64,000 bases of DNA from Rhodospirillum centenum SW. GTDB lineage: Bacteria > Pseudomonadota > Alphaproteobacteria > Azospirillales > Azospirillaceae. Numbering within the stretch: the first letter of the stretch is position 1; each line of letters opens with the position of its first letter. The stretch covers positions 2,953,001-3,017,000 of the forward strand of contig NC_011420.2 of assembly GCF_000016185.1 (NCBI RefSeq), in the 5' to 3' direction. Below, piece after piece: positions 1-64,000 of the stretch. A program made the position numbers and the translations under genes. A model generated the notes under the pieces. The model was not told the DNA's origin. It saw nothing but the letters and a program-made list of their open reading frames with translations, and did not search any database.

Positions 1-2
1 TG

Positions 3-641
3 GGCCTGCGCGAGCCGAAGCTGCTGGAGACGCAGCTCGCCGCCATGCTGCGGGCGGCGGCGGAGGGGCCGCTGCGCATCCTGCTGCCGATGATCTGCGC
101 CCCGGCCGAGGTCCGGAAGGTGCGGGAGATCATGGCGACCGTGGCCCGCCGGCTGCGCCGGCGCGGCGTGCGGATCGCCAACCCGCTGCCCCGGCTGGGG
201 GTGATGATCGAGGTGCCGGGGGCGGCGCTGTCGGCCGATGCGCTGGCCCCGCTGTGCGACTTCTTCGCCATCGGGACGAACGATCTGGTGCAGTACACGC
301 TGGCCATCGACCGCGGCGACGAACAGGTGGCGCATCTCTACGACCCGCTGCATCCGGCCGTGCTGCGGCTGGTGCAGTTCACGGTCGATGCCGCGACCCG
401 CGCCGGCATCCCCGTCAGCGTCTGCGGCGAGATGGCGGGCGATCCGCGCTACACGGCGCTGCTGCTGGGGCTGGGGGTGCGCGAACTGTCGATGTCGCCG
501 GGCAACCTTCCGCTGGTGAAGCGGCGGGTGCGCTCGCTCGACCTGGTGGAGGCGACCCGCCGCGCCCGGGTCATCATGGAGCAGTCCGACAGCGGCCGCA
601 TCGCCGCCCTGCTGGACGATTTCAACGGGCTGGCCGCCTGA
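3..641 (+). CDS. ptsP: PTS phosphoenolpyruvate-protein phosphotransferase (enzyme I), C-terminal part
   Basis: The frame is open from the window edge, so the gene is truncated at its 5' end. It carries the C-terminal PEP-utilising TIM-barrel of enzyme I: GTNDLVQYTLAIDR, the YDPLHPAVLRL stretch and the active-site loop VCGEMAGDP with the catalytic cysteine. Enzyme I takes phosphate from PEP and passes it to HPr-type carriers in the cytoplasm. In alphaproteobacteria without sugar PTS the usual form is the nitrogen-PTS enzyme PtsP, which has an N-terminal GAF domain. That part is outside the window, so PtsP against PtsI cannot be decided here; family confidence is high, the symbol is a guess. 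Confidence 0.9.
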   Translation, partial: GLREPKLLETQLAAMLRAAAEGPLRILLPMICAPAEVRKVREIMATVARRLRRRGVRIANPLPRLGVMIEVPGAALSADALAPLCDFFAIGTNDLVQYTLAIDRGDEQVAHLYDPLHPAVLRLVQFTVDAATRAGIPVSVCGEMAGDPRYTALLLGLGVRELSMSPGNLPLVKRRVRSLDLVEATRRARVIMEQSDSGRIAALLDDFNGLAA

Positions 642-802
642 GAGCGGCCGGCCCGTCCCGGCGGGCGCGGGCCTGCAATGGCCGCGCGCACGGACAGCGC
701 CCGCCGAGGCAGCAGCGCGACGGCGGCGGAGGCCTGTCGGCAAGGGACAGTGCATCCCGGTCTGTGGTTCTGGAAGGAAATCCCCGCCGGAAGGGGGGGG
801 AA

Positions 803-878
803 TGGTGGAGCCGAGGAGGATCGAACTCCCGACCTACGCATTGCGAACGCGTCGCTCTCCCAGCTGAGCTACGGCCCC
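803..878 (-). tRNA. tRNA-Ala (anticodon CGC)
   Basis: Read on the minus strand this folds into a full cloverleaf of 76 nt: 7-bp acceptor stem, GCTC/GAGC D stem, anticodon loop TTCGCAA giving CGC, T loop TTCGATC, and an encoded CCA end at 805-803. The acceptor stem has the G3-U70 wobble that is the alanine identity element. CGC reads the GCG codon, useful in so GC-rich a genome. Confidence 0.95.
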
Positions 879-940
879 ACGCCGGGGCATCGCCTGGGGG
901 TTCCCGCGGGCGGGAACTGCGATGCCCGTGAAGTGGGCGG

Positions 941-970
941 GATAATGGTCATCCGCGGGGGCGCTGTCAA
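941..970 (-). promoter_or_regulatory. Promoter of tRNA-Ala
   Basis: On the minus strand there is a perfect -35 TTGACA (970-965), a 17-bp spacer and a -10 CATTAT (947-942; ATTATC if read one base on). It lies about 60 bp upstream of the tRNA 5' end with nothing else between, which fits a strong stable-RNA promoter. Confidence 0.7.
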
Positions 971-1072
971 GTGTTCCCTGCGGCCCGTTGGCGGGCAGGC
1001 TGGACAGGGCCGCATGGCCGGATTAGGGTGCCGCCCGAACCGCTCCCCCCGACGACAACGGCCGGACGCCCC

Positions 1073-1369
1073 ATGGAGCCTCTCCTCCTGACGATCTTCC
1101 AACTGCTGTTCGTGGTGCTGGGACTCTATGTCTGGGTCCTGATCATCTCGGCGGTGCTGAGCTGGCTGATCGCCTTCGACGTGATCAACACCCGCAACCG
1201 CTTCGTCTACACCCTGGCGGACATCTTCTACCGCCTGACGGAGCCGGTGCTGCGCCCGATCCGCAACGTGCTGCCCAACCTGGGCGGCATCGACATCTCC
1301 CCCATCGTCGTCATCCTGCTGATCTATTTCATCCGCAGTCTGATGGTGAATTACGGCCTGATCTACTGA
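1073..1369 (+). CDS. YggT family membrane protein
   Basis: 98 residues, starting at ATG 1073. Two hydrophobic segments (about residues 5-32 and 75-92) flank a short polar loop with the family motif FYRLTEPVLRPIRNVLP followed by GGIDISPIVVILLI. YggT proteins are small inner-membrane proteins of uncertain function, linked in different bacteria to osmotic stress and cell-division or chloroplast-type membrane organisation. The next gene, a DUF167/YggU protein, begins 8 bp downstream; the yggT-yggU pairing is common in Proteobacteria, which supports both calls. No clear Shine-Dalgarno is seen before this ATG. Confidence 0.9.
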   Translation: MEPLLLTIFQLLFVVLGLYVWVLIISAVLSWLIAFDVINTRNRFVYTLADIFYRLTEPVLRPIRNVLPNLGGIDISPIVVILLIYFIRSLMVNYGLIY

Positions 1370-1377
1370 GGCCGGCC

Positions 1378-1731
1378 GTGGCGGCGCCCTCCGCCGGCGG
1401 TCCCCGCGACGGCGCGGCCTTCGCCGAGGCCGCGCCCGGCGGGGTGCGCGTCGCCCTGCGGGTGACGCCGAAGGCGTCGCGCACGGCCGTCCAGGGTCCC
1501 ATGGACGGGCCGGAGGGCCGCACCCTGCTGAAGCTGGCCGTGACGGCCGTGCCGGAGGACGGCAAGGCCAACGCCGCCGTGATCGCGCTGCTGGCGAAGC
1601 ACTGGCGGTTGCCGAAGAGCAGCATGTCCATCGTGTCCGGTGGCACGGACCGGACGAAAGTACTATTCATCGCGGGCGACGCGGCCGATCTGCTGGCCCG
1701 CATCGGCGGCCAGGGGGCCGGCGCGTCCTGA
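1378..1731 (+). CDS. DUF167 (YggU) family protein
   Basis: 117 residues from a GTG start only 8 bp after the yggT stop, so the two are probably cotranscribed. After a variable N-terminus the DUF167 core is clear: RVTPKASRTAVQG near residue 24, then VPEDGKANAAVIALLAKHW and the ending VLFIAG. The family is a small cytoplasmic alpha/beta fold of unknown biochemical role. The stop codon lies in a short 14-bp tandem duplication (about 1722-1757) that repeats the last codons and the stop; this does not change the product. Confidence 0.88.
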   Translation: MAAPSAGGPRDGAAFAEAAPGGVRVALRVTPKASRTAVQGPMDGPEGRTLLKLAVTAVPEDGKANAAVIALLAKHWRLPKSSMSIVSGGTDRTKVLFIAGDAADLLARIGGQGAGAS

Positions 1732-1767
1732 CCGGCGCGTCCTGACCGGCGCGCCCTGAGAGGAGCA

Positions 1768-1820
1768 GGGACGGCTGGCGCCGTCCCGCAGCAGTTGGCC
1801 GGGGCGGCTGGCGCCGTCCC
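1768..1820. repeat. Two near-identical 20-bp hairpins in the folD leader
   Basis: GGGACGGCTGGCGCCGTCCC at 1768-1787 recurs with one change at 1801-1820, start points 33 bp apart. Each copy is self-complementary (GGACGGC/GCCGTCC), so the folD leader can form two equal stem-loops just before the ribosome-binding site at 1822-1830. Role unknown; could be a duplicated leader or a small palindromic repeat family. Confidence 0.6.
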
Positions 1821-1838
1821 GTGAGGGGGAGACCAGCA

Positions 1839-2753
1839 ATGACCGAAGCGCGCATCATCGACGGCAAGGCCTTCGCCGCGGACCTGCGGGGCCGTATCGG
1901 CGCCGCCGTGGAGCATCTGCGGACCGCCTACGCGCTGGTCCCCGGGTTGGCCGTGGTGCTGGTGGGAGAGAATCCGGCCAGCCAGCTCTACGTCAAGAAC
2001 AAGGGCGAGCAGACCCGCGAGGCGGGGATGCACAGCGTCACCCACCGGCTGCCGGTGGACACGACGCAGGAGCAGCTCCTGCGGCTGATCGGCCAGCTCA
2101 ACGCCGACCCGTCGATCCACGGCATCCTGGTGCAGCTTCCGCTGCCGCCGCAGATCGACCCCGCCGCCGTGCTGGCCGCGATCGACCCGGACAAGGACGT
2201 GGACGGCTTCCATGTCGTCAATGCCGGCCGTCTGGCGGTCGGGCTGCCGGGGCTGGTGCCCTGCACGCCGCTGGGCTGCCTGATGCTGCTGAAGGACGTG
2301 GTGGGCGACCTGCGCGGCCTGAACGCCGTGGTCGTCGGCCGCTCCAACATCGTCGGCAAGCCGATGGCCAATCTCCTGTTGCAGGCGAACGCCACCGTCA
2401 CCGTCGCCCATTCCCACACCGTGGACCTGCCGGAGGTCTGCCGCGGGGCGGACATCCTGATCGCCGCCGTGGGCCGGCCGGAGATGATCCGCGGCTCCTG
2501 GATCAAGGAAGGGGCGATCGTCATCGACGTGGGCATCAACCGGGTGCCGGCGCGCGATCCGGCCGCGGCCGCCGCGGGCAAGACGCGCGTCGTCGGCGAC
2601 GTGGCCTTCGAGGAGGCCAAGGGCATCGCCGGCGCCATCACCCCGGTGCCCGGCGGCGTCGGTCCCATGACCATCGCCTGCCTGCTGCTGAACACGCTGA
2701 CGGCCGCCTGCCGGTCGAAGGGGATCACCCCGCCGGACGACCTGATGCCCTGA
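1839..2753 (+). CDS. folD: Bifunctional methylenetetrahydrofolate dehydrogenase/cyclohydrolase
   Basis: 304 residues, close to the family length of 280-300. It interconverts 5,10-methylene-, methenyl- and 10-formyl-tetrahydrofolate in one-carbon metabolism, in the cytoplasm. Visible motifs are [11 protein letters not shown] with the catalytic lysine, [17 protein letters not shown], the NADP-binding [14 protein letters not shown] and the C-terminal [14 protein letters not shown] 1839 is preferred over an upstream in-frame start at 1821 because a strong GAGGGGGA ribosome site sits at 1822-1830. The gene follows a leader with two duplicated hairpins. Confidence 0.97.
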
Positions 2754-2828
2754 TCCGTTGCAACCGGGTCCCGTCCGGGACCGCCCCCTCCGGGGTCAGC
2801 AGGGGAAACCGCCAGGGAGGCCGCGCGC

Positions 2829-3866
2829 GTGATCACCGCCTATGTCCGGGCCGACGACAGGCTGACGGCCGTGCCGCTGGAGCCCGGGGCGCCGCTGCCG
2901 GCCGGCACCATCTGGCTGGACGTGCTGCGGCCGGCCGAGGTGGAGCGCGAGCAGATCTCCGCCCAGTTGGGCGTGGACCTGCCGACGCGCGAGGACATGA
3001 GCGAGATCGAGGCATCCTCGCGGCTCTACCTGGAGGGCGAGGCCGCCTTCCTGACGACGCCCGTGATCTCCCGCGGGGACAGCGGCCACCCCGACCTGGG
3101 CCTGCTGACCTTCGTCCTGACCCGCGGCTGCATCATCACGGTGCGGCACACCGAACCGCTCTGGCTCGCCATCTTCGCCACCCGGGCGATGCGCCATCCG
3201 GGGCTGGTGACGGGTCCCATCGACGTGCTGCTGGGGCTGCTGGAGGCGGTCGTTGACCGCGCCGCCGACGTGCTGGAGCTGGTCGGCGGCCGGCTGGACG
3301 GGATCTCGCGCCAGATCTTCGCCGCCGCCAACCGGCAGCAGGCGGGGGAGACGCCCGCCGCCCGCTCGGCCCGCCGCCGGGCCGGGGCGCGGCGCGCCCG
3401 CAAGCGCGGCTCCGACGCGCTGAAGTCCGCCATCACCGCCATCGGCTGGGCCGGTGACCTGACGCAGAAGGTGCGCGACAGCCTGGCCGGGCTGGAACGG
3501 CTGGGCGTCTTCGTCGTCACCGTCGCCGGGACCCGGCTGGACAAGGATCAGAAGGTCCGGCTGAAGACGATCACCCGCGACATCCACTCGCTGGTGGAGC
3601 ACGCGGCCTTCCAGGCGCACCAGACCGGCTTCCTGCTGGATGCGACGCTGGGCGTCATCAACATCGAGCAGACCAACATCATCAAGATCTTCTCGGTGGC
3701 GGCGGTGGCCTTCCTGCCGCCGACCCTGGTCGCCAGCATCTACGGCATGAACTTCGCCCACATGCCCGAACTGGACCAGAGCTGGGGCTACCCGCTGGCC
3801 CTGGTCCTGATGGTGCTCAGCGCGATCCTGCCGCTTCTCTACTTCCGCCGCCGCGGCTGGCTGTGA
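2829..3866 (+). CDS. CorA-family divalent cation transporter (ZntB-like)
   Basis: 345 residues from a GTG start preceded by an AGGGAGG ribosome site. A long cytoplasmic N-terminal domain and helix are followed by two C-terminal membrane segments; the first ends in the invariant YGMNF pore signature at residues 305-309. The loop after it, AHMPELDQSWGYP, is typical of the ZntB/CorA superfamily, which moves Mg2+, Co2+ or Zn2+ across the inner membrane as a pentamer. An unusual Arg/Ala-rich insertion (about residues 175-198) lies in the coiled-coil region. Substrate cannot be told from sequence alone. Confidence 0.9.
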   Translation: MITAYVRADDRLTAVPLEPGAPLPAGTIWLDVLRPAEVEREQISAQLGVDLPTREDMSEIEASSRLYLEGEAAFLTTPVISRGDSGHPDLGLLTFVLTRGCIITVRHTEPLWLAIFATRAMRHPGLVTGPIDVLLGLLEAVVDRAADVLELVGGRLDGISRQIFAAANRQQAGETPAARSARRRAGARRARKRGSDALKSAITAIGWAGDLTQKVRDSLAGLERLGVFVVTVAGTRLDKDQKVRLKTITRDIHSLVEHAAFQAHQTGFLLDATLGVINIEQTNIIKIFSVAAVAFLPPTLVASIYGMNFAHMPELDQSWGYPLALVLMVLSAILPLLYFRRRGWL

Positions 3867-3973
3867 ACCGCACCCGGCCGACCTGACGGGCGCGCTTGAC
3901 AGGCGGGCGGGGGCGCGCTTCCCCTCTGCCGGGCGGACCCGTGCCCGCCCGCCCCGTCCCCCGAGGAGCCGCC

Positions 3974-4939
3974 ATGAGCCTGGCCGTCGCCATCCAGATG
4001 GACCCCATCGAGTCCATCAACATCGACACCGACAGCACCTTCATGATGGCGCTGGAGGCGCAGCGCCGGGGGCATGCGCTCTGGCATTACCTGCCGCGCG
4101 ATCTGGCGCTCCGGCACAACCGCCTGTTCGCCCGCGCCCGCCGGCTGGAGGTGCGGCGCGAGCGCGGCAACCACTTCACCCTGGGCCCGGCGGAAGAGCT
4201 GGAGCTGGCCGGGATGGACGTGGTGCTGATGCGCCAGGACCCGCCCTTCGACATGGCCTACATCACGGCCACCCACCTGCTGGAACACATCCATCCGAAG
4301 ACGCTGGTGGTGAACGACCCGGCCGCCGTGCGCAACGCGCCGGAGAAGCTGTTCGTCACCCACTTCGCCGATCTGATGCCGCCGACGCTGATCACCTCCA
4401 GCAAGGAGGAGGTGCTGGCCTTCCGGCGCGAATACCGGGACATCATCGTGAAGCCGCTGTTCGGCAACGGCGGGGCCGGGGTCTTCCACCTGAAGCCCGG
4501 CGACGAGAACCTGGGCGCGCTGCTGGAGACCTTCACCCAGCTCTACCGCGAGCCGGTGATCGTGCAGAAGTACCTGCCGGAAATCCGCCAGGGCGACAAG
4601 CGCATCATCCTGGTGGACGGCGAGCCGGCCGGCGCCGTCAGCCGCATCCCCGCCGAGGGCGAGGCGCGGGCCAACTTCCACGCCGGCGGCAGCGCCGGCC
4701 GCACGGCGCTGACGGCGCGGGAGCGGGACATCTGCGCCGCCATCGGCCCGACGCTGCGCCGGCAGGGGCTGGTCTTCGTCGGCATCGACGTGATCGGCGA
4801 CTGGCTGACGGAGATCAACGTCACCAGCCCCACCGGCATCCAGGAGATCAACCGGCTGGACGGCATCGCCATCGAGCGCGGCCTGTGGGACGCCATCGAG
4901 CGCCGCTTCCACGACAGCCGCCCCGCCCCCGCCGCCTGA
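3974..4939 (+). CDS. gshB: Glutathione synthetase
   Basis: 321 residues, the usual length. It joins gamma-glutamylcysteine and glycine with ATP to make glutathione. Family motifs include [16 protein letters not shown] at the N-terminus, [18 protein letters not shown], the ATP-grasp [15 protein letters not shown] and [30 protein letters not shown], then [16 protein letters not shown] 3974 is chosen over a further upstream in-frame start because the homologous protein begins here and GAGGAG lies at 3963-3968. A TTGACA hexamer at 3896-3901 may be its -35 element, but the matching -10 is poor. Confidence 0.97.
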
Positions 4940-5060
4940 TCCCGGCTGCCTGATCCCGGTCCGGTGCAGAAGGTGCGGGGCGTTGTCGCGCCCGCCCGCT
5001 GCGCCTATTGTCTGTCCAAGGGTGCGCCCCGCCGGGCGGCACCCGCGGGAGTTTTCGCGC

Positions 5061-5954
5061 ATGGATCGCCCTGAAGACGCAGCGGCGGCCCCGGGGGCCG
5101 GCCCCGGCCGGCGCCCCCGGGTGGGGCTGCTGGTCACCTGCCTTGTCGATCTGTTCCGGCCCGCCGTCGGCTTCGCCGCCGTGGCGCTGCTGGAGCGGGC
5201 CGGCTGCGAGGTGGTGGTGCCGCGGCAGACCTGCTGCGGCCAGCCGGCCTGGAGTTCGGGCGACCGTGCCGACGCCGCCGATCTGGCGCGCCGGTTGATC
5301 CCCCTGTTCGAGGACTGCGACCATGTCGTCGCCCCGTCCGGCTCCTGCGCCGGCATGGTCCGGCGCGACTATCCCGAACTGCTGGGCGACGATCCCGTCT
5401 GGGGGCCGCGCGCCCGCGCGCTGGCGGAGCGCACCTGGGAACTGGTCTCCTTCCTGGTGGACGTGCTCGGCGTCGAGCGGGTGGAGGCGGAGGTCGCGGC
5501 GCGCGTCACCTACCACGACAGTTGCGCCGGCCTGCGCGAGCTGGGCATCCGCGAGCAGCCGCGCCGGCTGCTGGCGACGGTGGCCGGCCTGTCCCTGACC
5601 GAGCTTCCCGACGCCGAGGTCTGCTGCGGCTTCGGCGGCACCTTCGCCGTGAAGTACCCGGAGGTGTCGGGCAAGATGGTGTCGGACAAGGCGGCCGCCG
5701 CCACCGCCACCGGGGCCGACCTGCTGCTGGCCGGCGACATGGGGTGCCTGCTGAACATGGCCGGCCGGCTGAAGCGGCTGGGCAGCCCGGTGCAGGTCCG
5801 CCATGTCGCGGAGGTGCTGGCCGGCGACCTGTCCGCGCCCCCTGTCGGGGAAGGCCCTGCGGGCGAAAGCCCGCGCGGAAGTGGGCCTGCGGGCGAAGGC
5901 CCGCGCGGAAAGACGCCCGCGGGCGAAGACCCGCGGGCGGGGACGCGCCGATGA
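5061..5954 (+). CDS. lutA: Lactate utilisation protein A, (Fe-S)-binding CCG-domain subunit
   Basis: 297 residues. Two cysteine-rich CCG domains are visible: RQTCCGQPAWSSG with a following APSGSCAGMVR, and TYHDSCAGLRELG with EVCCGFGGTFAVKYPEVS. These bind Fe-S or related clusters in the LutABC (YkgEFG) complex that oxidises L-lactate to pyruvate. Its last four bases overlap lutB (ATGA), so the two are translationally coupled. The C-terminal 35 residues are a Gly/Glu/Pro/Arg repeat encoded by tandem 30-bp hairpin units (5857-5940) and do not belong to the conserved domain. Start ATG 5061 gives the family N-terminus VGLLVTCLVDLFRP. Confidence 0.93.
   Translation: MDRPEDAAAAPGAGPGRRPRVGLLVTCLVDLFRPAVGFAAVALLERAGCEVVVPRQTCCGQPAWSSGDRADAADLARRLIPLFEDCDHVVAPSGSCAGMVRRDYPELLGDDPVWGPRARALAERTWELVSFLVDVLGVERVEAEVAARVTYHDSCAGLRELGIREQPRRLLATVAGLSLTELPDAEVCCGFGGTFAVKYPEVSGKMVSDKAAAATATGADLLLAGDMGCLLNMAGRLKRLGSPVQVRHVAEVLAGDLSAPPVGEGPAGESPRGSGPAGEGPRGKTPAGEDPRAGTRR
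5857..5940 (+). repeat. Tandem 30-bp hairpin units inside the 3' end of lutA
   Basis: Two 30-bp units (5857-5886, 5887-5916) and a partial third (5917-5940). Each contains a stem of GCGGGC and GCCCGC (CCCGC in the third) closed by a GAAA or GAAG loop, so the mRNA can form three successive small hairpins directly before the lutB start. A decayed copy may precede them at about 5840-5856. Confidence 0.8.
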
Positions 5955-7372
5955 AATCGACCGCCCACGCCTTCCGGGAGAATTCACGCCGGGCGCTGGC
6001 CGATCCGGGGCTGGCGCGCGCGCTCACCCGGTTCCGCGCCGGCTTCCCGCTGAAGCGGGCGCAGGCGGTGGCCGACCTGCCGGAGTTCGAGGCCCTGCGC
6101 GACGAGGGCAAGCGGATCAAGGACCACACGCTGGCGCATCTGGACCTCTATCTGGAGCGGTTCGAGGCGGCGGTCCGGGCCCGCGGCGGCCATGTCCACT
6201 GGGCGCGCACGCCGGAGGAGGCCCGCGCCGCCGTGCTGGGCATCTGCCGCGCCGCCGGCGCCCGCCTGGTCGCCAAGGGCAAGTCCATGGTCTCCGAGGA
6301 GATCGGGCTGAACGCCACCCTGGAGGCCGAGGGGCTGGAGGTGGTGGAGACCGACCTGGGCGAGTACATCCTGCAGATCCGCAAGGAGGCGCCCAGCCAC
6401 ATCATCGCCCCCGCCCTGCACCTGTCGAAGGAGCAGGTGGCGGAGGATTTCCGCCGCACCCACGCCCAGCTTCCGCCCGACCGGCCGCTGGACGCGCCGG
6501 CCGACATCCTGGCCGAGGCGCGGACCCTGCTGCGGGGCAAGTTCCTGGCCGCCGACGTGGGCATCACCGGGGCCAACTTCCTGGTGGCGGAGACGGGCAG
6601 CACCGTCATCGTCACCAACGAGGGCAACGGCGACCTGACCCAGACCCTGCCGCGGGTCCACATCGTGCTGACCGGCATCGAGAAGATGGTGCCGACGCTG
6701 GAGGACGCGACGACGCTGCTGCGGCTGCTGGCCCGTTCCGCCACCGGGCAGGAGTTCAGCACCTACACCACCGTCTCCACCGGCCCGCGGCGGGCGGACG
6801 ACCCGGACGGGCCGGCGGACTTCCATGTCGTGCTGGTGGACAACGGCCGGTCCGCCCTGCTGGGCACGGAGATGCAGGAGGTGCTGCGCTGCATCCGCTG
6901 CGGCGCCTGCATGAACCACTGCCCGGTCTATGCCGCCGTGGGCGGGCACGCCTATGGCTGGGTCTATCCCGGTCCGATCGGGGCCGTGCTCGACCCCGCG
7001 CTGCTGGGCCTGGAGGAGGCGGGGCACCTGCCCAACGCCTCCACCTTCTGCGGCCGCTGCGAGAGCGTCTGCCCGGTCCGCATCCCGCTGCCGCGGCTGA
7101 TGCGGCTGTGGCGGGAGAAGGAATGGGAGCGGAAGCTGACCCCGGCGCCGGCCCGGCACGGGCTGGGTCTCTGGGCCTTCTTCGCCCGCCGGCCCCGGCT
7201 CTACGCCGCGGCGGCGGGCCTCGGGGTCAGGCTGCTGGCGCTGCTGGCCGGCCGGCGCGGGCGGCTGCGCCGGCTGCCGCTGGGCGGCAACTGGACCGCG
7301 GCGCGCGACTTCCCGGCGCCGGCCGGGCGCACCTTCCAGGACCTCTATGCGGAGCGGCGCCGTGGCGGCTGA
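5951..7372 (+). CDS. lutB: Lactate utilisation protein B, iron-sulfur subunit
   Basis: 473 residues. The N-terminal two thirds is the LUD domain (KGKSMVSEEIGLNATLEAEG, GANFLVAETGSTVIVTNEGNGD). Two 4Fe-4S ferredoxin-type clusters follow, CIRCGACMNHCPVY starting at Cys314 and CGRCESVCPVRIPLPRL starting at Cys367. The C-terminal tail is hydrophobic and may contact the membrane. With LutA and LutC it forms the NAD-independent L-lactate dehydrogenase complex. The start overlaps the lutA stop by four bases and the 3' end overlaps lutC. Confidence 0.95.
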   Translation: MKSTAHAFRENSRRALADPGLARALTRFRAGFPLKRAQAVADLPEFEALRDEGKRIKDHTLAHLDLYLERFEAAVRARGGHVHWARTPEEARAAVLGICRAAGARLVAKGKSMVSEEIGLNATLEAEGLEVVETDLGEYILQIRKEAPSHIIAPALHLSKEQVAEDFRRTHAQLPPDRPLDAPADILAEARTLLRGKFLAADVGITGANFLVAETGSTVIVTNEGNGDLTQTLPRVHIVLTGIEKMVPTLEDATTLLRLLARSATGQEFSTYTTVSTGPRRADDPDGPADFHVVLVDNGRSALLGTEMQEVLRCIRCGACMNHCPVYAAVGGHAYGWVYPGPIGAVLDPALLGLEEAGHLPNASTFCGRCESVCPVRIPLPRLMRLWREKEWERKLTPAPARHGLGLWAFFARRPRLYAAAAGLGVRLLALLAGRRGRLRRLPLGGNWTAARDFPAPAGRTFQDLYAERRRGG

Positions 7373-8075
7373 CCGGAGCGACGACAGCCCGGCGCGGGCG
7401 GCCATCCTGGGCGGCATCCGCCGGGCCGCGGGCGCCCTGCGCGATGCGGAGGCGGCCCGCGCCGCGGTGGCGCAGCGGCTGGCCGCGCACCCGCGCAATC
7501 TGATCCCGGCACGGACGGCGCTGCCGCCGGCGGCCCTCGTGGAGCTGTTCCGTCGCCAAAGGCCCGGTCCGTGGCCGGCAACGGTGGAGCGGGTGGCGGC
7601 CGGGCGGCGTGCCGGACGCCGTTGTCCTGACTATCTGGCGGGGCCGCAACCCTGCCGGCCCGGGTGCGGGTGGCGCCCGACCCCGCGCTCCCTGGCCCTG
7701 GCCTGGGACAGCCGCCCGGCGCTGGAGGTGGATTTCGGCCCCGCCCGCCCGGACGACGCCACCAGCGTCACCTCCGCCCTGGCGGGGATCGCGGAGACGG
7801 GGACGCTGCTGACGGCGTCCGGCCCCGGCCACCCGACGGGCCTGACCTTCCTGCCCTCCACCCACATCGTCGTGCTGCCGGTGGAGCGCATCGTCGGCAG
7901 CTACGAGGCGGGCTGGGACCTGCTGCGCGCGGCCGGCGACATGCCGCGCACGGCCTGCCTGGTCACCGGCCCGTCGCGCACGGCGGACATCGAGCAGACG
8001 GCGCAGCTCCACGCGCACGGGCCGGGGCGGCTGCACATCATCCTGGTAGACGGGGCCGCGCTCACGCATGGCTAG
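7362..8075 (+). CDS. lutC: Lactate utilisation protein C (LUD domain)
   Basis: 237 residues from GTG 7362, chosen because GGAG at 7351-7354 is well placed; an ATG at 7347 would add five residues. The protein is a single LUD domain: ALAGIAETGTLLTASGPGHPTGLTFLPSTHIVVLPVERIVGSYEAGW and then PRTACLVTGPSRTADIEQTAQLHAHGPGRLHIILVDG, all typical of LutC/YkgG. It is the third subunit of the lactate-oxidising complex. It overlaps lutB by 11 bp and the following Smr gene by 8 bp, so all four genes are one operon. Confidence 0.93.
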   Translation: MAADRSDDSPARAAILGGIRRAAGALRDAEAARAAVAQRLAAHPRNLIPARTALPPAALVELFRRQRPGPWPATVERVAAGRRAGRRCPDYLAGPQPCRPGCGWRPTPRSLALAWDSRPALEVDFGPARPDDATSVTSALAGIAETGTLLTASGPGHPTGLTFLPSTHIVVLPVERIVGSYEAGWDLLRAAGDMPRTACLVTGPSRTADIEQTAQLHAHGPGRLHIILVDGAALTHG

Positions 8076-8730
8076 GAAGGACCGGCTGCCGACCGACGCC
8101 GAGCGCGAGCTGTGGCGGACCGTGGTGCGCGACGCGCGCCCGCTGAAGCGCCGTCTCGCCGCCACGACAGCGGATGTCGGGACCGCACCCGCGGGGAGCG
8201 CGGATGCCGAAGCGCCCGATGGCGGCACGGCCGGGGCCGCCGTCAACGGCACCCGGACCACGGAGGCCGCCGCCACCGTTTCCCCCCGGGAGCGGCTGGC
8301 GGACCTGCTGAAGGGCGGCGGCCTGCCGGTGGCGAGCCGCGGCGCGGTCAGCGTCTCCCTCGCCCCGTCGGCGCTGGGCAACCGCGGCGGCATCGACAAG
8401 CGGACGGACGAGAAGGTGCGCCGCGGCCGGCTGCCCATCGACGGGCGCATCGACCTGCACGGCCTGACCCAGAGCGAGGCGCACGACGCGCTGGCGGGCT
8501 TCGTCCGCCGCGCCCATGGCAGCGGCCGCCGGCTGCTGCTGGTCATCACCGGCAAGGGCGGTCCCGGCTACGGCGAGGACGGGCGCGACCGCGGCGTGCT
8601 GCGCAGCGCCGTGCCGCGCTGGCTGAACGAGGCGTCGCTGCGCCCGCTGGTGCTGGCCGTCCACCATGCCCAGCCGCAGCATGGCGGCCAGGGCGCCTTC
8701 TACGTCTATCTCCGCCGCCGCCGGGAGTGA
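8068..8730 (+). CDS. Smr-domain protein
   Basis: 220 residues. The C-terminal 85 residues are an Smr (small MutS-related) domain: IDLHGLTQSEAHDALAGFVRRAHGSGRRLLLVITGKG, then GVLRSAVPRWL and HGGQGAFYVYLRRRR. Smr domains often nick or bind nucleic acid. The N-terminal 110 residues are Ala/Thr-rich and look disordered, as in the DNA-mismatch-endonuclease-like Smr proteins of alphaproteobacteria. The start overlaps the lutC stop by 8 bp, suggesting translational coupling, though a functional link to lactate use is not evident. Confidence 0.9.
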   Translation: MARKDRLPTDAERELWRTVVRDARPLKRRLAATTADVGTAPAGSADAEAPDGGTAGAAVNGTRTTEAAATVSPRERLADLLKGGGLPVASRGAVSVSLAPSALGNRGGIDKRTDEKVRRGRLPIDGRIDLHGLTQSEAHDALAGFVRRAHGSGRRLLLVITGKGGPGYGEDGRDRGVLRSAVPRWLNEASLRPLVLAVHHAQPQHGGQGAFYVYLRRRRE

Positions 8731-8736
8731 GCCCGG

Positions 8737-10131
8737 CTACTGCCGCGCCAGCAGCTCGGGCACCCGCAGCAGCACGAACTCCGTGTCGTCGGCGCGGTCC
8801 AGGGCGCGCCCGGCGGAGAAGGGGAAGTTGTTGTCGTTGACGATGACGACGCTGTCCGGCCCGGCCGGCTCCACGCTCTCGATGGTGGCGAAGGGCAGCG
8901 GCAGGCGGGTGCCGCCGCGCGGGTCCGGGGCGGCGCCCTGGCGGGCCTTGCCGTCCGGATCGGTGATGGCGAGCAGATCCACATAGGCCAGCTTGCGCAC
9001 GGCCCCGCCGTCCGCCACGTCCTTGCGGCTGACGAGATAGAGCCGCTTGAAGCGGGCCGGCCGTTCGAAGCAGGTGGGGGCGGGTGCTGTCTCCGGGCAG
9101 CCCTGGGCGGCATCGCCCTCGCCGCCGTCGCGCTCGATCACCAGCGCCCGGTCGGCATCCAGCAGGGTGACCTCGCCGATGGCGTTGGCGTCGGCCTCCA
9201 GCGGGTAGAACAGCACCCGGCCGGTCCAGGCGCCCTCGCCGTCCTCGGCCTGGGTGTCGAACTCCAGCCAGCGCAGCCGCGGCCGGCCGTCGGCCCAGGT
9301 CTCGCGCTTGCCGTCCAGCACCAGCGCCCCTTCCAGCAGGGCGTGGAGGTATCGGCCGTCGGCGGAGGCGGTCAGCCCTTCGAACCCGCGCGAGCGCGCG
9401 ACCTCGAATGCGACGGTGCCGTCCGGCGTTCCCGGGGTCCGCACCGCCGGATGGTCGGGCGAGCGCACCACACGGCCGCCCACCACCGTCTCCCACAGGC
9501 CCAGCAGGCGCCCGTCCGGGGCGAAGTGCAGCAGCCACGGCCCGAACTCGTCACCCACCCAGAAGCCGTCCGCCGTGGCGACGAGGCTTTCCGGGTCCAG
9601 GTCGGCGCCGGTCAGCAGGCGCGTCTCCGTCCCCTCCAGCGTGATCGGCCAGGGCATCCGCCGGTCGGGGTCGGAGAGGAAGACCGTCGTCACCCGCGCC
9701 ACGGCGCCGGTCTCCCAGTCGGGTCGCAGCCGGTGGATCGCCAGCAGCGCGTCGGCGGAGTTGGCCCGCGCCCCGAAGCCGTTGTCCGCGAGCGCCCAGT
9801 AGCTGCCGTCGCCCGCTGAACGGAGGCTGGAGACGCCTTGCAGCGGCTGGCCGGGCACCGGCAGGGCGAAGCCGGTGTCGCGCCCGCCGGGGCCGGGGCC
9901 GGTGAGGCCGCGGACGCTGCCCGGCACCGCCGTCCGCCGGTTCTCCGGCCCGGTGAACTTGCCCGCACCGGTGACAAGGGCCGGCGCGCCGGGCGGCGGC
10001 GGCAGGGTCGCGTCCGCGGGCAGCACCGCATGGCCGGCCAGCACGGCGGGCACCTTCTCCTGCGCCCGGACGGCGGCGGGCAGGGAGGCGACGAGCAGGG
10101 CGGCCAGGGCCGCGGGCAGAAGGGGGCGCAT
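8737..10131 (-). CDS. Exported esterase-like phytase-family protein
   Basis: 464 residues starting with a clear signal peptide (MRPLLPAALAALLVASLPAAVRA, cleavage before QEK). The body matches the 'esterase-like activity of phytase' beta-propeller family: GVSSLRSAGDGSYWALADNGFG, TGADLDPESLVATADGFWVGDEFGPWLLHFAPDGRLL, GFEGLTASADGRYLHALLEG and VIVNDNNFPFS. Such proteins are periplasmic or secreted; true phosphatase or esterase activity of most members is unproven. The start at 10131 is set by the signal peptide; another in-frame ATG lies 36 bases upstream. It converges with the Smr gene, 6 bp between stops. Confidence 0.85.
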   Translation of the reverse strand: MRPLLPAALAALLVASLPAAVRAQEKVPAVLAGHAVLPADATLPPPPGAPALVTGAGKFTGPENRRTAVPGSVRGLTGPGPGGRDTGFALPVPGQPLQGVSSLRSAGDGSYWALADNGFGARANSADALLAIHRLRPDWETGAVARVTTVFLSDPDRRMPWPITLEGTETRLLTGADLDPESLVATADGFWVGDEFGPWLLHFAPDGRLLGLWETVVGGRVVRSPDHPAVRTPGTPDGTVAFEVARSRGFEGLTASADGRYLHALLEGALVLDGKRETWADGRPRLRWLEFDTQAEDGEGAWTGRVLFYPLEADANAIGEVTLLDADRALVIERDGGEGDAAQGCPETAPAPTCFERPARFKRLYLVSRKDVADGGAVRKLAYVDLLAITDPDGKARQGAAPDPRGGTRLPLPFATIESVEPAGPDSVVIVNDNNFPFSAGRALDRADDTEFVLLRVPELLARQ

Positions 10132-10294
10132 GGGAACCGTCCCGGATGGCGGGGGAAGGGCGGGCATCACAGAATGATCGGACAACAGCGGCGGGAATGG
10201 GGCAATCCCTCCGTCGTGTTCCGGCGCGCCACCGCCCCGCGGCCCTGCGTCGCCTCCCCGCTTCCCGGAGCCGCATCGCGCCCGGCTATCGCCC

Positions 10295-10328
10295 TGCGCC
10301 CGGAATCGCACTGTGCCCGGAATCGCAC
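10295..10328. repeat. 17-bp tandem repeat (two copies) upstream of nnrU
   Basis: TGCGCCCGGAATCGCAC at 10295-10311 is followed directly by a copy with one change, and a third partial copy begins at 10329. It lies between two divergent genes; no further meaning is evident. Confidence 0.6.
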
Positions 10329-10403
10329 TGCGCCCGGTGTTGCCGCCGCCGCCCCGTGCTATAGGAGGCCGCGACGCACCGGCACGGGAGAAGGGGGAGC
10401 GGC

Positions 10404-11108
10404 ATGGTCGGCACGATCTGGGGTCTGGCACTGGCGTCGGCGTTCCTGCTGGCGTCCCATTTCGGCATCGCCAGCACGAAGCTGCGGCCGGCCCTGGTCA
10501 AGGGCCTGGGCGAGAACGCCTATCTCGGCCTCTATTCGCTGGTGGCGGCGGTCGCCTTCGCCTGGCTGGTCTGGGCCTACGGGGCCGCGCCCTATGTCCC
10601 GCTGTGGGCGCCGGCCGGCTGGACCGCCTGGATTCCCGTGACGGTGATGCCGGTGGCGCTGCTGCTGGTCGTCGGCGGCCTGACGGTGCCGAACCCGACC
10701 TCCGTGAAGCAGGAGAAGGCGCTGTTCGCGGAGGAGCCGGCCCGCGGCCTGCTGCGCATCACGCGGCACCCGTTCCTCTGGGGCGTGGGGCTGTGGGGCC
10801 TGTCGCACCTGCCGTCCAACGGCGATCTGGCCAGCCTGCTGTTCTTCGGGTCCCTGGCGGCGCTGGGGATCGTCGGGGCCACCCTGATCGACGCCCGCAA
10901 GCGCGCCCTGCGCACGCACGCCTGGGCCCGCTTCGAGGAGGCGACCAGCTTCGTGCCCTTCGGCGCCATCCTGGCCGGCCGCCAGAGCCTGGGCCGCGCC
11001 GCGGCCGAGTTCGGCATCCTGCGCCTGCTGGCGGTGACGGTGCTGTACGGGGCGCTGCTGCACCTGCACCCCTGGCTGTTCGGGGTGTACGCCATCCCCA
11101 CCGGCTGA
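10404..11108 (+). CDS. NnrU family membrane protein
   Basis: 234 residues with about six membrane segments. The family hallmarks are FLLASHFGIAST near the start, ITRHPFLWGVGLWGLSHLPSNGD in the middle and TLIDARKRA with FVPFGAILAGRQ later. NnrU-type proteins were named from a denitrification regulon and resemble isoprenylcysteine methyltransferase-like membrane folds; many copies, like this one, sit far from denitrification genes. The RITRHP segment resembles the conserved cytoplasmic motif of that superfamily. A GGGGGAG ribosome site precedes ATG 10404. Confidence 0.88.
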   Translation: MVGTIWGLALASAFLLASHFGIASTKLRPALVKGLGENAYLGLYSLVAAVAFAWLVWAYGAAPYVPLWAPAGWTAWIPVTVMPVALLLVVGGLTVPNPTSVKQEKALFAEEPARGLLRITRHPFLWGVGLWGLSHLPSNGDLASLLFFGSLAALGIVGATLIDARKRALRTHAWARFEEATSFVPFGAILAGRQSLGRAAAEFGILRLLAVTVLYGALLHLHPWLFGVYAIPTG

Positions 11109-11174
11109 GGCCGCGGGACCCGCCGGCGCACCCGCAGGGTCCATGTCCGCGCAGACCCTGCGGATGCCGGCCGG

Positions 11175-12935
11175 TCAGACCGGCACGGAGCCTGCGGATT
11201 CCAGTCCGGGAGCCCGGGTGTCCTCCGGAGTCGGCACGAACCGGGCCACGACATGGCGCGCCATGCCCTTGGCCAGTTCCTCCTCGCCGAAGAAGACGGT
11301 GCCGAAGCCGTCCCGGCGCAGCAGGGTCGATTCCTCCTCGCTGTGGGTGCGCAGGACGATCTCGATGTCCGGGTTCAGCGTGCGCGCCGTCTCCGCCATC
11401 TGCCGCACGGTCAGCGGGTCGGGCGTGGCGACCACCAGCATGGCCGCCTCGGCGATGTGCGCCTGGACCAGGACCGAGGGATCGGCGGCATTGCCCGACA
11501 CCGCCGCCACGCCCCGGGCGCGCAGATCCTCGACCGCTTCGCGGTTCTGCTCGGCCACCACGTAGGGGATGCCGCGCGCCTCCAGGTCGTCGGCGATGCG
11601 GCGGCCGACCCGGCCGTAGCCGACCAGCACGACCTGACCTTGGCGGAACCGGCTCTCGGTGCCGGACGGCAGCTCGGCATAGGGATCGCTGCGCTGCTCC
11701 AGTCGGCGGGCCAGCGCCGAGCGGCCGACGATCCACCGGCGCACAGGTTCGACCGTGGCGAACACGAGCGGATTGAGCGCGATGGAGATCAGGGCCGCAG
11801 CCAGCACGAGGCTCATTCCCTCCGCCGGCAGCAGGCCCAGCGAGAGGCCGAGCCCGGCCAGGATGAAGGAGAACTCACCAATCTGCGCCAGACTGGCGGA
11901 GACGACCAGCGCCGTGTTCATCGGATAGCGGAAAAGGACGACGATGAGGAAGGCCGCGAGCGACTTGCCGAAGATGACGATCGCCACGACCAGCAGGACA
12001 TGCAGCGGCTGCTCCAGCAGGACCGTGGGCTCGAACAGCATGCCGACGGCGACGAAGAACAGCACCGAGAAGGCGTCGCGCAGGGGCAGGGACTCCGCCG
12101 CGGCGCGGTGGCTGAACTCGGATTCGCGCATCACCATGCCGGCGAAGAACGCCCCCAGGGCGAAGGAGACGCTGAACAGTTCGGACGCGCCATAGGCGAT
12201 GCCGATGGCCGCGGCCACGACGGAGAGGGTGAAAAGCTCACGCGATCCGGTCCGCGAGACCTGCCACAGCAGCCAGGGCAGCAGGCGGCGGCCGACCAGC
12301 AGCATCAGGGCGATGAAGGCAGAGACCTGTAGCAGGGTCAGGCCGAGGGTCATCCACAGCGGGGTGCCGTCCGCCGCCGGCACCGCCGCCCCCACCTCCG
12401 CCGTGCCGCCCAGGATGCCGGCCAGCGGCGGCAGCAGGACGAGCACCAGCACCGTCGCCAGATCCTCCACCACCAGCCAGCCCACGGCGATGCGGCCGTT
12501 CATGCTCTCCAGCACGCCCCGCGCCTCCAGCGCCTTCAGCAGCACGACGGTGCTGGCGCAGGAGAGCGACAGGCCGAAGACGAGGCCGCTGCCCCAGCTC
12601 CATCCCCACCACATGGCCGCCACCAGGCCCAGCACGGTCGCCAGCCCCATCTGCGCCACCGCACCCGGCACGGCGATGCGCCGGACCGCCAGCAGGTCGC
12701 CGAGCGAGAAGTGTAGCCCGACGCCGAACATCAGCAGCATGACCCCGATCTCGGAGAGCTGCGCCGCGAGATGAACGTCGGCCACGAAGCCGGGCGTGCC
12801 CGGCCCGATCAGGATGCCGGCGACCAGATAGCCGACCAGCGCGGGCATCCGGGCCCTTTCGGCCAGGAACCCGAGCACGAGGGCGATGCCGAAACCGGCG
12901 GCGAGGGTGGTGATGAGGGAGATGTTGTGTTCCAT
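11175..12935 (-). CDS. ybaL: Cation:proton antiporter with TrkA-N domain (KefB/YbaL type)
   Basis: 586 residues. The first 390 form a CPA2 antiporter membrane domain of 12-13 segments (LALGFLAERARMPALVGYLVAGILIGPGTPGF, SEIGVMLLMFGVGLHFS). A cytoplasmic Rossmann-type TrkA-N domain follows (VVLVGYGRVGRRIADDLEARG at about residue 410), binding a nucleotide such as NAD(H) or AMP. Homologues exchange K+ or Na+ for protons. ATG 12935 is chosen because MEHNISLITTLAAGFG matches the YbaL N-terminus. A candidate promoter lies 160 bp upstream. KefB against YbaL subtype is inferred from the N-terminal sequence. Confidence 0.92.
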   Translation of the reverse strand: MEHNISLITTLAAGFGIALVLGFLAERARMPALVGYLVAGILIGPGTPGFVADVHLAAQLSEIGVMLLMFGVGLHFSLGDLLAVRRIAVPGAVAQMGLATVLGLVAAMWWGWSWGSGLVFGLSLSCASTVVLLKALEARGVLESMNGRIAVGWLVVEDLATVLVLVLLPPLAGILGGTAEVGAAVPAADGTPLWMTLGLTLLQVSAFIALMLLVGRRLLPWLLWQVSRTGSRELFTLSVVAAAIGIAYGASELFSVSFALGAFFAGMVMRESEFSHRAAAESLPLRDAFSVLFFVAVGMLFEPTVLLEQPLHVLLVVAIVIFGKSLAAFLIVVLFRYPMNTALVVSASLAQIGEFSFILAGLGLSLGLLPAEGMSLVLAAALISIALNPLVFATVEPVRRWIVGRSALARRLEQRSDPYAELPSGTESRFRQGQVVLVGYGRVGRRIADDLEARGIPYVVAEQNREAVEDLRARGVAAVSGNAADPSVLVQAHIAEAAMLVVATPDPLTVRQMAETARTLNPDIEIVLRTHSEEESTLLRRDGFGTVFFGEEELAKGMARHVVARFVPTPEDTRAPGLESAGSVPV

Positions 12936-13097
12936 CCAGTCTTTCTTCGGCTGTGGGTGGGCGAAAAGGTCGATGCTCCGGGGAGGAGGGCCGCGCCGCC
13001 GGCGCGATCCGCCGGGCGGGCATCTCCTTCCCGGCGCTGCTGGGCGATGCCGGAGGTCTGCCGGAACCGGGTCTGGCCGGTCCGGGCTGTGCGAGTC

Positions 13098-13126
13098 AGT
13101 ATCACCCGCCCACCGGACTGGCACAA
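13098..13126 (-). promoter_or_regulatory. Candidate promoter of the KefB/YbaL-like gene
   Basis: Minus strand: TTGTGC (13126-13121), 17-bp spacer, GATACT (13103-13098). Good spacing with a moderate match; it would give a 5' leader of about 155 nt. Confidence 0.4.
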
Positions 13127-13211
13127 CCGCCAATGTCCGGCGGGGCCGCCGCCGGGCGGTGTGCCGCAGTTCTGCGGCGGGGCCGCGCGGCCGGATGGGC
13201 CGGAAACGGAA

Positions 13212-13233
13212 ACGCCCGCCATGCGGCGGGCGT
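13212..13233 (-). terminator. Terminator of argG
   Basis: Perfect 9-bp stem ACGCCCGCC/GGCGGGCGT with a 4-nt loop, followed on the minus strand by TTTCCGTTT. It lies 47 bp beyond the argG stop. Confidence 0.75.
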
Positions 13234-13279
13234 CCGGAAGCGGCGATGCGGGGGTGGGGCGGCCTCTTCGGCCCGGCCC

Positions 13280-14500
<1,221 letters not shown>

Positions 14501-14700
14501 TGCCGGGGGGTCCCGCTGGGTGGAAGAACGGGCGCGGACGTTAGCCCCCGGGCGCCGGCCTGTCCAGACCGGCGCTGCACCCGCCGCACCCGGACAGGCA
14601 TCCGCGGCGCGGGGGCCTGCGCGACGGGAGCGGCCGCGCGGGGTTGATGGTGAGGACCCGGCCCCCGTACCGTGCCCCGAATGCAGGGAGACCCGTTGCC

Positions 14701-15057
14701 ATGACCCGACCCGGCGAGCCCCCTTCGGACCCGGCTTCTTCCGGCCTGACCCGCTCCGGCTGGCTGCTGATCGGCGTGCTGCTGGCGCTGCTGGCGCTCG
14801 CCGTCGCCCTGGCGGTGCGGGCCTGGACGGCGGGGGCGGAACTGGCCGGGGAGGCGGGCGACATCCCCCTGGCCGGGGGGCTGGCCCTGCTGCTGGGCGT
14901 GGTCGGCACGCTGGCGCTGGGCGGCGGGCTGATGGCGCTGGTCTTCTTCAGCGCCCGCAGCGGCCATGACGACGCCGTCCAGGACGAGGCCCGGCTGGAG
15001 CGGCGGCGCCAGGGAGCGGACCGCGAGGGCGGGGGCTACGCGCCGGGCGAGGACTGA
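14701..15057 (+). CDS. Small two-helix membrane protein, unknown function
   Basis: 118 residues from ATG 14701, which has a GGGAGA ribosome site at 14687-14692. Two hydrophobic helices (about residues 20-40 and 60-85) are joined by a short acidic loop, and the C-terminal tail is charged and disordered-looking. I do not recognise a family. The last 22 bp overlap the convergent phosphodiesterase gene on the other strand. The call as a real gene rests on the ribosome site, the membrane pattern and coding-like GC3. Confidence 0.65.
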
Positions 15058-15842
15058 TCGCGCCAGACGCCGCGGCGCTGCATCACCTGCTTCAGCAGGG
15101 TGGGGCGGTCGGTCATGATGCCGTCCACGCCCAGGTCCAGCAGGCGCTCCATCTCCGCCGGGTCGTCGATGGTCCAGACATGCACCGGCTGGCCGCGGGA
15201 CCGGGCGGCGCGCAGGAAGGCGGGGGTGACAAGCTCCACCCCGTACTGCCGGACCGGGATCTGGTAGCAGTGCGGGGCCGTGGGGCCGACCGGCAGGCCC
15301 CGGCCCGACAGCCAGGCCCGCGCCACCTCCGCCGGCCCGGCGGAGGTGCAGAGCCGTGGCCCGAAGCGGCGGCGCAGCCGCGCCAGCCGCGCCCCGGAGA
15401 AGGAGCCGACGCAGACCCGGTCGAACGCCGCGTGGCGTTCCAGCGCGTCCGCCAGCGCGTCGGCGGCGGCGTCGGTCTTGGGGTCGATGTTGAAGCGGAC
15501 GCCGGGAAAGCTCTCCAGCAGCGCGTCGAAGAGCGGGATTCCCTCGCCCGCGCCCAGGATGCGGGCGCTGCGCAGCCCGGCCCAGTCATGCTCGGCCGGG
15601 CGGCCCGGCAGGCCGGTCAGGCGCTCCAGCGTGTCGTCGTGGAAGACCAGCAGCACCCCGTCGCGGGTGGCGTGGACATCCGTCTCGATATGGCGGTAGC
15701 CCAGGGCGGCCGCGTGGGCGAAGGCGGCCAGCGTGTTCTCCGGCGCCTCCAGCCCGCCGCCGCGGTGCGCGAAGGCGACCGGGGCCGGCGTGTCCAGACA
15801 GGGATGCGCGGCCACCGGGTCCGGCTCAGTCCCGGCCGGCAT
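15036..15842 (-). CDS. Glycerophosphodiester phosphodiesterase
   Basis: 268 residues. It hydrolyses glycerophosphodiesters, released from phospholipids, to glycerol-3-phosphate and an alcohol. The GDPD TIM-barrel signatures are plain: FAHRGGGLEAPENTLAAFAHA, IETDVHATRDGVLLVFHDDTLERLTG, FNIDPKTD and the C-terminal VHVWTIDDPAEMERLLDLGVDGIMTDRP. There is no signal peptide, so it is probably cytoplasmic (UgpQ-like). Its start overlaps the end of the upstream small membrane protein gene by 17 bp, indicating one operon with the two genes above it. Confidence 0.93.
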   Translation of the reverse strand: MPAGTEPDPVAAHPCLDTPAPVAFAHRGGGLEAPENTLAAFAHAAALGYRHIETDVHATRDGVLLVFHDDTLERLTGLPGRPAEHDWAGLRSARILGAGEGIPLFDALLESFPGVRFNIDPKTDAAADALADALERHAAFDRVCVGSFSGARLARLRRRFGPRLCTSAGPAEVARAWLSGRGLPVGPTAPHCYQIPVRQYGVELVTPAFLRAARSRGQPVHVWTIDDPAEMERLLDLGVDGIMTDRPTLLKQVMQRRGVWRDQSSPGA

Positions 15843-16089
15843 CCTGGTCGCCCTCCGGGGCCGCCGGAACCGGCTGGCGCGGCCAGCGGGTGAAGGCGAC
15901 GATCCAGAGCCCCAGCATCAGCACATAGGGGAAGAACCCCAGCAGCGCCCAGATCGGGTTGCGCCCGGTCTTGCCCAGCGCCACCCCGGCCATGCAGACC
16001 GTCCAGGTGACCGCCAGGATCGGCACCAGATAGGCCGCCCATTCCGGCAGGGCCGTCAGGAACAGCATCTGTCCGCCATAGTCCTGCAT
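15826..16089 (-). CDS. Small membrane protein, unknown function
   Basis: 87 residues from an ATG directly preceded (minus strand) by GGGAGGGG. Two membrane segments are visible (about residues 12-33 and 43-65: NPIWALLGFFPYVLMLGLWIVAF). The C-terminus is short, proline-rich and charged. It resembles small phospholipase D-nuclease-like or PLDc_N-type membrane anchors only vaguely, so no function is given. It sits between another small membrane protein gene and the phosphodiesterase, overlapping the latter by 17 bp. Confidence 0.75.
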   Translation of the reverse strand: MQDYGGQMLFLTALPEWAAYLVPILAVTWTVCMAGVALGKTGRNPIWALLGFFPYVLMLGLWIVAFTRWPRQPVPAAPEGDQDAGRD

Positions 16090-16100
16090 GATCCCCTCCC

Positions 16101-16382
16101 TCAGCCGCGGCCGGCGGCGGCGCGGGCTTCCCGCTCCCGCCGCAGGCGCTCGCGGGTGTGCAGCCGCTCCGGCCGCGGCGGCAGGGTCGGCCAGCGCACG
16201 ACGGCCAGATAGGTGGCGAACACCGGCCAGCCCAGGATCGGCAGCGCCAGCACCGCCGCCCAGGCGCGCGGCAGTCCCGCCCGCGCCAGCAGCTTCAGCG
16301 CCGGCCAGAGGGCCAGCAGCGCCAGCACCGCATGCACCAGCAGCGCCCGTTCCAGGGTAGCCCCGACCGACTCCACCGCCAT
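16101..16382 (-). CDS. Small membrane protein, unknown function
   Basis: 93 residues from ATG 16382; a GTG six bases downstream is equally possible because GGAGG abuts the ATG. Two hydrophobic helices (residues 12-30 and 38-58) are followed by a strongly basic C-terminal tail (RPERLHTRERLRREREARA). I do not recognise the family. The stop is 11 bp from the start of the next small membrane protein gene on the same strand, so it heads a three-gene operon ending in the phosphodiesterase. Confidence 0.68.
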   Translation of the reverse strand: MAVESVGATLERALLVHAVLALLALWPALKLLARAGLPRAWAAVLALPILGWPVFATYLAVVRWPTLPPRPERLHTRERLRREREARAAAGRG

Positions 16383-16636
16383 CCTCCGGTCCGTTCCAGC
16401 CCGTCCGCGCGGGCACCGGCCGGACATAGCATGCCGGGCGGCAGGGTCAACCGTCCAGGCGCTGTCCGGCACGGGGAGCGGCGGCGGCGGGTTGCGCTCC
16501 GCCGCCGGCAGCCCTGCGCCGGGCGGGCGCGACACCGGCCCCGCCCGGCGGTTGGAGGGGCTCCGACCCGCCACGCGACACTGCGCGACACCTTCTGCCG
16601 GCGTGTTGCGTGGCCCGACCACGAAGGAGACGACCC

Positions 16637-17197
16637 ATGGCGGACGAACTGCGCGGCAAGCGCGTGGCCGTGCTGGCCACCGACGGCTTCGAACAGGTGG
16701 AACTGACCGAGCCGGTGACGGCCCTGAAGGCGGCCGGGGCGGAGGTGCATGTGGTGGCGCCCAGGGAGGGCGAGATCCAGGGCTGGAACCACCATGACAA
16801 GGGCGACCGGGTGCTCGTTGACCGCACGCTGGCCCAGGCGGACCCCGGCGACTACCAGGCGCTGCTGCTGCCCGGCGGCGTCATCAATCCCGACGCGCTG
16901 CGGCTGGAGCCGGACGCGATCGCCTTCGTCCAGGCCTTCGTCGCCGCCGGCAAGCCGATCGGCGCCATCTGCCACGGCCCCTGGACCCTGATCGACGCCG
17001 GCGGCGTGCGCGGTCGCCGCGTCACCTCCTGGCCCAGCCTGCGCACCGACCTGAAGAACGCCGGCGCCACCTGGGTGGACGAGGCGGTGGTCACCGACAA
17101 CGGGCTGGTCACCAGCCGCAAGCCGGATGACCTGCCGGGCTTCTGCGCCAAGATCGTCGAGGAGTTCCGCGAGGGGCGGCATTCGGCCGCGGCCTGA
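16637..17197 (+). CDS. DJ-1/PfpI family protein (type 1 glutamine amidotransferase-like)
   Basis: 186 residues with a GAAGGAG ribosome site before ATG 16637. The DJ-1/PfpI fold is complete: RVAVLATDGFEQVELTEPVTAL, the YQALLLPGGVINPDALR loop and the nucleophile elbow GAICHGPWTL with Cys112-His113. Close relatives (YhbO/YajL, PfpI) are described as stress-protective proteins with disputed protease, chaperone or deglycase activity. It appears monocistronic. Confidence 0.92.
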   Translation: MADELRGKRVAVLATDGFEQVELTEPVTALKAAGAEVHVVAPREGEIQGWNHHDKGDRVLVDRTLAQADPGDYQALLLPGGVINPDALRLEPDAIAFVQAFVAAGKPIGAICHGPWTLIDAGGVRGRRVTSWPSLRTDLKNAGATWVDEAVVTDNGLVTSRKPDDLPGFCAKIVEEFREGRHSAAA

Positions 17198-17224
17198 GCG
17201 GCGCCCCGGCTGCGGCATGGCCGG

Positions 17225-17260
17225 TTCCCGTGCGATAGGCATGGTGTGTCCGCACGGGAA
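17225..17260. promoter_or_regulatory. Perfect 10-bp inverted repeat upstream of the LOG-family gene
   Basis: TTCCCGTGCG (17225-17234) and CGCACGGGAA (17251-17260), 16 nt apart, ending 15 bp before the start codon. It could be a dyad operator or a leader hairpin; there is no T-tract, so a terminator for the preceding gene is less likely. Confidence 0.6.
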
Positions 17261-17275
17261 TGCTAGGCTCTGTCC

Positions 17276-18082
17276 ATGGACGGTCACGACAACACGCTTC
17301 AGAAGAATTCCATCGCCTACCGCCCCGCGGCGGCCGATACGGAGTTCCTGTTCCGCGACAGCATGCGCGGCATCCGGTTCTTCCTGGAGTACGCCAAGGC
17401 GGAGGACTATCTGCGGGCGTGGGGCATCCGCAGCACCATCGTGGTGTTCGGCAGCGCCCGCGTCCGTCCCGGTCCCGATCCGGACGCGGGCACGGCCCCC
17501 ATCCCCGGCGGGCACGGGCGCACCCTGACCAGCGACCGCGCGGCGCGCTGGTATCAGGAGGCGCGGCGCTTCGGCCACATCGCGTCGGAGCGCGGCGGCG
17601 CCCTGCACATGCATGACGGCGTGCGCGACAACGTGATCGCCACCGGCGGCGGCCCCGGCATCATGGAGGCCGCGAACCGTGGCGCCTGGGAGGCCGGCGC
17701 CCCCACCATCGGCTTCAACATCACCCTGCCGCACGAGCAGGAGCCGAACGCCTATTCCACCCCGGACCTGACCTTCAGCTTCCACTACTTCGCCATGCGC
17801 AAGATGCATCTGGCGATGCGGGCCAACGCCCTGGTCGTGTTCCCCGGCGGGTTCGGCACCTTCGACGAGCTGTTCGAGATCCTGACCCTGACCCAGACCG
17901 GCAAGGCCCGGCGCACGCCCATCGTGCTGTTCGACAAGGACTACTGGACCCGTCTGATCAATTTCCAGGTGATGGTCGAGGAGGGCATGATCGAGGCGTC
18001 GGACCTGGAGCTGTTCCACTTCGCCGACGATGCGGACGCCGCCTGGGAGGCGCTGATCGCCCAGGGCCTGCCGGTTCCCTGA
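17276..18082 (+). CDS. LOG family protein (TIGR00730-type phosphoribohydrolase)
   Basis: 268 residues. The nucleotide-binding fold shows IVVFGSARVRP, NVIATGGGPGIMEAANRGAWEAG and the signature VVFPGGFGTFDELFEILTLTQTGK. Founding members (LOG, YgdH/PpnN) cleave nucleoside 5'-monophosphates to base and ribose-5-phosphate; older annotations call them lysine decarboxylases. It is longer than plant-type LOG, with an extra N-terminal helix region. A perfect inverted repeat just upstream suggests specific control. Substrate is not known from sequence. Confidence 0.9.
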   Translation: MDGHDNTLQKNSIAYRPAAADTEFLFRDSMRGIRFFLEYAKAEDYLRAWGIRSTIVVFGSARVRPGPDPDAGTAPIPGGHGRTLTSDRAARWYQEARRFGHIASERGGALHMHDGVRDNVIATGGGPGIMEAANRGAWEAGAPTIGFNITLPHEQEPNAYSTPDLTFSFHYFAMRKMHLAMRANALVVFPGGFGTFDELFEILTLTQTGKARRTPIVLFDKDYWTRLINFQVMVEEGMIEASDLELFHFADDADAAWEALIAQGLPVP

Positions 18083-18136
18083 ACGGCCGGTGTCCCGGGG
18101 AGCAGGGGCTGTGACGGATTTTTCCCGAACCTTAAC

Positions 18137-18152
18137 GAATACGGTCGTATTC
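18137..18152. promoter_or_regulatory. Palindrome GAATACG-GT-CGTATTC
   Basis: A perfect 7-bp inverted repeat with 2-bp spacer in the only AT-richer stretch between the LOG gene and the histidine kinase, 75 bp upstream of the kinase start. Probable transcription-factor site. Confidence 0.5.
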
Positions 18153-18226
18153 TGTGATGATCGCGGTCCCCACGGCCGCCGTCATGGACAAGACAGGAGC
18201 CGGCCGGCCGGTTCCCGGAGTTTCCC

Positions 18227-19816
18227 TTGGAGTCGGTCACCGATCTGACGGTTCCCTTTCCGGTCGTCCCGGCGCAGCTTGTCGAGAGCCTGCCGGCGGC
18301 GCTGTTCGTGTTCGCCCGCCATTCCGCCCGCCGGCACCGTTTCCTCTATGCCAGCCCGGGCTGGGAGGAACTGTGCGGCATGCCGGCCACCAGCGTTCCC
18401 GGCCGGGCGCAGGTCAGCTACGATCTGGTCCACCCCGAGGACCGCGCCGCCCTGCGCGCCGCCATCGACGGCGCCCGGCCGCCCGGTCCCTGGCAGCACG
18501 AATGCCGCGTCCGTCGCGGCGGTGACGGCTGGCGCTGGCTGCGCATCCGGGCCCGGCCCCAGGTCCAGCCGGACGGGGCCGTCCACTGGTACGGCCTCGT
18601 GGTGGACATCACGGCCGAGAAGCAGGCGCGGGACCGGCTGGCCGCTTCCGAAGCGCAGTTCCGCGGCTATTTCGAGAACGCGCCCGAGGCCCTGTTCACG
18701 GTGGAGGTCCGGGAGGACGGCAGCTTCGCCTTCGGCGATCTGAGCCCCACGCATGAACGCCTGACCGGGCTGCGGCAGGAGATGCTGGCCGGTCGCACTC
18801 CGGAGGAGGTTCTGCCGCCAGAGGTTGCCGATGAGGTGCTGGGGCACTACCGTGCCTGCGTCGCGGGCGGCGAGGTGATGCGCTATGAGGAGAGCATCCC
18901 GCTGCCCACCGGCACGCGGCTGTGGGAGACGGTCCTGGTCCCGATCCGCGACGGATCGGGCCGGATCGTGCGGCTGCTGGGTGGTTCCACCGACATCACC
19001 GCCCGCCGGCTGCACGAGGAGGGGCTGCGCGCCGCCGCCCGCGAGGCGGAGGAGGCGAGCCGGGCCAAGAGCGAGTTCCTGTCCGGCACCAGCCACGAAC
19101 TGCGCACGCCGCTGAACGCCATCCTGGGCTTCACCGAGGCCCTGACCGCCGGCATCTACGGTCCGCTGAGCCCGAAGCAGGCCGAGGCGGTGACGGTGAT
19201 CCGGGACGCCGGGGCGCATCTGCTGGACCTTGTCAACGACCTGCTGGATCTGGCCCGCGTCGAGGCGCGCCGGCTGCCGCTGGACCCCGAGGCGGTGGAT
19301 GCCGCCCTGGTCGCGCGCGAGGTGACGGAGATGCTGGCCCTGCAGGCCGCGCAGAACGGCGTCGCACTGTCCTGCACGGCCGCCGCCGGCCTGCCGCCGG
19401 TCTGGGCCGACCCGCTGCGGCTGCGCCAGATCGTGACCAATCTGGCGGCCAACGCCGTCAAGTTCACCCTGCGCGGCGGGCAGGTCCGGCTGGAGCTGGA
19501 ACCGGCTCCCGGCGGCGGTCTGCTTCTGCGGGTCCGCGACACCGGCATCGGCATCCGGGCAGAGGACATGGACCGGCTGATGCAGCCTTTCCAGACCCTG
19601 CGCGATCCCGCCGGTCCCCGGCCGAACGAGGGGCTGGGCCTGGGGCTGGCGCTGACCCGGGCGCTGGTCGAACAGCATGGCGGCACGATGCGGCTGGAGA
19701 GCCGCCACCGCGCCGGCACCACCGTGACCGTGACCCTGCCGGCCGCGCCCGCGGTTCCGGCCCAGAACACCCCGCCGGCCCCTCCCGCCGCACCGGCCGC
19801 ACCGGCCGCGGCGTGA
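18227..19816 (+). CDS. PAS-domain sensor histidine kinase (orphan)
   Basis: 529 residues from a TTG start with GGAG at 18217-18220. No membrane segment is seen, so it is a soluble sensor. Two PAS domains with PAC motifs (about residues 15-135 and 140-265) precede a HisKA helix, SGTSHELRTPLNAILGF with phospho-acceptor His290, and an HATPase_c domain with N, G1 (DTGIGI) and G2 (GLGLGLAL) boxes. The C-terminal 25 residues are an Ala/Pro tail. No response regulator gene adjoins it. The ligand sensed by the PAS domains is unknown. Confidence 0.93.
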   Translation: MESVTDLTVPFPVVPAQLVESLPAALFVFARHSARRHRFLYASPGWEELCGMPATSVPGRAQVSYDLVHPEDRAALRAAIDGARPPGPWQHECRVRRGGDGWRWLRIRARPQVQPDGAVHWYGLVVDITAEKQARDRLAASEAQFRGYFENAPEALFTVEVREDGSFAFGDLSPTHERLTGLRQEMLAGRTPEEVLPPEVADEVLGHYRACVAGGEVMRYEESIPLPTGTRLWETVLVPIRDGSGRIVRLLGGSTDITARRLHEEGLRAAAREAEEASRAKSEFLSGTSHELRTPLNAILGFTEALTAGIYGPLSPKQAEAVTVIRDAGAHLLDLVNDLLDLARVEARRLPLDPEAVDAALVAREVTEMLALQAAQNGVALSCTAAAGLPPVWADPLRLRQIVTNLAANAVKFTLRGGQVRLELEPAPGGGLLLRVRDTGIGIRAEDMDRLMQPFQTLRDPAGPRPNEGLGLGLALTRALVEQHGGTMRLESRHRAGTTVTVTLPAAPAVPAQNTPPAPPAAPAAPAAA

Positions 19817-19820
19817 ACCG

Positions 19821-21716
19821 TCAGGCCACCGTCTCCGGTTCCGCTGCCGTCTCCGGGGCCGTGCCGTCCTGCTGGCTGCGCCAGAGGGCGGCGTAGAAGC
19901 CGCCGCGGGCCAGCAGCCCGGCATGGGTGCCGCGTTCCACGATGCGGCCCTGGTCCAGCACGATGATCTCGTCCGCATCCACGATGGTGGAGAGGCGGTG
20001 CGCGATCACCAGCGTGGTGCGGCCGCGGCTGGCCTCCTTCAGCGCGGCCTGGATCTCCCGCTCGGTGTGGGTGTCCAGCGCCGAGGTGGCTTCGTCCAGG
20101 ATCAGGATGGGCGGGTCCTTCAGCAGGGTGCGGGCGATGGCCACGCGCTGCTTCTCCCCGCCCGACAGCTTCAGGCCGCGCTCGCCCACCTGGGTCTCCC
20201 AGCCGTCCGGCAGCGTCTGCACGAAGCGCAGGATCTGGGCCGCCGCCGCCGCCCGCTCCAGCTCGGCCCGGTCGGCGCCGGGACGGCCGTAGGCGATGTT
20301 GTAGGCGATGGTGTCGTTGAACAGCACCGTGTCCTGCGGGACGATGCCGATGGCGGCGCGCAGGCTGTCCTGGGTGACCTCGCGGATGTCCTGCCCGTCG
20401 ATGGTGATGCGCCCGCCGGTGACGTCGTAGAAGCGGTAGAGCAGGCGCGACAGCGTGCTCTTGCCGGCGCCGGTCGGGCCGACCACGGCGACCGTGCGCC
20501 CGGCCGGCACGCTGAACCCGACCCCCTTCAGGATCGGGCGGCGCGGATCGTAGGCGAAATCCACCGCCTCGAAGCGCAGCTCGCCGCCCCGGGTGACCAG
20601 GGGCTTCGCGTCCGGGCGGTCGCGCACCTCCGCCGCCACGGTCAGCAGCTCGAACATCGTCTCCATGTCGTTCAGCGCTTCGCGCACGGCACGGTAGACG
20701 AAGCCGAAGATGTTCAGTGGCTGGTAGAGTTGCAGCAGGTAGGTGTTGACCAGCACGAAGTCGCCGATGGTCAGCCGCCCCTCCACGATGCCGGCGGCGG
20801 CCAGCCACATCACGGTGACGACGCCGACGGCGATGATCACCCCCTGGCCCACATTCAGCAGCGACAGCGAGGTCTGCGTCCGCACCGCCGCGTCCTCGTA
20901 GACGTGCAGCGCCTTGTCGTACCGCTCGGCCTCGAACCGCTCGTTGCCGAAATACTTCACCGTCTCGTAGTTCAGCAGCGTGTCGATGGCCCGGGCGTTG
21001 GCCTTGGTGTCGGCGTCCAGCATGCGGCGGCGCACCTGGGTCCGCCAGTTCGTCACCACCACCGTGTAGACGACATAGCCCGCCACCGTGATGAAGGTCG
21101 CGGCGGCGAAGCGGATGTCGAACAGCCGCCACAGGATGGCCGTGACCAGCAGGATCTCGAACAGCGTCGGCAGGATGTTGAACAGCATCGTGCCCAGCAG
21201 ATGGTCGATGGCGCGGGTGCCGCGCTCGATCACCCGCGACAGCCCGCCCGTCTGGCGCTCCAGGTGGAAGCGCAGCGACAGCCCGTGCAGATGCCGGAAC
21301 ACGGTCAGCGCCGCGGCACGCATGGCGCGCTGGCTGACCCGTTCGAAGATGGCGTCGCGCAGCTCCCCGAACCCCAGGTTCAGCACCCGCGCCAGCCCGT
21401 AGGCCAGGATGAAGCCCAGCGGGATCGCCAGCACCGGCGTGGCGGCCGCCTGCGCCGCCAGCCCGTCGGCCTTGCCCTCGCCGGCCAGCGCGTCCACCGC
21501 CCCCTTGTAGAGCACCGGGACCACCACGTTGGCGAGCTTGGCGAGCACCAGGCAGGCGAGCGCCAGCACCACCCGGACCTTCATGGCCGGCTGGCCTTCG
21601 GGCCAGAGATAGGGCAGCAGGGTGCGCAGCGCACCGCCGTCCCCCAGGCGCCGGTCCGGGCCGGGGGGCGCGGTCCGGGCAGACGGGGAGGCGGAAGCGC
21701 TGCCGGGCGGGGTCAT
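19821..21716 (-). CDS. ABC exporter of the Atm1/HMT1 type (fused permease-ATPase)
   Basis: 631 residues. A six-helix type-1 exporter domain (about residues 45-340) includes SLRFHLERQTGGLSRVIERGTRAIDHLL, characteristic of the Atm1/ABCB7 heavy-metal or glutathione-polysulfide exporter family. The nucleotide-binding domain has Walker A GPTGAGKST, signature LSGGEKQRVAIARTLL and Walker B ILILDEATSALD. Such proteins form homodimers in the inner membrane and export glutathione-conjugated metals or sulfur compounds; gshB is elsewhere in this window but not linked. It converges with the kinase gene, four bases between stops. Confidence 0.92.
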   Translation of the reverse strand: MTPPGSASASPSARTAPPGPDRRLGDGGALRTLLPYLWPEGQPAMKVRVVLALACLVLAKLANVVVPVLYKGAVDALAGEGKADGLAAQAAATPVLAIPLGFILAYGLARVLNLGFGELRDAIFERVSQRAMRAAALTVFRHLHGLSLRFHLERQTGGLSRVIERGTRAIDHLLGTMLFNILPTLFEILLVTAILWRLFDIRFAAATFITVAGYVVYTVVVTNWRTQVRRRMLDADTKANARAIDTLLNYETVKYFGNERFEAERYDKALHVYEDAAVRTQTSLSLLNVGQGVIIAVGVVTVMWLAAAGIVEGRLTIGDFVLVNTYLLQLYQPLNIFGFVYRAVREALNDMETMFELLTVAAEVRDRPDAKPLVTRGGELRFEAVDFAYDPRRPILKGVGFSVPAGRTVAVVGPTGAGKSTLSRLLYRFYDVTGGRITIDGQDIREVTQDSLRAAIGIVPQDTVLFNDTIAYNIAYGRPGADRAELERAAAAAQILRFVQTLPDGWETQVGERGLKLSGGEKQRVAIARTLLKDPPILILDEATSALDTHTEREIQAALKEASRGRTTLVIAHRLSTIVDADEIIVLDQGRIVERGTHAGLLARGGFYAALWRSQQDGTAPETAAEPETVA

Positions 21717-21916
21717 TCTCGGGTCCAGGGCTCGGGTCCAGGGCGACGGACGGGGCGGGATGGAAGCTGCAAGCTAGGACGACGCCCCGCTCCGGCAAAG
21801 CCCCTTGTCCGTCTGCGGTGCCGGTGCCGCCCCGCGGCCCGCCCGGTGCTCCTGCGCGGAACGCTCCCGCCGGCCCGGTGTTGACCCCGGACGCGCCGAC
21901 GATTCCGGAGAAGACC

Positions 21917-22549
21917 ATGCGCACGATCGCCCTGCTGCCGGCCCTGCCGATCCTGGCCGCTGCCCTGGCCTGGAGCGGGCCGGCCCAGGCCCAGGCACAA
22001 TCCCAGGCCCAAGCCCAAGCCCAGGCCCAGGCCCAGGCCCAGCCCCAGGGGACGGCCCGGACCATGACCGCCGCGCCGGGAACCGCAGCGGTCGGCACCT
22101 ACCGGCTGGTCAGCGTGGACGGCCGGCCGGTACCGCTGCACACGGGCACCTTCGTCACCTGCCGCGAGGACGTGCTGTCCGGGGCCGTGCAGCTTTTCGC
22201 GGACGGCCGCTTCGTGCTGAAGACCCTGGCCCGGCAGTCCTGCGCGCCGGAGGAGGACATCCGCTACAACGAGATCGCCTGGGGCCGCTGGCGCGACCAG
22301 GGTGGCCGCGTCGTGCTGGAGGGCATCCCGCCGGAGCCGATGCCCGCCGCCCTGGCGACACGCGGCTACTGGACCGGCATCCCGCTGGACGCCGGGGGGC
22401 TGACCGGCCGGGTGGAGCCGTCGGCGCTGGAGGGAGGCCGTGTCGAGGGGCGCCGGCTGGTCGCCACCCTGCCGCAGGGCGAGGCCGTGTTCGAGGAGAC
22501 CGAGGGCGGTCCGCCGTCGGCGCTGGAGGAAGGCGGCAGCCGCGGCTGA
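21917..22549 (+). CDS. Exported protein with Gln-Ala repeat, unknown function
   Basis: 210 residues with a signal peptide (cleavage expected near AQA, residue 24-26) and GGAG at 21906-21909. Directly after it comes a 21-residue Gln-Ala repeat encoded by degenerate CAGGCC hexamers. The remaining domain (GTYRLVSVDGRPVPLHTGTFVTCREDVLSGAVQLFADGRFVLK) resembles small periplasmic lipocalin/META-like barrels but I cannot assign a family. It contains two cysteines that could pair in the periplasm. Divergent from the ABC exporter gene. Confidence 0.75.
   Translation: MRTIALLPALPILAAALAWSGPAQAQAQSQAQAQAQAQAQAQPQGTARTMTAAPGTAAVGTYRLVSVDGRPVPLHTGTFVTCREDVLSGAVQLFADGRFVLKTLARQSCAPEEDIRYNEIAWGRWRDQGGRVVLEGIPPEPMPAALATRGYWTGIPLDAGGLTGRVEPSALEGGRVEGRRLVATLPQGEAVFEETEGGPPSALEEGGSRG
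21986..22048 (+). repeat. Degenerate hexanucleotide (CAGGCC) coding repeat
   Basis: 63 bp encoding alternating Gln and Ala/Ser/Pro. The hexamer unit preserves frame, so slippage would change the length of the linker rather than switch the gene off. Confidence 0.8.
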
Positions 22550-22565
22550 ACCGGCGGCCGGACCG

Positions 22566-22763
22566 TCAGCTCCGCAACAGGTGCCGGATGGCGCGGGCCA
22601 GCATCTCGTAGGGGTCTTCGCCGCGGGCGCGGGCCGTCGCGTCCACCCGGGTGCGCAGCCGGTCGGCCAGCGCTGCCTTGCGCCGCTGCTCGGCCTCCGG
22701 CCCGGCCGGGTCCGGGGCCTGTACCGGCGGTCTGGTCGGGGATCTGTCCGGGGGACTGCTCAT
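22566..22763 (-). CDS. Small hypothetical protein
   Basis: 65 residues from ATG 22763; a second in-frame ATG lies 12 bases upstream. The sequence is a Pro-rich N-terminus followed by a charged helix, EQRRKAALADRLRTRVDATARARGEDPYEMLARAIRHLLRS, which looks like a folded helical hairpin. I do not recognise it. It lies in the gap between two plus-strand genes and its stop is 17 bp from the end of the exported-protein gene, so it converges with that gene. Small size and lack of a strong ribosome site keep confidence modest. Confidence 0.5.
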   Translation of the reverse strand: MSSPPDRSPTRPPVQAPDPAGPEAEQRRKAALADRLRTRVDATARARGEDPYEMLARAIRHLLRS

Positions 22764-22938
22764 GCCGGCCAGCATGATCCCGGCCTGAGCCCGAGTCCAG
22801 GACGGCCGTTCCGGGCCTGCTGTCCGCGTCGCGGCGGTTCCGTCCGTGTCGCGCCCGGCGCGGTGGACGCGCCCCCCGTTCCGCGTCACAGTCCGGCCCG
22901 CGTCCCGCATGACGGGGCGGAGGTCATGGGAGCTGTGC

Positions 22939-23391
22939 ATGGACGGGGTTGTGGAAGGAGCGGTTCAGGGAATGGCCGGTGGGATGGCGGGGGGGATCGC
23001 CCAGGCGTTCGCCTGGACCGGGCTGGTCACGCTGGCCGCGCTGTTCGTCTATTTCTGGTCCGCCCTGATGGTCGGGCGGGGCCGCGGCGTCTACAAGGTG
23101 CCGGCGCCGTCCATGGACGGTCCGCCGGAGTTCCTGCGCGCCGTGCGGGTGCAGATCAACACGCTGGAACAGATCGTCCTGTTCCTGCCGGCGCTCTGGC
23201 TGTTCGCGGCCGCCTGGGGCGACATGGCCGCGGCCCTGGTGGGCGTGTTCTGGCCGGTCGGCCGCATCCTCTACGCCCTGGCCTACTACCGCGATGCGAA
23301 GAAGCGCGGCCCCGGCTTCCTGATCGCCATGCTGCCGACGCTGGTGCTGCTGCTGGGGGCGCTGGCCGGTTTCGTCCGGGTCCTGCTGTAG
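22939..23391 (+). CDS. MAPEG family membrane protein
   Basis: 150 residues with four membrane segments. The MAPEG core is recognisable: FLRAVRVQINTLEQIVLFLPALWLF, then GRILYALAYYRDAKKRGPGFLIAMLP. The family includes microsomal glutathione S-transferases and leukotriene synthases; bacterial members are trimeric membrane proteins of largely unknown substrate. The RVQxNxLEQ motif, which lines the glutathione site, is present. A GGGAGC ribosome site precedes ATG 22939. The long start-proximal Gly/Met stretch (VVEGAVQGMAGGMAGGIAQ) is unusual. Confidence 0.9.
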   Translation: MDGVVEGAVQGMAGGMAGGIAQAFAWTGLVTLAALFVYFWSALMVGRGRGVYKVPAPSMDGPPEFLRAVRVQINTLEQIVLFLPALWLFAAAWGDMAAALVGVFWPVGRILYALAYYRDAKKRGPGFLIAMLPTLVLLLGALAGFVRVLL

Positions 23392-23421
23392 AAGCCCCGG
23401 GACCGGACCCTGGAGGGGGCG

Positions 23422-24165
23422 TCAGCCGCGCAGGCCGTCAAGGCCGGCGAGCATGCGCTCCACCCAGGCGGGTACGACGCTGGTGGCGGGACCGTAGGCG
23501 CCTTCCGCGAACAGGCGGGCGCCGTGCGACGGTTCCAGGTTCAGCTCCAGCGTCATCGCCCCGGCCGCGCGCGCCTCGGCCACGAAGCCCGCCGCCGGGT
23601 AGACATTGCCCGACGTGCCGATCGAGACGAACAGGCCGCAGCCCTCCAGCGCGGCCTGGATGCGCTCCATTTCCAGGGGCATCTCCCCGAACCAGACGAC
23701 ATGCGGGCGCAGGCTGCCGGCGCTGCCGCAGGCGGGGCAGGGCTCGCCCGTCACCACGTCGTGGTCGCGCCGGGTGACGCTTCCGCAGGCGGTGCAGCGC
23801 ACCTTCATCAGCTCGCCATGCATGTGGATCAGGTTGCGGCTGCCGGCGCGCTCGTGCAGGTCGTCGATGTTCTGCGTCACCAGCAGCACCCCGCCCGGCC
23901 AGGCCGCCTCCAGCCGGGCCAGCGCATGGTGTGCGGCGTTGGGCTGCACCTCCGGTTCCAGCAGGCCGCGGCGGCGGGCGTTGTAGAAGCCCTGCACCCG
24001 CTCGGGATCGCGCTCGAACCCTTCGGGCGTCGCCACGTCCTCGATCCGCACCCGGGCCCAGATGCCGTCGGCGTCGCGGAAGGTGTGCAGCCCGGATTCC
24101 CGGCTGATGCCGGCTCCGGTCAGGATGACGATGGGCTGGCGCGGGCTGAGGTCGAAGGTGGGCAT
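23422..24165 (-). CDS. cobB: NAD-dependent protein deacylase (sirtuin, CobB type)
   Basis: 247 residues. It removes acyl groups from lysine using NAD. The Sir2 motifs are complete: ILTGAGISRESGLHTFRD, TQNIDDLHERAG, catalytic IHMHGE, a Cys4 zinc site (CTAC ... CPAC) and VWFGEMP, GTSGNVYPAA. The Tyr and Arg that give class III desuccinylase activity can be seen as YNARRR. Start 24165 is chosen because GGAG sits at the right distance; an in-frame ATG at 24210 has no ribosome site. Confidence 0.94.
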   Translation of the reverse strand: MPTFDLSPRQPIVILTGAGISRESGLHTFRDADGIWARVRIEDVATPEGFERDPERVQGFYNARRRGLLEPEVQPNAAHHALARLEAAWPGGVLLVTQNIDDLHERAGSRNLIHMHGELMKVRCTACGSVTRRDHDVVTGEPCPACGSAGSLRPHVVWFGEMPLEMERIQAALEGCGLFVSIGTSGNVYPAAGFVAEARAAGAMTLELNLEPSHGARLFAEGAYGPATSVVPAWVERMLAGLDGLRG

Positions 24166-24399
24166 CGGGGCTCCGGCGGACTGCGGACGGACATCGGGCG
24201 AGGTCGCCATGGAATGCCGCCATAGAATACGGAACAGCGCGCCCGGCGTCATGACGTACCGCCGCAGGGCGGGGCGTTCCGCCCGCCGTGACGCCGCAGG
24301 GCGCGGGTCGGCTTTCCTCCCCGCCGGGGGGCCGCTATGGTGCCGCCGCCCCCGGAGCCGGTGCGGGGGTGGCATGCTGCGGGTGCAAGGGAGGAACGG

Positions 24400-24759
24400 A
24401 TGCGGCGGTTCTGGATGGTGCTGGCGATGCTGGCGGGGCTCGCGGCCTGTGACGGCGGCGGCAAGAACAATCCGCTGATCGGCTCCTGGCGGATGGTGCC
24501 GGAGACGGGCAACCCGCTCTCCGAGGGGCTGGGCCTGCTGATGCAGGGGCAGACCGTCGAGTTCCGCGCCGACACCATGATCGCCGCCGGCGCGGCGACC
24601 CGGGTCGGCTACGACGTGCAGGGGCAGGGCGTCGGCGACCGGGTGATCGTCTTCCCCGAGGGCAGTTCCTCGGGCGATGTCTATGTCGTGCTGGAGGGCG
24701 GGCGCATCGCCAACGAGCTGCCGCTGGGCCAGCGCATCGTCTTCGAGCGGGTGCGATGA
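24400..24759 (+). CDS. Small lipoprotein, unknown function
   Basis: 119 residues with a GGGAGGA ribosome site. The N-terminus MRRFWMVLAMLAGLAACDGG is a lipoprotein signal with lipobox LAAC (Cys17); the +2 Asp would favour inner-membrane retention in enterobacterial rules, which may not apply here. The domain IGSWRMVPETGNPL ... VEFRADTMIAAG ... VGYDVQGQGVGDRVIVF resembles lipocalin-like beta-barrels. The stop overlaps the next gene by four bases (ATGA), coupling it to the phosphatase. Confidence 0.8.
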   Translation: MRRFWMVLAMLAGLAACDGGGKNNPLIGSWRMVPETGNPLSEGLGLLMQGQTVEFRADTMIAAGAATRVGYDVQGQGVGDRVIVFPEGSSSGDVYVVLEGGRIANELPLGQRIVFERVR

Positions 24760-25259
24760 GCGCGGCCGAGGGTCCGGGGACGCTGGGCGTTCTGTTCGTC
24801 TGCACCGGAAACATCTGCCGTTCGCCCACGGCGGAGGGGCTGTTCCGTCAGGCCGTGGCGCGGGCCGGGCTGGCCGACCGGGTCCGCATCGACAGCGCCG
24901 GCACCCACGGCTATCACGTCGGCGATCCGCCCGACCGCCGCTCCGTCGCCGCGGCGAAGGCGCGCGGCGTCGACCTGTCGGCCCTGCGGGCGCGGCGGGT
25001 GGAGGCGGCGGACTTCCACCGCTTCGACCTGCTGCTGGCGATGGACCGCGGGCACCTGTCGCACCTGTCCCGCATGGGGCCGCCGGGATCGTCGGGACGG
25101 CTGCATCTGTTCCTCGACTTCGCGCCGCCACCCCTGCGCGGCCGCGACGTGCCCGACCCCTATTACGGCCATGCCGACCATTTCGAGGAGGTTCTGGACC
25201 TCGTCGCGGTGGGGGCCGAGGGGCTGCTGGCCGAGGTGAGCCGCCGCCTGGGCGTCTGA
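24756..25259 (+). CDS. Low-molecular-weight protein tyrosine phosphatase
   Basis: 167 residues. The catalytic loop V-CTGNICR-S carries Cys16 and Arg22 (CX5R), and the general acid is in DVPDPYYG near residue 140. It removes phosphate from tyrosine residues; relatives include Wzb/Etp (exopolysaccharide kinases) and ArsC-like enzymes. No kinase or polysaccharide gene is adjacent, only the lipoprotein gene with which it overlaps by four bases. Confidence 0.93.
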   Translation: MSAAEGPGTLGVLFVCTGNICRSPTAEGLFRQAVARAGLADRVRIDSAGTHGYHVGDPPDRRSVAAAKARGVDLSALRARRVEAADFHRFDLLLAMDRGHLSHLSRMGPPGSSGRLHLFLDFAPPPLRGRDVPDPYYGHADHFEEVLDLVAVGAEGLLAEVSRRLGV

Positions 25260-25308
25260 CGCCGCCTGACCGCACCCGGCTCCCCGCAAGGCCCGGCGGT
25301 CGGGTCCG

Positions 25309-25965
25309 TCAGAGTTTGCGGCGGATCTTCAGGATGGGGGCGAGGCGGACGATGCGCTCCTCCCCCACCGCCTCCACCATCGGCAGCCGGCGCGGGTCGG
25401 CCGGGTCGTAGCGGGCCAGCCGCAGCACGCCGCCGACGACGCCCTCGAACCGGCGCAGGGCGCACAGGCCGTCGCTGCGCTCGGCGAACAGCAGGTCGCC
25501 CTCCACCAGTTCCCCGCCCACGCTGCCGTAGCAGATGAAGCCGGAGCGCACGCCTTCGGGCGCCAGCGCGTCGTCCGCCGCCATCACGGCGACGGGGGCC
25601 GCCGGCAGCCCGGTGGGGGCCGGCAGCCGGGGCGCCAGTGCCCGCGGGCGGTACCAGCCCGGCTCCTCCGACGGCAGCAGGCCCAGCAGGGCAAGGCCGG
25701 GATCGGTCTCCGCCAGGCGGCGGTCCAGCCGCATCTCCCCGCTGCCGCTGGCCAGCCAGTCCAGGCTGACCGTGCGGTCGCGCGCCAGCCGCGCCAGCAC
25801 CTCGAACGGCGGGGAACTGCGGCCCTGGGCATAGCGGGTGAGCTGGTCCGTGCTGATCCCGGCGACCGTCGCCGCCATGCGCCGGGTCGGGAACAGGTCG
25901 AGCAACTGGGCGATCCGCCGGGGCAGCCCGTCGAGCGCCTGGGGGGTGTCGAGGATCTCCATCAT
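25309..25965 (-). CDS. XRE-type regulator with S24/LexA-like C-terminal domain
   Basis: 218 residues. An N-terminal helix-turn-helix (RRMAATVAGISTDQLTRYAQGRSSPPFEVLARLARDRTVSLDWLASG) is joined to a C-terminal peptidase-S24-like domain (APVAVMAADDALAPEGVRSGFICYGSVGGELVEGDLLFAERSDGLCALRRF). The arrangement is that of phage CI/LexA-like repressors, but no clear Ser/Lys catalytic pair is evident, so autocleavage is doubtful. Palindromes at 25990-26012 just upstream of its start are likely its own operator. No prophage genes adjoin it. Confidence 0.85.
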   Translation of the reverse strand: MMEILDTPQALDGLPRRIAQLLDLFPTRRMAATVAGISTDQLTRYAQGRSSPPFEVLARLARDRTVSLDWLASGSGEMRLDRRLAETDPGLALLGLLPSEEPGWYRPRALAPRLPAPTGLPAAPVAVMAADDALAPEGVRSGFICYGSVGGELVEGDLLFAERSDGLCALRRFEGVVGGVLRLARYDPADPRRLPMVEAVGEERIVRLAPILKIRRKL

Positions 25966-25989
25966 GCCTCTCCGGGCGCGACGCGGATG

Positions 25990-26012
25990 TGCGGCAAATA
26001 CCGCAATATTGC
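25990..26012. promoter_or_regulatory. Overlapping palindromic operator
   Basis: TGCGGCAAATACCGCA (25990-26005; 5-bp arms, 6-bp spacer) overlaps the perfect 10-bp palindrome GCAATATTGC (26003-26012). It lies 25 bp upstream of the XRE/S24 regulator start, the expected place for autorepression. Confidence 0.6.
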
Positions 26013-26124
26013 TTGCCAGACGGCCGGTCCCGCCGCTAGAACAGCGGTGGTGCCGAATGACAATGGATTCTGCCCGATCATTTGCGGCATGCTCATGGGT
26101 GACAGTCTTCGTCAGTCATTCGAC

Positions 26125-26172
26125 GGCGGAGTCTACCAAAGGCGGAGTCTGCCGACGGCGCAGTCTACGGAA
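26125..26172. repeat. Three 16-bp direct repeats
   Basis: Units beginning GGCGGAGTCTACC (26125), GGCGGAGTCTGCC (26141) and GGCGCAGTCTACG (26157) follow head to tail at 16-bp intervals, in the divergent regulatory region. Confidence 0.65.
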
Positions 26173-26414
26173 ACCGGGAAATTCCGGGTGGATGTTCCGG
26201 GCGGAGTGTTCCCTCGGGACCGGCGCGGCAACGCCGTCACCCCGGGCTGGCTTCCCCTGTCCCTGTGCGGTCCGGGTTTCCCCTGGAACGTGTATGTCTC
26301 GCCTGTGGTGACCCCTGCCGGAACGGTGGCAATCGGGGTTGATGACGGATGCTAACATGGCGGTGCAGGCCGCCTCGGGTCCATAAGGATAGTCCTGGAA
26401 CGGTTCCGACGATC

Positions 26415-26960
26415 ATGCCGCTGCCCCCGACCGCCGACCGACGGTTCGTCGATCTTCACACCTATTGGGAGAGTCGGCGCCGCGGCAGCTTTGCCCCGGC
26501 GCGCCCGGACATCGACCCCATGGACATCCCCGGCCTGCTGCCGATGGTCGTCCTGCTGGACGTGGTGCCCGGTCCCGGGGGCGGGGCGGCCGATTTCCGG
26601 TTCCGTCTGGTCGGCACCTGGATCGACCGGCTGTTCGGCCGGCCCCTGACCGGCACCCTGCTGTCGGAGGCGCGGGTGCGGGAGCTGGGCGGCCCGGCGC
26701 TGGACGCCTGCCGCAGCGTCGTCGCCGACGGCCACCCCCTGTTCGCGGAGTTCCGGATTCGTCTGGGCCGGCCGGGCCAGGACGGGCGCGGCGGGCAGGT
26801 CGAGGCGCTGGCGCTGCTGCTGCCGCTGTCGCGTGACGGGCAGACGGTGGACATGCTGCTGGCCGGGGTGGTGCAGCGCACCGACATGCCCGACCCGCCG
26901 CCGCTGTCGGCGATGGGCGGCCTGCTGGCCGGGGTGGACGTCTCCCTCCGGCCCCTCTGA
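26415..26960 (+). CDS. PAS_5 (DUF1488-like/PF07310) sensory protein
   Basis: 181 residues from ATG 26415. The family pattern is clear: [35 protein letters not shown], then [23 protein letters not shown] and a C-terminal [22 protein letters not shown]_5 proteins are single-domain PAS-like proteins very common in Rhodospirillales, usually of unknown signal. There is no output domain. The upstream 450 bp carry palindromes and direct repeats shared with the divergent XRE/S24 regulator, so it may be a target of that regulator. Confidence 0.85.
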
Positions 26961-27093
26961 GCCGGCCCCTCTGAACCCGGCCCGGCACGGCCCGGTGCCG
27001 CCCGGGGGCTTGGTCGGCGGCGGCGGGGGGTGCTACGGTGCCCCGCCCCCGCCGGGGCGTTTCCCCCGTTCCGCAGAGCCCGATCCGACCGCC

Positions 27094-29817
27094 GTGCCCG
27101 ACCACGCCGATCCCGCCGCTTCCCCTGCCGGCTCCCCTGGTGCCGCCCCTGCTGCCGCCGTCACGCCGATGATGGCGCAGTATCTGGAGATCAAGCGCCA
27201 GCATGCGGACTGCCTGCTGTTCTACCGCATGGGGGATTTCTACGAGCTGTTCTTCGACGACGCGGTGCAGGCCGCGGCGGCCCTGGACATCGCGCTCACC
27301 AAGCGCGGCCAGCATCTGGGCGAGGACATCGCCATGTGCGGCGTGCCGGTCCACAGCCACGAGCAGTACCTGTCCCGGCTGATCCGCGCCGGCTTCCGCG
27401 TCGCCATCTGCGAGCAGACGGAGGACCCGGCAGAGGCGAAGAAGCGCGGTTCCAAGTCCGTGGTGCGGCGGGAGGTGATCCGGGTGGTCACCCCCGGCAC
27501 CATCACCGAGGACGGGCTGCTGGACTCCCGCGCCAACAACTATCTGGCCGCCCTGGCGGAAGCCGGCGGCGAGGTCGGGCTGGCCTGGCTCGACCTTTCC
27601 ACCGGGGAGCTGACCGTGCAGCCCGTGGAGCGCGCCGGCCTCGGCGCGGCGCTGGCGCGGCTGGCGCCGGGGGAGGTGCTGCTGCCCGAGCGGCTGTCCC
27701 AGGCGCCGGAGCTGTTCGAGCTGTGGGCGGAGTGGAAGCAGCGCCTGACGGTGCAGCCCACCCCCCGCTTCGACAGCGAGAACGGCCGCCAGCGCCTGCT
27801 GGCGCTCTACGGCGTCGGCACGCTGGACGCCTTCGGCGCCTTCGGCCGGGCCGAGGTCGCCGCCGCCGGCGCCCTGGTGGACTATGTGGAGCTGACCCAG
27901 AAGGGCCGGCTGCCCCGGCTGGACCGGCCGCGCCGGCTGGGGGCCGGGCAGGTCATGGAGATCGACCCGGCCACCCGGCGGAACCTGGAACTGACCCGCA
28001 CCCTGGCCGGGGAACGCAAGGGCAGCCTGCTGGCCGCCATCGACCGCACCGTCAGCGGTGCGGGTGCGCGCCTGCTGGCCGCGTGGCTGGGGGCCCCCCT
28101 GACCGTGCCGGCGGAGATCGAGCGGCGGCTGGACATGGTCGCCTTCTTCGCCGGGGAGGAGTTCCTGCGCGCCGGGCTGCGCGGCCTGCTGCGCCAGACC
28201 CCGGACGTGGAGCGCTCGCTCTCCCGCCTGACGCTGGGCCGCGGCAGCCCGCGCGACCTTGCCGCCGTGCGCGAGGCGCTGGGCGCTGCGGCGGAGCTGC
28301 GCGGGCGCCTGCTGGCCGGCGGGCTGACGCCGCTGCCGGCGGGGCTGGCCGAGGCGGCGGCCGGGCTGGACGGGCCGGGGCATGCGCCGCTGGCCCGCCG
28401 GCTGGCCGAGGCGCTGGGGCCGGAGCTGCCGCTGCTGGCCCGCGACGGCGGCTTCATCGCGCGGGGCTATTCCGCGACGCTGGACGAGCTGGTCGGGCTG
28501 CGCGACGACAGCCGCCGCCACATCGCCGGGCTGCAGGCCCGCTACGCCGAGCGCACCGGCATCGCCAGCCTGAAGATCCGGCACAACAACGTGCTGGGCT
28601 ATTACATCGAGACCACCCCCACCCATGCCGACAAGCTGATGCAGGGGGCGAACCGGGAGACCTTCATCCACCGCCAGACCCTGGCCAACGCCGTGCGCTT
28701 CACGACGGTCGAGCTGTCGGAACTGGAACGCAAGGTGTCGGAGGCGGGCGAGCGCGCGCTCGCGCTGGAGCTGGAGCTGTTCGAGGAGCTGGTGCGGGCG
28801 GTCGCGGCCGAGGCCGACGCCATCGCCACGACCGCCCGCGCGCTGGCCACCCTGGACGTGGCGGCGGCGCTGGCCGAGCTGGCGGCCGCGCGCGGCTGGT
28901 GCCGGCCGGTGGTGGACGGCTCGCTGGAGTTCCGCATCGAGGGCGGCCGCCATCCGGTGGTGGAGCAGGCGCTGGAGGAACAGGCCGCCGGCCCCTTCGT
29001 CGCCAACGACTGCGACCTGTCGCCGGAGCGCCGGCTCTGGCTGCTGACCGGCCCCAACATGGCCGGCAAGTCCACCTTCCTGCGCCAGAACGCGCTGATC
29101 GCCGTGCTGGCCCAGACGGGCAGCTTCGTGCCCGCCCGCAGCGCCCGCATCGGCGTGGTGGACAAGCTGTTCAGCCGCGTCGGCGCCGCCGACGACCTGG
29201 CCCGCGGCCGCTCCACCTTCATGGTGGAGATGGTGGAGACGGCCGCCATCCTGAACCAGGCGACCCCGCGCAGCCTCGTGATCCTGGACGAGATCGGCCG
29301 CGGCACCGCCACCTTCGACGGCCTCTCCATCGCCTGGGCCTGCGTCGAGCACCTGCACGAGGTGCGGCGCAGCCGCGGCATCTTCGCCACCCACTACCAC
29401 GAGCTGACCCTGCTGGCCTCGAAGCTGCCGGCGCTCTCCTGCCACACCATGCGGATCAAGGAGTGGCAGGGCGACGTCGTCTTCCTGCACGAGGTCGCGC
29501 CCGGCGCCGCCGACCGCAGTTACGGCATCCATGTCGCCCGGCTGGCCGGCCTGCCCGATGCCGTGGTGGCCCGCGCCGGGCAGGTGCTGGAGCTGCTGGA
29601 GAAGGGCGAGCAGGGCGGGGCCGTGGCCCGGCTGGCCGACGACCTGCCGCTGTTCGCCGCCCCCGTCCGCCGCGCGCCCGACCCGGCCCCCGCCGCCGCC
29701 CCGCCGCCCGCGCCCTCGGCGGTGGAGACGGCGCTGCGGACGCTGAACCCGGACGAGCTGACGCCGCGGCAGGCGCTGGAGGAGCTGTACCGGCTGCGCG
29801 GCCTGCTGCGCGGCTGA
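27094..29817 (+). CDS. mutS: DNA mismatch repair protein MutS
   Basis: 907 residues from GTG 27094. It recognises mismatches and recruits MutL. The mismatch-reading motif DFYELFFDD (Phe-x-Glu) is in the N-terminal domain; the C-terminal ATPase has Walker [10 protein letters not shown] at residues 653-661, VTxH-type ILDEIGRGT and FATHYHEL. The C-terminal end ([24 protein letters not shown]) is the tetramerisation segment. ATG 27169 is an alternative start, but the GTG gives the 25 residues that normally precede TPMMxQYL. The ribosome site is weak. Confidence 0.95.
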
Positions 29818-29900
29818 CCCGCCCTGTCGCCGGCTCGCCCTGTCGCCGGCCCCCGCTGCCATGCTATGCTTCGCCCGCGGAACGGTGTGGAGGCGAGGTC

Positions 29901-30446
29901 ATGCGGACGGCGCGGCGGCGGCACCTGCTGGACATCGACACGTTCATCGCCTGGGAGGACCAGCAGCCGGAGAAGCACCAGCTCGTCGGCGGCGAGGTCT
30001 ATGCCATGGTGGGGGGCGCGCTCGCGCATGCGGCGATCGCCCTGAACATGGCTGTGGCCTTGCGGAACCGGCTGCGCCGCCCCTGCCAGGTCTTCGTCTC
30101 GGACGTGAAGGTCCGGGTGGATGCGGCTTCGTCCGTCTACTACCCGGACGTGGTCGTCTCCTGCGCCGGACAGGACATGCGCGGGACGGTGCTGCGGGAT
30201 CCCGTGCTGGTCGTGGAGGTGCTGTCGCCCGGCACCGCCGCCTTCGACCGCATGAAGAAGCGGGCGGACTACGCCACGCTGCCGAGCGTGCGCTACGTGC
30301 TGCTGGTCGAGACGGAGGAGCGGCTGGTCGAACTGGACCGCCGCGAGGGCGGGGACTGGCTGCGCGAGACGGTGACGGGGGAAGGCCGGCTGGATTTCCC
30401 CGAGCTGGGCGTCAGCCTGGACCTGGACGAGATCTACGGCGGCTGA
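29901..30446 (+). CDS. Uma2 family protein (DUF820, putative endonuclease fold)
   Basis: 181 residues with GGAGGCGAGG before ATG 29901. The PD-(D/E)XK-like core is visible: HQLVGGEVYAMVGGALAHAAIALNM, YYPDVVVSC and PVLVVEVLSPGTAAFDRMKKRADYATLPSVRYVLLVE. Uma2 proteins are abundant in cyanobacteria and some alphaproteobacteria; the nuclease-like residues D...EVLS are kept here but no activity is established for the family as a whole. It lies alone between mutS and the ABC operon. Confidence 0.9.
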   Translation: MRTARRRHLLDIDTFIAWEDQQPEKHQLVGGEVYAMVGGALAHAAIALNMAVALRNRLRRPCQVFVSDVKVRVDAASSVYYPDVVVSCAGQDMRGTVLRDPVLVVEVLSPGTAAFDRMKKRADYATLPSVRYVLLVETEERLVELDRREGGDWLRETVTGEGRLDFPELGVSLDLDEIYGG

Positions 30447-30527
30447 TCCGCAGGGCGTACCGGTCCCGGCCGGGTTCAGGCGCGCTTCTCCTTGCCCCGG
30501 GCGGGCCGGTTCCGCATGATGCGGCAC

Positions 30528-30540
30528 GTTATCCTGTAAC
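30528..30540. promoter_or_regulatory. Zur-box-like dyad GTTATCCTGTAAC
   Basis: A 13-bp dyad with GTTA/TAAC arms ends 9 bp before the start codon of the ABC ATPase gene. Enterobacterial Zur sites have the core GTTATANTATAAC, which this matches at the outer bases and centre but not throughout. Assignment as a Zur site is inference. Confidence 0.45.
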
Positions 30541-30549
30541 GGTCGGATC

Positions 30550-31230
30550 ATGCCTGTTCCCCTGGTCGAGCCTGTTCCCCTGGTGGAGATCGACGGACTG
30601 CGCCATGCCGCGGGCGGGCGCACCGTGCTGGAACTGCCGCGCTGGCGCCTGGAGGAGGGGCGGCACTGCCTCCTGCTCGGCCCCAGCGGCAGCGGCAAGA
30701 CAACCCTGATGCACGCCATCGCGGGCCTGCTGCGGCCGACCGCCGGGCGGGTGCGGGTGGCCGGGCAGGACCTCGCCGCCCTGGACGACGCGGCGCGCGA
30801 CGTCTTCCGCGGCCGCACCATCGGCATCGTCTTCCAGACCCTGCATCTGGTCCCGGCGCTGGACATCGCCGGCAATCTGCGGCTGGCCCGCTGGCTGGTC
30901 GGGCTGGACACCGGGGAGGACACGGTGCGGGCGGCGCTGGAGCGGGTCGGGCTGGGCCACCGGCTGAAGGCACGCCCGCACGAACTGTCCCAGGGCGAGC
31001 GGCAGCGGGTGGCGGTGGCCCGCGCCGTCGTCAACCGGCCGCGCCTGATCCTGGCCGACGAGCCGACCAGCGCCCTGGACGACGCCAACTGCGCCGCCAT
31101 GACGGAGCTGCTGCTGGAACAGGCGGCGGCCTGCGGCGCCACGCTGGTGGTGGCGACCCACGATGCCCGCCTGAAGGAGCGCATCGCCCACCGCCTGGAC
31201 CTGTCCGCCCCGCTGGAGGCCGCGGCATGA
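30550..31230 (+). CDS. ABC transporter ATP-binding protein (LolD/MacB type)
   Basis: 226 residues. Walker A GPSGSGKTTLMHAI, signature LSQGERQRVAVARAVV (Gln replaces the usual first Gly of LSGGE) and Walker B LILADEPTSALDD are present, with a THD switch. It pairs with the FtsX-type permease that starts in its stop codon (ATGA). The N-terminus has an 18-bp tandem duplication giving PVPLVE twice. With the DUF3299 gene downstream the order matches the zinc-linked ABC operon PA4064-PA4066 of Pseudomonas aeruginosa as I recall it; a Zur-like dyad upstream agrees. Confidence 0.92.
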   Translation: MPVPLVEPVPLVEIDGLRHAAGGRTVLELPRWRLEEGRHCLLLGPSGSGKTTLMHAIAGLLRPTAGRVRVAGQDLAALDDAARDVFRGRTIGIVFQTLHLVPALDIAGNLRLARWLVGLDTGEDTVRAALERVGLGHRLKARPHELSQGERQRVAVARAVVNRPRLILADEPTSALDDANCAAMTELLLEQAAACGATLVVATHDARLKERIAHRLDLSAPLEAAA

Positions 31231-32417
31231 CCCTCTTCAGCCTCAGCCTTGCCTATCTGCGCCAGCGCAGCCTGACCACCGTGCTGAACCTGCTGCTGCT
31301 GGCCCTGGGGGTGGCGACCATCGTCGTGCTGCTGCTGGTCAACCGCCAGATGGAGGGCCGGCTGGCGCGTGACGCCGCCGGCATCGACCTCGTGGTCGGC
31401 GCCAAGGGCAGCCCGCTGCAACTGATCCTCTCCGCCGTCTACCATGTGGACATCCCGACCGGGAACATCCCCCTGGCCGAGGCGGAGGCGCTGTCCGCCG
31501 ACCCGCTGGTGAAGCAGACGATCCCGGTTGCCCTGGGCGACAATTTCATGGGCTACCGGATCGTCGGCACCACCCCCGCCTATCCCGCCCATTACGGGGC
31601 CGCCCTGGCCGACGGCCGCCTGTTCGAGCTGTCCATGGAGGCGACCGTCGGGGCGACGGTGGCGCGGGCGGCGAAGCTGCGCGTCGGCGACCTGATCGTC
31701 GGCAGCCACGGCGTCGGCGGGGAAGGCCATGCCCACGCCGACCATCCGTTCGAGGTCGTCGGCATCCTGGAGCCGACCGGCACCGTGCTGGACCGGCTGG
31801 TGCTGACCCCGGTGGAAAGCGTCTGGGACGTCCATGCCGCGCACGGTCACGACGCTGCGGCGTCCGGGCGCGGGCGCGAGGTCACGGCCGTGCTGGTGAC
31901 CTATGCCTCGCCGCTGGCGGCGGCCCGGCTGCCCCGCCGGATCAACCAGGACACCGGGATGCAGGCGGCCTCCCCCGCCAGCGAGCTGGTGCGGCTGCTC
32001 TCGCTCGTCGGTGTCGGGCTGGACGCGATGCGGGCCTTCGGCTTCGTGCTGATCGTCTCGGCCGCGCTGGGGACCTTCGTCGCGCTCTACAACTCCCTGC
32101 AGCAGCGCCGCTACGATCTGGCGGTGATGCGCAGCCTGGGCGGCACCCGGCGCACGCTGGTGCTGCAACTGGTGACGGAGGCGATGACCGTCAGTCTGGC
32201 CGGCACGCTGCTGGGGCTGGGGCTCGGTCACGGCGCCGCCGTGGCGGCCGGGCACCTGTTCCCGCAGGCGCAGGACCTGGGCGTCACCGGCTTCGTCTTC
32301 CTGGCGGAAGAGCTGTGGCTGTTCGCGCTGGCGGCCGTCATCGCGCTGCTGGCGGCGGCGCTCCCGGCCGTCCAGGTCTACCGCGCGGACGTCTCCGCCG
32401 TGCTGGCGCGGGGCTGA
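31227..32417 (+). CDS. ABC transporter permease (FtsX/MacB type)
   Basis: 396 residues with one N-terminal membrane helix, a large periplasmic domain (about residues 40-270) and three C-terminal helices, the last cluster beginning AFGFVLIVSAALGTFVALYNSLQQRRYDLAVMRSLGGTRRTLV. This is the mechanotransmission fold of MacB/LolE rather than a channel, so the complex probably works on periplasmic or outer-membrane substrates. It includes the histidine-containing segment HAAHGHD near residue 208 that could bind metal. It overlaps the ATPase gene by four bases. Confidence 0.92.
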   Translation: MTLFSLSLAYLRQRSLTTVLNLLLLALGVATIVVLLLVNRQMEGRLARDAAGIDLVVGAKGSPLQLILSAVYHVDIPTGNIPLAEAEALSADPLVKQTIPVALGDNFMGYRIVGTTPAYPAHYGAALADGRLFELSMEATVGATVARAAKLRVGDLIVGSHGVGGEGHAHADHPFEVVGILEPTGTVLDRLVLTPVESVWDVHAAHGHDAAASGRGREVTAVLVTYASPLAAARLPRRINQDTGMQAASPASELVRLLSLVGVGLDAMRAFGFVLIVSAALGTFVALYNSLQQRRYDLAVMRSLGGTRRTLVLQLVTEAMTVSLAGTLLGLGLGHGAAVAAGHLFPQAQDLGVTGFVFLAEELWLFALAAVIALLAAALPAVQVYRADVSAVLARG

Positions 32418-32428
32418 GGAAGCGGGTT

Positions 32429-32968
32429 ATGCTGCGGTCCATGACGAAGACGCCCCCCGCCGCCCTCGCCCGCACCCTTCCCGTCGCCCTCTGCCTCGCC
32501 GTACTGGCCGGCGCGCCGGCCACGCCGGCCTTCGCCTTCAAGGAGGTGAAGCAGGCAGCCCCGGCCGAGCCGCAGGCACCCGGGGCCGTGCCGCGCGCGA
32601 CCCTGGGCTGGGACCTGATCGCCGACGTGCGGGAGGAGCAGTCGGTGGTGGACGGCATGCTCCGCTACCGCGCCGTCTTCGGGGAGGCGCTGCAGAAGCT
32701 GGACGGCGCCGACTTCACCATCGGCGGCTGGATCATCCCGCTGGAGCAGTCGGAGAAGTCCGCCCATTTCCTGCTGAGCGCGCTCTCGCCCACCTGCCCC
32801 TTCTGCCCGCCGCCCGGCCCCGCCGACCTGATCGAGGTGCGGACGACCGAGCCGGTGCAGTTCTCCTATGAGATGGTCACGCTGAAGGGCCGGCTGAAGC
32901 TGACGGGGGAGGACCCCAACGGCCTGTATTTCCGCCTGGAGGAGGCCAAGGCCTCGCCCACGGGCTGA
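32429..32968 (+). CDS. DUF3299 exported protein
   Basis: 179 residues with GAGGA before ATG 32429 and a signal peptide ending around TPAFA (residue 35). The DUF3299 core is recognisable: DGADFTIGGWIIPLEQSEKSAHFLLSALSPTCPFCPPPGPADLIEV. The Cys-Pro-Phe-Cys pair lies at the usual position of the conserved cysteine loop and could bind a metal or form a disulfide. The start is 11 bp after the permease stop. DUF3299 proteins commonly accompany LolD/FtsX-like transporters in zinc-responsive operons. Confidence 0.85.
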   Translation: MLRSMTKTPPAALARTLPVALCLAVLAGAPATPAFAFKEVKQAAPAEPQAPGAVPRATLGWDLIADVREEQSVVDGMLRYRAVFGEALQKLDGADFTIGGWIIPLEQSEKSAHFLLSALSPTCPFCPPPGPADLIEVRTTEPVQFSYEMVTLKGRLKLTGEDPNGLYFRLEEAKASPTG

Positions 32969-32985
32969 GCGGGGAGGACCGAATC

Positions 32986-33543
32986 ATGCCGCAGATGCCG
33001 CTTCCGGTCCGACTCCGGTCCGCCCTCGTCGGCACCGCCCTCACGCTCGCCGTGCTGCCGGCCGCCGGGCCGGCCGCGGCGCAGATGGTGCCGGAGGAGT
33101 ACGGCTGCGGGAAGATCTACGAATCCACGGATTGCGGCGTGGACGACTACCAGCGCGCCTATGACGCCGTGCAGGACGACAAGCGCCGCGCCGCTGCCCG
33201 TGCCGCCCAGGCTGCGCTGTCCCAGGCGGCACTCGCCCAGGCCGCGCCCGCCGCCGATACGGCGTCGGGGCAGGCGGCATCGGCTCCCGCCCCCGCTGCT
33301 CCCGCCCCCGCTGCCCCGGCCCCATCGGGTCCGGTCCCATCGGGCACGACCATGCCCGACGGCGGCGTGATGATGGCGGCCCCCGCCGCTCCCGCCGCCG
33401 GCGCTGCCCAGGGCAGCCTGCCGACGGACCCGGCCAGCCTGCGTGCGGCCGCCCTGGCCGCCTGGAAGGCGCTGGCCAACCAGTCCGTCGCCGGGGTGCA
33501 GTGCTGCCACCCGGCCCCGGGCGGCGGCATGAACTGCCACTGA
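32986..33543 (+). CDS. Exported Ala/Pro-rich protein with Cys/His ends, unknown function
   Basis: 185 residues with a GGGGAGGA ribosome site and a signal peptide ending at AAA-Q (residue 33). After an N-terminal segment with paired cysteines (YGCGKIYESTDCGVDDYQRAYD) comes an 80-residue Ala/Pro low-complexity linker, then a C-terminal VAGVQCCHPAPGGGMNCH that could bind metal or be disulfide-linked. I do not recognise the family. It follows the DUF3299 gene by 17 bp, so it is probably the last gene of the ABC operon and a candidate periplasmic partner. Confidence 0.75.
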   Translation: MPQMPLPVRLRSALVGTALTLAVLPAAGPAAAQMVPEEYGCGKIYESTDCGVDDYQRAYDAVQDDKRRAAARAAQAALSQAALAQAAPAADTASGQAASAPAPAAPAPAAPAPSGPVPSGTTMPDGGVMMAAPAAPAAGAAQGSLPTDPASLRAAALAAWKALANQSVAGVQCCHPAPGGGMNCH

Positions 33544-33731
33544 CGCCGGGGCTCCGGCCCGGCCATCTCGGCCCGGTCGTTTCGGCCCGGCCGTCTCGGG
33601 TTGGCAGCCTTCGGGTCGGTTGCCGCGTGCAAGATGCCGGAGCACGCCCCGCCCGGCCTGACGCCAGCCGTGACGGCGCCCGGCACAGGGCAGAGGGCGC
33701 CCCGATGCAGGTCTTGCACGAGGAATCCCCT

Positions 33732-33759
33732 TTCCGTTCCCGCCGGAAATGACTATAAC
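33732..33759 (+). promoter_or_regulatory. Candidate promoter of the rimP-infB operon
   Basis: TTCCGT (33732-33737), 16-bp spacer, TATAAC (33754-33759). The -10 is good, the -35 weak. Confidence 0.4.
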
Positions 33760-33823
33760 GGCCTCAGCAATCCCATAACGAACCGGCCACCCAGCCTCGG
33801 GCGGCGGGCCGGATCTCTTTGCG

Positions 33824-33846
33824 GGTGGGCCATTGGCCCACCTTTT
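33824..33846 (+). terminator. Leader hairpin/attenuator before rimP
   Basis: Perfect 9-bp arms GGTGGGCCA/TGGCCCACC (33824-33842) followed by TTTT. It has the form of an intrinsic terminator but lies inside the leader, 67 bp before rimP and after the likely promoter, as is common upstream of rimP-nusA operons in Proteobacteria. Confidence 0.7.
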
Positions 33847-33912
33847 CGTTTCTTGGGGCCCCCTTTTCCTCGCCCGGCGCGGAAGGGCAGGGCCGGGTCG
33901 GATCGGACACGG

Positions 33913-34671
33913 ATGGAAGCGGTCGAGCGGATCGGTCGGATCATCGAGCCTTCGGTTGAGGCCATGGGGTACGAGCTGGTGCGGGTTCAGCTCTCCGGCG
34001 GGCAGCGGCCGACTCTTCAGATCATGGCGGAGCGCAGCGATGGTGCCGCCATGACCGTGGAGGACTGTGCCGACATCAGCCGCGCCGTCTCCGCGCTGCT
34101 GGACGTGGAAGACCCGCTGCCCGGCGCCTACACGCTGGAGGTCAGCTCCCCCGGCATCGACCGCCCCCTGACCCGGCTGAAGGATTTCGAACGGTTCGCC
34201 GGCTTCGAGGCGCGGCTGGAGACGAAGGCGCCGGTGGACGGGCGCAAGCGTTTCCGCGGCTTCCTGGCCGGGATCGAGGACGATGCCGTGCGGCTGGCCC
34301 TGCCGGTCGAGAAGAAGGCGCGCAAGGGGGCCAAGGCCGCCCCGACCCGTGACGCTGCCGACGCCGGTGAGGCCGGCGATGCCGAGGCGACGCTGGTGGT
34401 GATCCCCTTCGGTCTCGTGCTGAAGGCGAAACTGGAACTGACCGACGAGCTGCTGACGGCGGCCGCGGCGGAGCAGGGCGCCGCCCCCGGAACGGAGGGT
34501 GGGGCGATGGAGGTGGAGGAGGACGCCCGTCCGGCGCGCCGCCCCCACCAGCCCAAGCCGAAGAAGGCGAAGAAAAAGGGCCCCGGCCGCTTCTCCAAGG
34601 CGGGCGCGGGCGAGGATGTCGATGGCGCCGACGGGGGCCCCGCGGCCGGTCCCGGCGCACAGGACGAGTGA
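33913..34671 (+). CDS. rimP: Ribosome maturation factor RimP
   Basis: 252 residues, longer than the usual 150-200. It is needed for 30S subunit maturation. Motifs: GYELVRVQLSGGQRPTLQIMAER, TVEDCADISRAVSALLDVEDPLPGAYTLEVSSPGIDRPLT and a C-terminal Sm-like barrel. The extra length is an Ala/Glu insertion near residue 140 and a Lys-rich then acidic tail (PKPKKAKKKGPGRFSKAG). It heads the conserved operon rimP-nusA-ylxR-infB, 21 bp before nusA. Confidence 0.95.
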   Translation: MEAVERIGRIIEPSVEAMGYELVRVQLSGGQRPTLQIMAERSDGAAMTVEDCADISRAVSALLDVEDPLPGAYTLEVSSPGIDRPLTRLKDFERFAGFEARLETKAPVDGRKRFRGFLAGIEDDAVRLALPVEKKARKGAKAAPTRDAADAGEAGDAEATLVVIPFGLVLKAKLELTDELLTAAAAEQGAAPGTEGGAMEVEEDARPARRPHQPKPKKAKKKGPGRFSKAGAGEDVDGADGGPAAGPGAQDE

Positions 34672-34692
34672 GGAAAGGCAGGGTTCGCTTCG

Positions 34693-36228
<1,536 letters not shown>

Positions 36229-36271
36229 GCCGGAGAGGACCAGAGACCGGAAACAGGAGGACCCGTCCCCG

Positions 36272-37195
36272 ATGCACCCGACCACCGATCCGACCCGCCG
36301 GGGCCATGGCCCCCTGACGGTCGCCGCGGGCCCCGCCCCGGCGCCGCAGGGCGCGTGCGCCGACGTGGCCGGAGCCGGGACGGGCGATGGGGAGATCGCC
36401 GACTGGCCCGGGGCGGACGAGCCCGAGGTGCTGGGCGGCAGGAAGGGTCCCCTGCGGCGTTGCGTCGCCAGTTCCGCGGTGGCGTCCCGGGATCAGATGG
36501 TGAGGTTCGTCATAGCACCGGACGGCTTTGTGGTGCCGGATGTGGAGGAATCCCTCCCGGGACGCGGGCTGTGGTTGACGGCGGACCCCGCCATGTTCGA
36601 AAAGGCGGTCGCCAGGAATGTCTTCGCCAAGGCGGCGCGTCGCGCCGTGCGGGTGGAGAAGGATCTGGCGATCCGCACGGTGGCCCTGCTGCGCCGCCGC
36701 TGTCTGGCCCTGATCGGGCTGGCCTGCCGCGGCGGTGGTGCGGTGGCCGGGTTCGAGAAGGTGCAGGCCGCCCTGCGGTCGGGCCGGTTCGGCAGGTCAG
36801 CCGTTCCGGGTCTCTGGCTGGAGGCGGCCGACGGGGCCGCGGACGGCCGGGCCAAGCTGGCACCGCTGGCCGCTGCGGCCGGCGTGCCCCTGGTGGCGGT
36901 GCTGGACCGGCGCGAGCTGGGGCTGGCGCTGGGGCGCGACGAGGCGGTGCACGCGGTTCTGGCCCGTGGGCCGCTGACCGCGCAGGTGCTGCGGGAATTC
37001 GGACGGCTGTCGGCCCTGGCCGGTCTGCCGCCGGTGAGTGTGGCGCCCGCAAGGGCCGCGCCGGCAGGATCGCCGGACGGCCGGACGGGTGCCGCGGGTG
37101 AAGCGGGATTGCGTGACACGAGTTTGCCTGATGCGGACACGAGTACACCGGACCGCATCGAGGGATCAACGACGAGACGGTCGGATACCGAATGA
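36272..37195 (+). CDS. YlxR (DUF448) RNA-binding protein, extended form with L7Ae-like part
   Basis: 307 residues from ATG 36272 (AGGAGG at 36256-36261). The YlxR domain spans about residues 55-130: [45 protein letters not shown] following segment ([34 protein letters not shown]) has the L7Ae/Gadd45 fold typical of the alphaproteobacterial fusion. N- and C-terminal ends are low complexity. YlxR proteins modulate RNase P and translation in some bacteria. It overlaps infB by four bases. Confidence 0.9.
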
Positions 37196-39981
37196 CTGAC
37201 ACGAACGACCAGAACCGCGACAAGAAAACTCTGAGCCTGTCCGGGAAAGGCGGCACGCTGGGGCTGAAGAAGCCGGCCGCCGCTGCCGGTGCCGGTGCCG
37301 GCGCCGGCGCTGCCGCCAGCGCGGCAGACACCGTGCGCCAGAGCTTCTCCCACGGTCGGCAGAAGACCGTCGCGGTCGAGGTCAAGCAGCGCAAGCGCAC
37401 CTTCGAGAAGGCGGCCGTCCCCGGCATCGCCGACGGCGGCGCTGCCGCCCGTCGCGCGGCCGAGGGTGTCACCGGCCGCCAGCAGGGGGGCCGGTCCGGC
37501 GCGCCGCGCGGTCTCAGCGAGGCCGAGCGCGAGCAGCGCCTGCGCGTCCTGCGCGAAGCCAAGGCGGAGGAGCAGCGCCGCGCCCTGACCGAGGCGGAGG
37601 AGCGCGCGCTCGCCGAGCAGGTGGCGGCCGAGGCCGCTGCCGCCGCCGCCGCCGCTGCGGTGGCCGAGGCTGCCGCCGTCGTGGCCGCGGAAGCCGCCGC
37701 CGCCGCGGAGCCGCTGGACGACGAGACGCTGCGCCGCCGCGAGATGGAGGAGCTGCGCCGCATCCAGGACCAGGAGAAGGCCCTGGCCGCGGAAGCCGAG
37801 CGCAAGCGCCTGGAGGAAGAGACCCGGCGCAAGGAGGAGGAGGCGCGCAAGGCGGAAGAGACCCGCAAGCGCACCGACAGCTCCGCCCGCCCCGGCACCA
37901 CCACCACCACCGCCCGTCCGGGGGCCGAGGCTCCCGCCGTCCGCACCGCGACCGGCCTGCCCGGCCGCAAGGACGAGGACGAGGAGGAGGGACCCCGCCG
38001 CCGCGGCAGCAGCAGCCCCGGCCCCGGCAAGGGCGCGCCCAAGGTCCCCGCGCCGGCCGTCAAGGCCAAGGGCGGGGAGAAGCGCCGCACCGGCAAGCTC
38101 ACCGTCAGCCAGGCGCTCGTCGAGGATGAGGGGGGCCGCGGCCGCAGTCTGGCCGCCGCCCGCCGTGCCCGCGAGCGCGAACGCCAGCGCCAGTTCGGCC
38201 GACAGGAAACCCAGAAAGTGACCCGCGACGTCACCATCCCCGAGGTCATCACCGTCCAGGAGCTGGCCAACCGCATGGCCGAGCGCGGGGCGGACGTGAT
38301 CAAGACGCTCATGAAGATGGGCGTCATGGCGACCATCACCCAGACCATCGACGCCGACACGGCCGAGCTGGTCGTCACCGAGCTGGGTCACCGGCCGCAC
38401 CGCGTCTCGGAGGCGGACGTCGAGCTGGGCGTGATCGGCGACCAGGACCGGACCGAGGACCTGCGGCCGCGGCCGCCCGTGGTCACCGTCATGGGCCATG
38501 TCGACCACGGCAAGACCTCGCTGCTGGACGCGCTGCGCCATACCGACGTGGCCGGCCGCGAGGCCGGTGGCATCACGCAGCACATCGGCGCCTATCAGGT
38601 GCAGCTCCCGTCGGGCTCGAAGATCACCTTCATCGACACGCCGGGCCACGCCGCCTTCACGGAGATGCGCGCCCGCGGCGCCACCGTGACCGACGTGGTG
38701 GTGCTGGTGGTGGCGGCCGACGACGGTGTCATGCCGCAGACGGTCGAGGCCATCCGGCACGCCAAGGCGGCCAAGGTTCCGATCATCGTCGCCATCAACA
38801 AGTGCGACCTGCCGCAGGCCAAGGCCGAGCGTGTCCGCAACGAGCTGTTGCAGCACGATCTCGTGGTCGAGGACATGGGCGGCGAGGTGCTGGACGTCGA
38901 GGTTTCGGCCAAGACCGGCAAGGGCCTGGACCGGCTGGAGGAGGCGATCCTGCTCCAGGCCGAGATCCTGGAGCTGAAGGCGAACCCCGAGCGGCCGGCC
39001 GAGGGCACCATCGTCGAGGCCAAGCTGGACAAGGGCCGCGGCCCCGTCGGCACCGTGCTGATCCGGCGCGGCACCCTGCGGGTCGGCGACATCGTCGTCG
39101 CCGGCAGCGAGTGGGGCCGTGTCCGCGCCCTGGTCAACGACCGCGGCCAGGCCGTGGACGAGGCCGGTCCCGCCACCCCGGTGGAGGTGCTGGGCCTGAC
39201 CGGCGTGCCGCTGGCGGGCGACGACCTCGCCGTGGTCGGCACCGAGGCCCGGGCCCGCGAGATCACCGAGTACCGCCAGCGCAAGAAGCGGGAGGCCCAG
39301 GCCGCCCAGCAGGCGCGCGGCTCGCTGGAGCAGATGTTCAGCAAGATCCAGGCGGGCGAGGCCAAGGAACTGCCGGTCGTCATCAAGGGCGACGTGCAGG
39401 GCTCGGTGGAGGCCATCGCGGGTGCCTTGGAGAAGGCCGCCGGCGACAACTCCGAGGTCAAGGTCCGCGTGCTGTTCAGCGGCGTCGGCGCCATCACGGA
39501 AAGCGACGTGACGCTGGCCAACGCCTCCGACGGCCTGATCATCGGCTTCAACGTCCGCGCCAACCCGCAGGCCCGCGAGATGGCCAAGCGCGACGGCGTG
39601 GAGATCCGCTACTACTCGATCATCTACAACATCATCGACGACGTGAAGCAGATGCTCACGGGGATGCTGGCGCCGACGCTGCGGGAGAAGTTCCTCGGCA
39701 ACGCCCAGATCCAGGAGGTGTTCAACATCACGAAGGTCGGCAAGGTCGCCGGCTGCCGCGTGGTGGAGGGCACCGTCAAGCGCGGCGCCAAGGTCCGCCT
39801 GCTGCGCGACAACGTCGTGATCCACGAAGGCACCCTGAAGACGCTGAAGCGCTTCAAGGACGAGGTGAAGGAGGTCCGCGAGGGCTTCGAGTGCGGCATG
39901 GCGTTCGAGAACTACGACGACATCCGCGCCGGGGACCTGATCGAGGCCTTCGAGATGGAGGAAGTCGCCCGCGCGCTCTGA
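37192..39981 (+). CDS. infB: Translation initiation factor IF-2
   Basis: 929 residues. This GTPase brings initiator tRNA to the ribosome. A long charged N-terminal region with Ala/Glu coiled-coil repeats (residues about 100-300) precedes the IF2_N-type segment; the G domain begins near residue 435 with [17 protein letters not shown], then DTPGHAAF and NKCDLP. Domains II-IV follow, ending [21 protein letters not shown]. The start overlaps the ylxR stop (ATGA). After infB the operon continuity is broken by two unrelated genes before rbfA. Confidence 0.97.
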
Positions 39982-40063
39982 GGCGGCTTCCCCCCCCCAG
40001 TCGGCCCCTCGTCGGCCCCTTCGGTTCCCGCCCCGCTGCCTTTCCCGGCGGGGCCGGGGGCGG

Positions 40064-40111
40064 CACCCGGGCCGGCAGACACCCGGACCGGCGGACACCC
40101 GGATTGGCGGA
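40064..40111. repeat. Three 16-bp tandem repeats downstream of infB
   Basis: CACCCGGGCCGGCAGA, CACCCGGACCGGCGGA and CACCCGGATTGGCGGA follow head to tail, with a partial fourth at 40112. They lie upstream of the AraC-like gene; no clear role. Confidence 0.65.
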
Positions 40112-40184
40112 GACCCCGGCCGGCGCTATGCTCGACAGCAGGCGCCGGCCGTTTCTTTGCGGGAGCCTCCCCCGTGCCGAGATC

Positions 40185-40841
40185 ATGTCCGCCATGCTGA
40201 CCGGATGTCCCGTCATCGCCGTCTGGGACGCGGCGCCCGCCGTGCCGGCCGTGGCGCGGGTGTCGCCGGACGGCTGCCGCGACCTGATCCTGCGCCACGA
40301 TCCCGGCAACCGGCCCTTCTGGTTCGTCTCGGCGCTGGAGGACCGCACCTGCGCGGTGGCGCTGGCGCCGGGCAGCCGCCTCCACGGGTTCCGGATGCGG
40401 CCCGGCCTGGGCCTGGATGCGGGCCGCCTGCTGCGCGCGCTGGACGGGCGGGAGCCGGAGCCCGACCGGGTGCTGGCCCTGGTGGCCAACCATGCGGCCC
40501 CGTGCGCGCGGGTGGAGGAGGCGCTGGCCGCGCTGGCGGCGGGGCCGGGCAGCATCGCCGCGGCGGCGGCCGGGCTGGGCGTCACGCCGCGCACCCTGCA
40601 ACGGCTGCTGCTGCCCGCCACCGGCCGGACGCCCGGCTGGTGGCTGATGCTGGCGCGGCTGCGGCGGGCCGCGCGGGACCTGGCTGCCGGCACCCCGCCG
40701 GCCGACGCCGCGGCCGAACACGGCTATGCCGATCAGGCGCACCTGACGCGGGCTGTCCGCCGCTGGCTGGGCACGACCCCGCGCGGCCTGCGTGGCGATG
40801 CCGATCTGGCCGGCCAGCTCGCCCAGCCGGGCTACGGCTGA
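40185..40841 (+). CDS. AraC-family helix-turn-helix regulator
   Basis: 218 residues. The N-terminal domain (VARVSPDGCRDLILRHDPGNRPFWFVSALEDRTCAVALAPGSRLHGFRMRPG) is the beta-rich sensor region seen in DUF6597-type AraC regulators, and the C-terminal 100 residues carry two helix-turn-helix motifs (SIAAAAAGLGVTPRTLQRLLLPATGRTPGWWLMLARLRRAARDL and PPADAAAEHGYADQAHLTRAVRRWLGTTPRGLR). An upstream in-frame ATG at about 40128 would add 19 residues. It splits infB from rbfA, together with the convergent VOC gene. Confidence 0.88.
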   Translation: MSAMLTGCPVIAVWDAAPAVPAVARVSPDGCRDLILRHDPGNRPFWFVSALEDRTCAVALAPGSRLHGFRMRPGLGLDAGRLLRALDGREPEPDRVLALVANHAAPCARVEEALAALAAGPGSIAAAAAGLGVTPRTLQRLLLPATGRTPGWWLMLARLRRAARDLAAGTPPADAAAEHGYADQAHLTRAVRRWLGTTPRGLRGDADLAGQLAQPGYG

Positions 40842-40863
40842 ACCGGCCCGGCCCTGCCGCGGA

Positions 40864-41247
40864 TCACCCCGCCACGGCGGTGCAGAGTTCGACCAGGAAG
40901 CCGTCGCGGTCGCTGACATAGGCCGTCGTCTGGCCCCAGGGCATCCGCTCGGGCGGCTGCACCGCCGTGGCCCCGGCGGCCAGGGCGCGGGCATAGGCGC
41001 CGGCCACGTCGTCCGTCTCGAAGGCGATCTCGAAGGCCGGGGCGTCGGGCCGCGGGCGCGCGGGGTTCTTGCCCAGCGAGGCCATCAGCGCGCGCGAGGA
41101 GAAGGACAGCGTCGTGGCGCCGGTGTCCAGCTCGCCATAATCGCCGCTCTCGTGCAGCATCCGGGTTTCGACCCCGAAGGCCTCGCGGTAGAACGCCAGC
41201 GTCGCCGCCACGTCATCGACATACAGGATGGTGTAACGCAGCTTCAT
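40864..41247 (-). CDS. VOC-family (glyoxalase/bleomycin resistance-like) protein
   Basis: 127 residues with GAGGAGG before its ATG. One VOC module pair is visible: LRYTILYVDDVAATLAFYREAFGVETRMLHESGDYGELDTG and AFEIAFETDDVAGAYARALAAGATAVQPPERMPWGQTTAYVSDRDGFLVELCT. The metal ligand Glu in LVELC is kept, while the first His is replaced. Function (lyase, isomerase or binding protein) cannot be inferred. It converges with the AraC-like gene, with which it may be functionally paired, and lies between infB and rbfA. Confidence 0.9.
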   Translation of the reverse strand: MKLRYTILYVDDVAATLAFYREAFGVETRMLHESGDYGELDTGATTLSFSSRALMASLGKNPARPRPDAPAFEIAFETDDVAGAYARALAAGATAVQPPERMPWGQTTAYVSDRDGFLVELCTAVAG

Positions 41248-41468
41248 CGCCGCCTCCTCTGGTGTGTCCGGGCGCCGAGGATAGGCGGTGCTCCCCGCGC
41301 GGTCTTGAAGATATGCGACAACAGGCACGGCGGCCGGCGTGCCGGGCATCGCCGATGCGTGGTGACGGCGCTTTCCCTTTGGCGTTGAATGGGGGTACGA
41401 AAGCGCCCCACTGGCGGCCCGCGGTCCCATCCCGCGGCCGGTCTAGGCGACCAGAAGGAACCATACCC

Positions 41469-42005
41469 ATGTCCCGAGGCAGAGGCTCCACCAAGCCGGG
41501 CAACACCGGCCCCAGCCAGCGCCAGCTCCGCGTCGGCGAGGAAATCCGCCATGCCCTGGCCGACATCCTGCGCCGCGGCGACTTCCGCGATCCCGGATTG
41601 CAGGACGTCAACGTCACCGTGACCGAGGTCCGGGTCAGCCCGGACCTGAAGAACGCGACGGCCTTCGTCATGCCGCTGGGCGGCGGCCATCCCGAGGTGA
41701 TCGCCGCGTTGAACCACGCCGCCCCCTTCTTCCGGGCGCAGATCGCCCATGCCGTGCGGTTGCAGCACGCGCCGCGCATCGGCTTCCAGGAGGATACCTC
41801 CTTCGCCTATGCGGACCGCATCGACCGGCTGCTGCACGATCCGGCCGTGGCCCGCGACATCACCCGCGACCTGGACGCCGAAGGCGTGCCGCTGGACCGC
41901 GGCGGTGCCGAGGACGGGGAGGACGGGGAGGACGACGACGATCTGGACGCCCCTGACGCCCCCGATCTGGATGGCGGCGAGCGGGAGGGCCGTCGTGGCG
42001 CGTAA
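41469..42005 (+). CDS. rbfA: 30S ribosome-binding factor A
   Basis: 178 residues; AGAAGGAA precedes ATG 41469. RbfA acts late in 30S maturation. The KH-like core is clear: QRQLRVGEEIRHALADILRRGDFRDPGLQDVNVTVTEVRVSPDLKNATAFVMPLGG. The C-terminal 45 residues are an acidic low-complexity tail (EDGEDGEDDDDLDAPDAPDLDG), longer than in enterobacteria. It overlaps truB by 11 bp. Confidence 0.96.
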   Translation: MSRGRGSTKPGNTGPSQRQLRVGEEIRHALADILRRGDFRDPGLQDVNVTVTEVRVSPDLKNATAFVMPLGGGHPEVIAALNHAAPFFRAQIAHAVRLQHAPRIGFQEDTSFAYADRIDRLLHDPAVARDITRDLDAEGVPLDRGGAEDGEDGEDDDDLDAPDAPDLDGGEREGRRGA

Positions 42006-42942
42006 GCGGAAGGGTCAGCCCGTCCATGGCTGGCTGGTGCTGGACAAGCCCGGCGGCATGACCAGCACCCAGGCCATGTCCAAGGTGCGCTGGCTGTTGC
42101 AGGCGGAAAAGGCGGGCCATGGCGGCACGCTGGACCCGATCGCCACCGGCGTCCTGCCCATCGCCCTGGGCGAAGCGACGAAGACCGTGCAGTACGCCAT
42201 GGACGGGGAGAAGACCTACCGCTTCGTCCTGCGCTTCGGGGCCGCCACCGATACCGACGACCGTGCCGGCAGCGTCATCGCCACGTCCGACCTGCGCCCC
42301 ACGGACGAGGAGATCGAGGCGGCGCTGCCCCGCTTCACCGGCCTGATCACCCAGGTGCCGCCGCAGTATTCCGCCATCAAGGTGGACGGCGAGCGCGCCT
42401 ACGACCTGGCCCGCGAGGGCGAGACGGTGGAGCTGCGCCCGCGCGAGGTGCGGGTGGACGGCTTCCACCTGACCGAACGGCCCGACGCCGACACCGCCGT
42501 GTTCGAGGTGGAGTGCGGCAAGGGCACCTACATGCGCAGCCTTGCCCGCGACCTTGCCCGCGCGCTCGGCACCGTGGGCCATGTGCTGGAACTGCGCCGG
42601 TTGCGCGTCGGCCGCTTCACGCTGGCGGAGGCGGTGACGCTGGAGAGCCTGGAGCGGCTGGTCCAGGACGGTGGTGCCGCGGCGGCGATCCAGCCGGTGG
42701 AGATGGCGCTGGACACGCTGCCGGCCATCGCGCTGACCGATGCCGAGGCGCAGCGCCTGCGCCAGGGCCAGCCGGTGCTGCTGCTGCGCCGGCAGGATAC
42801 CGAGCGGCTGCGCCGGATCGGGGAGAGCCTGGACCCGGAGGAGGGCGGGGCGGCGGCGCTGGCCACCGCCTTCGGCCGGCCGGTCGCCCTGGTCCGGGTG
42901 GAAGGCGCCACCATCCACCCGGTGCGCGTGCTGAACCTGTGA
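41995..42942 (+). CDS. truB: tRNA pseudouridine(55) synthase TruB
   Basis: 315 residues from GTG 41995, supported by GGGAGG at 41983-41988; an ATG at 41971 is the alternative. It makes pseudouridine 55 in the T loop of tRNAs. Motifs: GWLVLDKPGGMTSTQAM, the catalytic GHGGTLDPIATGVLPIALGEATK with Asp, then VPPQYSAIKVDGERAYDLAR and CGKGTYMRSLARDL. A C-terminal PUA-like part is present. It overlaps rbfA by 11 bp and ends before a GC hairpin. Confidence 0.97.
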   Translation: MARKRKGQPVHGWLVLDKPGGMTSTQAMSKVRWLLQAEKAGHGGTLDPIATGVLPIALGEATKTVQYAMDGEKTYRFVLRFGAATDTDDRAGSVIATSDLRPTDEEIEAALPRFTGLITQVPPQYSAIKVDGERAYDLAREGETVELRPREVRVDGFHLTERPDADTAVFEVECGKGTYMRSLARDLARALGTVGHVLELRRLRVGRFTLAEAVTLESLERLVQDGGAAAAIQPVEMALDTLPAIALTDAEAQRLRQGQPVLLLRRQDTERLRRIGESLDPEEGGAAALATAFGRPVALVRVEGATIHPVRVLNL

Positions 42943-42951
42943 CGTGACGGT

Positions 42952-42980
42952 GGGGGCGGGGCCTGTCCTGCCCCGCCTCC
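42952..42980 (+). terminator. GC-rich hairpin after truB
   Basis: GGGGGCGGGGC pairs with GCCCCGCCTCC (one G-T) around a 7-nt loop, 9 bp after the truB stop. It lacks a T-tract, so it may be a terminator or an mRNA-stabilising stem. Confidence 0.5.
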
Positions 42981-43189
42981 GGCCCTTCCGCTCAGCCGTC
43001 CTTTCCGCGAATCCGCTTGACTCGTCCCGGCGGGCAGGGCACTTGTCCGCCGGTCATCGCCGTACCGCCGCGACCGTGCTGGACGACATCCCGGCACGGC
43101 CGCGCGTTGCGGCTTTATCGCATTCCGTCCCCCGTGGGGGCCCGTGGCCGAAGCCCGGGGCGGATCAATCCTTCTGACTGGAGACGACG

Positions 43190-43459
43190 ATGTCGATCAC
43201 TCCCGAGCGCAAGCAGGCGCTCATCGAGGAATACAAGACCAAGGACGGCGACACCGGGTCGCCCGAGGTGCAGGTTGCGATCCTGACGGAGCGCATCGTG
43301 AACCTGACCGAGCACCTGAAGACCCACGCGAAGGATTTCCATTCGCGCCGTGGCCTGCTGGTCATGGTCGGCCAGCGCCGTGGTCTGCTGGACTATCTCA
43401 AGCGCAAGAACCAGGGCCGGTACGACACCCTGATCCAGCGCCTGGGCCTGCGTCGCTGA
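43190..43459 (+). CDS. rpsO: 30S ribosomal protein S15
   Basis: 89 residues, the standard length. [36 protein letters not shown] and [22 protein letters not shown] are diagnostic. It binds 16S rRNA helix 22 early in 30S assembly and often represses its own translation through a leader structure; the 240-bp gap after truB could hold such a leader and a TTGACT hexamer (43017-43022) may be a -35. A long hairpin after it separates it from the two islet genes that now lie before pnp. Confidence 0.97.
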
Positions 43460-43475
43460 CGCATAGGAGTCGCGA

Positions 43476-43522
43476 AAATCCGTGCGGAGCGAATCGGACT
43501 GTGATTCACTTCGCACGGATTT
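43476..43522 (+). terminator. Long hairpin terminator/processing stem after rpsO
   Basis: AAATCCGTGCG (43476-43486) pairs perfectly with CGCACGGATTT (43512-43522), and an inner stem GAATC/GATTC extends it. It ends in TTT 16 bp beyond the rpsO stop and is symmetrical enough to work on both strands. Confidence 0.65.
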
Positions 43523-43540
43523 CCGAATCGGGAGCAACGA

Positions 43541-43744
43541 ATGTCCGCCAGTGACGATGCGGGTTGGGAGCAGCAGATATTCGACCAGGTTGCCGTGGGG
43601 CTGATCCGAAATTCCTCTGCCCCGTTCGATGAGGCCGTTTTCGCGCGGCAGATGGAACAGAATCTGGCTGACGACACAGAGTCCGGTCTCGGATTTTTCG
43701 ACCAGCTTCAGAAGATGGCTTCCGGATCCAGGAAAGCCGATTGA
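43541..43744 (+). CDS. Small hypothetical protein in the rpsO-pnp islet
   Basis: 67 residues; GGGAGC lies before ATG 43541. The sequence is acidic and Gln-rich (EQQIFDQVAVGLIRNSSAPFDEAVFARQMEQNLADDTESGLGFFDQLQKMA) and looks helical. No family recognised. Base composition is clearly less GC-rich than the flanking genes, with codons such as ttt and tct. Its end overlaps, in another frame, the upstream part of the open frame that contains the next gene, so the pair could be coupled or a frameshifted single gene. Confidence 0.6.
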   Translation: MSASDDAGWEQQIFDQVAVGLIRNSSAPFDEAVFARQMEQNLADDTESGLGFFDQLQKMASGSRKAD

Positions 43745-43799
43745 CCAAAGCCCGGGATTTTCCTGGGCTGTTGTCGTTATTGGGATCAGGAAAAAGTGC

Positions 43800-44366
43800 G
43801 TGGATATCCTTACGGACTCTGTGAGGCGGGCTGAGCGCAAGGGAAACCTGGAAAAGGCAGCCTTGGGCGTCTGTTCGGTCCTGAATCAACGCATGCTGAA
43901 GTCCGACCCGACCCTGACGCCGATCCGCCTGGATGCTGGCCGTCAGGACAGGATGTTCGAACTCTATGTTCAGCGGGTCGCTGCGCTGAAGGGAGTCGCC
44001 CATATGGCAGATTCCCTGATCAACCCGCTCAAGATCGCAAGCCTGACCGCTCTTTGCATTCTGGAAGCGGCTCCGCTGGTATCACCGCGGCAGGATTCGG
44101 TCATCGCTGCCTATCGGAATTCCTATTACGCGTTCCAGGTGGCGCTGAATTTTCTGGAAATCCGGCGGATCAGGCTCGACCAGTCCATCCAGACTCATGC
44201 CCTGAATTTTCTTTCGCACGTGCAGCATGTTGCCGAGCGGAGCGGGACTGGAACAGGCGTGCGCTACGACGATTTTGCCTACAGATTTACAATCATCCAT
44301 TCGTTCCTGGCGACCCTTTGCAAGGGCTACAATGGGCAGTTGACTGTTTCGATTTCCTCTGACTGA
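43800..44366 (+). CDS. Hypothetical protein in the rpsO-pnp islet
   Basis: 188 residues from GTG 43800 (CAGGAA 8 bases upstream). The frame is open further upstream but without a good start. It begins [32 protein letters not shown] and has a hydrophobic segment [22 protein letters not shown], then [25 protein letters not shown], predicted mostly helical. No family recognised. Like its small neighbour it has lower GC and different codon use from rpsO and pnp, indicating recent acquisition. It ends 119 bp before pnp. Confidence 0.65.
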
Positions 44367-44485
44367 AGCTATCAAGACACTCGTTTGTCCATTTGAAGCT
44401 GGACACATTTGGCGGGACCACCGATCGGGTCTCGACCCGCCGTCCAATCCGGGGCGGCAGGGTTTCGGATGGAAGGAAGACGACG

Positions 44486-46609
44486 ATGTTCAAGGTTTTC
44501 CGCAAGGAAATGATGTGGGGCGGGCGGAAGCTCGTTCTGGAGACGGGCAAGGTCGCCCGTCAGGCCGACGGGGCCGTGTGGGCCAGCTACGGCGACACGG
44601 TGGTTCTGGCCACCGCGGTGGCCGCCAAGGCCCCGAAGCCGGGCGTGGACTTCTTCCCGCTGACGGTCAACTACCAGGAGAAGGCCTTCGCCGCGGGCAA
44701 GATCCCCGGCGGCTTCTTCAAGCGCGAAGGGCGCCCGACGGAGAAGGAGGTCCTGACCTCCCGCCTGATCGACCGGCCGATCCGTCCGCTGTTCGCGGAC
44801 GGCTACCGCAACGAGACCCAGGTCATCGTCACCGTCCTGTCCCACGACCTTGAGAACGATCCCGACATCGTCGCCATGGTCGCCACCTCCGCCGCGCTGA
44901 CCATCTCGGGCATCCCGTTCCTGGGACCGATCGGCGCCGCCCGCGTCGGCTACAAGGACGGCCAGTTCGTCCTGAACCCGACGCTGGAGCAGGTCGAGGC
45001 CAGCGATCTCGACCTCGTCGTCGCCGGCACCACCGAAGGCGTGCTGATGGTGGAGTCCGAGGCGAAGGAACTGCCCGAGGACGTGATGCTGGGGGCCGTG
45101 ATGTTCGGCCACCGCGAGTTCCAGCCGGTCATCGACCTGATCATCGACCTCGCCGAGATGGCGGCCAAGGACCCGATGGCGATCCCGGCGCCGGCCTACG
45201 ACAAGGACGCGGTGAAGACCCGCATGGCCGCCCTGATCGGCCAGGACGTCCGTCAGGCCTACACGCTGACCGTGAAGCAGGAGCGCTACGCCGCCATCGG
45301 CGCCGCCAAGCTGAAGGCGCTGGAGACGATGGTCGCCGAGGGCACCGCGCCCGAGGCCGTGGCCAGCGTCTTCAAGGAGCTGGAGAGCGACATCCTGCGC
45401 GGCAGCGTGATCGAGACCGGCAAGCGCATCGACGGCCGCACCACGGTGGACATCCGTCCCATCGTCTCGCAGGTCGGCGTGCTGCCCCGCGCCCACGGCT
45501 CGGCCCTGTTCACCCGCGGCGAGACGCAGGCCCTGGTGGTCGCCACGCTGGGCACGAACCAGGACGAGCAGATCGTCGACGCGCTGGAAGGCGAGTACCG
45601 TGAGAGCTTCATGCTCCACTACAACTTCCCGCCCTACAGCGTGGGCGAGGCCGGCCGCATGGGCAGCCCGGGCCGGCGCGAGATCGGCCACGGCAAGCTG
45701 GCTTGGCGCGCCGTCCGGCCGCTGCTGCCGACCAAAGAGACCTTCCCCTACACGATCCGCGTCGTGTCGGAGATCACCGAGTCGAACGGCTCCTCCTCCA
45801 TGGCCACGGTCTGCGGCAGCTCGCTGTCGATGATGGACGCCGGCGTGCCGCTGCCGCGGCCGGTGGCGGGCATCGCCATGGGCCTGATCAAGGAAGGCGA
45901 GAAGTTCGCCGTGCTGTCCGACATCCTCGGTGACGAGGACCATCTGGGCGACATGGACTTCAAGGTCGCCGGCACCGAGAAGGGCGTCACCGCGCTCCAG
46001 ATGGACATCAAGATCACCTCGATCACCGAGGAGATCATGAAGATCGCCCTGGCCCAGGCCAAGGACGGTCGCGTCCACATCCTGAGCGAGATGAACAAGG
46101 CGCTGAACACGGCGCGCGAGGCGGTCAACCAGAACGCGCCGCGCATCACCGTGATCAACATCCCGAAGGACAAGATCCGCGACGTGATCGGCTCCGGCGG
46201 CAAGGTGATCCGCGAGATCGTCGAGCAGACCGGCGCCAAGATCGACATCGAGGACGACGGCACCGTCAAGGTCGCCGCCGTGGACGGCAAGGCGTCCGAG
46301 GCCGCGATCAAGTGGATCAAGGGCATCGTCGCCGAACCCGAGGTGGGCGAGATCTACGAGGGCAAGGTCGTCAAGATCATGGACTTCGGCGCCTTCGTGA
46401 ACTTCCTCGGCAGCCGGGACGGCCTCGTCCACATCTCCGAGCTGAAGAACGAGCGCGTCGCCAAGGTCACCGACGTCGTGAAGCAGGGCGACGCCGTGAA
46501 GGTGAAGGTCCTGGGCTTCGACGACCGCGGCAAGGTGAAGCTGTCCATGAAGGTCGTGGACCAGACGACCGGCGAGGACCTGTCCAAGAAGGAAGAGGCC
46601 GAGGGCTGA
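44486..46609 (+). CDS. pnp: Polyribonucleotide nucleotidyltransferase (PNPase)
   Basis: 707 residues; GGAAGGAAG precedes ATG 44486. It degrades RNA phosphorolytically 3' to 5' as a trimer and joins the degradosome. Two RNase PH domains (first [47 protein letters not shown], second [32 protein letters not shown] with [18 protein letters not shown]) flank the helical linker. KH ([24 protein letters not shown]) and S1 ([28 protein letters not shown]) domains complete it. Its terminator has been duplicated by an IS insertion immediately downstream. Confidence 0.98.
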
Positions 46610-46640
46610 TCCCCTCTCCCCTCTTTCCGACCGACGTGAA

Positions 46641-46671
46641 GAAGCCGCCGGGGGCGATCCCCGGCGGCTTT
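46641..46671. repeat. Left copy of 31-bp direct repeat flanking the IS
   Basis: Identical over 31 bp to 48197-48227 and made of the pnp terminator hairpin. It abuts the left inverted repeat of the IS at 46672. Confidence 0.9.
46642..46671 (+). terminator. Terminator of pnp
   Basis: 12-bp perfect stem AAGCCGCCGGGG/CCCCGGCGGCTT with loop GCGAT, 33 bp after the pnp stop. In this copy only TTT of the T-tract remains before the IS begins; the right copy at 48197 keeps TTTTT. Confidence 0.85.
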
Positions 46672-46724
46672 CAGACTGCTGACAAAGGCCTGGCGTGAGC
46701 CGGGCCTTTGTGATTCGATTGGTC

Positions 46725-48092
46725 ATGCTGAGGAAACCGACGGCGCAGCAGACTGAAATCGAGATGGTGACGCTCGACGGTCTGGTTCCGCCCGATCACC
46801 TGCTTCGCAAGATCGACGCGGTGATCGACTTCTCCTTCATCCATGATCGCGTGTCCGGGCTTTACTGTCCGGACAACGGCCGTCCGGCCCTTGATCCGGT
46901 TGTCATGTTCAAGGCGCTGTTCATCGGCTACCTGTTCGGCATCCGCTCCGAACGCCAGCTGGTGCGCGAGATCCAGGTGAACGTGGCGTATCGCTGGTTT
47001 CTGGGTCTGCGCCTGACCGATCCGGTGTTCGACGCCTCGACGCTGAGCCAGAACCGGCGCCGGCGTTACCGGGACACCTCCGTGGCGCAGGACATCTTCG
47101 ACCATGTGGTGGAGCAGGCGATCGGCCACGGGCTGGTGGACGGCACCGTGCTCTACACCGACAGCACCCACCTCAAGGCCAACGCCAACAAGAACCGCTA
47201 CGACAAGGCGGTGGTCGCCAAGTCGCGGGCGGATTACTGGGACGATCTGGACCGGGCGGTGGAGGCGGACCGCGCCACCCACGGCAAGAAGCCCCTCAAG
47301 CCCAAGGACCGGCAGCCGCCCGAGAAGGAGACCAAGATCAGCCGCACCGATCCGGAGAGCGGCTACATGGTGCGCGATGGCAAGCCCACCGGCTTCTTCT
47401 ACCTTGATCACCGCACCGTGGATGGGCGCCATGGCATCATCACCGACAGCTTCGCCACCCCCGCCAACGTGCACGACAGCATCGTCTATCTCGGCCGGCT
47501 CGACCGCCAGCGCGCCCGCTTCGCGCTCGACGTCAAGGCCGTCGGGCTGGACGCCGGCTATGCCACGGCCGGGATCGCAAAGGGGCTGGAGGACCGCGCC
47601 ATCCTCGGCGTCACCGGCTACAACCGACCGACACCCCCGGCCCCGGGGATGATGCCCAAGAGCGCCTTCACCTACGAGCCCGGGACCGACACCTGGTCAT
47701 GCCCCGGCGGACAGGCCCTCGCCTACGCCACCACCGACCGCAACGGCTACCGCCACTACAGGAGCGATCCGGCCCTCTGCTTCGCCTGCCCGCTGCTCGC
47801 GTCGTGCACCCGCAACCCCAAGGCCGTCCGCACCATCACCCGCCACCTCTGGGCCGACATCCGCGAGCGCACCGACGCCCACCGCAAGACCCCCTGGGGC
47901 AAGGCCATCTACAAGCGACGAAAAGAGACGGTCGAACGCTCCTTTGCCGACGCCAAACAGCTCTTCGGGCACCGCTACGCACGCTTCCGCGGCCTCCTCG
48001 GCGTCACCTGGCAGTGCCTGCTCGCCGCCGCCCAGAACATCAAGAAAATCGCCCTCGCAATCGCCCCGAAGGCAGCCCTCCGGCCAGCCTGA
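46725..48092 (+). CDS. IS1182-family transposase
   Basis: 455 residues, intact. The N-terminal DUF772-type domain (VPPDHLLRKIDAVIDFSFIHDRVSGLYCPDNGRPALDPVVMFKALFIGYLFGIRSERQLV) is followed by a DDE catalytic core (VLYTDSTHLKANANKN, VKAVGLDAGYATAGI, and ETVERSFADAKQLFGHRYARFRG) and a Cys-rich insertion (CFACPLLASC). It cuts and joins IS ends. No frameshift or stop is present, so the element may still be active. Start ATG 46725 is used; a GTG at 46695 would lie in the left hairpin. Confidence 0.95.
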   Translation: MLRKPTAQQTEIEMVTLDGLVPPDHLLRKIDAVIDFSFIHDRVSGLYCPDNGRPALDPVVMFKALFIGYLFGIRSERQLVREIQVNVAYRWFLGLRLTDPVFDASTLSQNRRRRYRDTSVAQDIFDHVVEQAIGHGLVDGTVLYTDSTHLKANANKNRYDKAVVAKSRADYWDDLDRAVEADRATHGKKPLKPKDRQPPEKETKISRTDPESGYMVRDGKPTGFFYLDHRTVDGRHGIITDSFATPANVHDSIVYLGRLDRQRARFALDVKAVGLDAGYATAGIAKGLEDRAILGVTGYNRPTPPAPGMMPKSAFTYEPGTDTWSCPGGQALAYATTDRNGYRHYRSDPALCFACPLLASCTRNPKAVRTITRHLWADIRERTDAHRKTPWGKAIYKRRKETVERSFADAKQLFGHRYARFRGLLGVTWQCLLAAAQNIKKIALAIAPKAALRPA

Positions 48093-48158
48093 GACAGAAA
48101 CCTCCCTGTCTGCCCGATCCACCCAACCAGTTTCGACAGCCGCAATCCCCAAAAATGA

Positions 48159-48184
48159 AAACCCCGCCGAAAACGACGGGGTTT
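48159..48184 (+). terminator. Transposase terminator at the right IS end
   Basis: AAACCCCG pairs with CGGGGTTT, with a CCG/CGA inner extension, ending in the TTT that begins the right inverted repeat. Confidence 0.7.
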
Positions 48185-48196
48185 GTCATCGGTCTG

Positions 48197-48227
48197 GAAG
48201 CCGCCGGGGGCGATCCCCGGCGGCTTT
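48197..48227. repeat. Right copy of 31-bp direct repeat (second pnp terminator)
   Basis: Identical to 46641-46671. The hairpin is followed by TTTTT in total, so it is a fully formed intrinsic terminator that now shields yefM-yoeB from IS transcription. Confidence 0.9.
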
Positions 48228-48262
48228 TTCGTGACCTCTCCTTGTTGGCGCAGGCGGGGTGA

Positions 48263-48280
48263 TGTACACATGAACGTACA
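48263..48280. promoter_or_regulatory. YefM-type operator
   Basis: TGTACACATGAACGTACA: inverted arms TGTAC and GTACA around 8 bp. The TGTACA hexamer is the core known from the E. coli yefM-yoeB operator. It ends 12 bp before the antitoxin start and overlaps no gene. Confidence 0.7.
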
Positions 48281-48292
48281 GAGGAGGCGGCC

Positions 48293-48616
48293 ATGCCCGA
48301 TGCCCAGCGGCTCCACGACGACGACGACGATGGCGGCCGCGCTGACCCCCGCAGCGTCGGCGCGCGCCATGTCAGCGCCACGGAGTTCCGGCAGAATCTG
48401 GCCCGCCATCTCGATCAGGTCCGCGACAGCCGTGCGCCTCTTGTGGTGACCCGCCAGGGGGAAGAGGGCGTCGTCGTTCTGGCGGAGGGCGAATGGGCGG
48501 CCCTCCAGGAAACCCTCCACGTCCTGGGCACACCGGCCAACGCGCGGCGGCTCCTGGACGCCATCGCCGAGTTCGAGGCGGGTAAGGGTGTCGAGCGCGA
48601 CCTGATCGAGCCCTGA
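48293..48616 (+). CDS. yefM: Type II antitoxin, Phd/YefM family
   Basis: 107 residues with a full AGAGGAGG ribosome site. The DNA-binding Phd fold is VSATEFRQNLARHLDQVRDSRAPLVVTRQGEEGVVVLAEGEWAALQETLHVLG; the C-terminal ARRLLDAIAEFEAGKG wraps the toxin. Compared with E. coli YefM it has an extra N-terminal acidic stretch (DDDDDGGRADP). It neutralises YoeB and with it represses its own operon through the TGTACA site upstream. The toxin gene follows after 19 bp. Confidence 0.93.
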   Translation: MPDAQRLHDDDDDGGRADPRSVGARHVSATEFRQNLARHLDQVRDSRAPLVVTRQGEEGVVVLAEGEWAALQETLHVLGTPANARRLLDAIAEFEAGKGVERDLIEP

Positions 48617-48635
48617 ACAGGCGGCCCCCCGGACC

Positions 48636-48905
48636 ATGCGCATCAGTTTCAGCAGCGGGGCCTGGGAGGATTATCTGCACTGGCAGGAGCAGGACCGGGC
48701 CATCCTGGCACGGGTGAACACGCTGATCCGGGAGTGTACGCGCGCACCCTTCGTCGGCCTGGGCAAGCCCGAACCGCTGCGCGGTTCCCTGGCGGGCTGG
48801 TGGTCACGGCGTATCACCGGGGAACACCGGCTCGTCTATCGCGTGGCCGGACAGCCGCCCGATCAGGCGCTGGAGATCGCGGCCTGCCGGCGGCATTACC
48901 GATAG
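48636..48905 (+). CDS. yoeB: Type II toxin, YoeB family mRNA interferase
   Basis: 89 residues. YoeB is a ribosome-dependent endoribonuclease. The family motif GLGKPEPLRG and RRITGEHRLVYRV is intact, with Glu46, Arg65 and the C-terminal His87-Tyr88 matching the catalytic residues of E. coli YoeB. W10, W16 and D20 of the N-terminal helix are also kept. The toxin looks active and is paired with the yefM antitoxin 19 bp upstream. Confidence 0.95.
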   Translation: MRISFSSGAWEDYLHWQEQDRAILARVNTLIRECTRAPFVGLGKPEPLRGSLAGWWSRRITGEHRLVYRVAGQPPDQALEIAACRRHYR

Positions 48906-49345
48906 GGGCGCCATCGACAGGGGCGGCGGATGCCACGGCACCGCGCCCGCCCGGTGACGGCATCCGGTCCTGTCCCGCTCTCCCGCCGGCCCCCCCGCCG
49001 CCCGCGCCCCGCGCCCCGCGTCGCGCCGCCGCAGCCGGACCCGCGTGCCGGAACCGCTTCGGAATCAGGCGCTTGCGATAAGCGGCCGGCATGCCCGTTC
49101 AAGGGCGTGAGCCCTGCGCGCCACGCCGGGACCGGCATGCCGCGGCTGCAACCCTTCTGTGATAATCCGCACAGTGAAGCCCGGGACAGGCGCCTATAGC
49201 TGAAGTCGTTCCTGGCCGACGACGCCAACGACAAGTGTGGCGCCGGCAGGATCAGATAAAAGCCGATCAAAAAACGGCATCGGGATGCGCGACAACGCGC
49301 CACGGCTCTTTGCGTCCCGAATACAGCTTTATGAGGAGAGAAGTC
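48906..49345. other. Intergenic region before the first outer-membrane barrel gene
   Basis: 440 bp with no convincing gene. The first 170 bp are Pro/Arg-biased GC-rich sequence; the last 200 bp are AT-richer and must contain the promoter and leader of the porin-like gene. I could not fix a -35/-10 pair. Confidence 0.5.
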
Positions 49346-50005
49346 ATGTCCCGTATTACTGCTGCTCTGTTCGGCGCTACCGCCCTGGTCGCCCTTTCGT
49401 CGGCGCCGGCCCTCGCCCAGAGCCCGTTTGACGGCGGCTATGTCGGTGCGGCGCTCGGCTATGCCTGGATGAAGCCCAACGGCACGACCACCTTCTCCAA
49501 CGCCACCACACAGAAGGTGGACCGGACCAACGACGGCGTCACCGGCGCGGTCTTCCTCGGCTACGGCAAGACCATCGACACCCTCTATCTCGGCATCGAG
49601 GGTGAGATCGGGATCAGCGACCAGGAGAAGAACTCGACTCTCGCCGGCAACACCTACAACTTCGACGCCGGCACCAGCCTGGGCATCGCCCTGCGCGCCG
49701 GTCTGCTCGCCACCCCCGATACGCTGGTCTACGGCCGTATCGGCTGGCAGCGTACGGACCTCGACGTCTCCGGCCGTCTCGGCTCCGTCGCCGGGACGCC
49801 GACCATGGACGAGAACGAGCACCTGAACGGCTGGCGCATCGGCGGCGGTGTCGAGCACGCCCTGACCGAAAACGTGCTGGCGCGGCTTGAGTACAACTAC
49901 ACCGATTACGAGAGCTACAAGGTCTCCTACGGCCAGGGTGGCGCGCGCACGAACGCCGAGCCGCACGAAAGCGCGGTCCGCGCCGGCATCGCCTACCGCT
50001 TCTGA
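49346..50005 (+). CDS. Outer-membrane beta-barrel protein (paralogue 1)
   Basis: 219 residues. GAGGAGAG lies before ATG 49346 and a signal peptide ends at ALA-Q (residue 24). The mature part is an eight-stranded OmpA/Omp25-like barrel: FDGGYVGAALGYAWMK, GAVFLGYGKTIDTLYLGIEGEIG, TLVYGRIGWQRTDLDV and the terminal SAVRAGIAYRF ending in Phe, the outer-membrane sorting signal. Such proteins are abundant surface antigens or stress barrels. A strong terminator follows, then a paralogue of the same length. Confidence 0.88.
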   Translation: MSRITAALFGATALVALSSAPALAQSPFDGGYVGAALGYAWMKPNGTTTFSNATTQKVDRTNDGVTGAVFLGYGKTIDTLYLGIEGEIGISDQEKNSTLAGNTYNFDAGTSLGIALRAGLLATPDTLVYGRIGWQRTDLDVSGRLGSVAGTPTMDENEHLNGWRIGGGVEHALTENVLARLEYNYTDYESYKVSYGQGGARTNAEPHESAVRAGIAYRF

Positions 50006-50058
50006 CCCCATCGCCTCCCGGTTCCACCCCCCCCTCCCCCCCAGGAACCGGTGGCGGC

Positions 50059-50089
50059 AAAGGGCCCGGTGCATCGCACCGGGCCCTTT
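50059..50089 (+). terminator. Terminator after outer-membrane barrel gene 1
   Basis: Perfect 14-bp stem AAAGGGCCCGGTGC/GCACCGGGCCCTTT with a 3-nt loop, followed by CTGTTG. The A-tract on the 5' side makes it bidirectional in form. Confidence 0.88.
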
Positions 50090-50264
50090 CTGTTGTGCGC
50101 GGCCCGGCGGGCGGCCGAGGCGGTCCCGTGCCCCGCCCCGGCTGTCCGGTTCCGGCGCGAATGGCCCTGGACGGCTTCCTGTGATCGGATTACAGGGAGC
50201 CGGCCCCGGCCCTCCGCGCAAGCCGTGCAAGGAAGGGCCCGGGAAGAGGGGCGCAACAGGAGAG

Positions 50265-50924
50265 ATGACCACCATGACCCGACTGCTCACCGTCGGCGCC
50301 GTCGCTGCCGCGGCCCTGCTGGCCGCCCCGGCCGCCATGGCCGAAAGCGCCTTCGACGGTCCCTATATCGGTGCCTTCTTCGCCTATGCCGACCTGGACG
50401 TGGACGCCCGGGCCACCGTCGGCTCCGTCACCACCACCGGCGACGGCAGCGGCGACGGCTGGACCTTCGGCGCCTATGCCGGCTACGGCATGAGCCTGGG
50501 TCCCGTCTATGCCGGGCTGGAGGCCGAATACGGCCTGAACGGGTCCTCCATCGGCGTGCGGGCTGGCAACATCCGCACCAGCTTCGACGCGCAGGACAGC
50601 TACGGCGTCTCCGCCCGCCTCGGCACGGTGGTGATGGACCGCATCCTGGTCTATGGCCGCTTCGGCCGGCAGTGGACCCAGTTCGACGTGAAGAACACGC
50701 TGGGCACCGTCGCCATCGGGTCCGACGACCGGCTGGACGGCTGGCGCTATGGCGGCGGCGTGGAATACGCCCTGGCCGGCCCGGGCAAGGGCGACAACAT
50801 GCTGGTCCGCCTGGAATACAGCTATTTCGACTATGACGATCTGGCGACCACGGCCCAGCTCGCCAGCACGGCGGCGCAGGTGGACGAGAGCCAGATCCGC
50901 GTCGGTTTCGCCTACCGCTTCTGA
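50265..50924 (+). CDS. Outer-membrane beta-barrel protein (paralogue 2)
   Basis: 219 residues from ATG 50265; a second ATG nine bases later is possible. Signal peptide ends near AMA-E (residue 26). It aligns with its neighbour through SAFDGPYIGAFFAYADLD, GPVYAGLEAEYGL, ILVYGRFGRQWTQFDV, LDGWRYGGGVEYAL and the C-terminal ESQIRVGFAYRF. The two genes are therefore a tandem duplication that has diverged, separated by a terminator, so they are probably controlled separately. Confidence 0.87.
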   Translation: MTTMTRLLTVGAVAAAALLAAPAAMAESAFDGPYIGAFFAYADLDVDARATVGSVTTTGDGSGDGWTFGAYAGYGMSLGPVYAGLEAEYGLNGSSIGVRAGNIRTSFDAQDSYGVSARLGTVVMDRILVYGRFGRQWTQFDVKNTLGTVAIGSDDRLDGWRYGGGVEYALAGPGKGDNMLVRLEYSYFDYDDLATTAQLASTAAQVDESQIRVGFAYRF

Positions 50925-50991
50925 TCCCGCGGGACGGACGGGCCGGTGGCGCCTGCCGCCGGCCCCGTTTGCGCCTTTCCCCGGGTCCGGC

Positions 50992-51570
50992 TCAGCGGGT
51001 CTTCCAGGTCCGCACCGGGCCGGTGTCGATATGGATGTGCCCGGTGCCGGGATAGAAGGCGGCGCCGCCGCGCTGCATGGTCTTGGCGATCTCCGCCAGC
51101 GCCGGGCCGGGCAGGGCGGGGACGCGGAAGTCCAGCGCCTTGCCCTGCATGTGGAAGCTCTCCCGCGCCGCCTGGGAATTCGCCTTGACCAGCTTCGCGT
51201 TGGTCTGCGGCGAGCGGTAGCCGGACAGCACCTGCACCTCCGTCGTCGGCGGCAGGCCGGTGCGGTAGAACAGGTCGAACAGGAAATCCATCAGCGCCGG
51301 GTCGATCGGCGCCTTCTCCCCGGTGTTGCGGTCGCGCAGCAGCAGGTTCACGCTCTCCATGGCGCGGGGATCGTAGCCGCCGTTGTGGAAATAGATCACG
51401 TCGGCCCGCTCGCCGCTCTGGCGATGCACCAGCACCACCCGGCGCAGCCCGGGCAGGGGCGGCAGCTCCGGCGGGGGCGGCTCGGGCGGGCGGGCGGCAC
51501 AGCCGGACAGCAGGGCGAGTGCGGGGGCGGCAAGACAGGCGGACAGGATCAGGCGGCGGGCGGGGACCAC
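50992..51570 (-). CDS. DUF882 (YcbK-like) lipoprotein, peptidase M15 fold
   Basis: 192 residues from GTG 51570, with GGAG 8 bases upstream on the minus strand. The N-terminus VPARRLILSACLAAPALALLSGC is a lipoprotein signal with lipobox LSGC and a twin-arginine-like RR. The domain carries VLSGYRSPQTN, SFHMQGKALDFRV and GTGHIHIDTG, the zinc-ligand pattern of M15/DUF882 murein peptidases. Members are thought to cut or bind peptidoglycan cross-links. Longer in-frame starts exist upstream but would spoil the signal. Confidence 0.86.
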   Translation of the reverse strand: MVPARRLILSACLAAPALALLSGCAARPPEPPPPELPPLPGLRRVVLVHRQSGERADVIYFHNGGYDPRAMESVNLLLRDRNTGEKAPIDPALMDFLFDLFYRTGLPPTTEVQVLSGYRSPQTNAKLVKANSQAARESFHMQGKALDFRVPALPGPALAEIAKTMQRGGAAFYPGTGHIHIDTGPVRTWKTR

Positions 51571-51681
51571 GGGACCGGCTCCGGTGGAAGGGATGGACCG
51601 CCTTCCCTCTACCACGGACCGGCTTGCCGTCTCCCTAACGATATGGACCCTGACGGCCCGGGGGGGCCGCATGCGGGCGGC

Positions 51682-52554
51682 TCAGAGCGTCAGCACCATG
51701 CCCTCCGCCGCCAGCAGGGTGCCGGGGCGCATCGTCTCCGCCGCCGCGCCGATGGCGTCCAGCGCCAGGTCGTTGTGCGCCGGGTCGTGGTGGAACAGCA
51801 CGGTGCGCGCCACCCCTGCTTCCGCGGCGACGCGGCAGGCCTCCTGCCAGGTGGAATGGCCCCAGCCGACGTGCCGTTCGTACTCCTCGTCGGTGTAGGT
51901 CGAGTCGTAGATCATCAGGTCGGCGCCGCGCACCAGCTCCACCACCCGCGGGTCGCGCACGCCCCTCTGGTGCTCGGTGTCGGTGACGATGCAGACCGCC
52001 CGGCCGCCATAGTCGACGCGGTAGCCGGTGGCGTTGTTGGGGTGGTTCAGCGGCGCCGTGCGGAGGCGGATGCCGGGCCGCGGCTCCAGCGTGTCGCCGG
52101 CGGCGAACTTGCGGTAGCGGCAGCTCGTCTCGATCAGGTTGACCGGCACCGGGAACAGCGGCGCCGACATGAGCTGGTCCAGCACCTGTTGCAGGGTCCG
52201 CTCCGGCCCCAGATGCCCCTCCCACAGGATCAGGCGGTTGTGCGGATCGTAGGCCGGGGTGAAGAAGGGCAGCCCGCCGACATGGTCGTAATGGGTGTGG
52301 GTGAGGAACAGGTCGGCGTCCAGCGGCGTGCCGTCCGCCAGCTCGCCCGCCTGCAACGCCTCTCCCAGCAGTCGGATGCCGGTGCCGGCATCGAAGATCA
52401 GCAGCCGCCCGCCGCAGCGCACCTCGATGCAGCTCGTGTTGCCGCCGTAGCGGGCGCTGGCCGGCCCCGGCGTGGCGATGCTGCCGCGCACGCCCCAGAA
52501 GCGCACCAGAAGCCCGTCCTGCGCCCCGCCCGCCGTCTCTGCCGCCTGTGTCAT
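51682..52554 (-). CDS. MBL-fold metallo-hydrolase
   Basis: 290 residues. The lactamase-type core is complete: FWGVRGSIATPGPASARYGGNTSCIEVRCGGRLLIFDAGTG, metal site THTHYDHVGGLPF, NHPNNATGYRV, VTDTEH, and DLMIYDSTYTDEEYERHVGWGHSTWQEA, with a final FHHDPAHND. It resembles cAMP/cGMP phosphodiesterase-like or RNase Z-like MBL proteins often fused to or near response regulators; a response regulator gene lies 68 bp upstream here. The substrate is unknown. Confidence 0.9.
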   Translation of the reverse strand: MTQAAETAGGAQDGLLVRFWGVRGSIATPGPASARYGGNTSCIEVRCGGRLLIFDAGTGIRLLGEALQAGELADGTPLDADLFLTHTHYDHVGGLPFFTPAYDPHNRLILWEGHLGPERTLQQVLDQLMSAPLFPVPVNLIETSCRYRKFAAGDTLEPRPGIRLRTAPLNHPNNATGYRVDYGGRAVCIVTDTEHQRGVRDPRVVELVRGADLMIYDSTYTDEEYERHVGWGHSTWQEACRVAAEAGVARTVLFHHDPAHNDLALDAIGAAAETMRPGTLLAAEGMVLTL

Positions 52555-52622
52555 CCCGCTTCCTTCCCGCCCGGCTCCGGTTTCCCGCCCGGCTCCCGCC
52601 GTCCCGCCGGCCCAGGCCAGCC

Positions 52623-53309
52623 TCAGGGCACCAGCCGGTAGCCGCCGGGCTCCGTCACCAGGATCTCCGCCCGTGCCGGGTCGCGCTCGATCTTCCGCCG
52701 CAGCCGGTAGACATGGGTCTCCAGCGTGTGGGTGGTCACCCCCTCATTGTAGCCCCAGACCTCGCCCAGCAGGGTGTCGCGGTCGATGGTGCGACCGTCC
52801 GCCCGGTGCAGATAGGCCAGGATCTGGCATTCCTTCTCGGTCAGGCGGATGCGGCGCTGCCGCCCGTCTTCCAGCAGCATCTTGGCGGTGGGCAGGAAGC
52901 GGTAGGGGCCGATCGGCAGCCCTGCCGCGTCCGTCTCCGCCGCCCGCCGCAGCAGGGCGCGCAGCCGGGCCAGCAGCACCCCCAGCCGGAACGGCTTGGC
53001 GATGCTCTCCGTGGCGCCGCAGTCGGCAGGGTCGTCGCCCGTGTCCGCGGGAGCCGTCATCAGGATCACCGGGCAGTCCAGCCCTTCCGCCCGCAGGGCG
53101 CGGCAGAGCGCGCGTCCGTCCAGGTCGGGCAGGCCGCTGTCCAGCAGCACGGCGTCGAACCGCTCCGCCCGCGCCGCCGCCAGGGCGGCCGCCGCGCTGT
53201 CCGCCTCCCGGACCTCCGTCTCCGGGTCGAGCCGGAGCTGTTCGGTCAGCGTCTGCCGCAGGGCCGCGTCGTCGTCGGCAAGCAGGATGAGCGTTCCCGT
53301 CTTCTGCAC
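52623..53309 (-). CDS. OmpR-family response regulator
   Basis: 228 residues from a GTG start with a weak ribosome site. Receiver domain: acidic pocket DDD at 12-14, phospho-acceptor Asp57 in LLDSGLPDLDG, Thr in LMTAP and Lys in IAKPF, all present. The DNA-binding winged helix follows (LTEKECQILAYLHRADGRTIDRDTLLGEVWGYNEGVTTHTLETHVYRLRRKIE). There is no kinase gene adjacent; the PAS kinase at 18 kb is a far orphan but a link would be a guess. It precedes the MBL gene on the same strand. Confidence 0.93.
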   Translation of the reverse strand: MQKTGTLILLADDDAALRQTLTEQLRLDPETEVREADSAAAALAAARAERFDAVLLDSGLPDLDGRALCRALRAEGLDCPVILMTAPADTGDDPADCGATESIAKPFRLGVLLARLRALLRRAAETDAAGLPIGPYRFLPTAKMLLEDGRQRRIRLTEKECQILAYLHRADGRTIDRDTLLGEVWGYNEGVTTHTLETHVYRLRRKIERDPARAEILVTEPGGYRLVP

Positions 53310-53384
53310 GTTTTCCGTCTTCTGCGTCTGTCCTCGCCGGGTGCATCCGTCCGTCGCCGTGGCACCGCGGCGGCGGGTGGAAGA

Positions 53385-54248
53385 CTAACACGTCCGGGCC
53401 GGCGATGGCATGACAGGGGTCCGGTCGGCCACGGCCAGCAGGTCGCGGTGGCCGACCTGCAGGACCGCGGGCGTGCTGCCCCGCCATGCCGCCCAGGCGG
53501 CGATGCGGTCCGCCGCGCCGGGGTCCGTCTCCGTCGCCGCCGCGGCATAGCCCGCCACCAGTGCCCGCAGCGCCGCGGCGGTGCCGTCGTCCCCGTCCGC
53601 CGCCGGGTCCAGGCGCCAGTCGGACGCTGCCAGCGTCACCGCATAGCCCGCCCGCTCCAGCGCCGCCGCCACGACATGCGGCGCCCGCGCCCCCAGCGCC
53701 GGGCCGAAGCCCTTGTCGCGCCCGGTGTGGACGGCGACCCGCTCCAGCACGAAGGCGTCGTCCGCGTCGGGCGGGTCGAACGCCACCCGCCCGTCCACGC
53801 TGAGCATGGCCAGCACCGGCGGCCGCCCGGCGGCGGCCAGGGCCGCGGCGAAGCGCCCGGCCCACGCCTCCGACACCAGGTCCAGGACGGCGCTGGCGAC
53901 CACCCCGTCGCGGCCGGGCAGGTCCAGCGCCTCGAACCCCGCCGCCAGATCCGTCCGCAGCGTCTCCGCCTCCAGATGCAGCCAGCTCTGCCGGGCGGCC
54001 CAGCCCGCCACTGCCCGCGGGGCGGCGGCCAGCAGGGCATCGTCGCCGTCGGCCAGGGTCCAGCGCTGCGCCGGCCGGCCCAGCCGCGGCGCCAGCCAGC
54101 GCAGGGCGCTGCCGGTGCCGGCGCCGATGTCCAGCAGGCGCGGCCGCTCCGGCAGGGCGGCGGCGAAGCGGTGGGCGAGGCCGGGATCGCGGGCGGCGGC
54201 GTCCAGCGGTTCGCGCAGGCGCAGCCAGTCGGCGCTGAAGCCGCTCAT
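53385..54248 (-). CDS. Class I SAM-dependent methyltransferase
   Basis: 287 residues. The SAM-binding glycine loop is RLLDIGAGTGSALRWLAPRL near residue 37, then LADGDDALLAAAP and VVASAVLDLVSEAW. The C-terminal third, rich in Ala and Asp, is specific to this family and not recognised. Substrate unknown. It is the last gene of a minus-strand run with methyltransferase, glycosyltransferase, PTPS-like and dehydrogenase genes joined by 4- to 13-bp overlaps, so its substrate is probably an intermediate of the same pathway. Confidence 0.88.
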   Translation of the reverse strand: MSGFSADWLRLREPLDAAARDPGLAHRFAAALPERPRLLDIGAGTGSALRWLAPRLGRPAQRWTLADGDDALLAAAPRAVAGWAARQSWLHLEAETLRTDLAAGFEALDLPGRDGVVASAVLDLVSEAWAGRFAAALAAAGRPPVLAMLSVDGRVAFDPPDADDAFVLERVAVHTGRDKGFGPALGARAPHVVAAALERAGYAVTLAASDWRLDPAADGDDGTAAALRALVAGYAAAATETDPGAADRIAAWAAWRGSTPAVLQVGHRDLLAVADRTPVMPSPARTC

Positions 54249-55330
54249 GCGATCCGCTCGATGCGGCGGTCCTGGGGCAGCGCATAGGCCAGCTCCGCCG
54301 CCAGCGCCGCGGCCGTGGCGGGCCAGTCCGGCAGGGCGGCGCCGGCCGCCCGCGCCGCGGCCGCGGCCCGGGCGCGGGCCTGCGCATCGGCCAGCAGGGG
54401 GCGCAGCGCCGCCGCCAGCGCCGCCGCGTCGCCCGGCGGCACCAGTCCCCCCGCCGCTTCCGGCACCAGGTCCGGCAGGGCGCCGGCGCGGCTGGCCACC
54501 ACGGGCAGGCCGCGGGCCAGCGCCTCCGCCGCTGCCATGCCGTAGCCCTCATGGAAACTGGGCAGCACGAACAGGTCGGCGCCGTGCCACAGCGCCTCCA
54601 GGCGGTCGGCGGTCACCTCCCCCGTCAGGGTCACGCGGTCCCCCAGCCCCAGCCGCGCCACCGTGGCCCGCAGCCGCGCTGCCTCGGCCGGGTCGCGGTC
54701 GTCGCTGCCCGCCAGCACCGCCCGCCAGGGCAGGGTGGCCAGGGACGCCAGCGCCTCCAGCAGCACGCCATGGCCCTTGCGCGGGGTCAGGGTCGCCACC
54801 GTCAGCAGGGTCGGCACCCCGTCCGCCGATCCTTGCGCCGGCGGGGCGGGGTCGGTGCCGGGCGGGACGATGCCGATGCGCCCGGCCGGCACGTCCAGCG
54901 CCACCACGTCGGCCGCGGTGGCGCGGCTGGGCACCACCACCCGCCGCATCTTCGACAGCGCCACCCGTTCAAGCTGGCGCAGCAGCGCCGCCTGCACCGG
55001 CGTCAGGCCCGTCTCCAGGTGCAGCGGATGGTGGACCAGCGCCACCAGACGCAGCCGGTGCCGCTCCACCCAGAGCGCGTTCGCCGCCATCGGCAGGGCC
55101 AGCCCGTCGGTCAGCACCAGCGCCGCGTCGGGGACCTGGGCCAGGGCGCGGTCGGCGCCGGTGCGGGCCGTGTCGTCGGGCACCGGGTAGCTGCCGGGCA
55201 GCTCATGCACCACGACCGTCTCCCCGCGGGCGCGCAGCCCGGCCACGGCCCGGCGCAGATAGCCGTAGCCCCCCGTCGCCTGCCCGATCGGGCCGGGCAC
55301 CATGACATGCAGCGGCCGGCCCAGGCTCAT
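54245..55330 (-). CDS. Glycosyltransferase, GT4 type
   Basis: 361 residues with two Rossmann halves. N-terminal acceptor side: [32 protein letters not shown]; donor side: [23 protein letters not shown], then [39 protein letters not shown], which holds the E-x7-E nucleotide-sugar motif of GT4. It transfers a sugar from a nucleotide donor to an unknown acceptor. It overlaps the methyltransferase gene by four bases and the PTPS-like gene by four. Confidence 0.92.
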
Positions 55331-55728
55331 GGCAGCGGTCCCTCGAAGGCGGCGCGGGCGACGTGCGACTCGTGCAGTTCCACCCGCAGCCCGACCAGGG
55401 CGCGCCCGTCGTCGCCCAGGGCGCCGTCGGCGATGCGCGCCCGCAGCCGCCGGAAGATCTCCCCGGCCAGGAACTCGGTCGTCGTGTTGCGGCCGCGGAA
55501 GTCCGGCAGCCCGTCCAGATTGCGGTAGGTCAGGGGCGCCAGCACCTCCTTCAGCAGGGCCGAGGCGAGTCCGATGTCCACCACCAGACCGTCGGCCGAC
55601 AGGGACGGGCGGCGGAACTCCGCATCCACCAGGAAGGTGGCGCCGTGAAGCTCCTGCGCCGGGCCGAACACGGCGCCGACGAAGCTGTGGGCGATCATCA
55701 TGTGGTCGCGCACGGTCAGGCTGTACAT
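55327..55728 (-). CDS. 6-pyruvoyl-tetrahydropterin synthase-like protein, catalytically degenerate
   Basis: 133 residues, with GGAGGGG before its ATG. The T-fold of PTPS/QueD is recognisable: [42 protein letters not shown], then [16 protein letters not shown] and [10 protein letters not shown]. Against E. coli QueD (from memory) the zinc triad keeps His14 and His28 but has Ala at 30 where HGH is expected; the catalytic Cys four residues before HG is Ala, and the Asp-His pair (LDHHYLND) is replaced by LTYRNLDG. It is therefore unlikely to be a normal PTPS or QueD. Its neighbours suggest a special role. Confidence 0.85.
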
Positions 55729-56735
55729 TCCGTCCCCTCCTGCCCCCGGTAGCGGATCAGATGGCACAGCCCCCGCCCGGAGGCGAGCCGGGGCATCGCC
55801 ACGGGAAGCTCTGCGAAACCGGTCTCCCCGTCCAGCAGCGCGTCCGGCCGCGGGTCCTCCAGCAGCCGCAGCGCCAGATCCAGCCGGTCGGCCGGGCTCC
55901 AGCGCGGGCGCTGGACGGGGGCCACGCGGCCGACCTGGCTGGAGACGAGGCGCAGCCGCTTCGGGTGGAAGCCCGCCCCCAGCGGGGCCGGCACGGGCCG
56001 GTCGCCGTACCACGACGCCTCGACCACCGTCGCCTCCGTTCCGGCCAGTTCCAGCGCCGTCGCCAGCCCTTCGGGCGTGCCGCTGGCGTGCAGCACCAGA
56101 TCGCGCCCGCCGGCAGCCCCGTCGGGCTCGCGGAAGGGCACGCCCAGCCGCGCCGCCACGGAGGCGCGGGCGGGTTCGACATCCACCAGCTCCACCTCCG
56201 CCCCCGGCAGCCGGGCGGCCAGCCATGCCGCAAGGCAGCCGACGACGCCCCCGCCCACCACCGTGATCCGCTGGCCGGGCAGCGCAGCGCCGTCCCACAG
56301 CGCGTTCAGTGCCGTCTCGACATTGGCGGCCAGCACGGCGCGGTCGGTCGGCACGGCGTCGGGCACGGGGCGGCAGGCATCGGCCGGGACGACGGCGCGG
56401 TCCTGGTGCGGGTGCAGGACGAAGACCCGGCGTCCCTCCAGCCCCGGCGGTCCCCGCTCCACCCGCGCCACCAGGCTGTAGCCGTACTTGACGGGGCCGG
56501 GGAAGTCGCCCGCCTGGAAGGGGCAGCGCATCTCCGCCGCGAGGGCGGGGGGGACGCGGCCGTGGAAGACCAGACTTTCCGTGCCGCGGCTGACGGCCCC
56601 CGCCAGTGCCCGCAGCAGCACCTGCCCCGGGGCCGGGACGGGCAGCGGTTCCGTCCGCACCTCCCCCCGGCCGGGGGCGGCGATCCAGAAGGCGCGGGCG
56701 GTGCCAGCGGTAATCTCCGGGGGCGGGGCGGTCAT
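55716..56735 (-). CDS. Zinc-ADH-like (MDR) dehydrogenase of a conserved uncharacterised family
   Basis: 339 residues. [63 protein letters not shown], the Rossmann [35 protein letters not shown] and [29 protein letters not shown] identify the MDR family called zinc-binding alcohol dehydrogenase in alphaproteobacteria. Classic structural-zinc Cys4 is missing and the catalytic zinc Cys/His are not obvious, so it may be a zinc-free reductase. It overlaps the PTPS-like gene by 13 bp and heads the minus-strand run. Confidence 0.9.
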
Positions 56736-56770
56736 CGGGCGGGTCTCGGTTCCGGGCAGGGCATCATCAG

Positions 56771-56830
56771 GCAGGGCAGGGGGCGGGGCAGGGGGCGGGG
56801 CACGGGGCAGGGCACGGGGCAGGGCACGGG
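56771..56830. repeat. 12-bp G-rich tandem repeats in the divergent promoter region
   Basis: CAGGGGGCGGGG twice (56777-56800), then CACGGGGCAGGG twice (56801-56824) and a partial copy. Runs of three to five G at regular spacing could fold as G-quadruplexes. It lies between the divergent dehydrogenase and CDP-alcohol phosphotransferase genes. Confidence 0.8.
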
Positions 56831-56916
56831 ATGGCCCGGCGGTCGCCGGCCCGATCGGACGGGGAGCCCCGTCCGGAGAGGCTTGTTCCGGCCGCACCCC
56901 AGCCAACCTATGTCGC

Positions 56917-57732
56917 ATGTCCCGCCCGGCCACCCCGTCCGCTTCCACCACGACGCCTCCCGCCACCGCTTCTCCCGCTGCCTCTCCCGCCGCCCGCCCT
57001 GCTCTGCACCAGCAGGTGGCGGCGCATCTGGCGGCGGCGGCCGTGGCGACCCTGCCGGCCGCCCTGGCGGCGGGCCGCGCCCTGGACCTGCCGGATGCCG
57101 TCCTGGCCCGGGGCATGGCCGCCACGGCCGCGGTCTTCGCCCTGGTCGCCGCCAGCGCGCTGCACGGGCTGGGCGGGCATCCGGCCGCCGCCGGCTGGGG
57201 CAACGCCAACCGGGTGACGCTGTTCCGCGGCTGCCTGATCGCGCTGGCCGGCGGTGCGCTGCCGGCGGCCGGGCTGCTGGGGCCGGGGGTGCTCTGGCTG
57301 CTGACCGGGCTGGCGCTGGCGGCGCTGGCACTCGACGGGGTGGACGGCTGGATCGCCCGGCGGCAGGCCGTGGCCAGCGCCTACGGCGCCCGCTTCGACA
57401 TGGACCTGGACACGCTGCTCACGCTGGTGCTGGCGGCGCTGCTCTGGCGGCTGGGGGAGGCCGGGGTCTGGGTGCTCCTGACGGGGCTGCTGCGGCCCCT
57501 GTTCGTGGCGGCGGGGGTCTTCCGGGGCTGGCTGAATGCGCCCTTGCCCTACAGCCTGCGCCGCCGCGTTGTCTGCGTCGTGCAGATCGCCGTGCTGGCG
57601 GCGGCGCTGACTCCCCTGCTGGACCCGCCGCTGAGCCGCCTTGCGGTCGGTGCAGCCCTTGGGGTTTTGCTTTTCTCCTTCGCGGCCGATACGGTCTGGC
57701 TTTTCCGCCATGCCGGCCGGACCCGGACCTGA
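56917..57732 (+). CDS. CDP-alcohol phosphatidyltransferase family protein
   Basis: 271 residues with about seven membrane helices and a Thr/Pro/Ala-rich N-terminus. The catalytic signature D-x2-D-G-x2-A-R-x7-8-G-x3-D-x3-D is visible as DGVDGWIARRQAVASAYGARFDMDLD. The enzyme transfers a phospho-alcohol headgroup from a CDP-alcohol to an acceptor alcohol in the membrane. Its divergent partner genes and the following GTP cyclohydrolase II (22 bp away) suggest a product built from a nucleotide-derived base and a lipid or polyol; this is inference. Confidence 0.92.
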   Translation: MSRPATPSASTTTPPATASPAASPAARPALHQQVAAHLAAAAVATLPAALAAGRALDLPDAVLARGMAATAAVFALVAASALHGLGGHPAAAGWGNANRVTLFRGCLIALAGGALPAAGLLGPGVLWLLTGLALAALALDGVDGWIARRQAVASAYGARFDMDLDTLLTLVLAALLWRLGEAGVWVLLTGLLRPLFVAAGVFRGWLNAPLPYSLRRRVVCVVQIAVLAAALTPLLDPPLSRLAVGAALGVLLFSFAADTVWLFRHAGRTRT

Positions 57733-57754
57733 ACGCAGCGGACACTGCCCCACC

Positions 57755-58894
57755 ATGGCCCTCGACCTCTCCCACGCCGAGCTTACCCTGGACCGTGCCG
57801 TGCAGCGCGCCGTTGACCGGGCGCTGTCGGACCTGCGGCGGGGGGAGGCGGTGGTGCTGGCCGGGCCGGACGGGCGCTGCCTGCTGGTCCAGGCGGCGGA
57901 GACGGCGACCGCCGCCGGGCTCGCCGCCCTGGCCGCGCTGGCCGGGACGGCCCCGGCGCTGGCGCTGGCCGGCCGCCGCGCCCGCGCCCTGGGGATCGAG
58001 CTGCCGGAGGAACAGGCGGTGCTGCTGACCGTGCCCGGCGGGCTGACGGCGGAGCTGGCGCGCGATCTGGCCGACCCGACGCGCGGCACCCCGGCCGAGC
58101 GGCTGCGCCGCGCCATCGCCACGGCGCACGCGCCCGAGGACACGGTCGAGGGGCTGGCCGTGCTGCTGGCGAAGCTGGCGCGGCTGCTGCCGGCCGCCGT
58201 GGTGGCACCGCTGCCCGGCGTGCGCGATGCCGGCGCCTTCGCCCGGCGGCACGACCTGCTGGCCGTGCGCGGGGCGGACGTGCCGGAATACCGGCGGCAG
58301 TCGGCCCGCACCCTCTGCCGCGTGGCGGACGCCGCGGTGCCGCTGGAGGCGGCGGAGCAGACAAGGCTGGTCGCCTTCCGCCCGTCCGACGGCGGGCCGG
58401 AGCATCTGGCCATCGTGATCGGCGACCCGCCGCCCGACCGGCCGGTGCTGGCCCGGCTGCATTCGGAATGCTTCACCGGCGACCTGCTGGGCTCGCTGCG
58501 CTGCGACTGCGGCCCGCAGCTCCGCGGCGCGGTGGAGGAGATCGCGCGGGCCGGCGCGGGCGTGCTGCTGTACCTCGCCCAGGAGGGGCGCGGCATCGGG
58601 CTGGTGAACAAGCTGCGCGCCTACCGCCTGCAGGATGGCGGGCTGGACACGCTGGACGCCAACACGGCCCTGGGCTTCGACGCGGACGAGCGGGTCTATC
58701 TGCCGGCCGCGGCCATGCTGAAGGCGCTGGGCTTCGACCGGGTGCGGCTGATGACCAACAACCCCGACAAGCTGGCCCAGCTCGCGGCCTGCGGGATCGA
58801 GGTGGTGGAGCGCGTCCCGCACATCTTCCCCTCCAACGGCCACAACGAAGCCTATCTCCGCGCCAAGGCGGACCGCGCCGGCCACCTGTTCTGA
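57755..58894 (+). CDS. ribA: GTP cyclohydrolase II with degenerate RibB-like N-terminus
   Basis: 379 residues. The C-terminal 200 residues are a complete RibA: zinc site LHSECFTGDLLGSLRCDCGPQL, catalytic loop AQEGRGIGLVNKLRAYRLQDGGLDTLDANTALGFDADER and TNNPDK. It opens GTP to the diamino-ribosylamino-pyrimidinone phosphate used for riboflavin. The N-terminal 180 residues resemble DHBP synthase (LRRGEAVVLAGPDGRCLLVQAAETAT) but lack its acidic metal loop and HTEA-type motif, so only RibA activity is expected. In this setting it could feed the adjacent cluster as well as riboflavin synthesis. Confidence 0.93.
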   Translation: MALDLSHAELTLDRAVQRAVDRALSDLRRGEAVVLAGPDGRCLLVQAAETATAAGLAALAALAGTAPALALAGRRARALGIELPEEQAVLLTVPGGLTAELARDLADPTRGTPAERLRRAIATAHAPEDTVEGLAVLLAKLARLLPAAVVAPLPGVRDAGAFARRHDLLAVRGADVPEYRRQSARTLCRVADAAVPLEAAEQTRLVAFRPSDGGPEHLAIVIGDPPPDRPVLARLHSECFTGDLLGSLRCDCGPQLRGAVEEIARAGAGVLLYLAQEGRGIGLVNKLRAYRLQDGGLDTLDANTALGFDADERVYLPAAAMLKALGFDRVRLMTNNPDKLAQLAACGIEVVERVPHIFPSNGHNEAYLRAKADRAGHLF

Positions 58895-59114
58895 GCGGAT
58901 CGGGCGGGCGCTGCGGAGGGCAGGCGTTGCGGACGGGCGCTGCCGCCCGGAGGACTGAAGAACGGGGCCGCCGGCCTGCCCCGCTCTTCCCGGTCGCCAC
59001 CTACGAGGCCGGCCGGCGGCTCGGTGACGGCCGGTCATCTCCCATACGGGCCTTCCCCGAAGGGACGTCTCCCAGAGGGACATCATGGAAGCGGACGCCG
59101 GCGCCTGCTCCAAG

Positions 59115-62057
59115 ACTTCAATGAGGCCCCGGCATTTCTGCCGGGGAAAGGTGCTCCCGAACCTGAAGCTGGGCGTCTGCCGCTACGTGCTTCAATGAGG
59201 CCCCGGCATTTCTGCCGGGGAAAGACCGTATCTAATGTTCGAGCAAAAGTGGATCGCATCAAGCTTCAATGAGGCCCCGGCATTTCTGCCGGGGAAAGGC
59301 TGGCCAACGTCTGGCTCGGCACGACGGTGGAGAACCAGGCTTCAATGAGGCCCCGGCATTTCTGCCGGGGAAAGCGCCATCCAGATGCTGGCCCTGATCG
59401 AGACGGGCGGTGCGCTTCAATGAGGCCCCGGCATTTCTGCCGGGGAAAGATTGCGCTGTCCCTGCCCGGTGCGCGCTACCGCGACAGGCTTCAATGAGGC
59501 CCCGGCATTTCTGCCGGGGAAAGGCGACTGGCTGCTCGCCGAGTACGGCCAGGAGAAGGCCGAGCTTCAATGAGGCCCCGGCATTTCTGCCGGGGAAAGG
59601 ACGTCCGCTTCTTCAGCTTCGTCCCGGCGACCCGCCCGCTTCAATGAGGCCCCGGCATTTCTGCCGGGGAAAGTTGAAGTCGACTACAGTCTTCTCTTTA
59701 ATCTCTTCCGTGAGCTTCAATGAGGCCCCGGCATTTCTGCCGGGGAAAGGAAGATACATTCGGGCACGATCTGACGCCGGCAAGAGCTTCAATGAGGCCC
59801 CGGCATTTCTGCCGGGGAAAGATCCCGCTGGGGCCGCGGCCTTGTCAGTCGATCCCCCTCCCTGCTTCAATGAGGCCCCGGCATTTCTGCCGGGGAAAGA
59901 TGCCTCATCGGCTGCCGAGAGTGCTGCTATAGCTAGCTTCAATGAGGCCCCGGCATTTCTGCCGGGGAAAGCACCCTACAGTCTGTAGGGCAGCATCAGA
60001 CTTGCATCGCTTCAATGAGGCCCCGGCATTTCTGCCGGGGAAAGTCGGTCCACTTCCGCCGGGAAGCGGGTCGCGATCTGGCGGCTTCAATGAGGCCCCG
60101 GCATTTCTGCCGGGGAAAGGCTGTACAAGCGGAATACCGAACTGCAGGACATGGTTCTGGCTTCAATGAGGCCCCGGCATTTCTGCCGGGGAAAGGCCGG
60201 AGCCGTAGCCCCAGCCCCAGCCGTGGCCGTAACCGGCTTCAATGAGGCCCCGGCATTTCTGCCGGGGAAAGTACTGTGATCGTGCTGCGGCAGCGTGGAG
60301 ACGCGCACCCGGCTTCAATGAGGCCCCGGCATTTCTGCCGGGGAAAGGGGCAGATGGCTCGAACTCCCCCCACTGCTTGAAGAAGCTTCAATGAGGCCCC
60401 GGCATTTCTGCCGGGGAAAGCGCGTTTTATGCCGCGGCGAAGGATGCCGCGATGAGCCTGGCTTCAATGAGGCCCCGGCATTTCTGCCGGGGAAAGCGAA
60501 ACCTCACCCGTGCGGATGATCCGCGTCAACTCGCTTCAATGAGGCCCCGGCATTTCTGCCGGGGAAAGTCTGGCCGTGCTGGACGAGGCCCACCACCTGC
60601 CCGCGGCGCTTCAATGAGGCCCCGGCATTTCTGCCGGGGAAAGTGTTCTTGCTGCGGCTGTTGCACCACGGGGACGCGGGCTTCAATGAGGCCCCGGCAT
60701 TTCTGCCGGGGAAAGCCCAGACCCTCGAGGACCTCCAGCGGATCGAGATCAAGCTGCTTCAATGAGGCCCCGGCATTTCTGCCGGGGAAAGCGACATCTC
60801 CCGCGAGGTCGTGACGGTCGTGTCCGGCCAGCTTCAATGAGGCCCCGGCATTTCTGCCGGGGAAAGGACATGACTGACTTGCACAAGCCCATGTCCCCCG
60901 AGGAGGCTTCAATGAGGCCCCGGCATTTCTGCCGGGGAAAGGGGAAGAGGCCGAGCGGATGGCAGACGACATTGCAAAGGCGCTGCTTCAATGAGGCCCC
61001 GGCATTTCTGCCGGGGAAAGTTGGAACGGCACTGGCGCGTTTTACACCGCACTTCGGCGACTGCTTCAATGAGGCCCCGGCATTTCTGCCGGGGAAAGCA
61101 CGCGGGCGGGTTGACCGGACCCGCTCGACAGCCCGCTTCAATGAGGCCCCGGCATTTCTGCCGGGGAAAGCCCACATCCCCGGCCTGAGCCGGTCTCCAT
61201 ACATGCGCTTCAATGAGGCCCCGGCATTTCTGCCGGGGAAAGCTCCGTCATCTTGGCAAGCTGGTCGCCCGTGATCTGGCCGGCTTCAATGAGGCCCCGG
61301 CATTTCTGCCGGGGAAAGCGCGGTCTCAGCGGCACCGCCGTGCAGGCGCGCCGCGAAGCTTCAATGAGGCCCCGGCATTTCTGCCGGGGAAAGCCATCCG
61401 CTGCCCCGGCGCCGTGCTCAGCGCCGTCTGCTTCAATGAGGCCCCGGCATTTCTGCCGGGGAAAGCGGGCAGGAGGGCAACAAGACCGCCCCCGTCCTGG
61501 AAGCTTCAATGAGGCCCCGGCATTTCTGCCGGGGAAAGCCGGACATGGCCACGCTCAACGTCGAGGCCATGCTCGATCAGCTTCAATGAGGCCCCGGCAT
61601 TTCTGCCGGGGAAAGCCCTGACGCTGGTCAGTTGACGCGGGCCACGAAGACGCTTCAATGAGGCCCCGGCATTTCTGCCGGGGAAAGCACCGCCGGCCGT
61701 GCCGTGACGCTGGCGAAGATGCTGCTTCAATGAGGCCCCGACATTTCTGCCGGGGAAAGCTGCGCATACGCGGTGGCGCGGTCAGTTTGGGCGACTGCTT
61801 CAATGAGGCCCCGGCATTTCTGCCGGGGAAAGCTCCGGAACGGTGTCGCTCTACTTCTCCAGCTTCACCGAAGCTTCAATGAGGCCCCGGCATTTCTGCC
61901 GGGGAAAGACAGGAACCGTGACGGTCAACGTCTCCGCGCTCGGTGCGCTTCAATGAGGCCCCGGCATTTCTGCCGGGGAAAGCTCGCGCGGGCGCAAGGG
62001 GGCTTGGGAATGTCAATACCTGCTTCAATGAGGCCCCGGCATTTCTGCCGGGGAAAG
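59115..62057 (-). CRISPR. CRISPR array, 40 repeats and 39 spacers
   Basis: A 36-bp repeat, plus-strand form beginning GCTTCAATGAGGCCCC and ending GCCGGGGAAAG, recurs 40 times at 72-79 bp intervals; spacers are 36-43 bp. Read on the minus strand the repeat has CCCCGGCA-GAAA-TGCCGGGG, an 8-bp stem with a GNRA loop, and ends ATTGAAGC, like the 5' handle of many crRNAs; so the array is probably transcribed on the minus strand with its leader to the right of 62057. The leftmost repeat (59115) has A instead of G at its first base, as expected for the old, trailer end; the repeat at 61724 has one internal G to A change. No cas gene is in the window. Confidence 0.97.
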
Positions 62058-62458
62058 CCTCCCCTTCGGAGGCCCTTGGAAAGTAACACGGAACCGGCGC
62101 CGCTGCGAGCGGGTCCGGTGGCGGGAGGGGCGGGGCTGTGCCGGACGGCCTGTTCGATCTTCACCCTGTCCAAGAACCGGAGCGATTCCAGAGGCTTGCC
62201 GGTCTGCGAGCGGGTCCCGGGATTTCCCGGGCACCGGACCGCTCGCCGGCGGGCCGGCGGCGCGGCCCCAGGCCCGTATCCTCCGTCGCCGCCGCATCAC
62301 GGTCAAGCGGCGGTCGCGGAGCCGCGCAGACCCCGCGCGAACGGGGGAGACGAAGCTGCCGGGCAGATTCCGCCGGGTGGCGGGGCGGGCGCCGCCGCGG
62401 GGCGGGGGCTGCCGGGCCGGTTTCCCGCGATTCCAGGCACTTCCCCGGCCCGCCGGCC
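62058..62458. other. Probable CRISPR leader and intergenic region
   Basis: About 400 bp between the array and the sigma-54 promoter. It starts with a small CCTCC/GGAGG hairpin adjoining the last repeat, then a short AT-richer stretch (about 62078-62095) as often seen in leaders. I recognise no gene and no cas remnant. Confidence 0.5.
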
Positions 62459-62475
62459 CTGGCACGTCGCTTGCT
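62459..62475 (+). promoter_or_regulatory. Sigma-54 (RpoN) promoter
   Basis: CTGGCACGTCGCTTGCT matches the -24/-12 consensus TGGCACG-N4-TTGC[A/T]: GG at 62461-62462, exactly ten bases, GC at 62473-62474. It is 29 bp upstream of the start of the next gene, after its ribosome site is allowed for. Confidence 0.75.
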
Positions 62476-62503
62476 GTTCCGTTCCGCAGGGAGGAGCGGG
62501 ACC

Positions 62504-63787
62504 ATGCAGACAGGCCGGTACGACCAGATCGCACGCAGCCCCCGGCACCACCATGCCGGCGGCCGGGCCGCGCCGGAGGCCGGGGGTGTCCCGGTGTCCT
62601 CCGGCGATGTCCCCTCCAGGGGCATTTCGGCCAGGGACGTTTCGGCCGGGGGCGGGGCCGCGGCGGCGGAGTCCGCGGCGCGTGCCACCCGCGGGGCGAC
62701 GGCCGCGGCCGAGGATGAGCACGGCCTGTCCTTCTGGGACGTGCTGGACGTGATCAATCCCTTGCAGCACATCCCCGTCGTCAACCGCCTCTACCGCGCC
62801 GTCACCGGCGACGAGATCCGCGAGCCGGCCCGGCTGGCCGGCAGCGCCCTGCTGTTCGGCCCGGTCGGGCTGGCCGTGGCCGCGGCCGACATGGTGCTGG
62901 AGAAGGAGACGGGCAGCGACGCCTTCACCCATGTCGCCTCCCTGTTCAAGGGCAAGGACAAGGCGCCCGACGGGGAGGGGGAGGTGATGCTGGCCGCCGC
63001 CACCCCCGCCGCCGCCGCGTCCTCTGCCGCCGCGCCCTCTGCCACCGCCCCTTCGGCCGCTGCCCGGCCCGGTGCCGACGGGGCGCCGGGCGGCCGGTTG
63101 CGCCGTGCCGCCATTCCCGAACCGCTCGCCGTCCCGGGCCAGTCCGCGGTTCCGGGTCAGTCTGCGCCGGACCAGTCCTTGCCGGGTCAGGCGCGCGGGC
63201 TGGCGGCGATGCCCGCCGGCTCCGCCGCCGCCATGGCGCTCTCCGGGCTGCCGTCCGCCGCCGCCGTCGGCAGCCTGCCGGCGCCGGGCGACGGTTCCCA
63301 GCTCGCGGAACTGGCCGCCGGCGCCAGGGAGGCGGCGGGCCGCGACGCCCCGCGCGGCATGGACCTGTCCCGCTACCGCCGTCTGGCCGAGGCCGGCGGG
63401 CCGGTCGCCCCGAAATCCATCGTGCCGCCGACCCCGGTGCAGAGCGCCCAGGGCGCCGCCTTCGTCGCCGCCACGGCACATCCCCCGCCGGCCGCGGCCC
63501 GTTCCGCCGCCGCTTCCTCCTCCCCGGCGTCCGCCGCGGCCCCGGCCGCCGCTCCCGCTGCCGTTCCCTCTGCCCTGTCCGCTGCCGCGCCCTCGGCCGC
63601 GCCCTCTGCCGTTCCCTCGGCCGCTCCCTCGACCGAGGCCCCGGCGGGTGGTGCCTGGCCGCCGGCCGGGCCGGCCGCGCTGCCCCGCGAGTTCGTCGCG
63701 GACATGATGATGCTGGCGATGGACAAGTACGAGGCCCAGGCCCGCAGCCGCCAGGCCCCCGGCCGCAGCGTCGATACGCGGCACTGA
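62504..63787 (+). CDS. Ala/Pro-rich protein with conserved FWDVLDVINPLQHIPVVN domain, unknown function
   Basis: 427 residues with an AGGGAGGAG ribosome site. Only residues about 72-155 look folded: HGLSFWDVLDVINPLQHIPVVNRLYRAVTGDEIREPARLAGSALLFGPVGLAVAAADMVLEKETG, a motif I have seen in conserved hypothetical proteins of Rhodospirillales and Magnetospirillum-like bacteria. The rest is Ala/Ser/Pro low complexity, including many AAAPSA repeats; the C-terminus ends LPREFVADMMMLAMDKYEAQARSRQ. A sigma-54 promoter precedes it, so it may belong to a flagellar or nitrogen regulon; this is a guess. Confidence 0.8.
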   Translation: MQTGRYDQIARSPRHHHAGGRAAPEAGGVPVSSGDVPSRGISARDVSAGGGAAAAESAARATRGATAAAEDEHGLSFWDVLDVINPLQHIPVVNRLYRAVTGDEIREPARLAGSALLFGPVGLAVAAADMVLEKETGSDAFTHVASLFKGKDKAPDGEGEVMLAAATPAAAASSAAAPSATAPSAAARPGADGAPGGRLRRAAIPEPLAVPGQSAVPGQSAPDQSLPGQARGLAAMPAGSAAAMALSGLPSAAAVGSLPAPGDGSQLAELAAGAREAAGRDAPRGMDLSRYRRLAEAGGPVAPKSIVPPTPVQSAQGAAFVAATAHPPPAAARSAAASSSPASAAAPAAAPAAVPSALSAAAPSAAPSAVPSAAPSTEAPAGGAWPPAGPAALPREFVADMMMLAMDKYEAQARSRQAPGRSVDTRH

Positions 63788-63868
63788 TCCCCCCCGATCC
63801 GCCCGCCCGCCTTCCGGCCTGACCGCCCGCCCCTCGACAGGCGGGGCCGGACGTCCTATGTCGCGGGC

Positions 63869-64000
63869 ATGGACCTGATCGTCGATCCCCTGCCCGACGG
63901 CACCCACCGGCTGCGCTGGCCCGGCGGGTCCGCCCGCTGCGCCATCGGCCGCGGCGGCATCCGCCCCGACAAGCGCGAGGGCGACGGCGCCACCCCCGTG
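63869..64000 (+). CDS. L,D-transpeptidase-like (YkuD) protein, N-terminal part
   Basis: 44 codons to the window edge. MDLIVDPLPDGTHRLRWPGGSARCAIGRGGIRPDKREGDGATPV has the pattern CA(I/L)GRGGI..DKREGDGATP at the N-terminus of alphaproteobacterial L,D-transpeptidase family proteins. The catalytic His-Cys region would lie outside the window. No signal peptide is visible. Confidence 0.75.
   Translation, partial: MDLIVDPLPDGTHRLRWPGGSARCAIGRGGIRPDKREGDGATPV

Follow-up and report, generated by a model that had tools for sequence, protein, structure and literature searches.

What are the two genes that part rpsO from pnp in Rhodospirillum centenum SW, and how did they come to lie inside a near-universal operon? 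The window, by which we mean the whole analysed stretch of 64,000 nucleotides, belongs to a genome of a single contig (4.36 Mb) that is the sole member of its genus, and the locus was compared across a sample of 82 genomes from the family. Its features are as follows.

43190..43459, + strand: rpsO (ribosomal protein S15), the upstream flank; an open reading frame with an rpsO match in 82/82 family genomes
43477..43521, + strand: long RNA hairpin in the rpsO-ORF1 spacer; 13+6 bp with one internal mismatch
43541..43744, + strand: ORF1, 67 aa, a candidate antitoxin or partner; 24 homologs precede ORF2 genes, and a profile of them recovers held-out loci
43749..43769, + strand: hairpin resembling a terminator in the ORF1-ORF2 spacer; 9 bp with a weak T tail
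43800..44366, + strand: ORF2, 188 aa, proposed Fido-fold toxin without the Fic motif; GTG start chosen by homology
44418..44485, + strand: pnp leader, from alignment with module-free sites; the same as in relatives without the module
44486..46609, + strand: pnp (polynucleotide phosphorylase), the downstream flank; an open reading frame located in family genomes

The gap between rpsO and pnp

The original prediction that two genes split rpsO from pnp was confirmed. From the rpsO stop at 43459 to the pnp start at 44486 there are 1026 bp, with ORF1 and ORF2 inside and on the same strand as both neighbours, whereas the gap was 194-431 bp in 76 of the 81 family genomes in which it could be measured (rpsO and the pnp start were found in all 82, but split between contigs in one). 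The five expanded gaps were those of G050 (1193 bp), G121 (1085 bp), the window (1026 bp), G015 (994 bp) and G110 (703 bp). The first four, out of 82 genomes, hold an ORF1-ORF2 module, with GC below that of the flanks each time, so that the frames are not conserved and GC-matched in most relatives. The difference in base and codon use was as clear as had been claimed: in the window the GC was 0.56-0.57 in the module (0.569 in ORF1, 0.564 in ORF2) against 0.64-0.67 in rpsO and pnp (0.637 and 0.672), and GC3 was also lower (0.662 and 0.683 against 0.878 and 0.963). At the same position in G110 (L068, contig C94) there was an unrelated antisense DUF427 gene.

G050, G121 and G015 represent two other genera, and their ORF1 and ORF2 share only about 18-26% protein identity with those of the window. 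Their ORF1 carries N-x-S-x-P-F and their ORF2 carries L-I-N-x2-K-x-A-A-L-T. In the rpsO copy of G121 (L066) ORF2 is interrupted by a frameshift, which may be genuine or due to faulty assembly. In relatives free of the module the gap contains a hairpin like that of a terminator and a pnp leader that is conserved; the carriers have kept this leader. Because the flanking non-coding DNA is too diverged, the ends of the insertion are only approximate. A DUF772/DDE transposase lies directly 3' of pnp (window 46695-48092), so an IS element has entered the locus as well.

The hairpin behind rpsO had been described as a long perfect stem; it is real, but it is not perfect. It lies at 43477-43521, its arms of 23 nt are 87% complementary with an internal mismatch, and its folding energy of -37.6 kcal/mol (z -3.7) beats all 200 shuffles. 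The T run after the stem is too poor for a good terminator. A counterpart was found in G121 and none was clear in G050 or G015, and an Rfam search gave no match. Four other copies (those of G050 and G114 and two of G121) have a strong intrinsic terminator between ORF1 and ORF2, and such intergenic terminators would favour ORF1 over ORF2. We also observed TGTGATTC about 29-36 nt 5' of ORF1, at window 43500-43507 and at the equivalent position in G050 and G121; the fourth rpsO copy, that of G015, has TGAGTC instead. It is possibly a promoter or an operator.

A coding pair and its spread

The two genes had been called unrecognised, and no convincing match was obtained for either in Pfam, NCBIfam, PADLOC or PHROGs; a profile search of PDB sequences gave no match. 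Nothing in the family libraries therefore ties the module to a tested system. This silence of the libraries is what a non-coding spacer with spurious ORFs would produce, but that explanation is hardly credible, being contradicted by protein-level conservation across phyla and by the synonymous excess. Between the close relatives G006 and G034, ORF2 differs by 29 synonymous and nine non-synonymous changes, ORF1 has a dN/dS of about 0.27, and the other pairs compared agree. Because protein homologs persist where DNA similarity does not and synonymous changes are in excess, we consider the frames to be coding. Judged from sequence, both genes look translated and maintained under purifying selection, yet they diverge fast between sites.

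ORF1 and ORF2 are linked at more than 20 loci, always in that order, with an ORF1-type gene directly 5' of nearly every intact ORF2. ORF1 has about 60-85 aa and ORF2 about 160-205 aa, and several copies show an overlap of 1-4 nt between the two frames. The ORF1 proteins are strongly divergent and have in common an Asn loop and, after it, a long helix. ORF1 of the window has a short helix, a loop with N-x-S/A-x-P-F-D and then the long helix; its predicted model has helices at 7-19 and 31-62, and a fold search with ORF1 gave no match. To guard against circularity, a profile trained on 24 ORF1 sequences was applied to 1,256 open frames that included held-out loci. It picked the frame adjoining ORF2 at the held-out loci L153 (E 1e-10), L136 (5e-6), L191 (7.5e-5) and L154 (1.2e-3), and it recognised no ORF1 among these frames in L142, L144, L145 or L159. 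Most of the Bacteroidota loci gave no confident match to the profile; the upstream protein there is a TM segment with a short ORF1-like tail. The layout is that of type II toxin-antitoxin systems, namely a two-gene operon with a small partner first and a toxin-sized gene second, often overlapping.

Besides the rpsO-pnp gap there are about 12 further sites, and the copies are usually lower in GC than their surroundings. Copies were found between addB and addA and after tatC in G121, which has three with that at rpsO-pnp, 3' of L-asparaginase II in G114, between livF and a CoA-ligase-type gene in G006 and G034, after a second livF in G024, between ureD and ureA in G111 and G116, after mlaC in G025, 5' of an nth-like gene in G016 and 5' of tauE in G011. 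G024, G478 and G481 have two copies each. One ORF2 profile identified 13 carriers among the 82 family genomes, and a later profile added G010. In the G010 locus (L192:2821-3509; contig C2, about 1271820-1272508) a weak ORF2 relative, beside an ORF1-like frame judged by eye, lies just 5' of a phage terminase large subunit; this copy is within a prophage. Searches of plasmids, phages and viral contigs gave no relatives of the module, so it is this one prophage locus that provides the link to phages. Beyond the family, one of 385 genomes in an even sample of the class (G376) and 10 of 398 sampled from the remainder of the phylum carry the module, and relatives were named in Magnetococcales, Gallionellales, Gammaproteobacteria, Deltaproteobacteria, Latescibacteria and Bacteroidota (Prevotellaceae, Tannerella and others). 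The original suggestion of a small selfish or defence module gains from this recurrence at unrelated sites, in other phyla and at a prophage terminase, as well as from the toxin-like fold predicted for ORF2.

Could the pair instead be an old, vertically inherited component of the rpsO-pnp operon, lost in most lineages and perhaps tuning the expression of rpsO or pnp? Four copies occupy the same site in three genera, a tree that unites them in one clade was not rejected (AU p 0.187), and another family has a copy directly 3' of pnp. However, many losses would be required, the GC is below that of host genes, most copies are sited elsewhere and the best tree puts the rpsO copies in two pairs. We regard this history as improbable. 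The four rpsO-pnp copies may have arisen by several insertions at this site or been exchanged by way of the conserved flanks, or they may descend from an old insertion that was later lost many times. In G376 (L191:3083-4280) the copy 3' of pnp consists of XRE, ORF1 and ORF2, and the rpsO-pnp gap is normal; with this copy the region looks more like a hot spot.

Larger versions of the module were observed in other groups. In a gammaproteobacterium (L151:3480-5307) an HTH-like gene, ORF1 and ORF2 are followed by a 2-TM protein, and in a latescibacterium (L153:3740-5269) ORF1 and ORF2 are followed by one that is 45% identical to it; that of L151, the one scanned, matched no Pfam family. In Bacteroidota (L152, L154, L155, L157 and L158) a predicted 4-TM protein precedes a TM-fused ORF1-like tail and then ORF2, and this three-gene cassette is conserved, although the start of L157 is cut off. 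The repeat units beside one copy from outside the class (L142:4332-5523) resemble a CRISPR array.

These membrane proteins are unneeded by a plain toxin-antitoxin system, and their presence in Bacteroidota and a few others is a point against it. They would suit anti-phage defence or superinfection exclusion, in which ORF1 and ORF2 would be a sensor that triggers a membrane effector in the larger versions. The prophage copy 5' of a terminase fits with this, as do Magnetococcales-type copies that adjoin TA, Mrr-like and CRISPR-like sequences. On the other hand, most copies, including that of the window, have no membrane partner, PADLOC gave no match and no clear defence islands surround the copies in the family of the window. 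A defence role is thus an explanation that we keep in mind and think unlikely.

The predicted fold of ORF2 and its possible role

Structure prediction and a sensitive profile search, the checks proposed together with the original prediction, gave a Doc-like model for ORF2 and a profile score above all 200 shuffles. The AF2 model, built with a 16-sequence alignment, has six long helices (pLDDT 86.6, pTM 0.84), and Foldseek ranked Doc of phage P1 first (probability 0.94, E 0.22). When the model was re-aligned to three Doc entries, 116-118 of 122-124 residues were matched with Z of 10.7, 10.5 and 10.3 (the best with 117 of 124 residues and rmsd 2.9), scores that are to be read with the caveat that helical bundles can exceed Z 10 by chance. 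Other Fic proteins came next (Z 6.1 and 5.6), and unrelated folds reached at most 5.4. For comparison, Doc itself matches Fic and AvrB with Z of 4-8.3, relations that have been accepted as homology (PMC2686095). HHalign placed 32 ORF2 sequences and 18 Doc homologs co-linearly over 99 columns with a score of 22.3, with its own probability at only 5%; the best of 200 block shuffles scored 18.6 and reversed profiles 9-11. The predicted model and the profile score above the shuffles both point to the helical core of the Fido fold.

In this alignment the stretch NHPFxDGNKRTA of Doc falls on [RK]P[IV]Q-(10-15)-N[E/A/S]x[FY]A of ORF2. The Pro and the Asn of the Doc loop region are each retained in 28/32 ORF2s, while the column of the catalytic His is Arg/Lys in 21/32 and Ala in the window, and the K/R after the Asn is gone. 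None of the 32 carried the Fic/Doc motif HPFx[D/E]GN[G/K]R or HxFx(D/N)(A/G)NKR in strict or relaxed form, ORF2 matched no Fic/Doc family profile (Pfam Fic, NCBIfam DOC_P1), and TIGR01550 had no match in the genome of the window. We had considered the His before an ADxHK stretch as the Fic His and dropped it, as the profile alignment and helix order place the Fic loop after the KW..RPIQ helix. ORF2 has conserved residues of its own: K78 (32/32), Y56 (30/32) and K64 (25/32). Without the Fic residues, ORF2 is unlikely to transfer AMP or phosphate in the manner of Fic, and it might instead act by binding or through chemistry at its conserved Lys/Tyr.

It may be asked whether the likeness to Doc is fortuitous, ORF2 being an unrelated helical protein with a regulatory or binding role. 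The HHalign probability of 5%, the missing motif residues and the inflation of Z by helical bundles all speak for this. However, the Z of Doc exceeds that of any unrelated fold by 5 units and other Fic proteins follow, the helices agree in number and order, and no shuffle scored as high as the sequence profile. We consider a chance resemblance doubtful, though it deserves to be taken seriously.

A small gene first, a toxin-fold gene second, overlap or a terminator between them, low GC, sporadic occurrence, many sites and multiple copies together make a plan like that of type II toxin-antitoxin systems. We lean towards the explanation that the islet is an undescribed, mobile, two-gene conflict module of this kind, whose toxin would have a Fido fold without Fic chemistry and whose partner would be ORF1. 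By analogy, we infer that ORF2 is toxic and that ORF1 neutralises it. The pair in the window might be transcribed by read-through from rpsO or from its own weak promoter. ORF1 would be made first, bind ORF2 and hold it inactive, and the frame overlap or the intergenic terminator would keep ORF1 in excess. Loss of ORF1, or imbalance, would release ORF2, which would then stop growth, probably by binding a target and not by transferring AMP or phosphate.

The candidates for toxin-antitoxin or defence systems thus gain an unannotated family of two genes with relatives in at least three named bacterial phyla. If our reading is true, it would be the second branch, after AvrB, of Fido proteins that act without the Fic motif, and would make the role of the fold without AMP or phosphate transfer testable. 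Near-universal operons (rpsO-pnp, addAB and ureDA) can evidently host small intruding modules. More tentatively, we speculate that these conflict modules form a new and widespread family, based on a Fido fold that has been stripped of its catalytic residues and has a conserved set of its own (Y56, K64, K78, P92 and N107), with a new antitoxin family that is membrane-anchored in Bacteroidota, and that rpsO-pnp is a hot spot because the module has its target or regulation in ribosome or mRNA-decay functions.

Comparison with known systems

Phd-Doc, known from phage P1 and from chromosomes, shares with the module a plan of two genes with the small one first. The ORF2 model has the six-helix order of Doc, its best structural match, and the Pro before and the Asn at the start of the helix that follows the active-site loop are kept (28/32 each). 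ORF2 differs in lacking HxFx(D/N)(A/G)NKR, with mostly Arg/Lys in the His column and the K/R after the Asn lost, in its longer loop and in an invariant Lys placed elsewhere (K78, 32/32). ORF1 is short and helical with no Pfam match, and has no match to a DNA-binding domain of the Phd/YefM type.

The FicTA systems (VbhTA and EcFicTA) also have a small upstream gene, a two-helix partner with a conserved loop and the Fic core fold, which in ORF2 is predicted. EcFicA consists of two helices joined by a loop of about 10 residues (PMC5033356), and in size and shape ORF1 appears like these antitoxins. ORF2 differs from their toxins in that it is shorter and has no Fic motif. The inhibition motif of VbhA/FicA, [S/T]xxxE[G/N], occurred in two of 24 ORF1s, outside the conserved loop and not at the expected place, and is thus not a conserved feature of ORF1.

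The AvrB branch offers a precedent for a Fido fold without the motif, as AvrB has lost most of the motif residues and kept the loop Pro (PMC2686095), which is retained in ORF2 also. AvrB, however, is a single effector targeted to plants with an extra lobe, whereas the bacterial ORF2 is small and is encoded beside a partner gene. We advise against classing the module with either Phd-Doc or FicTA.
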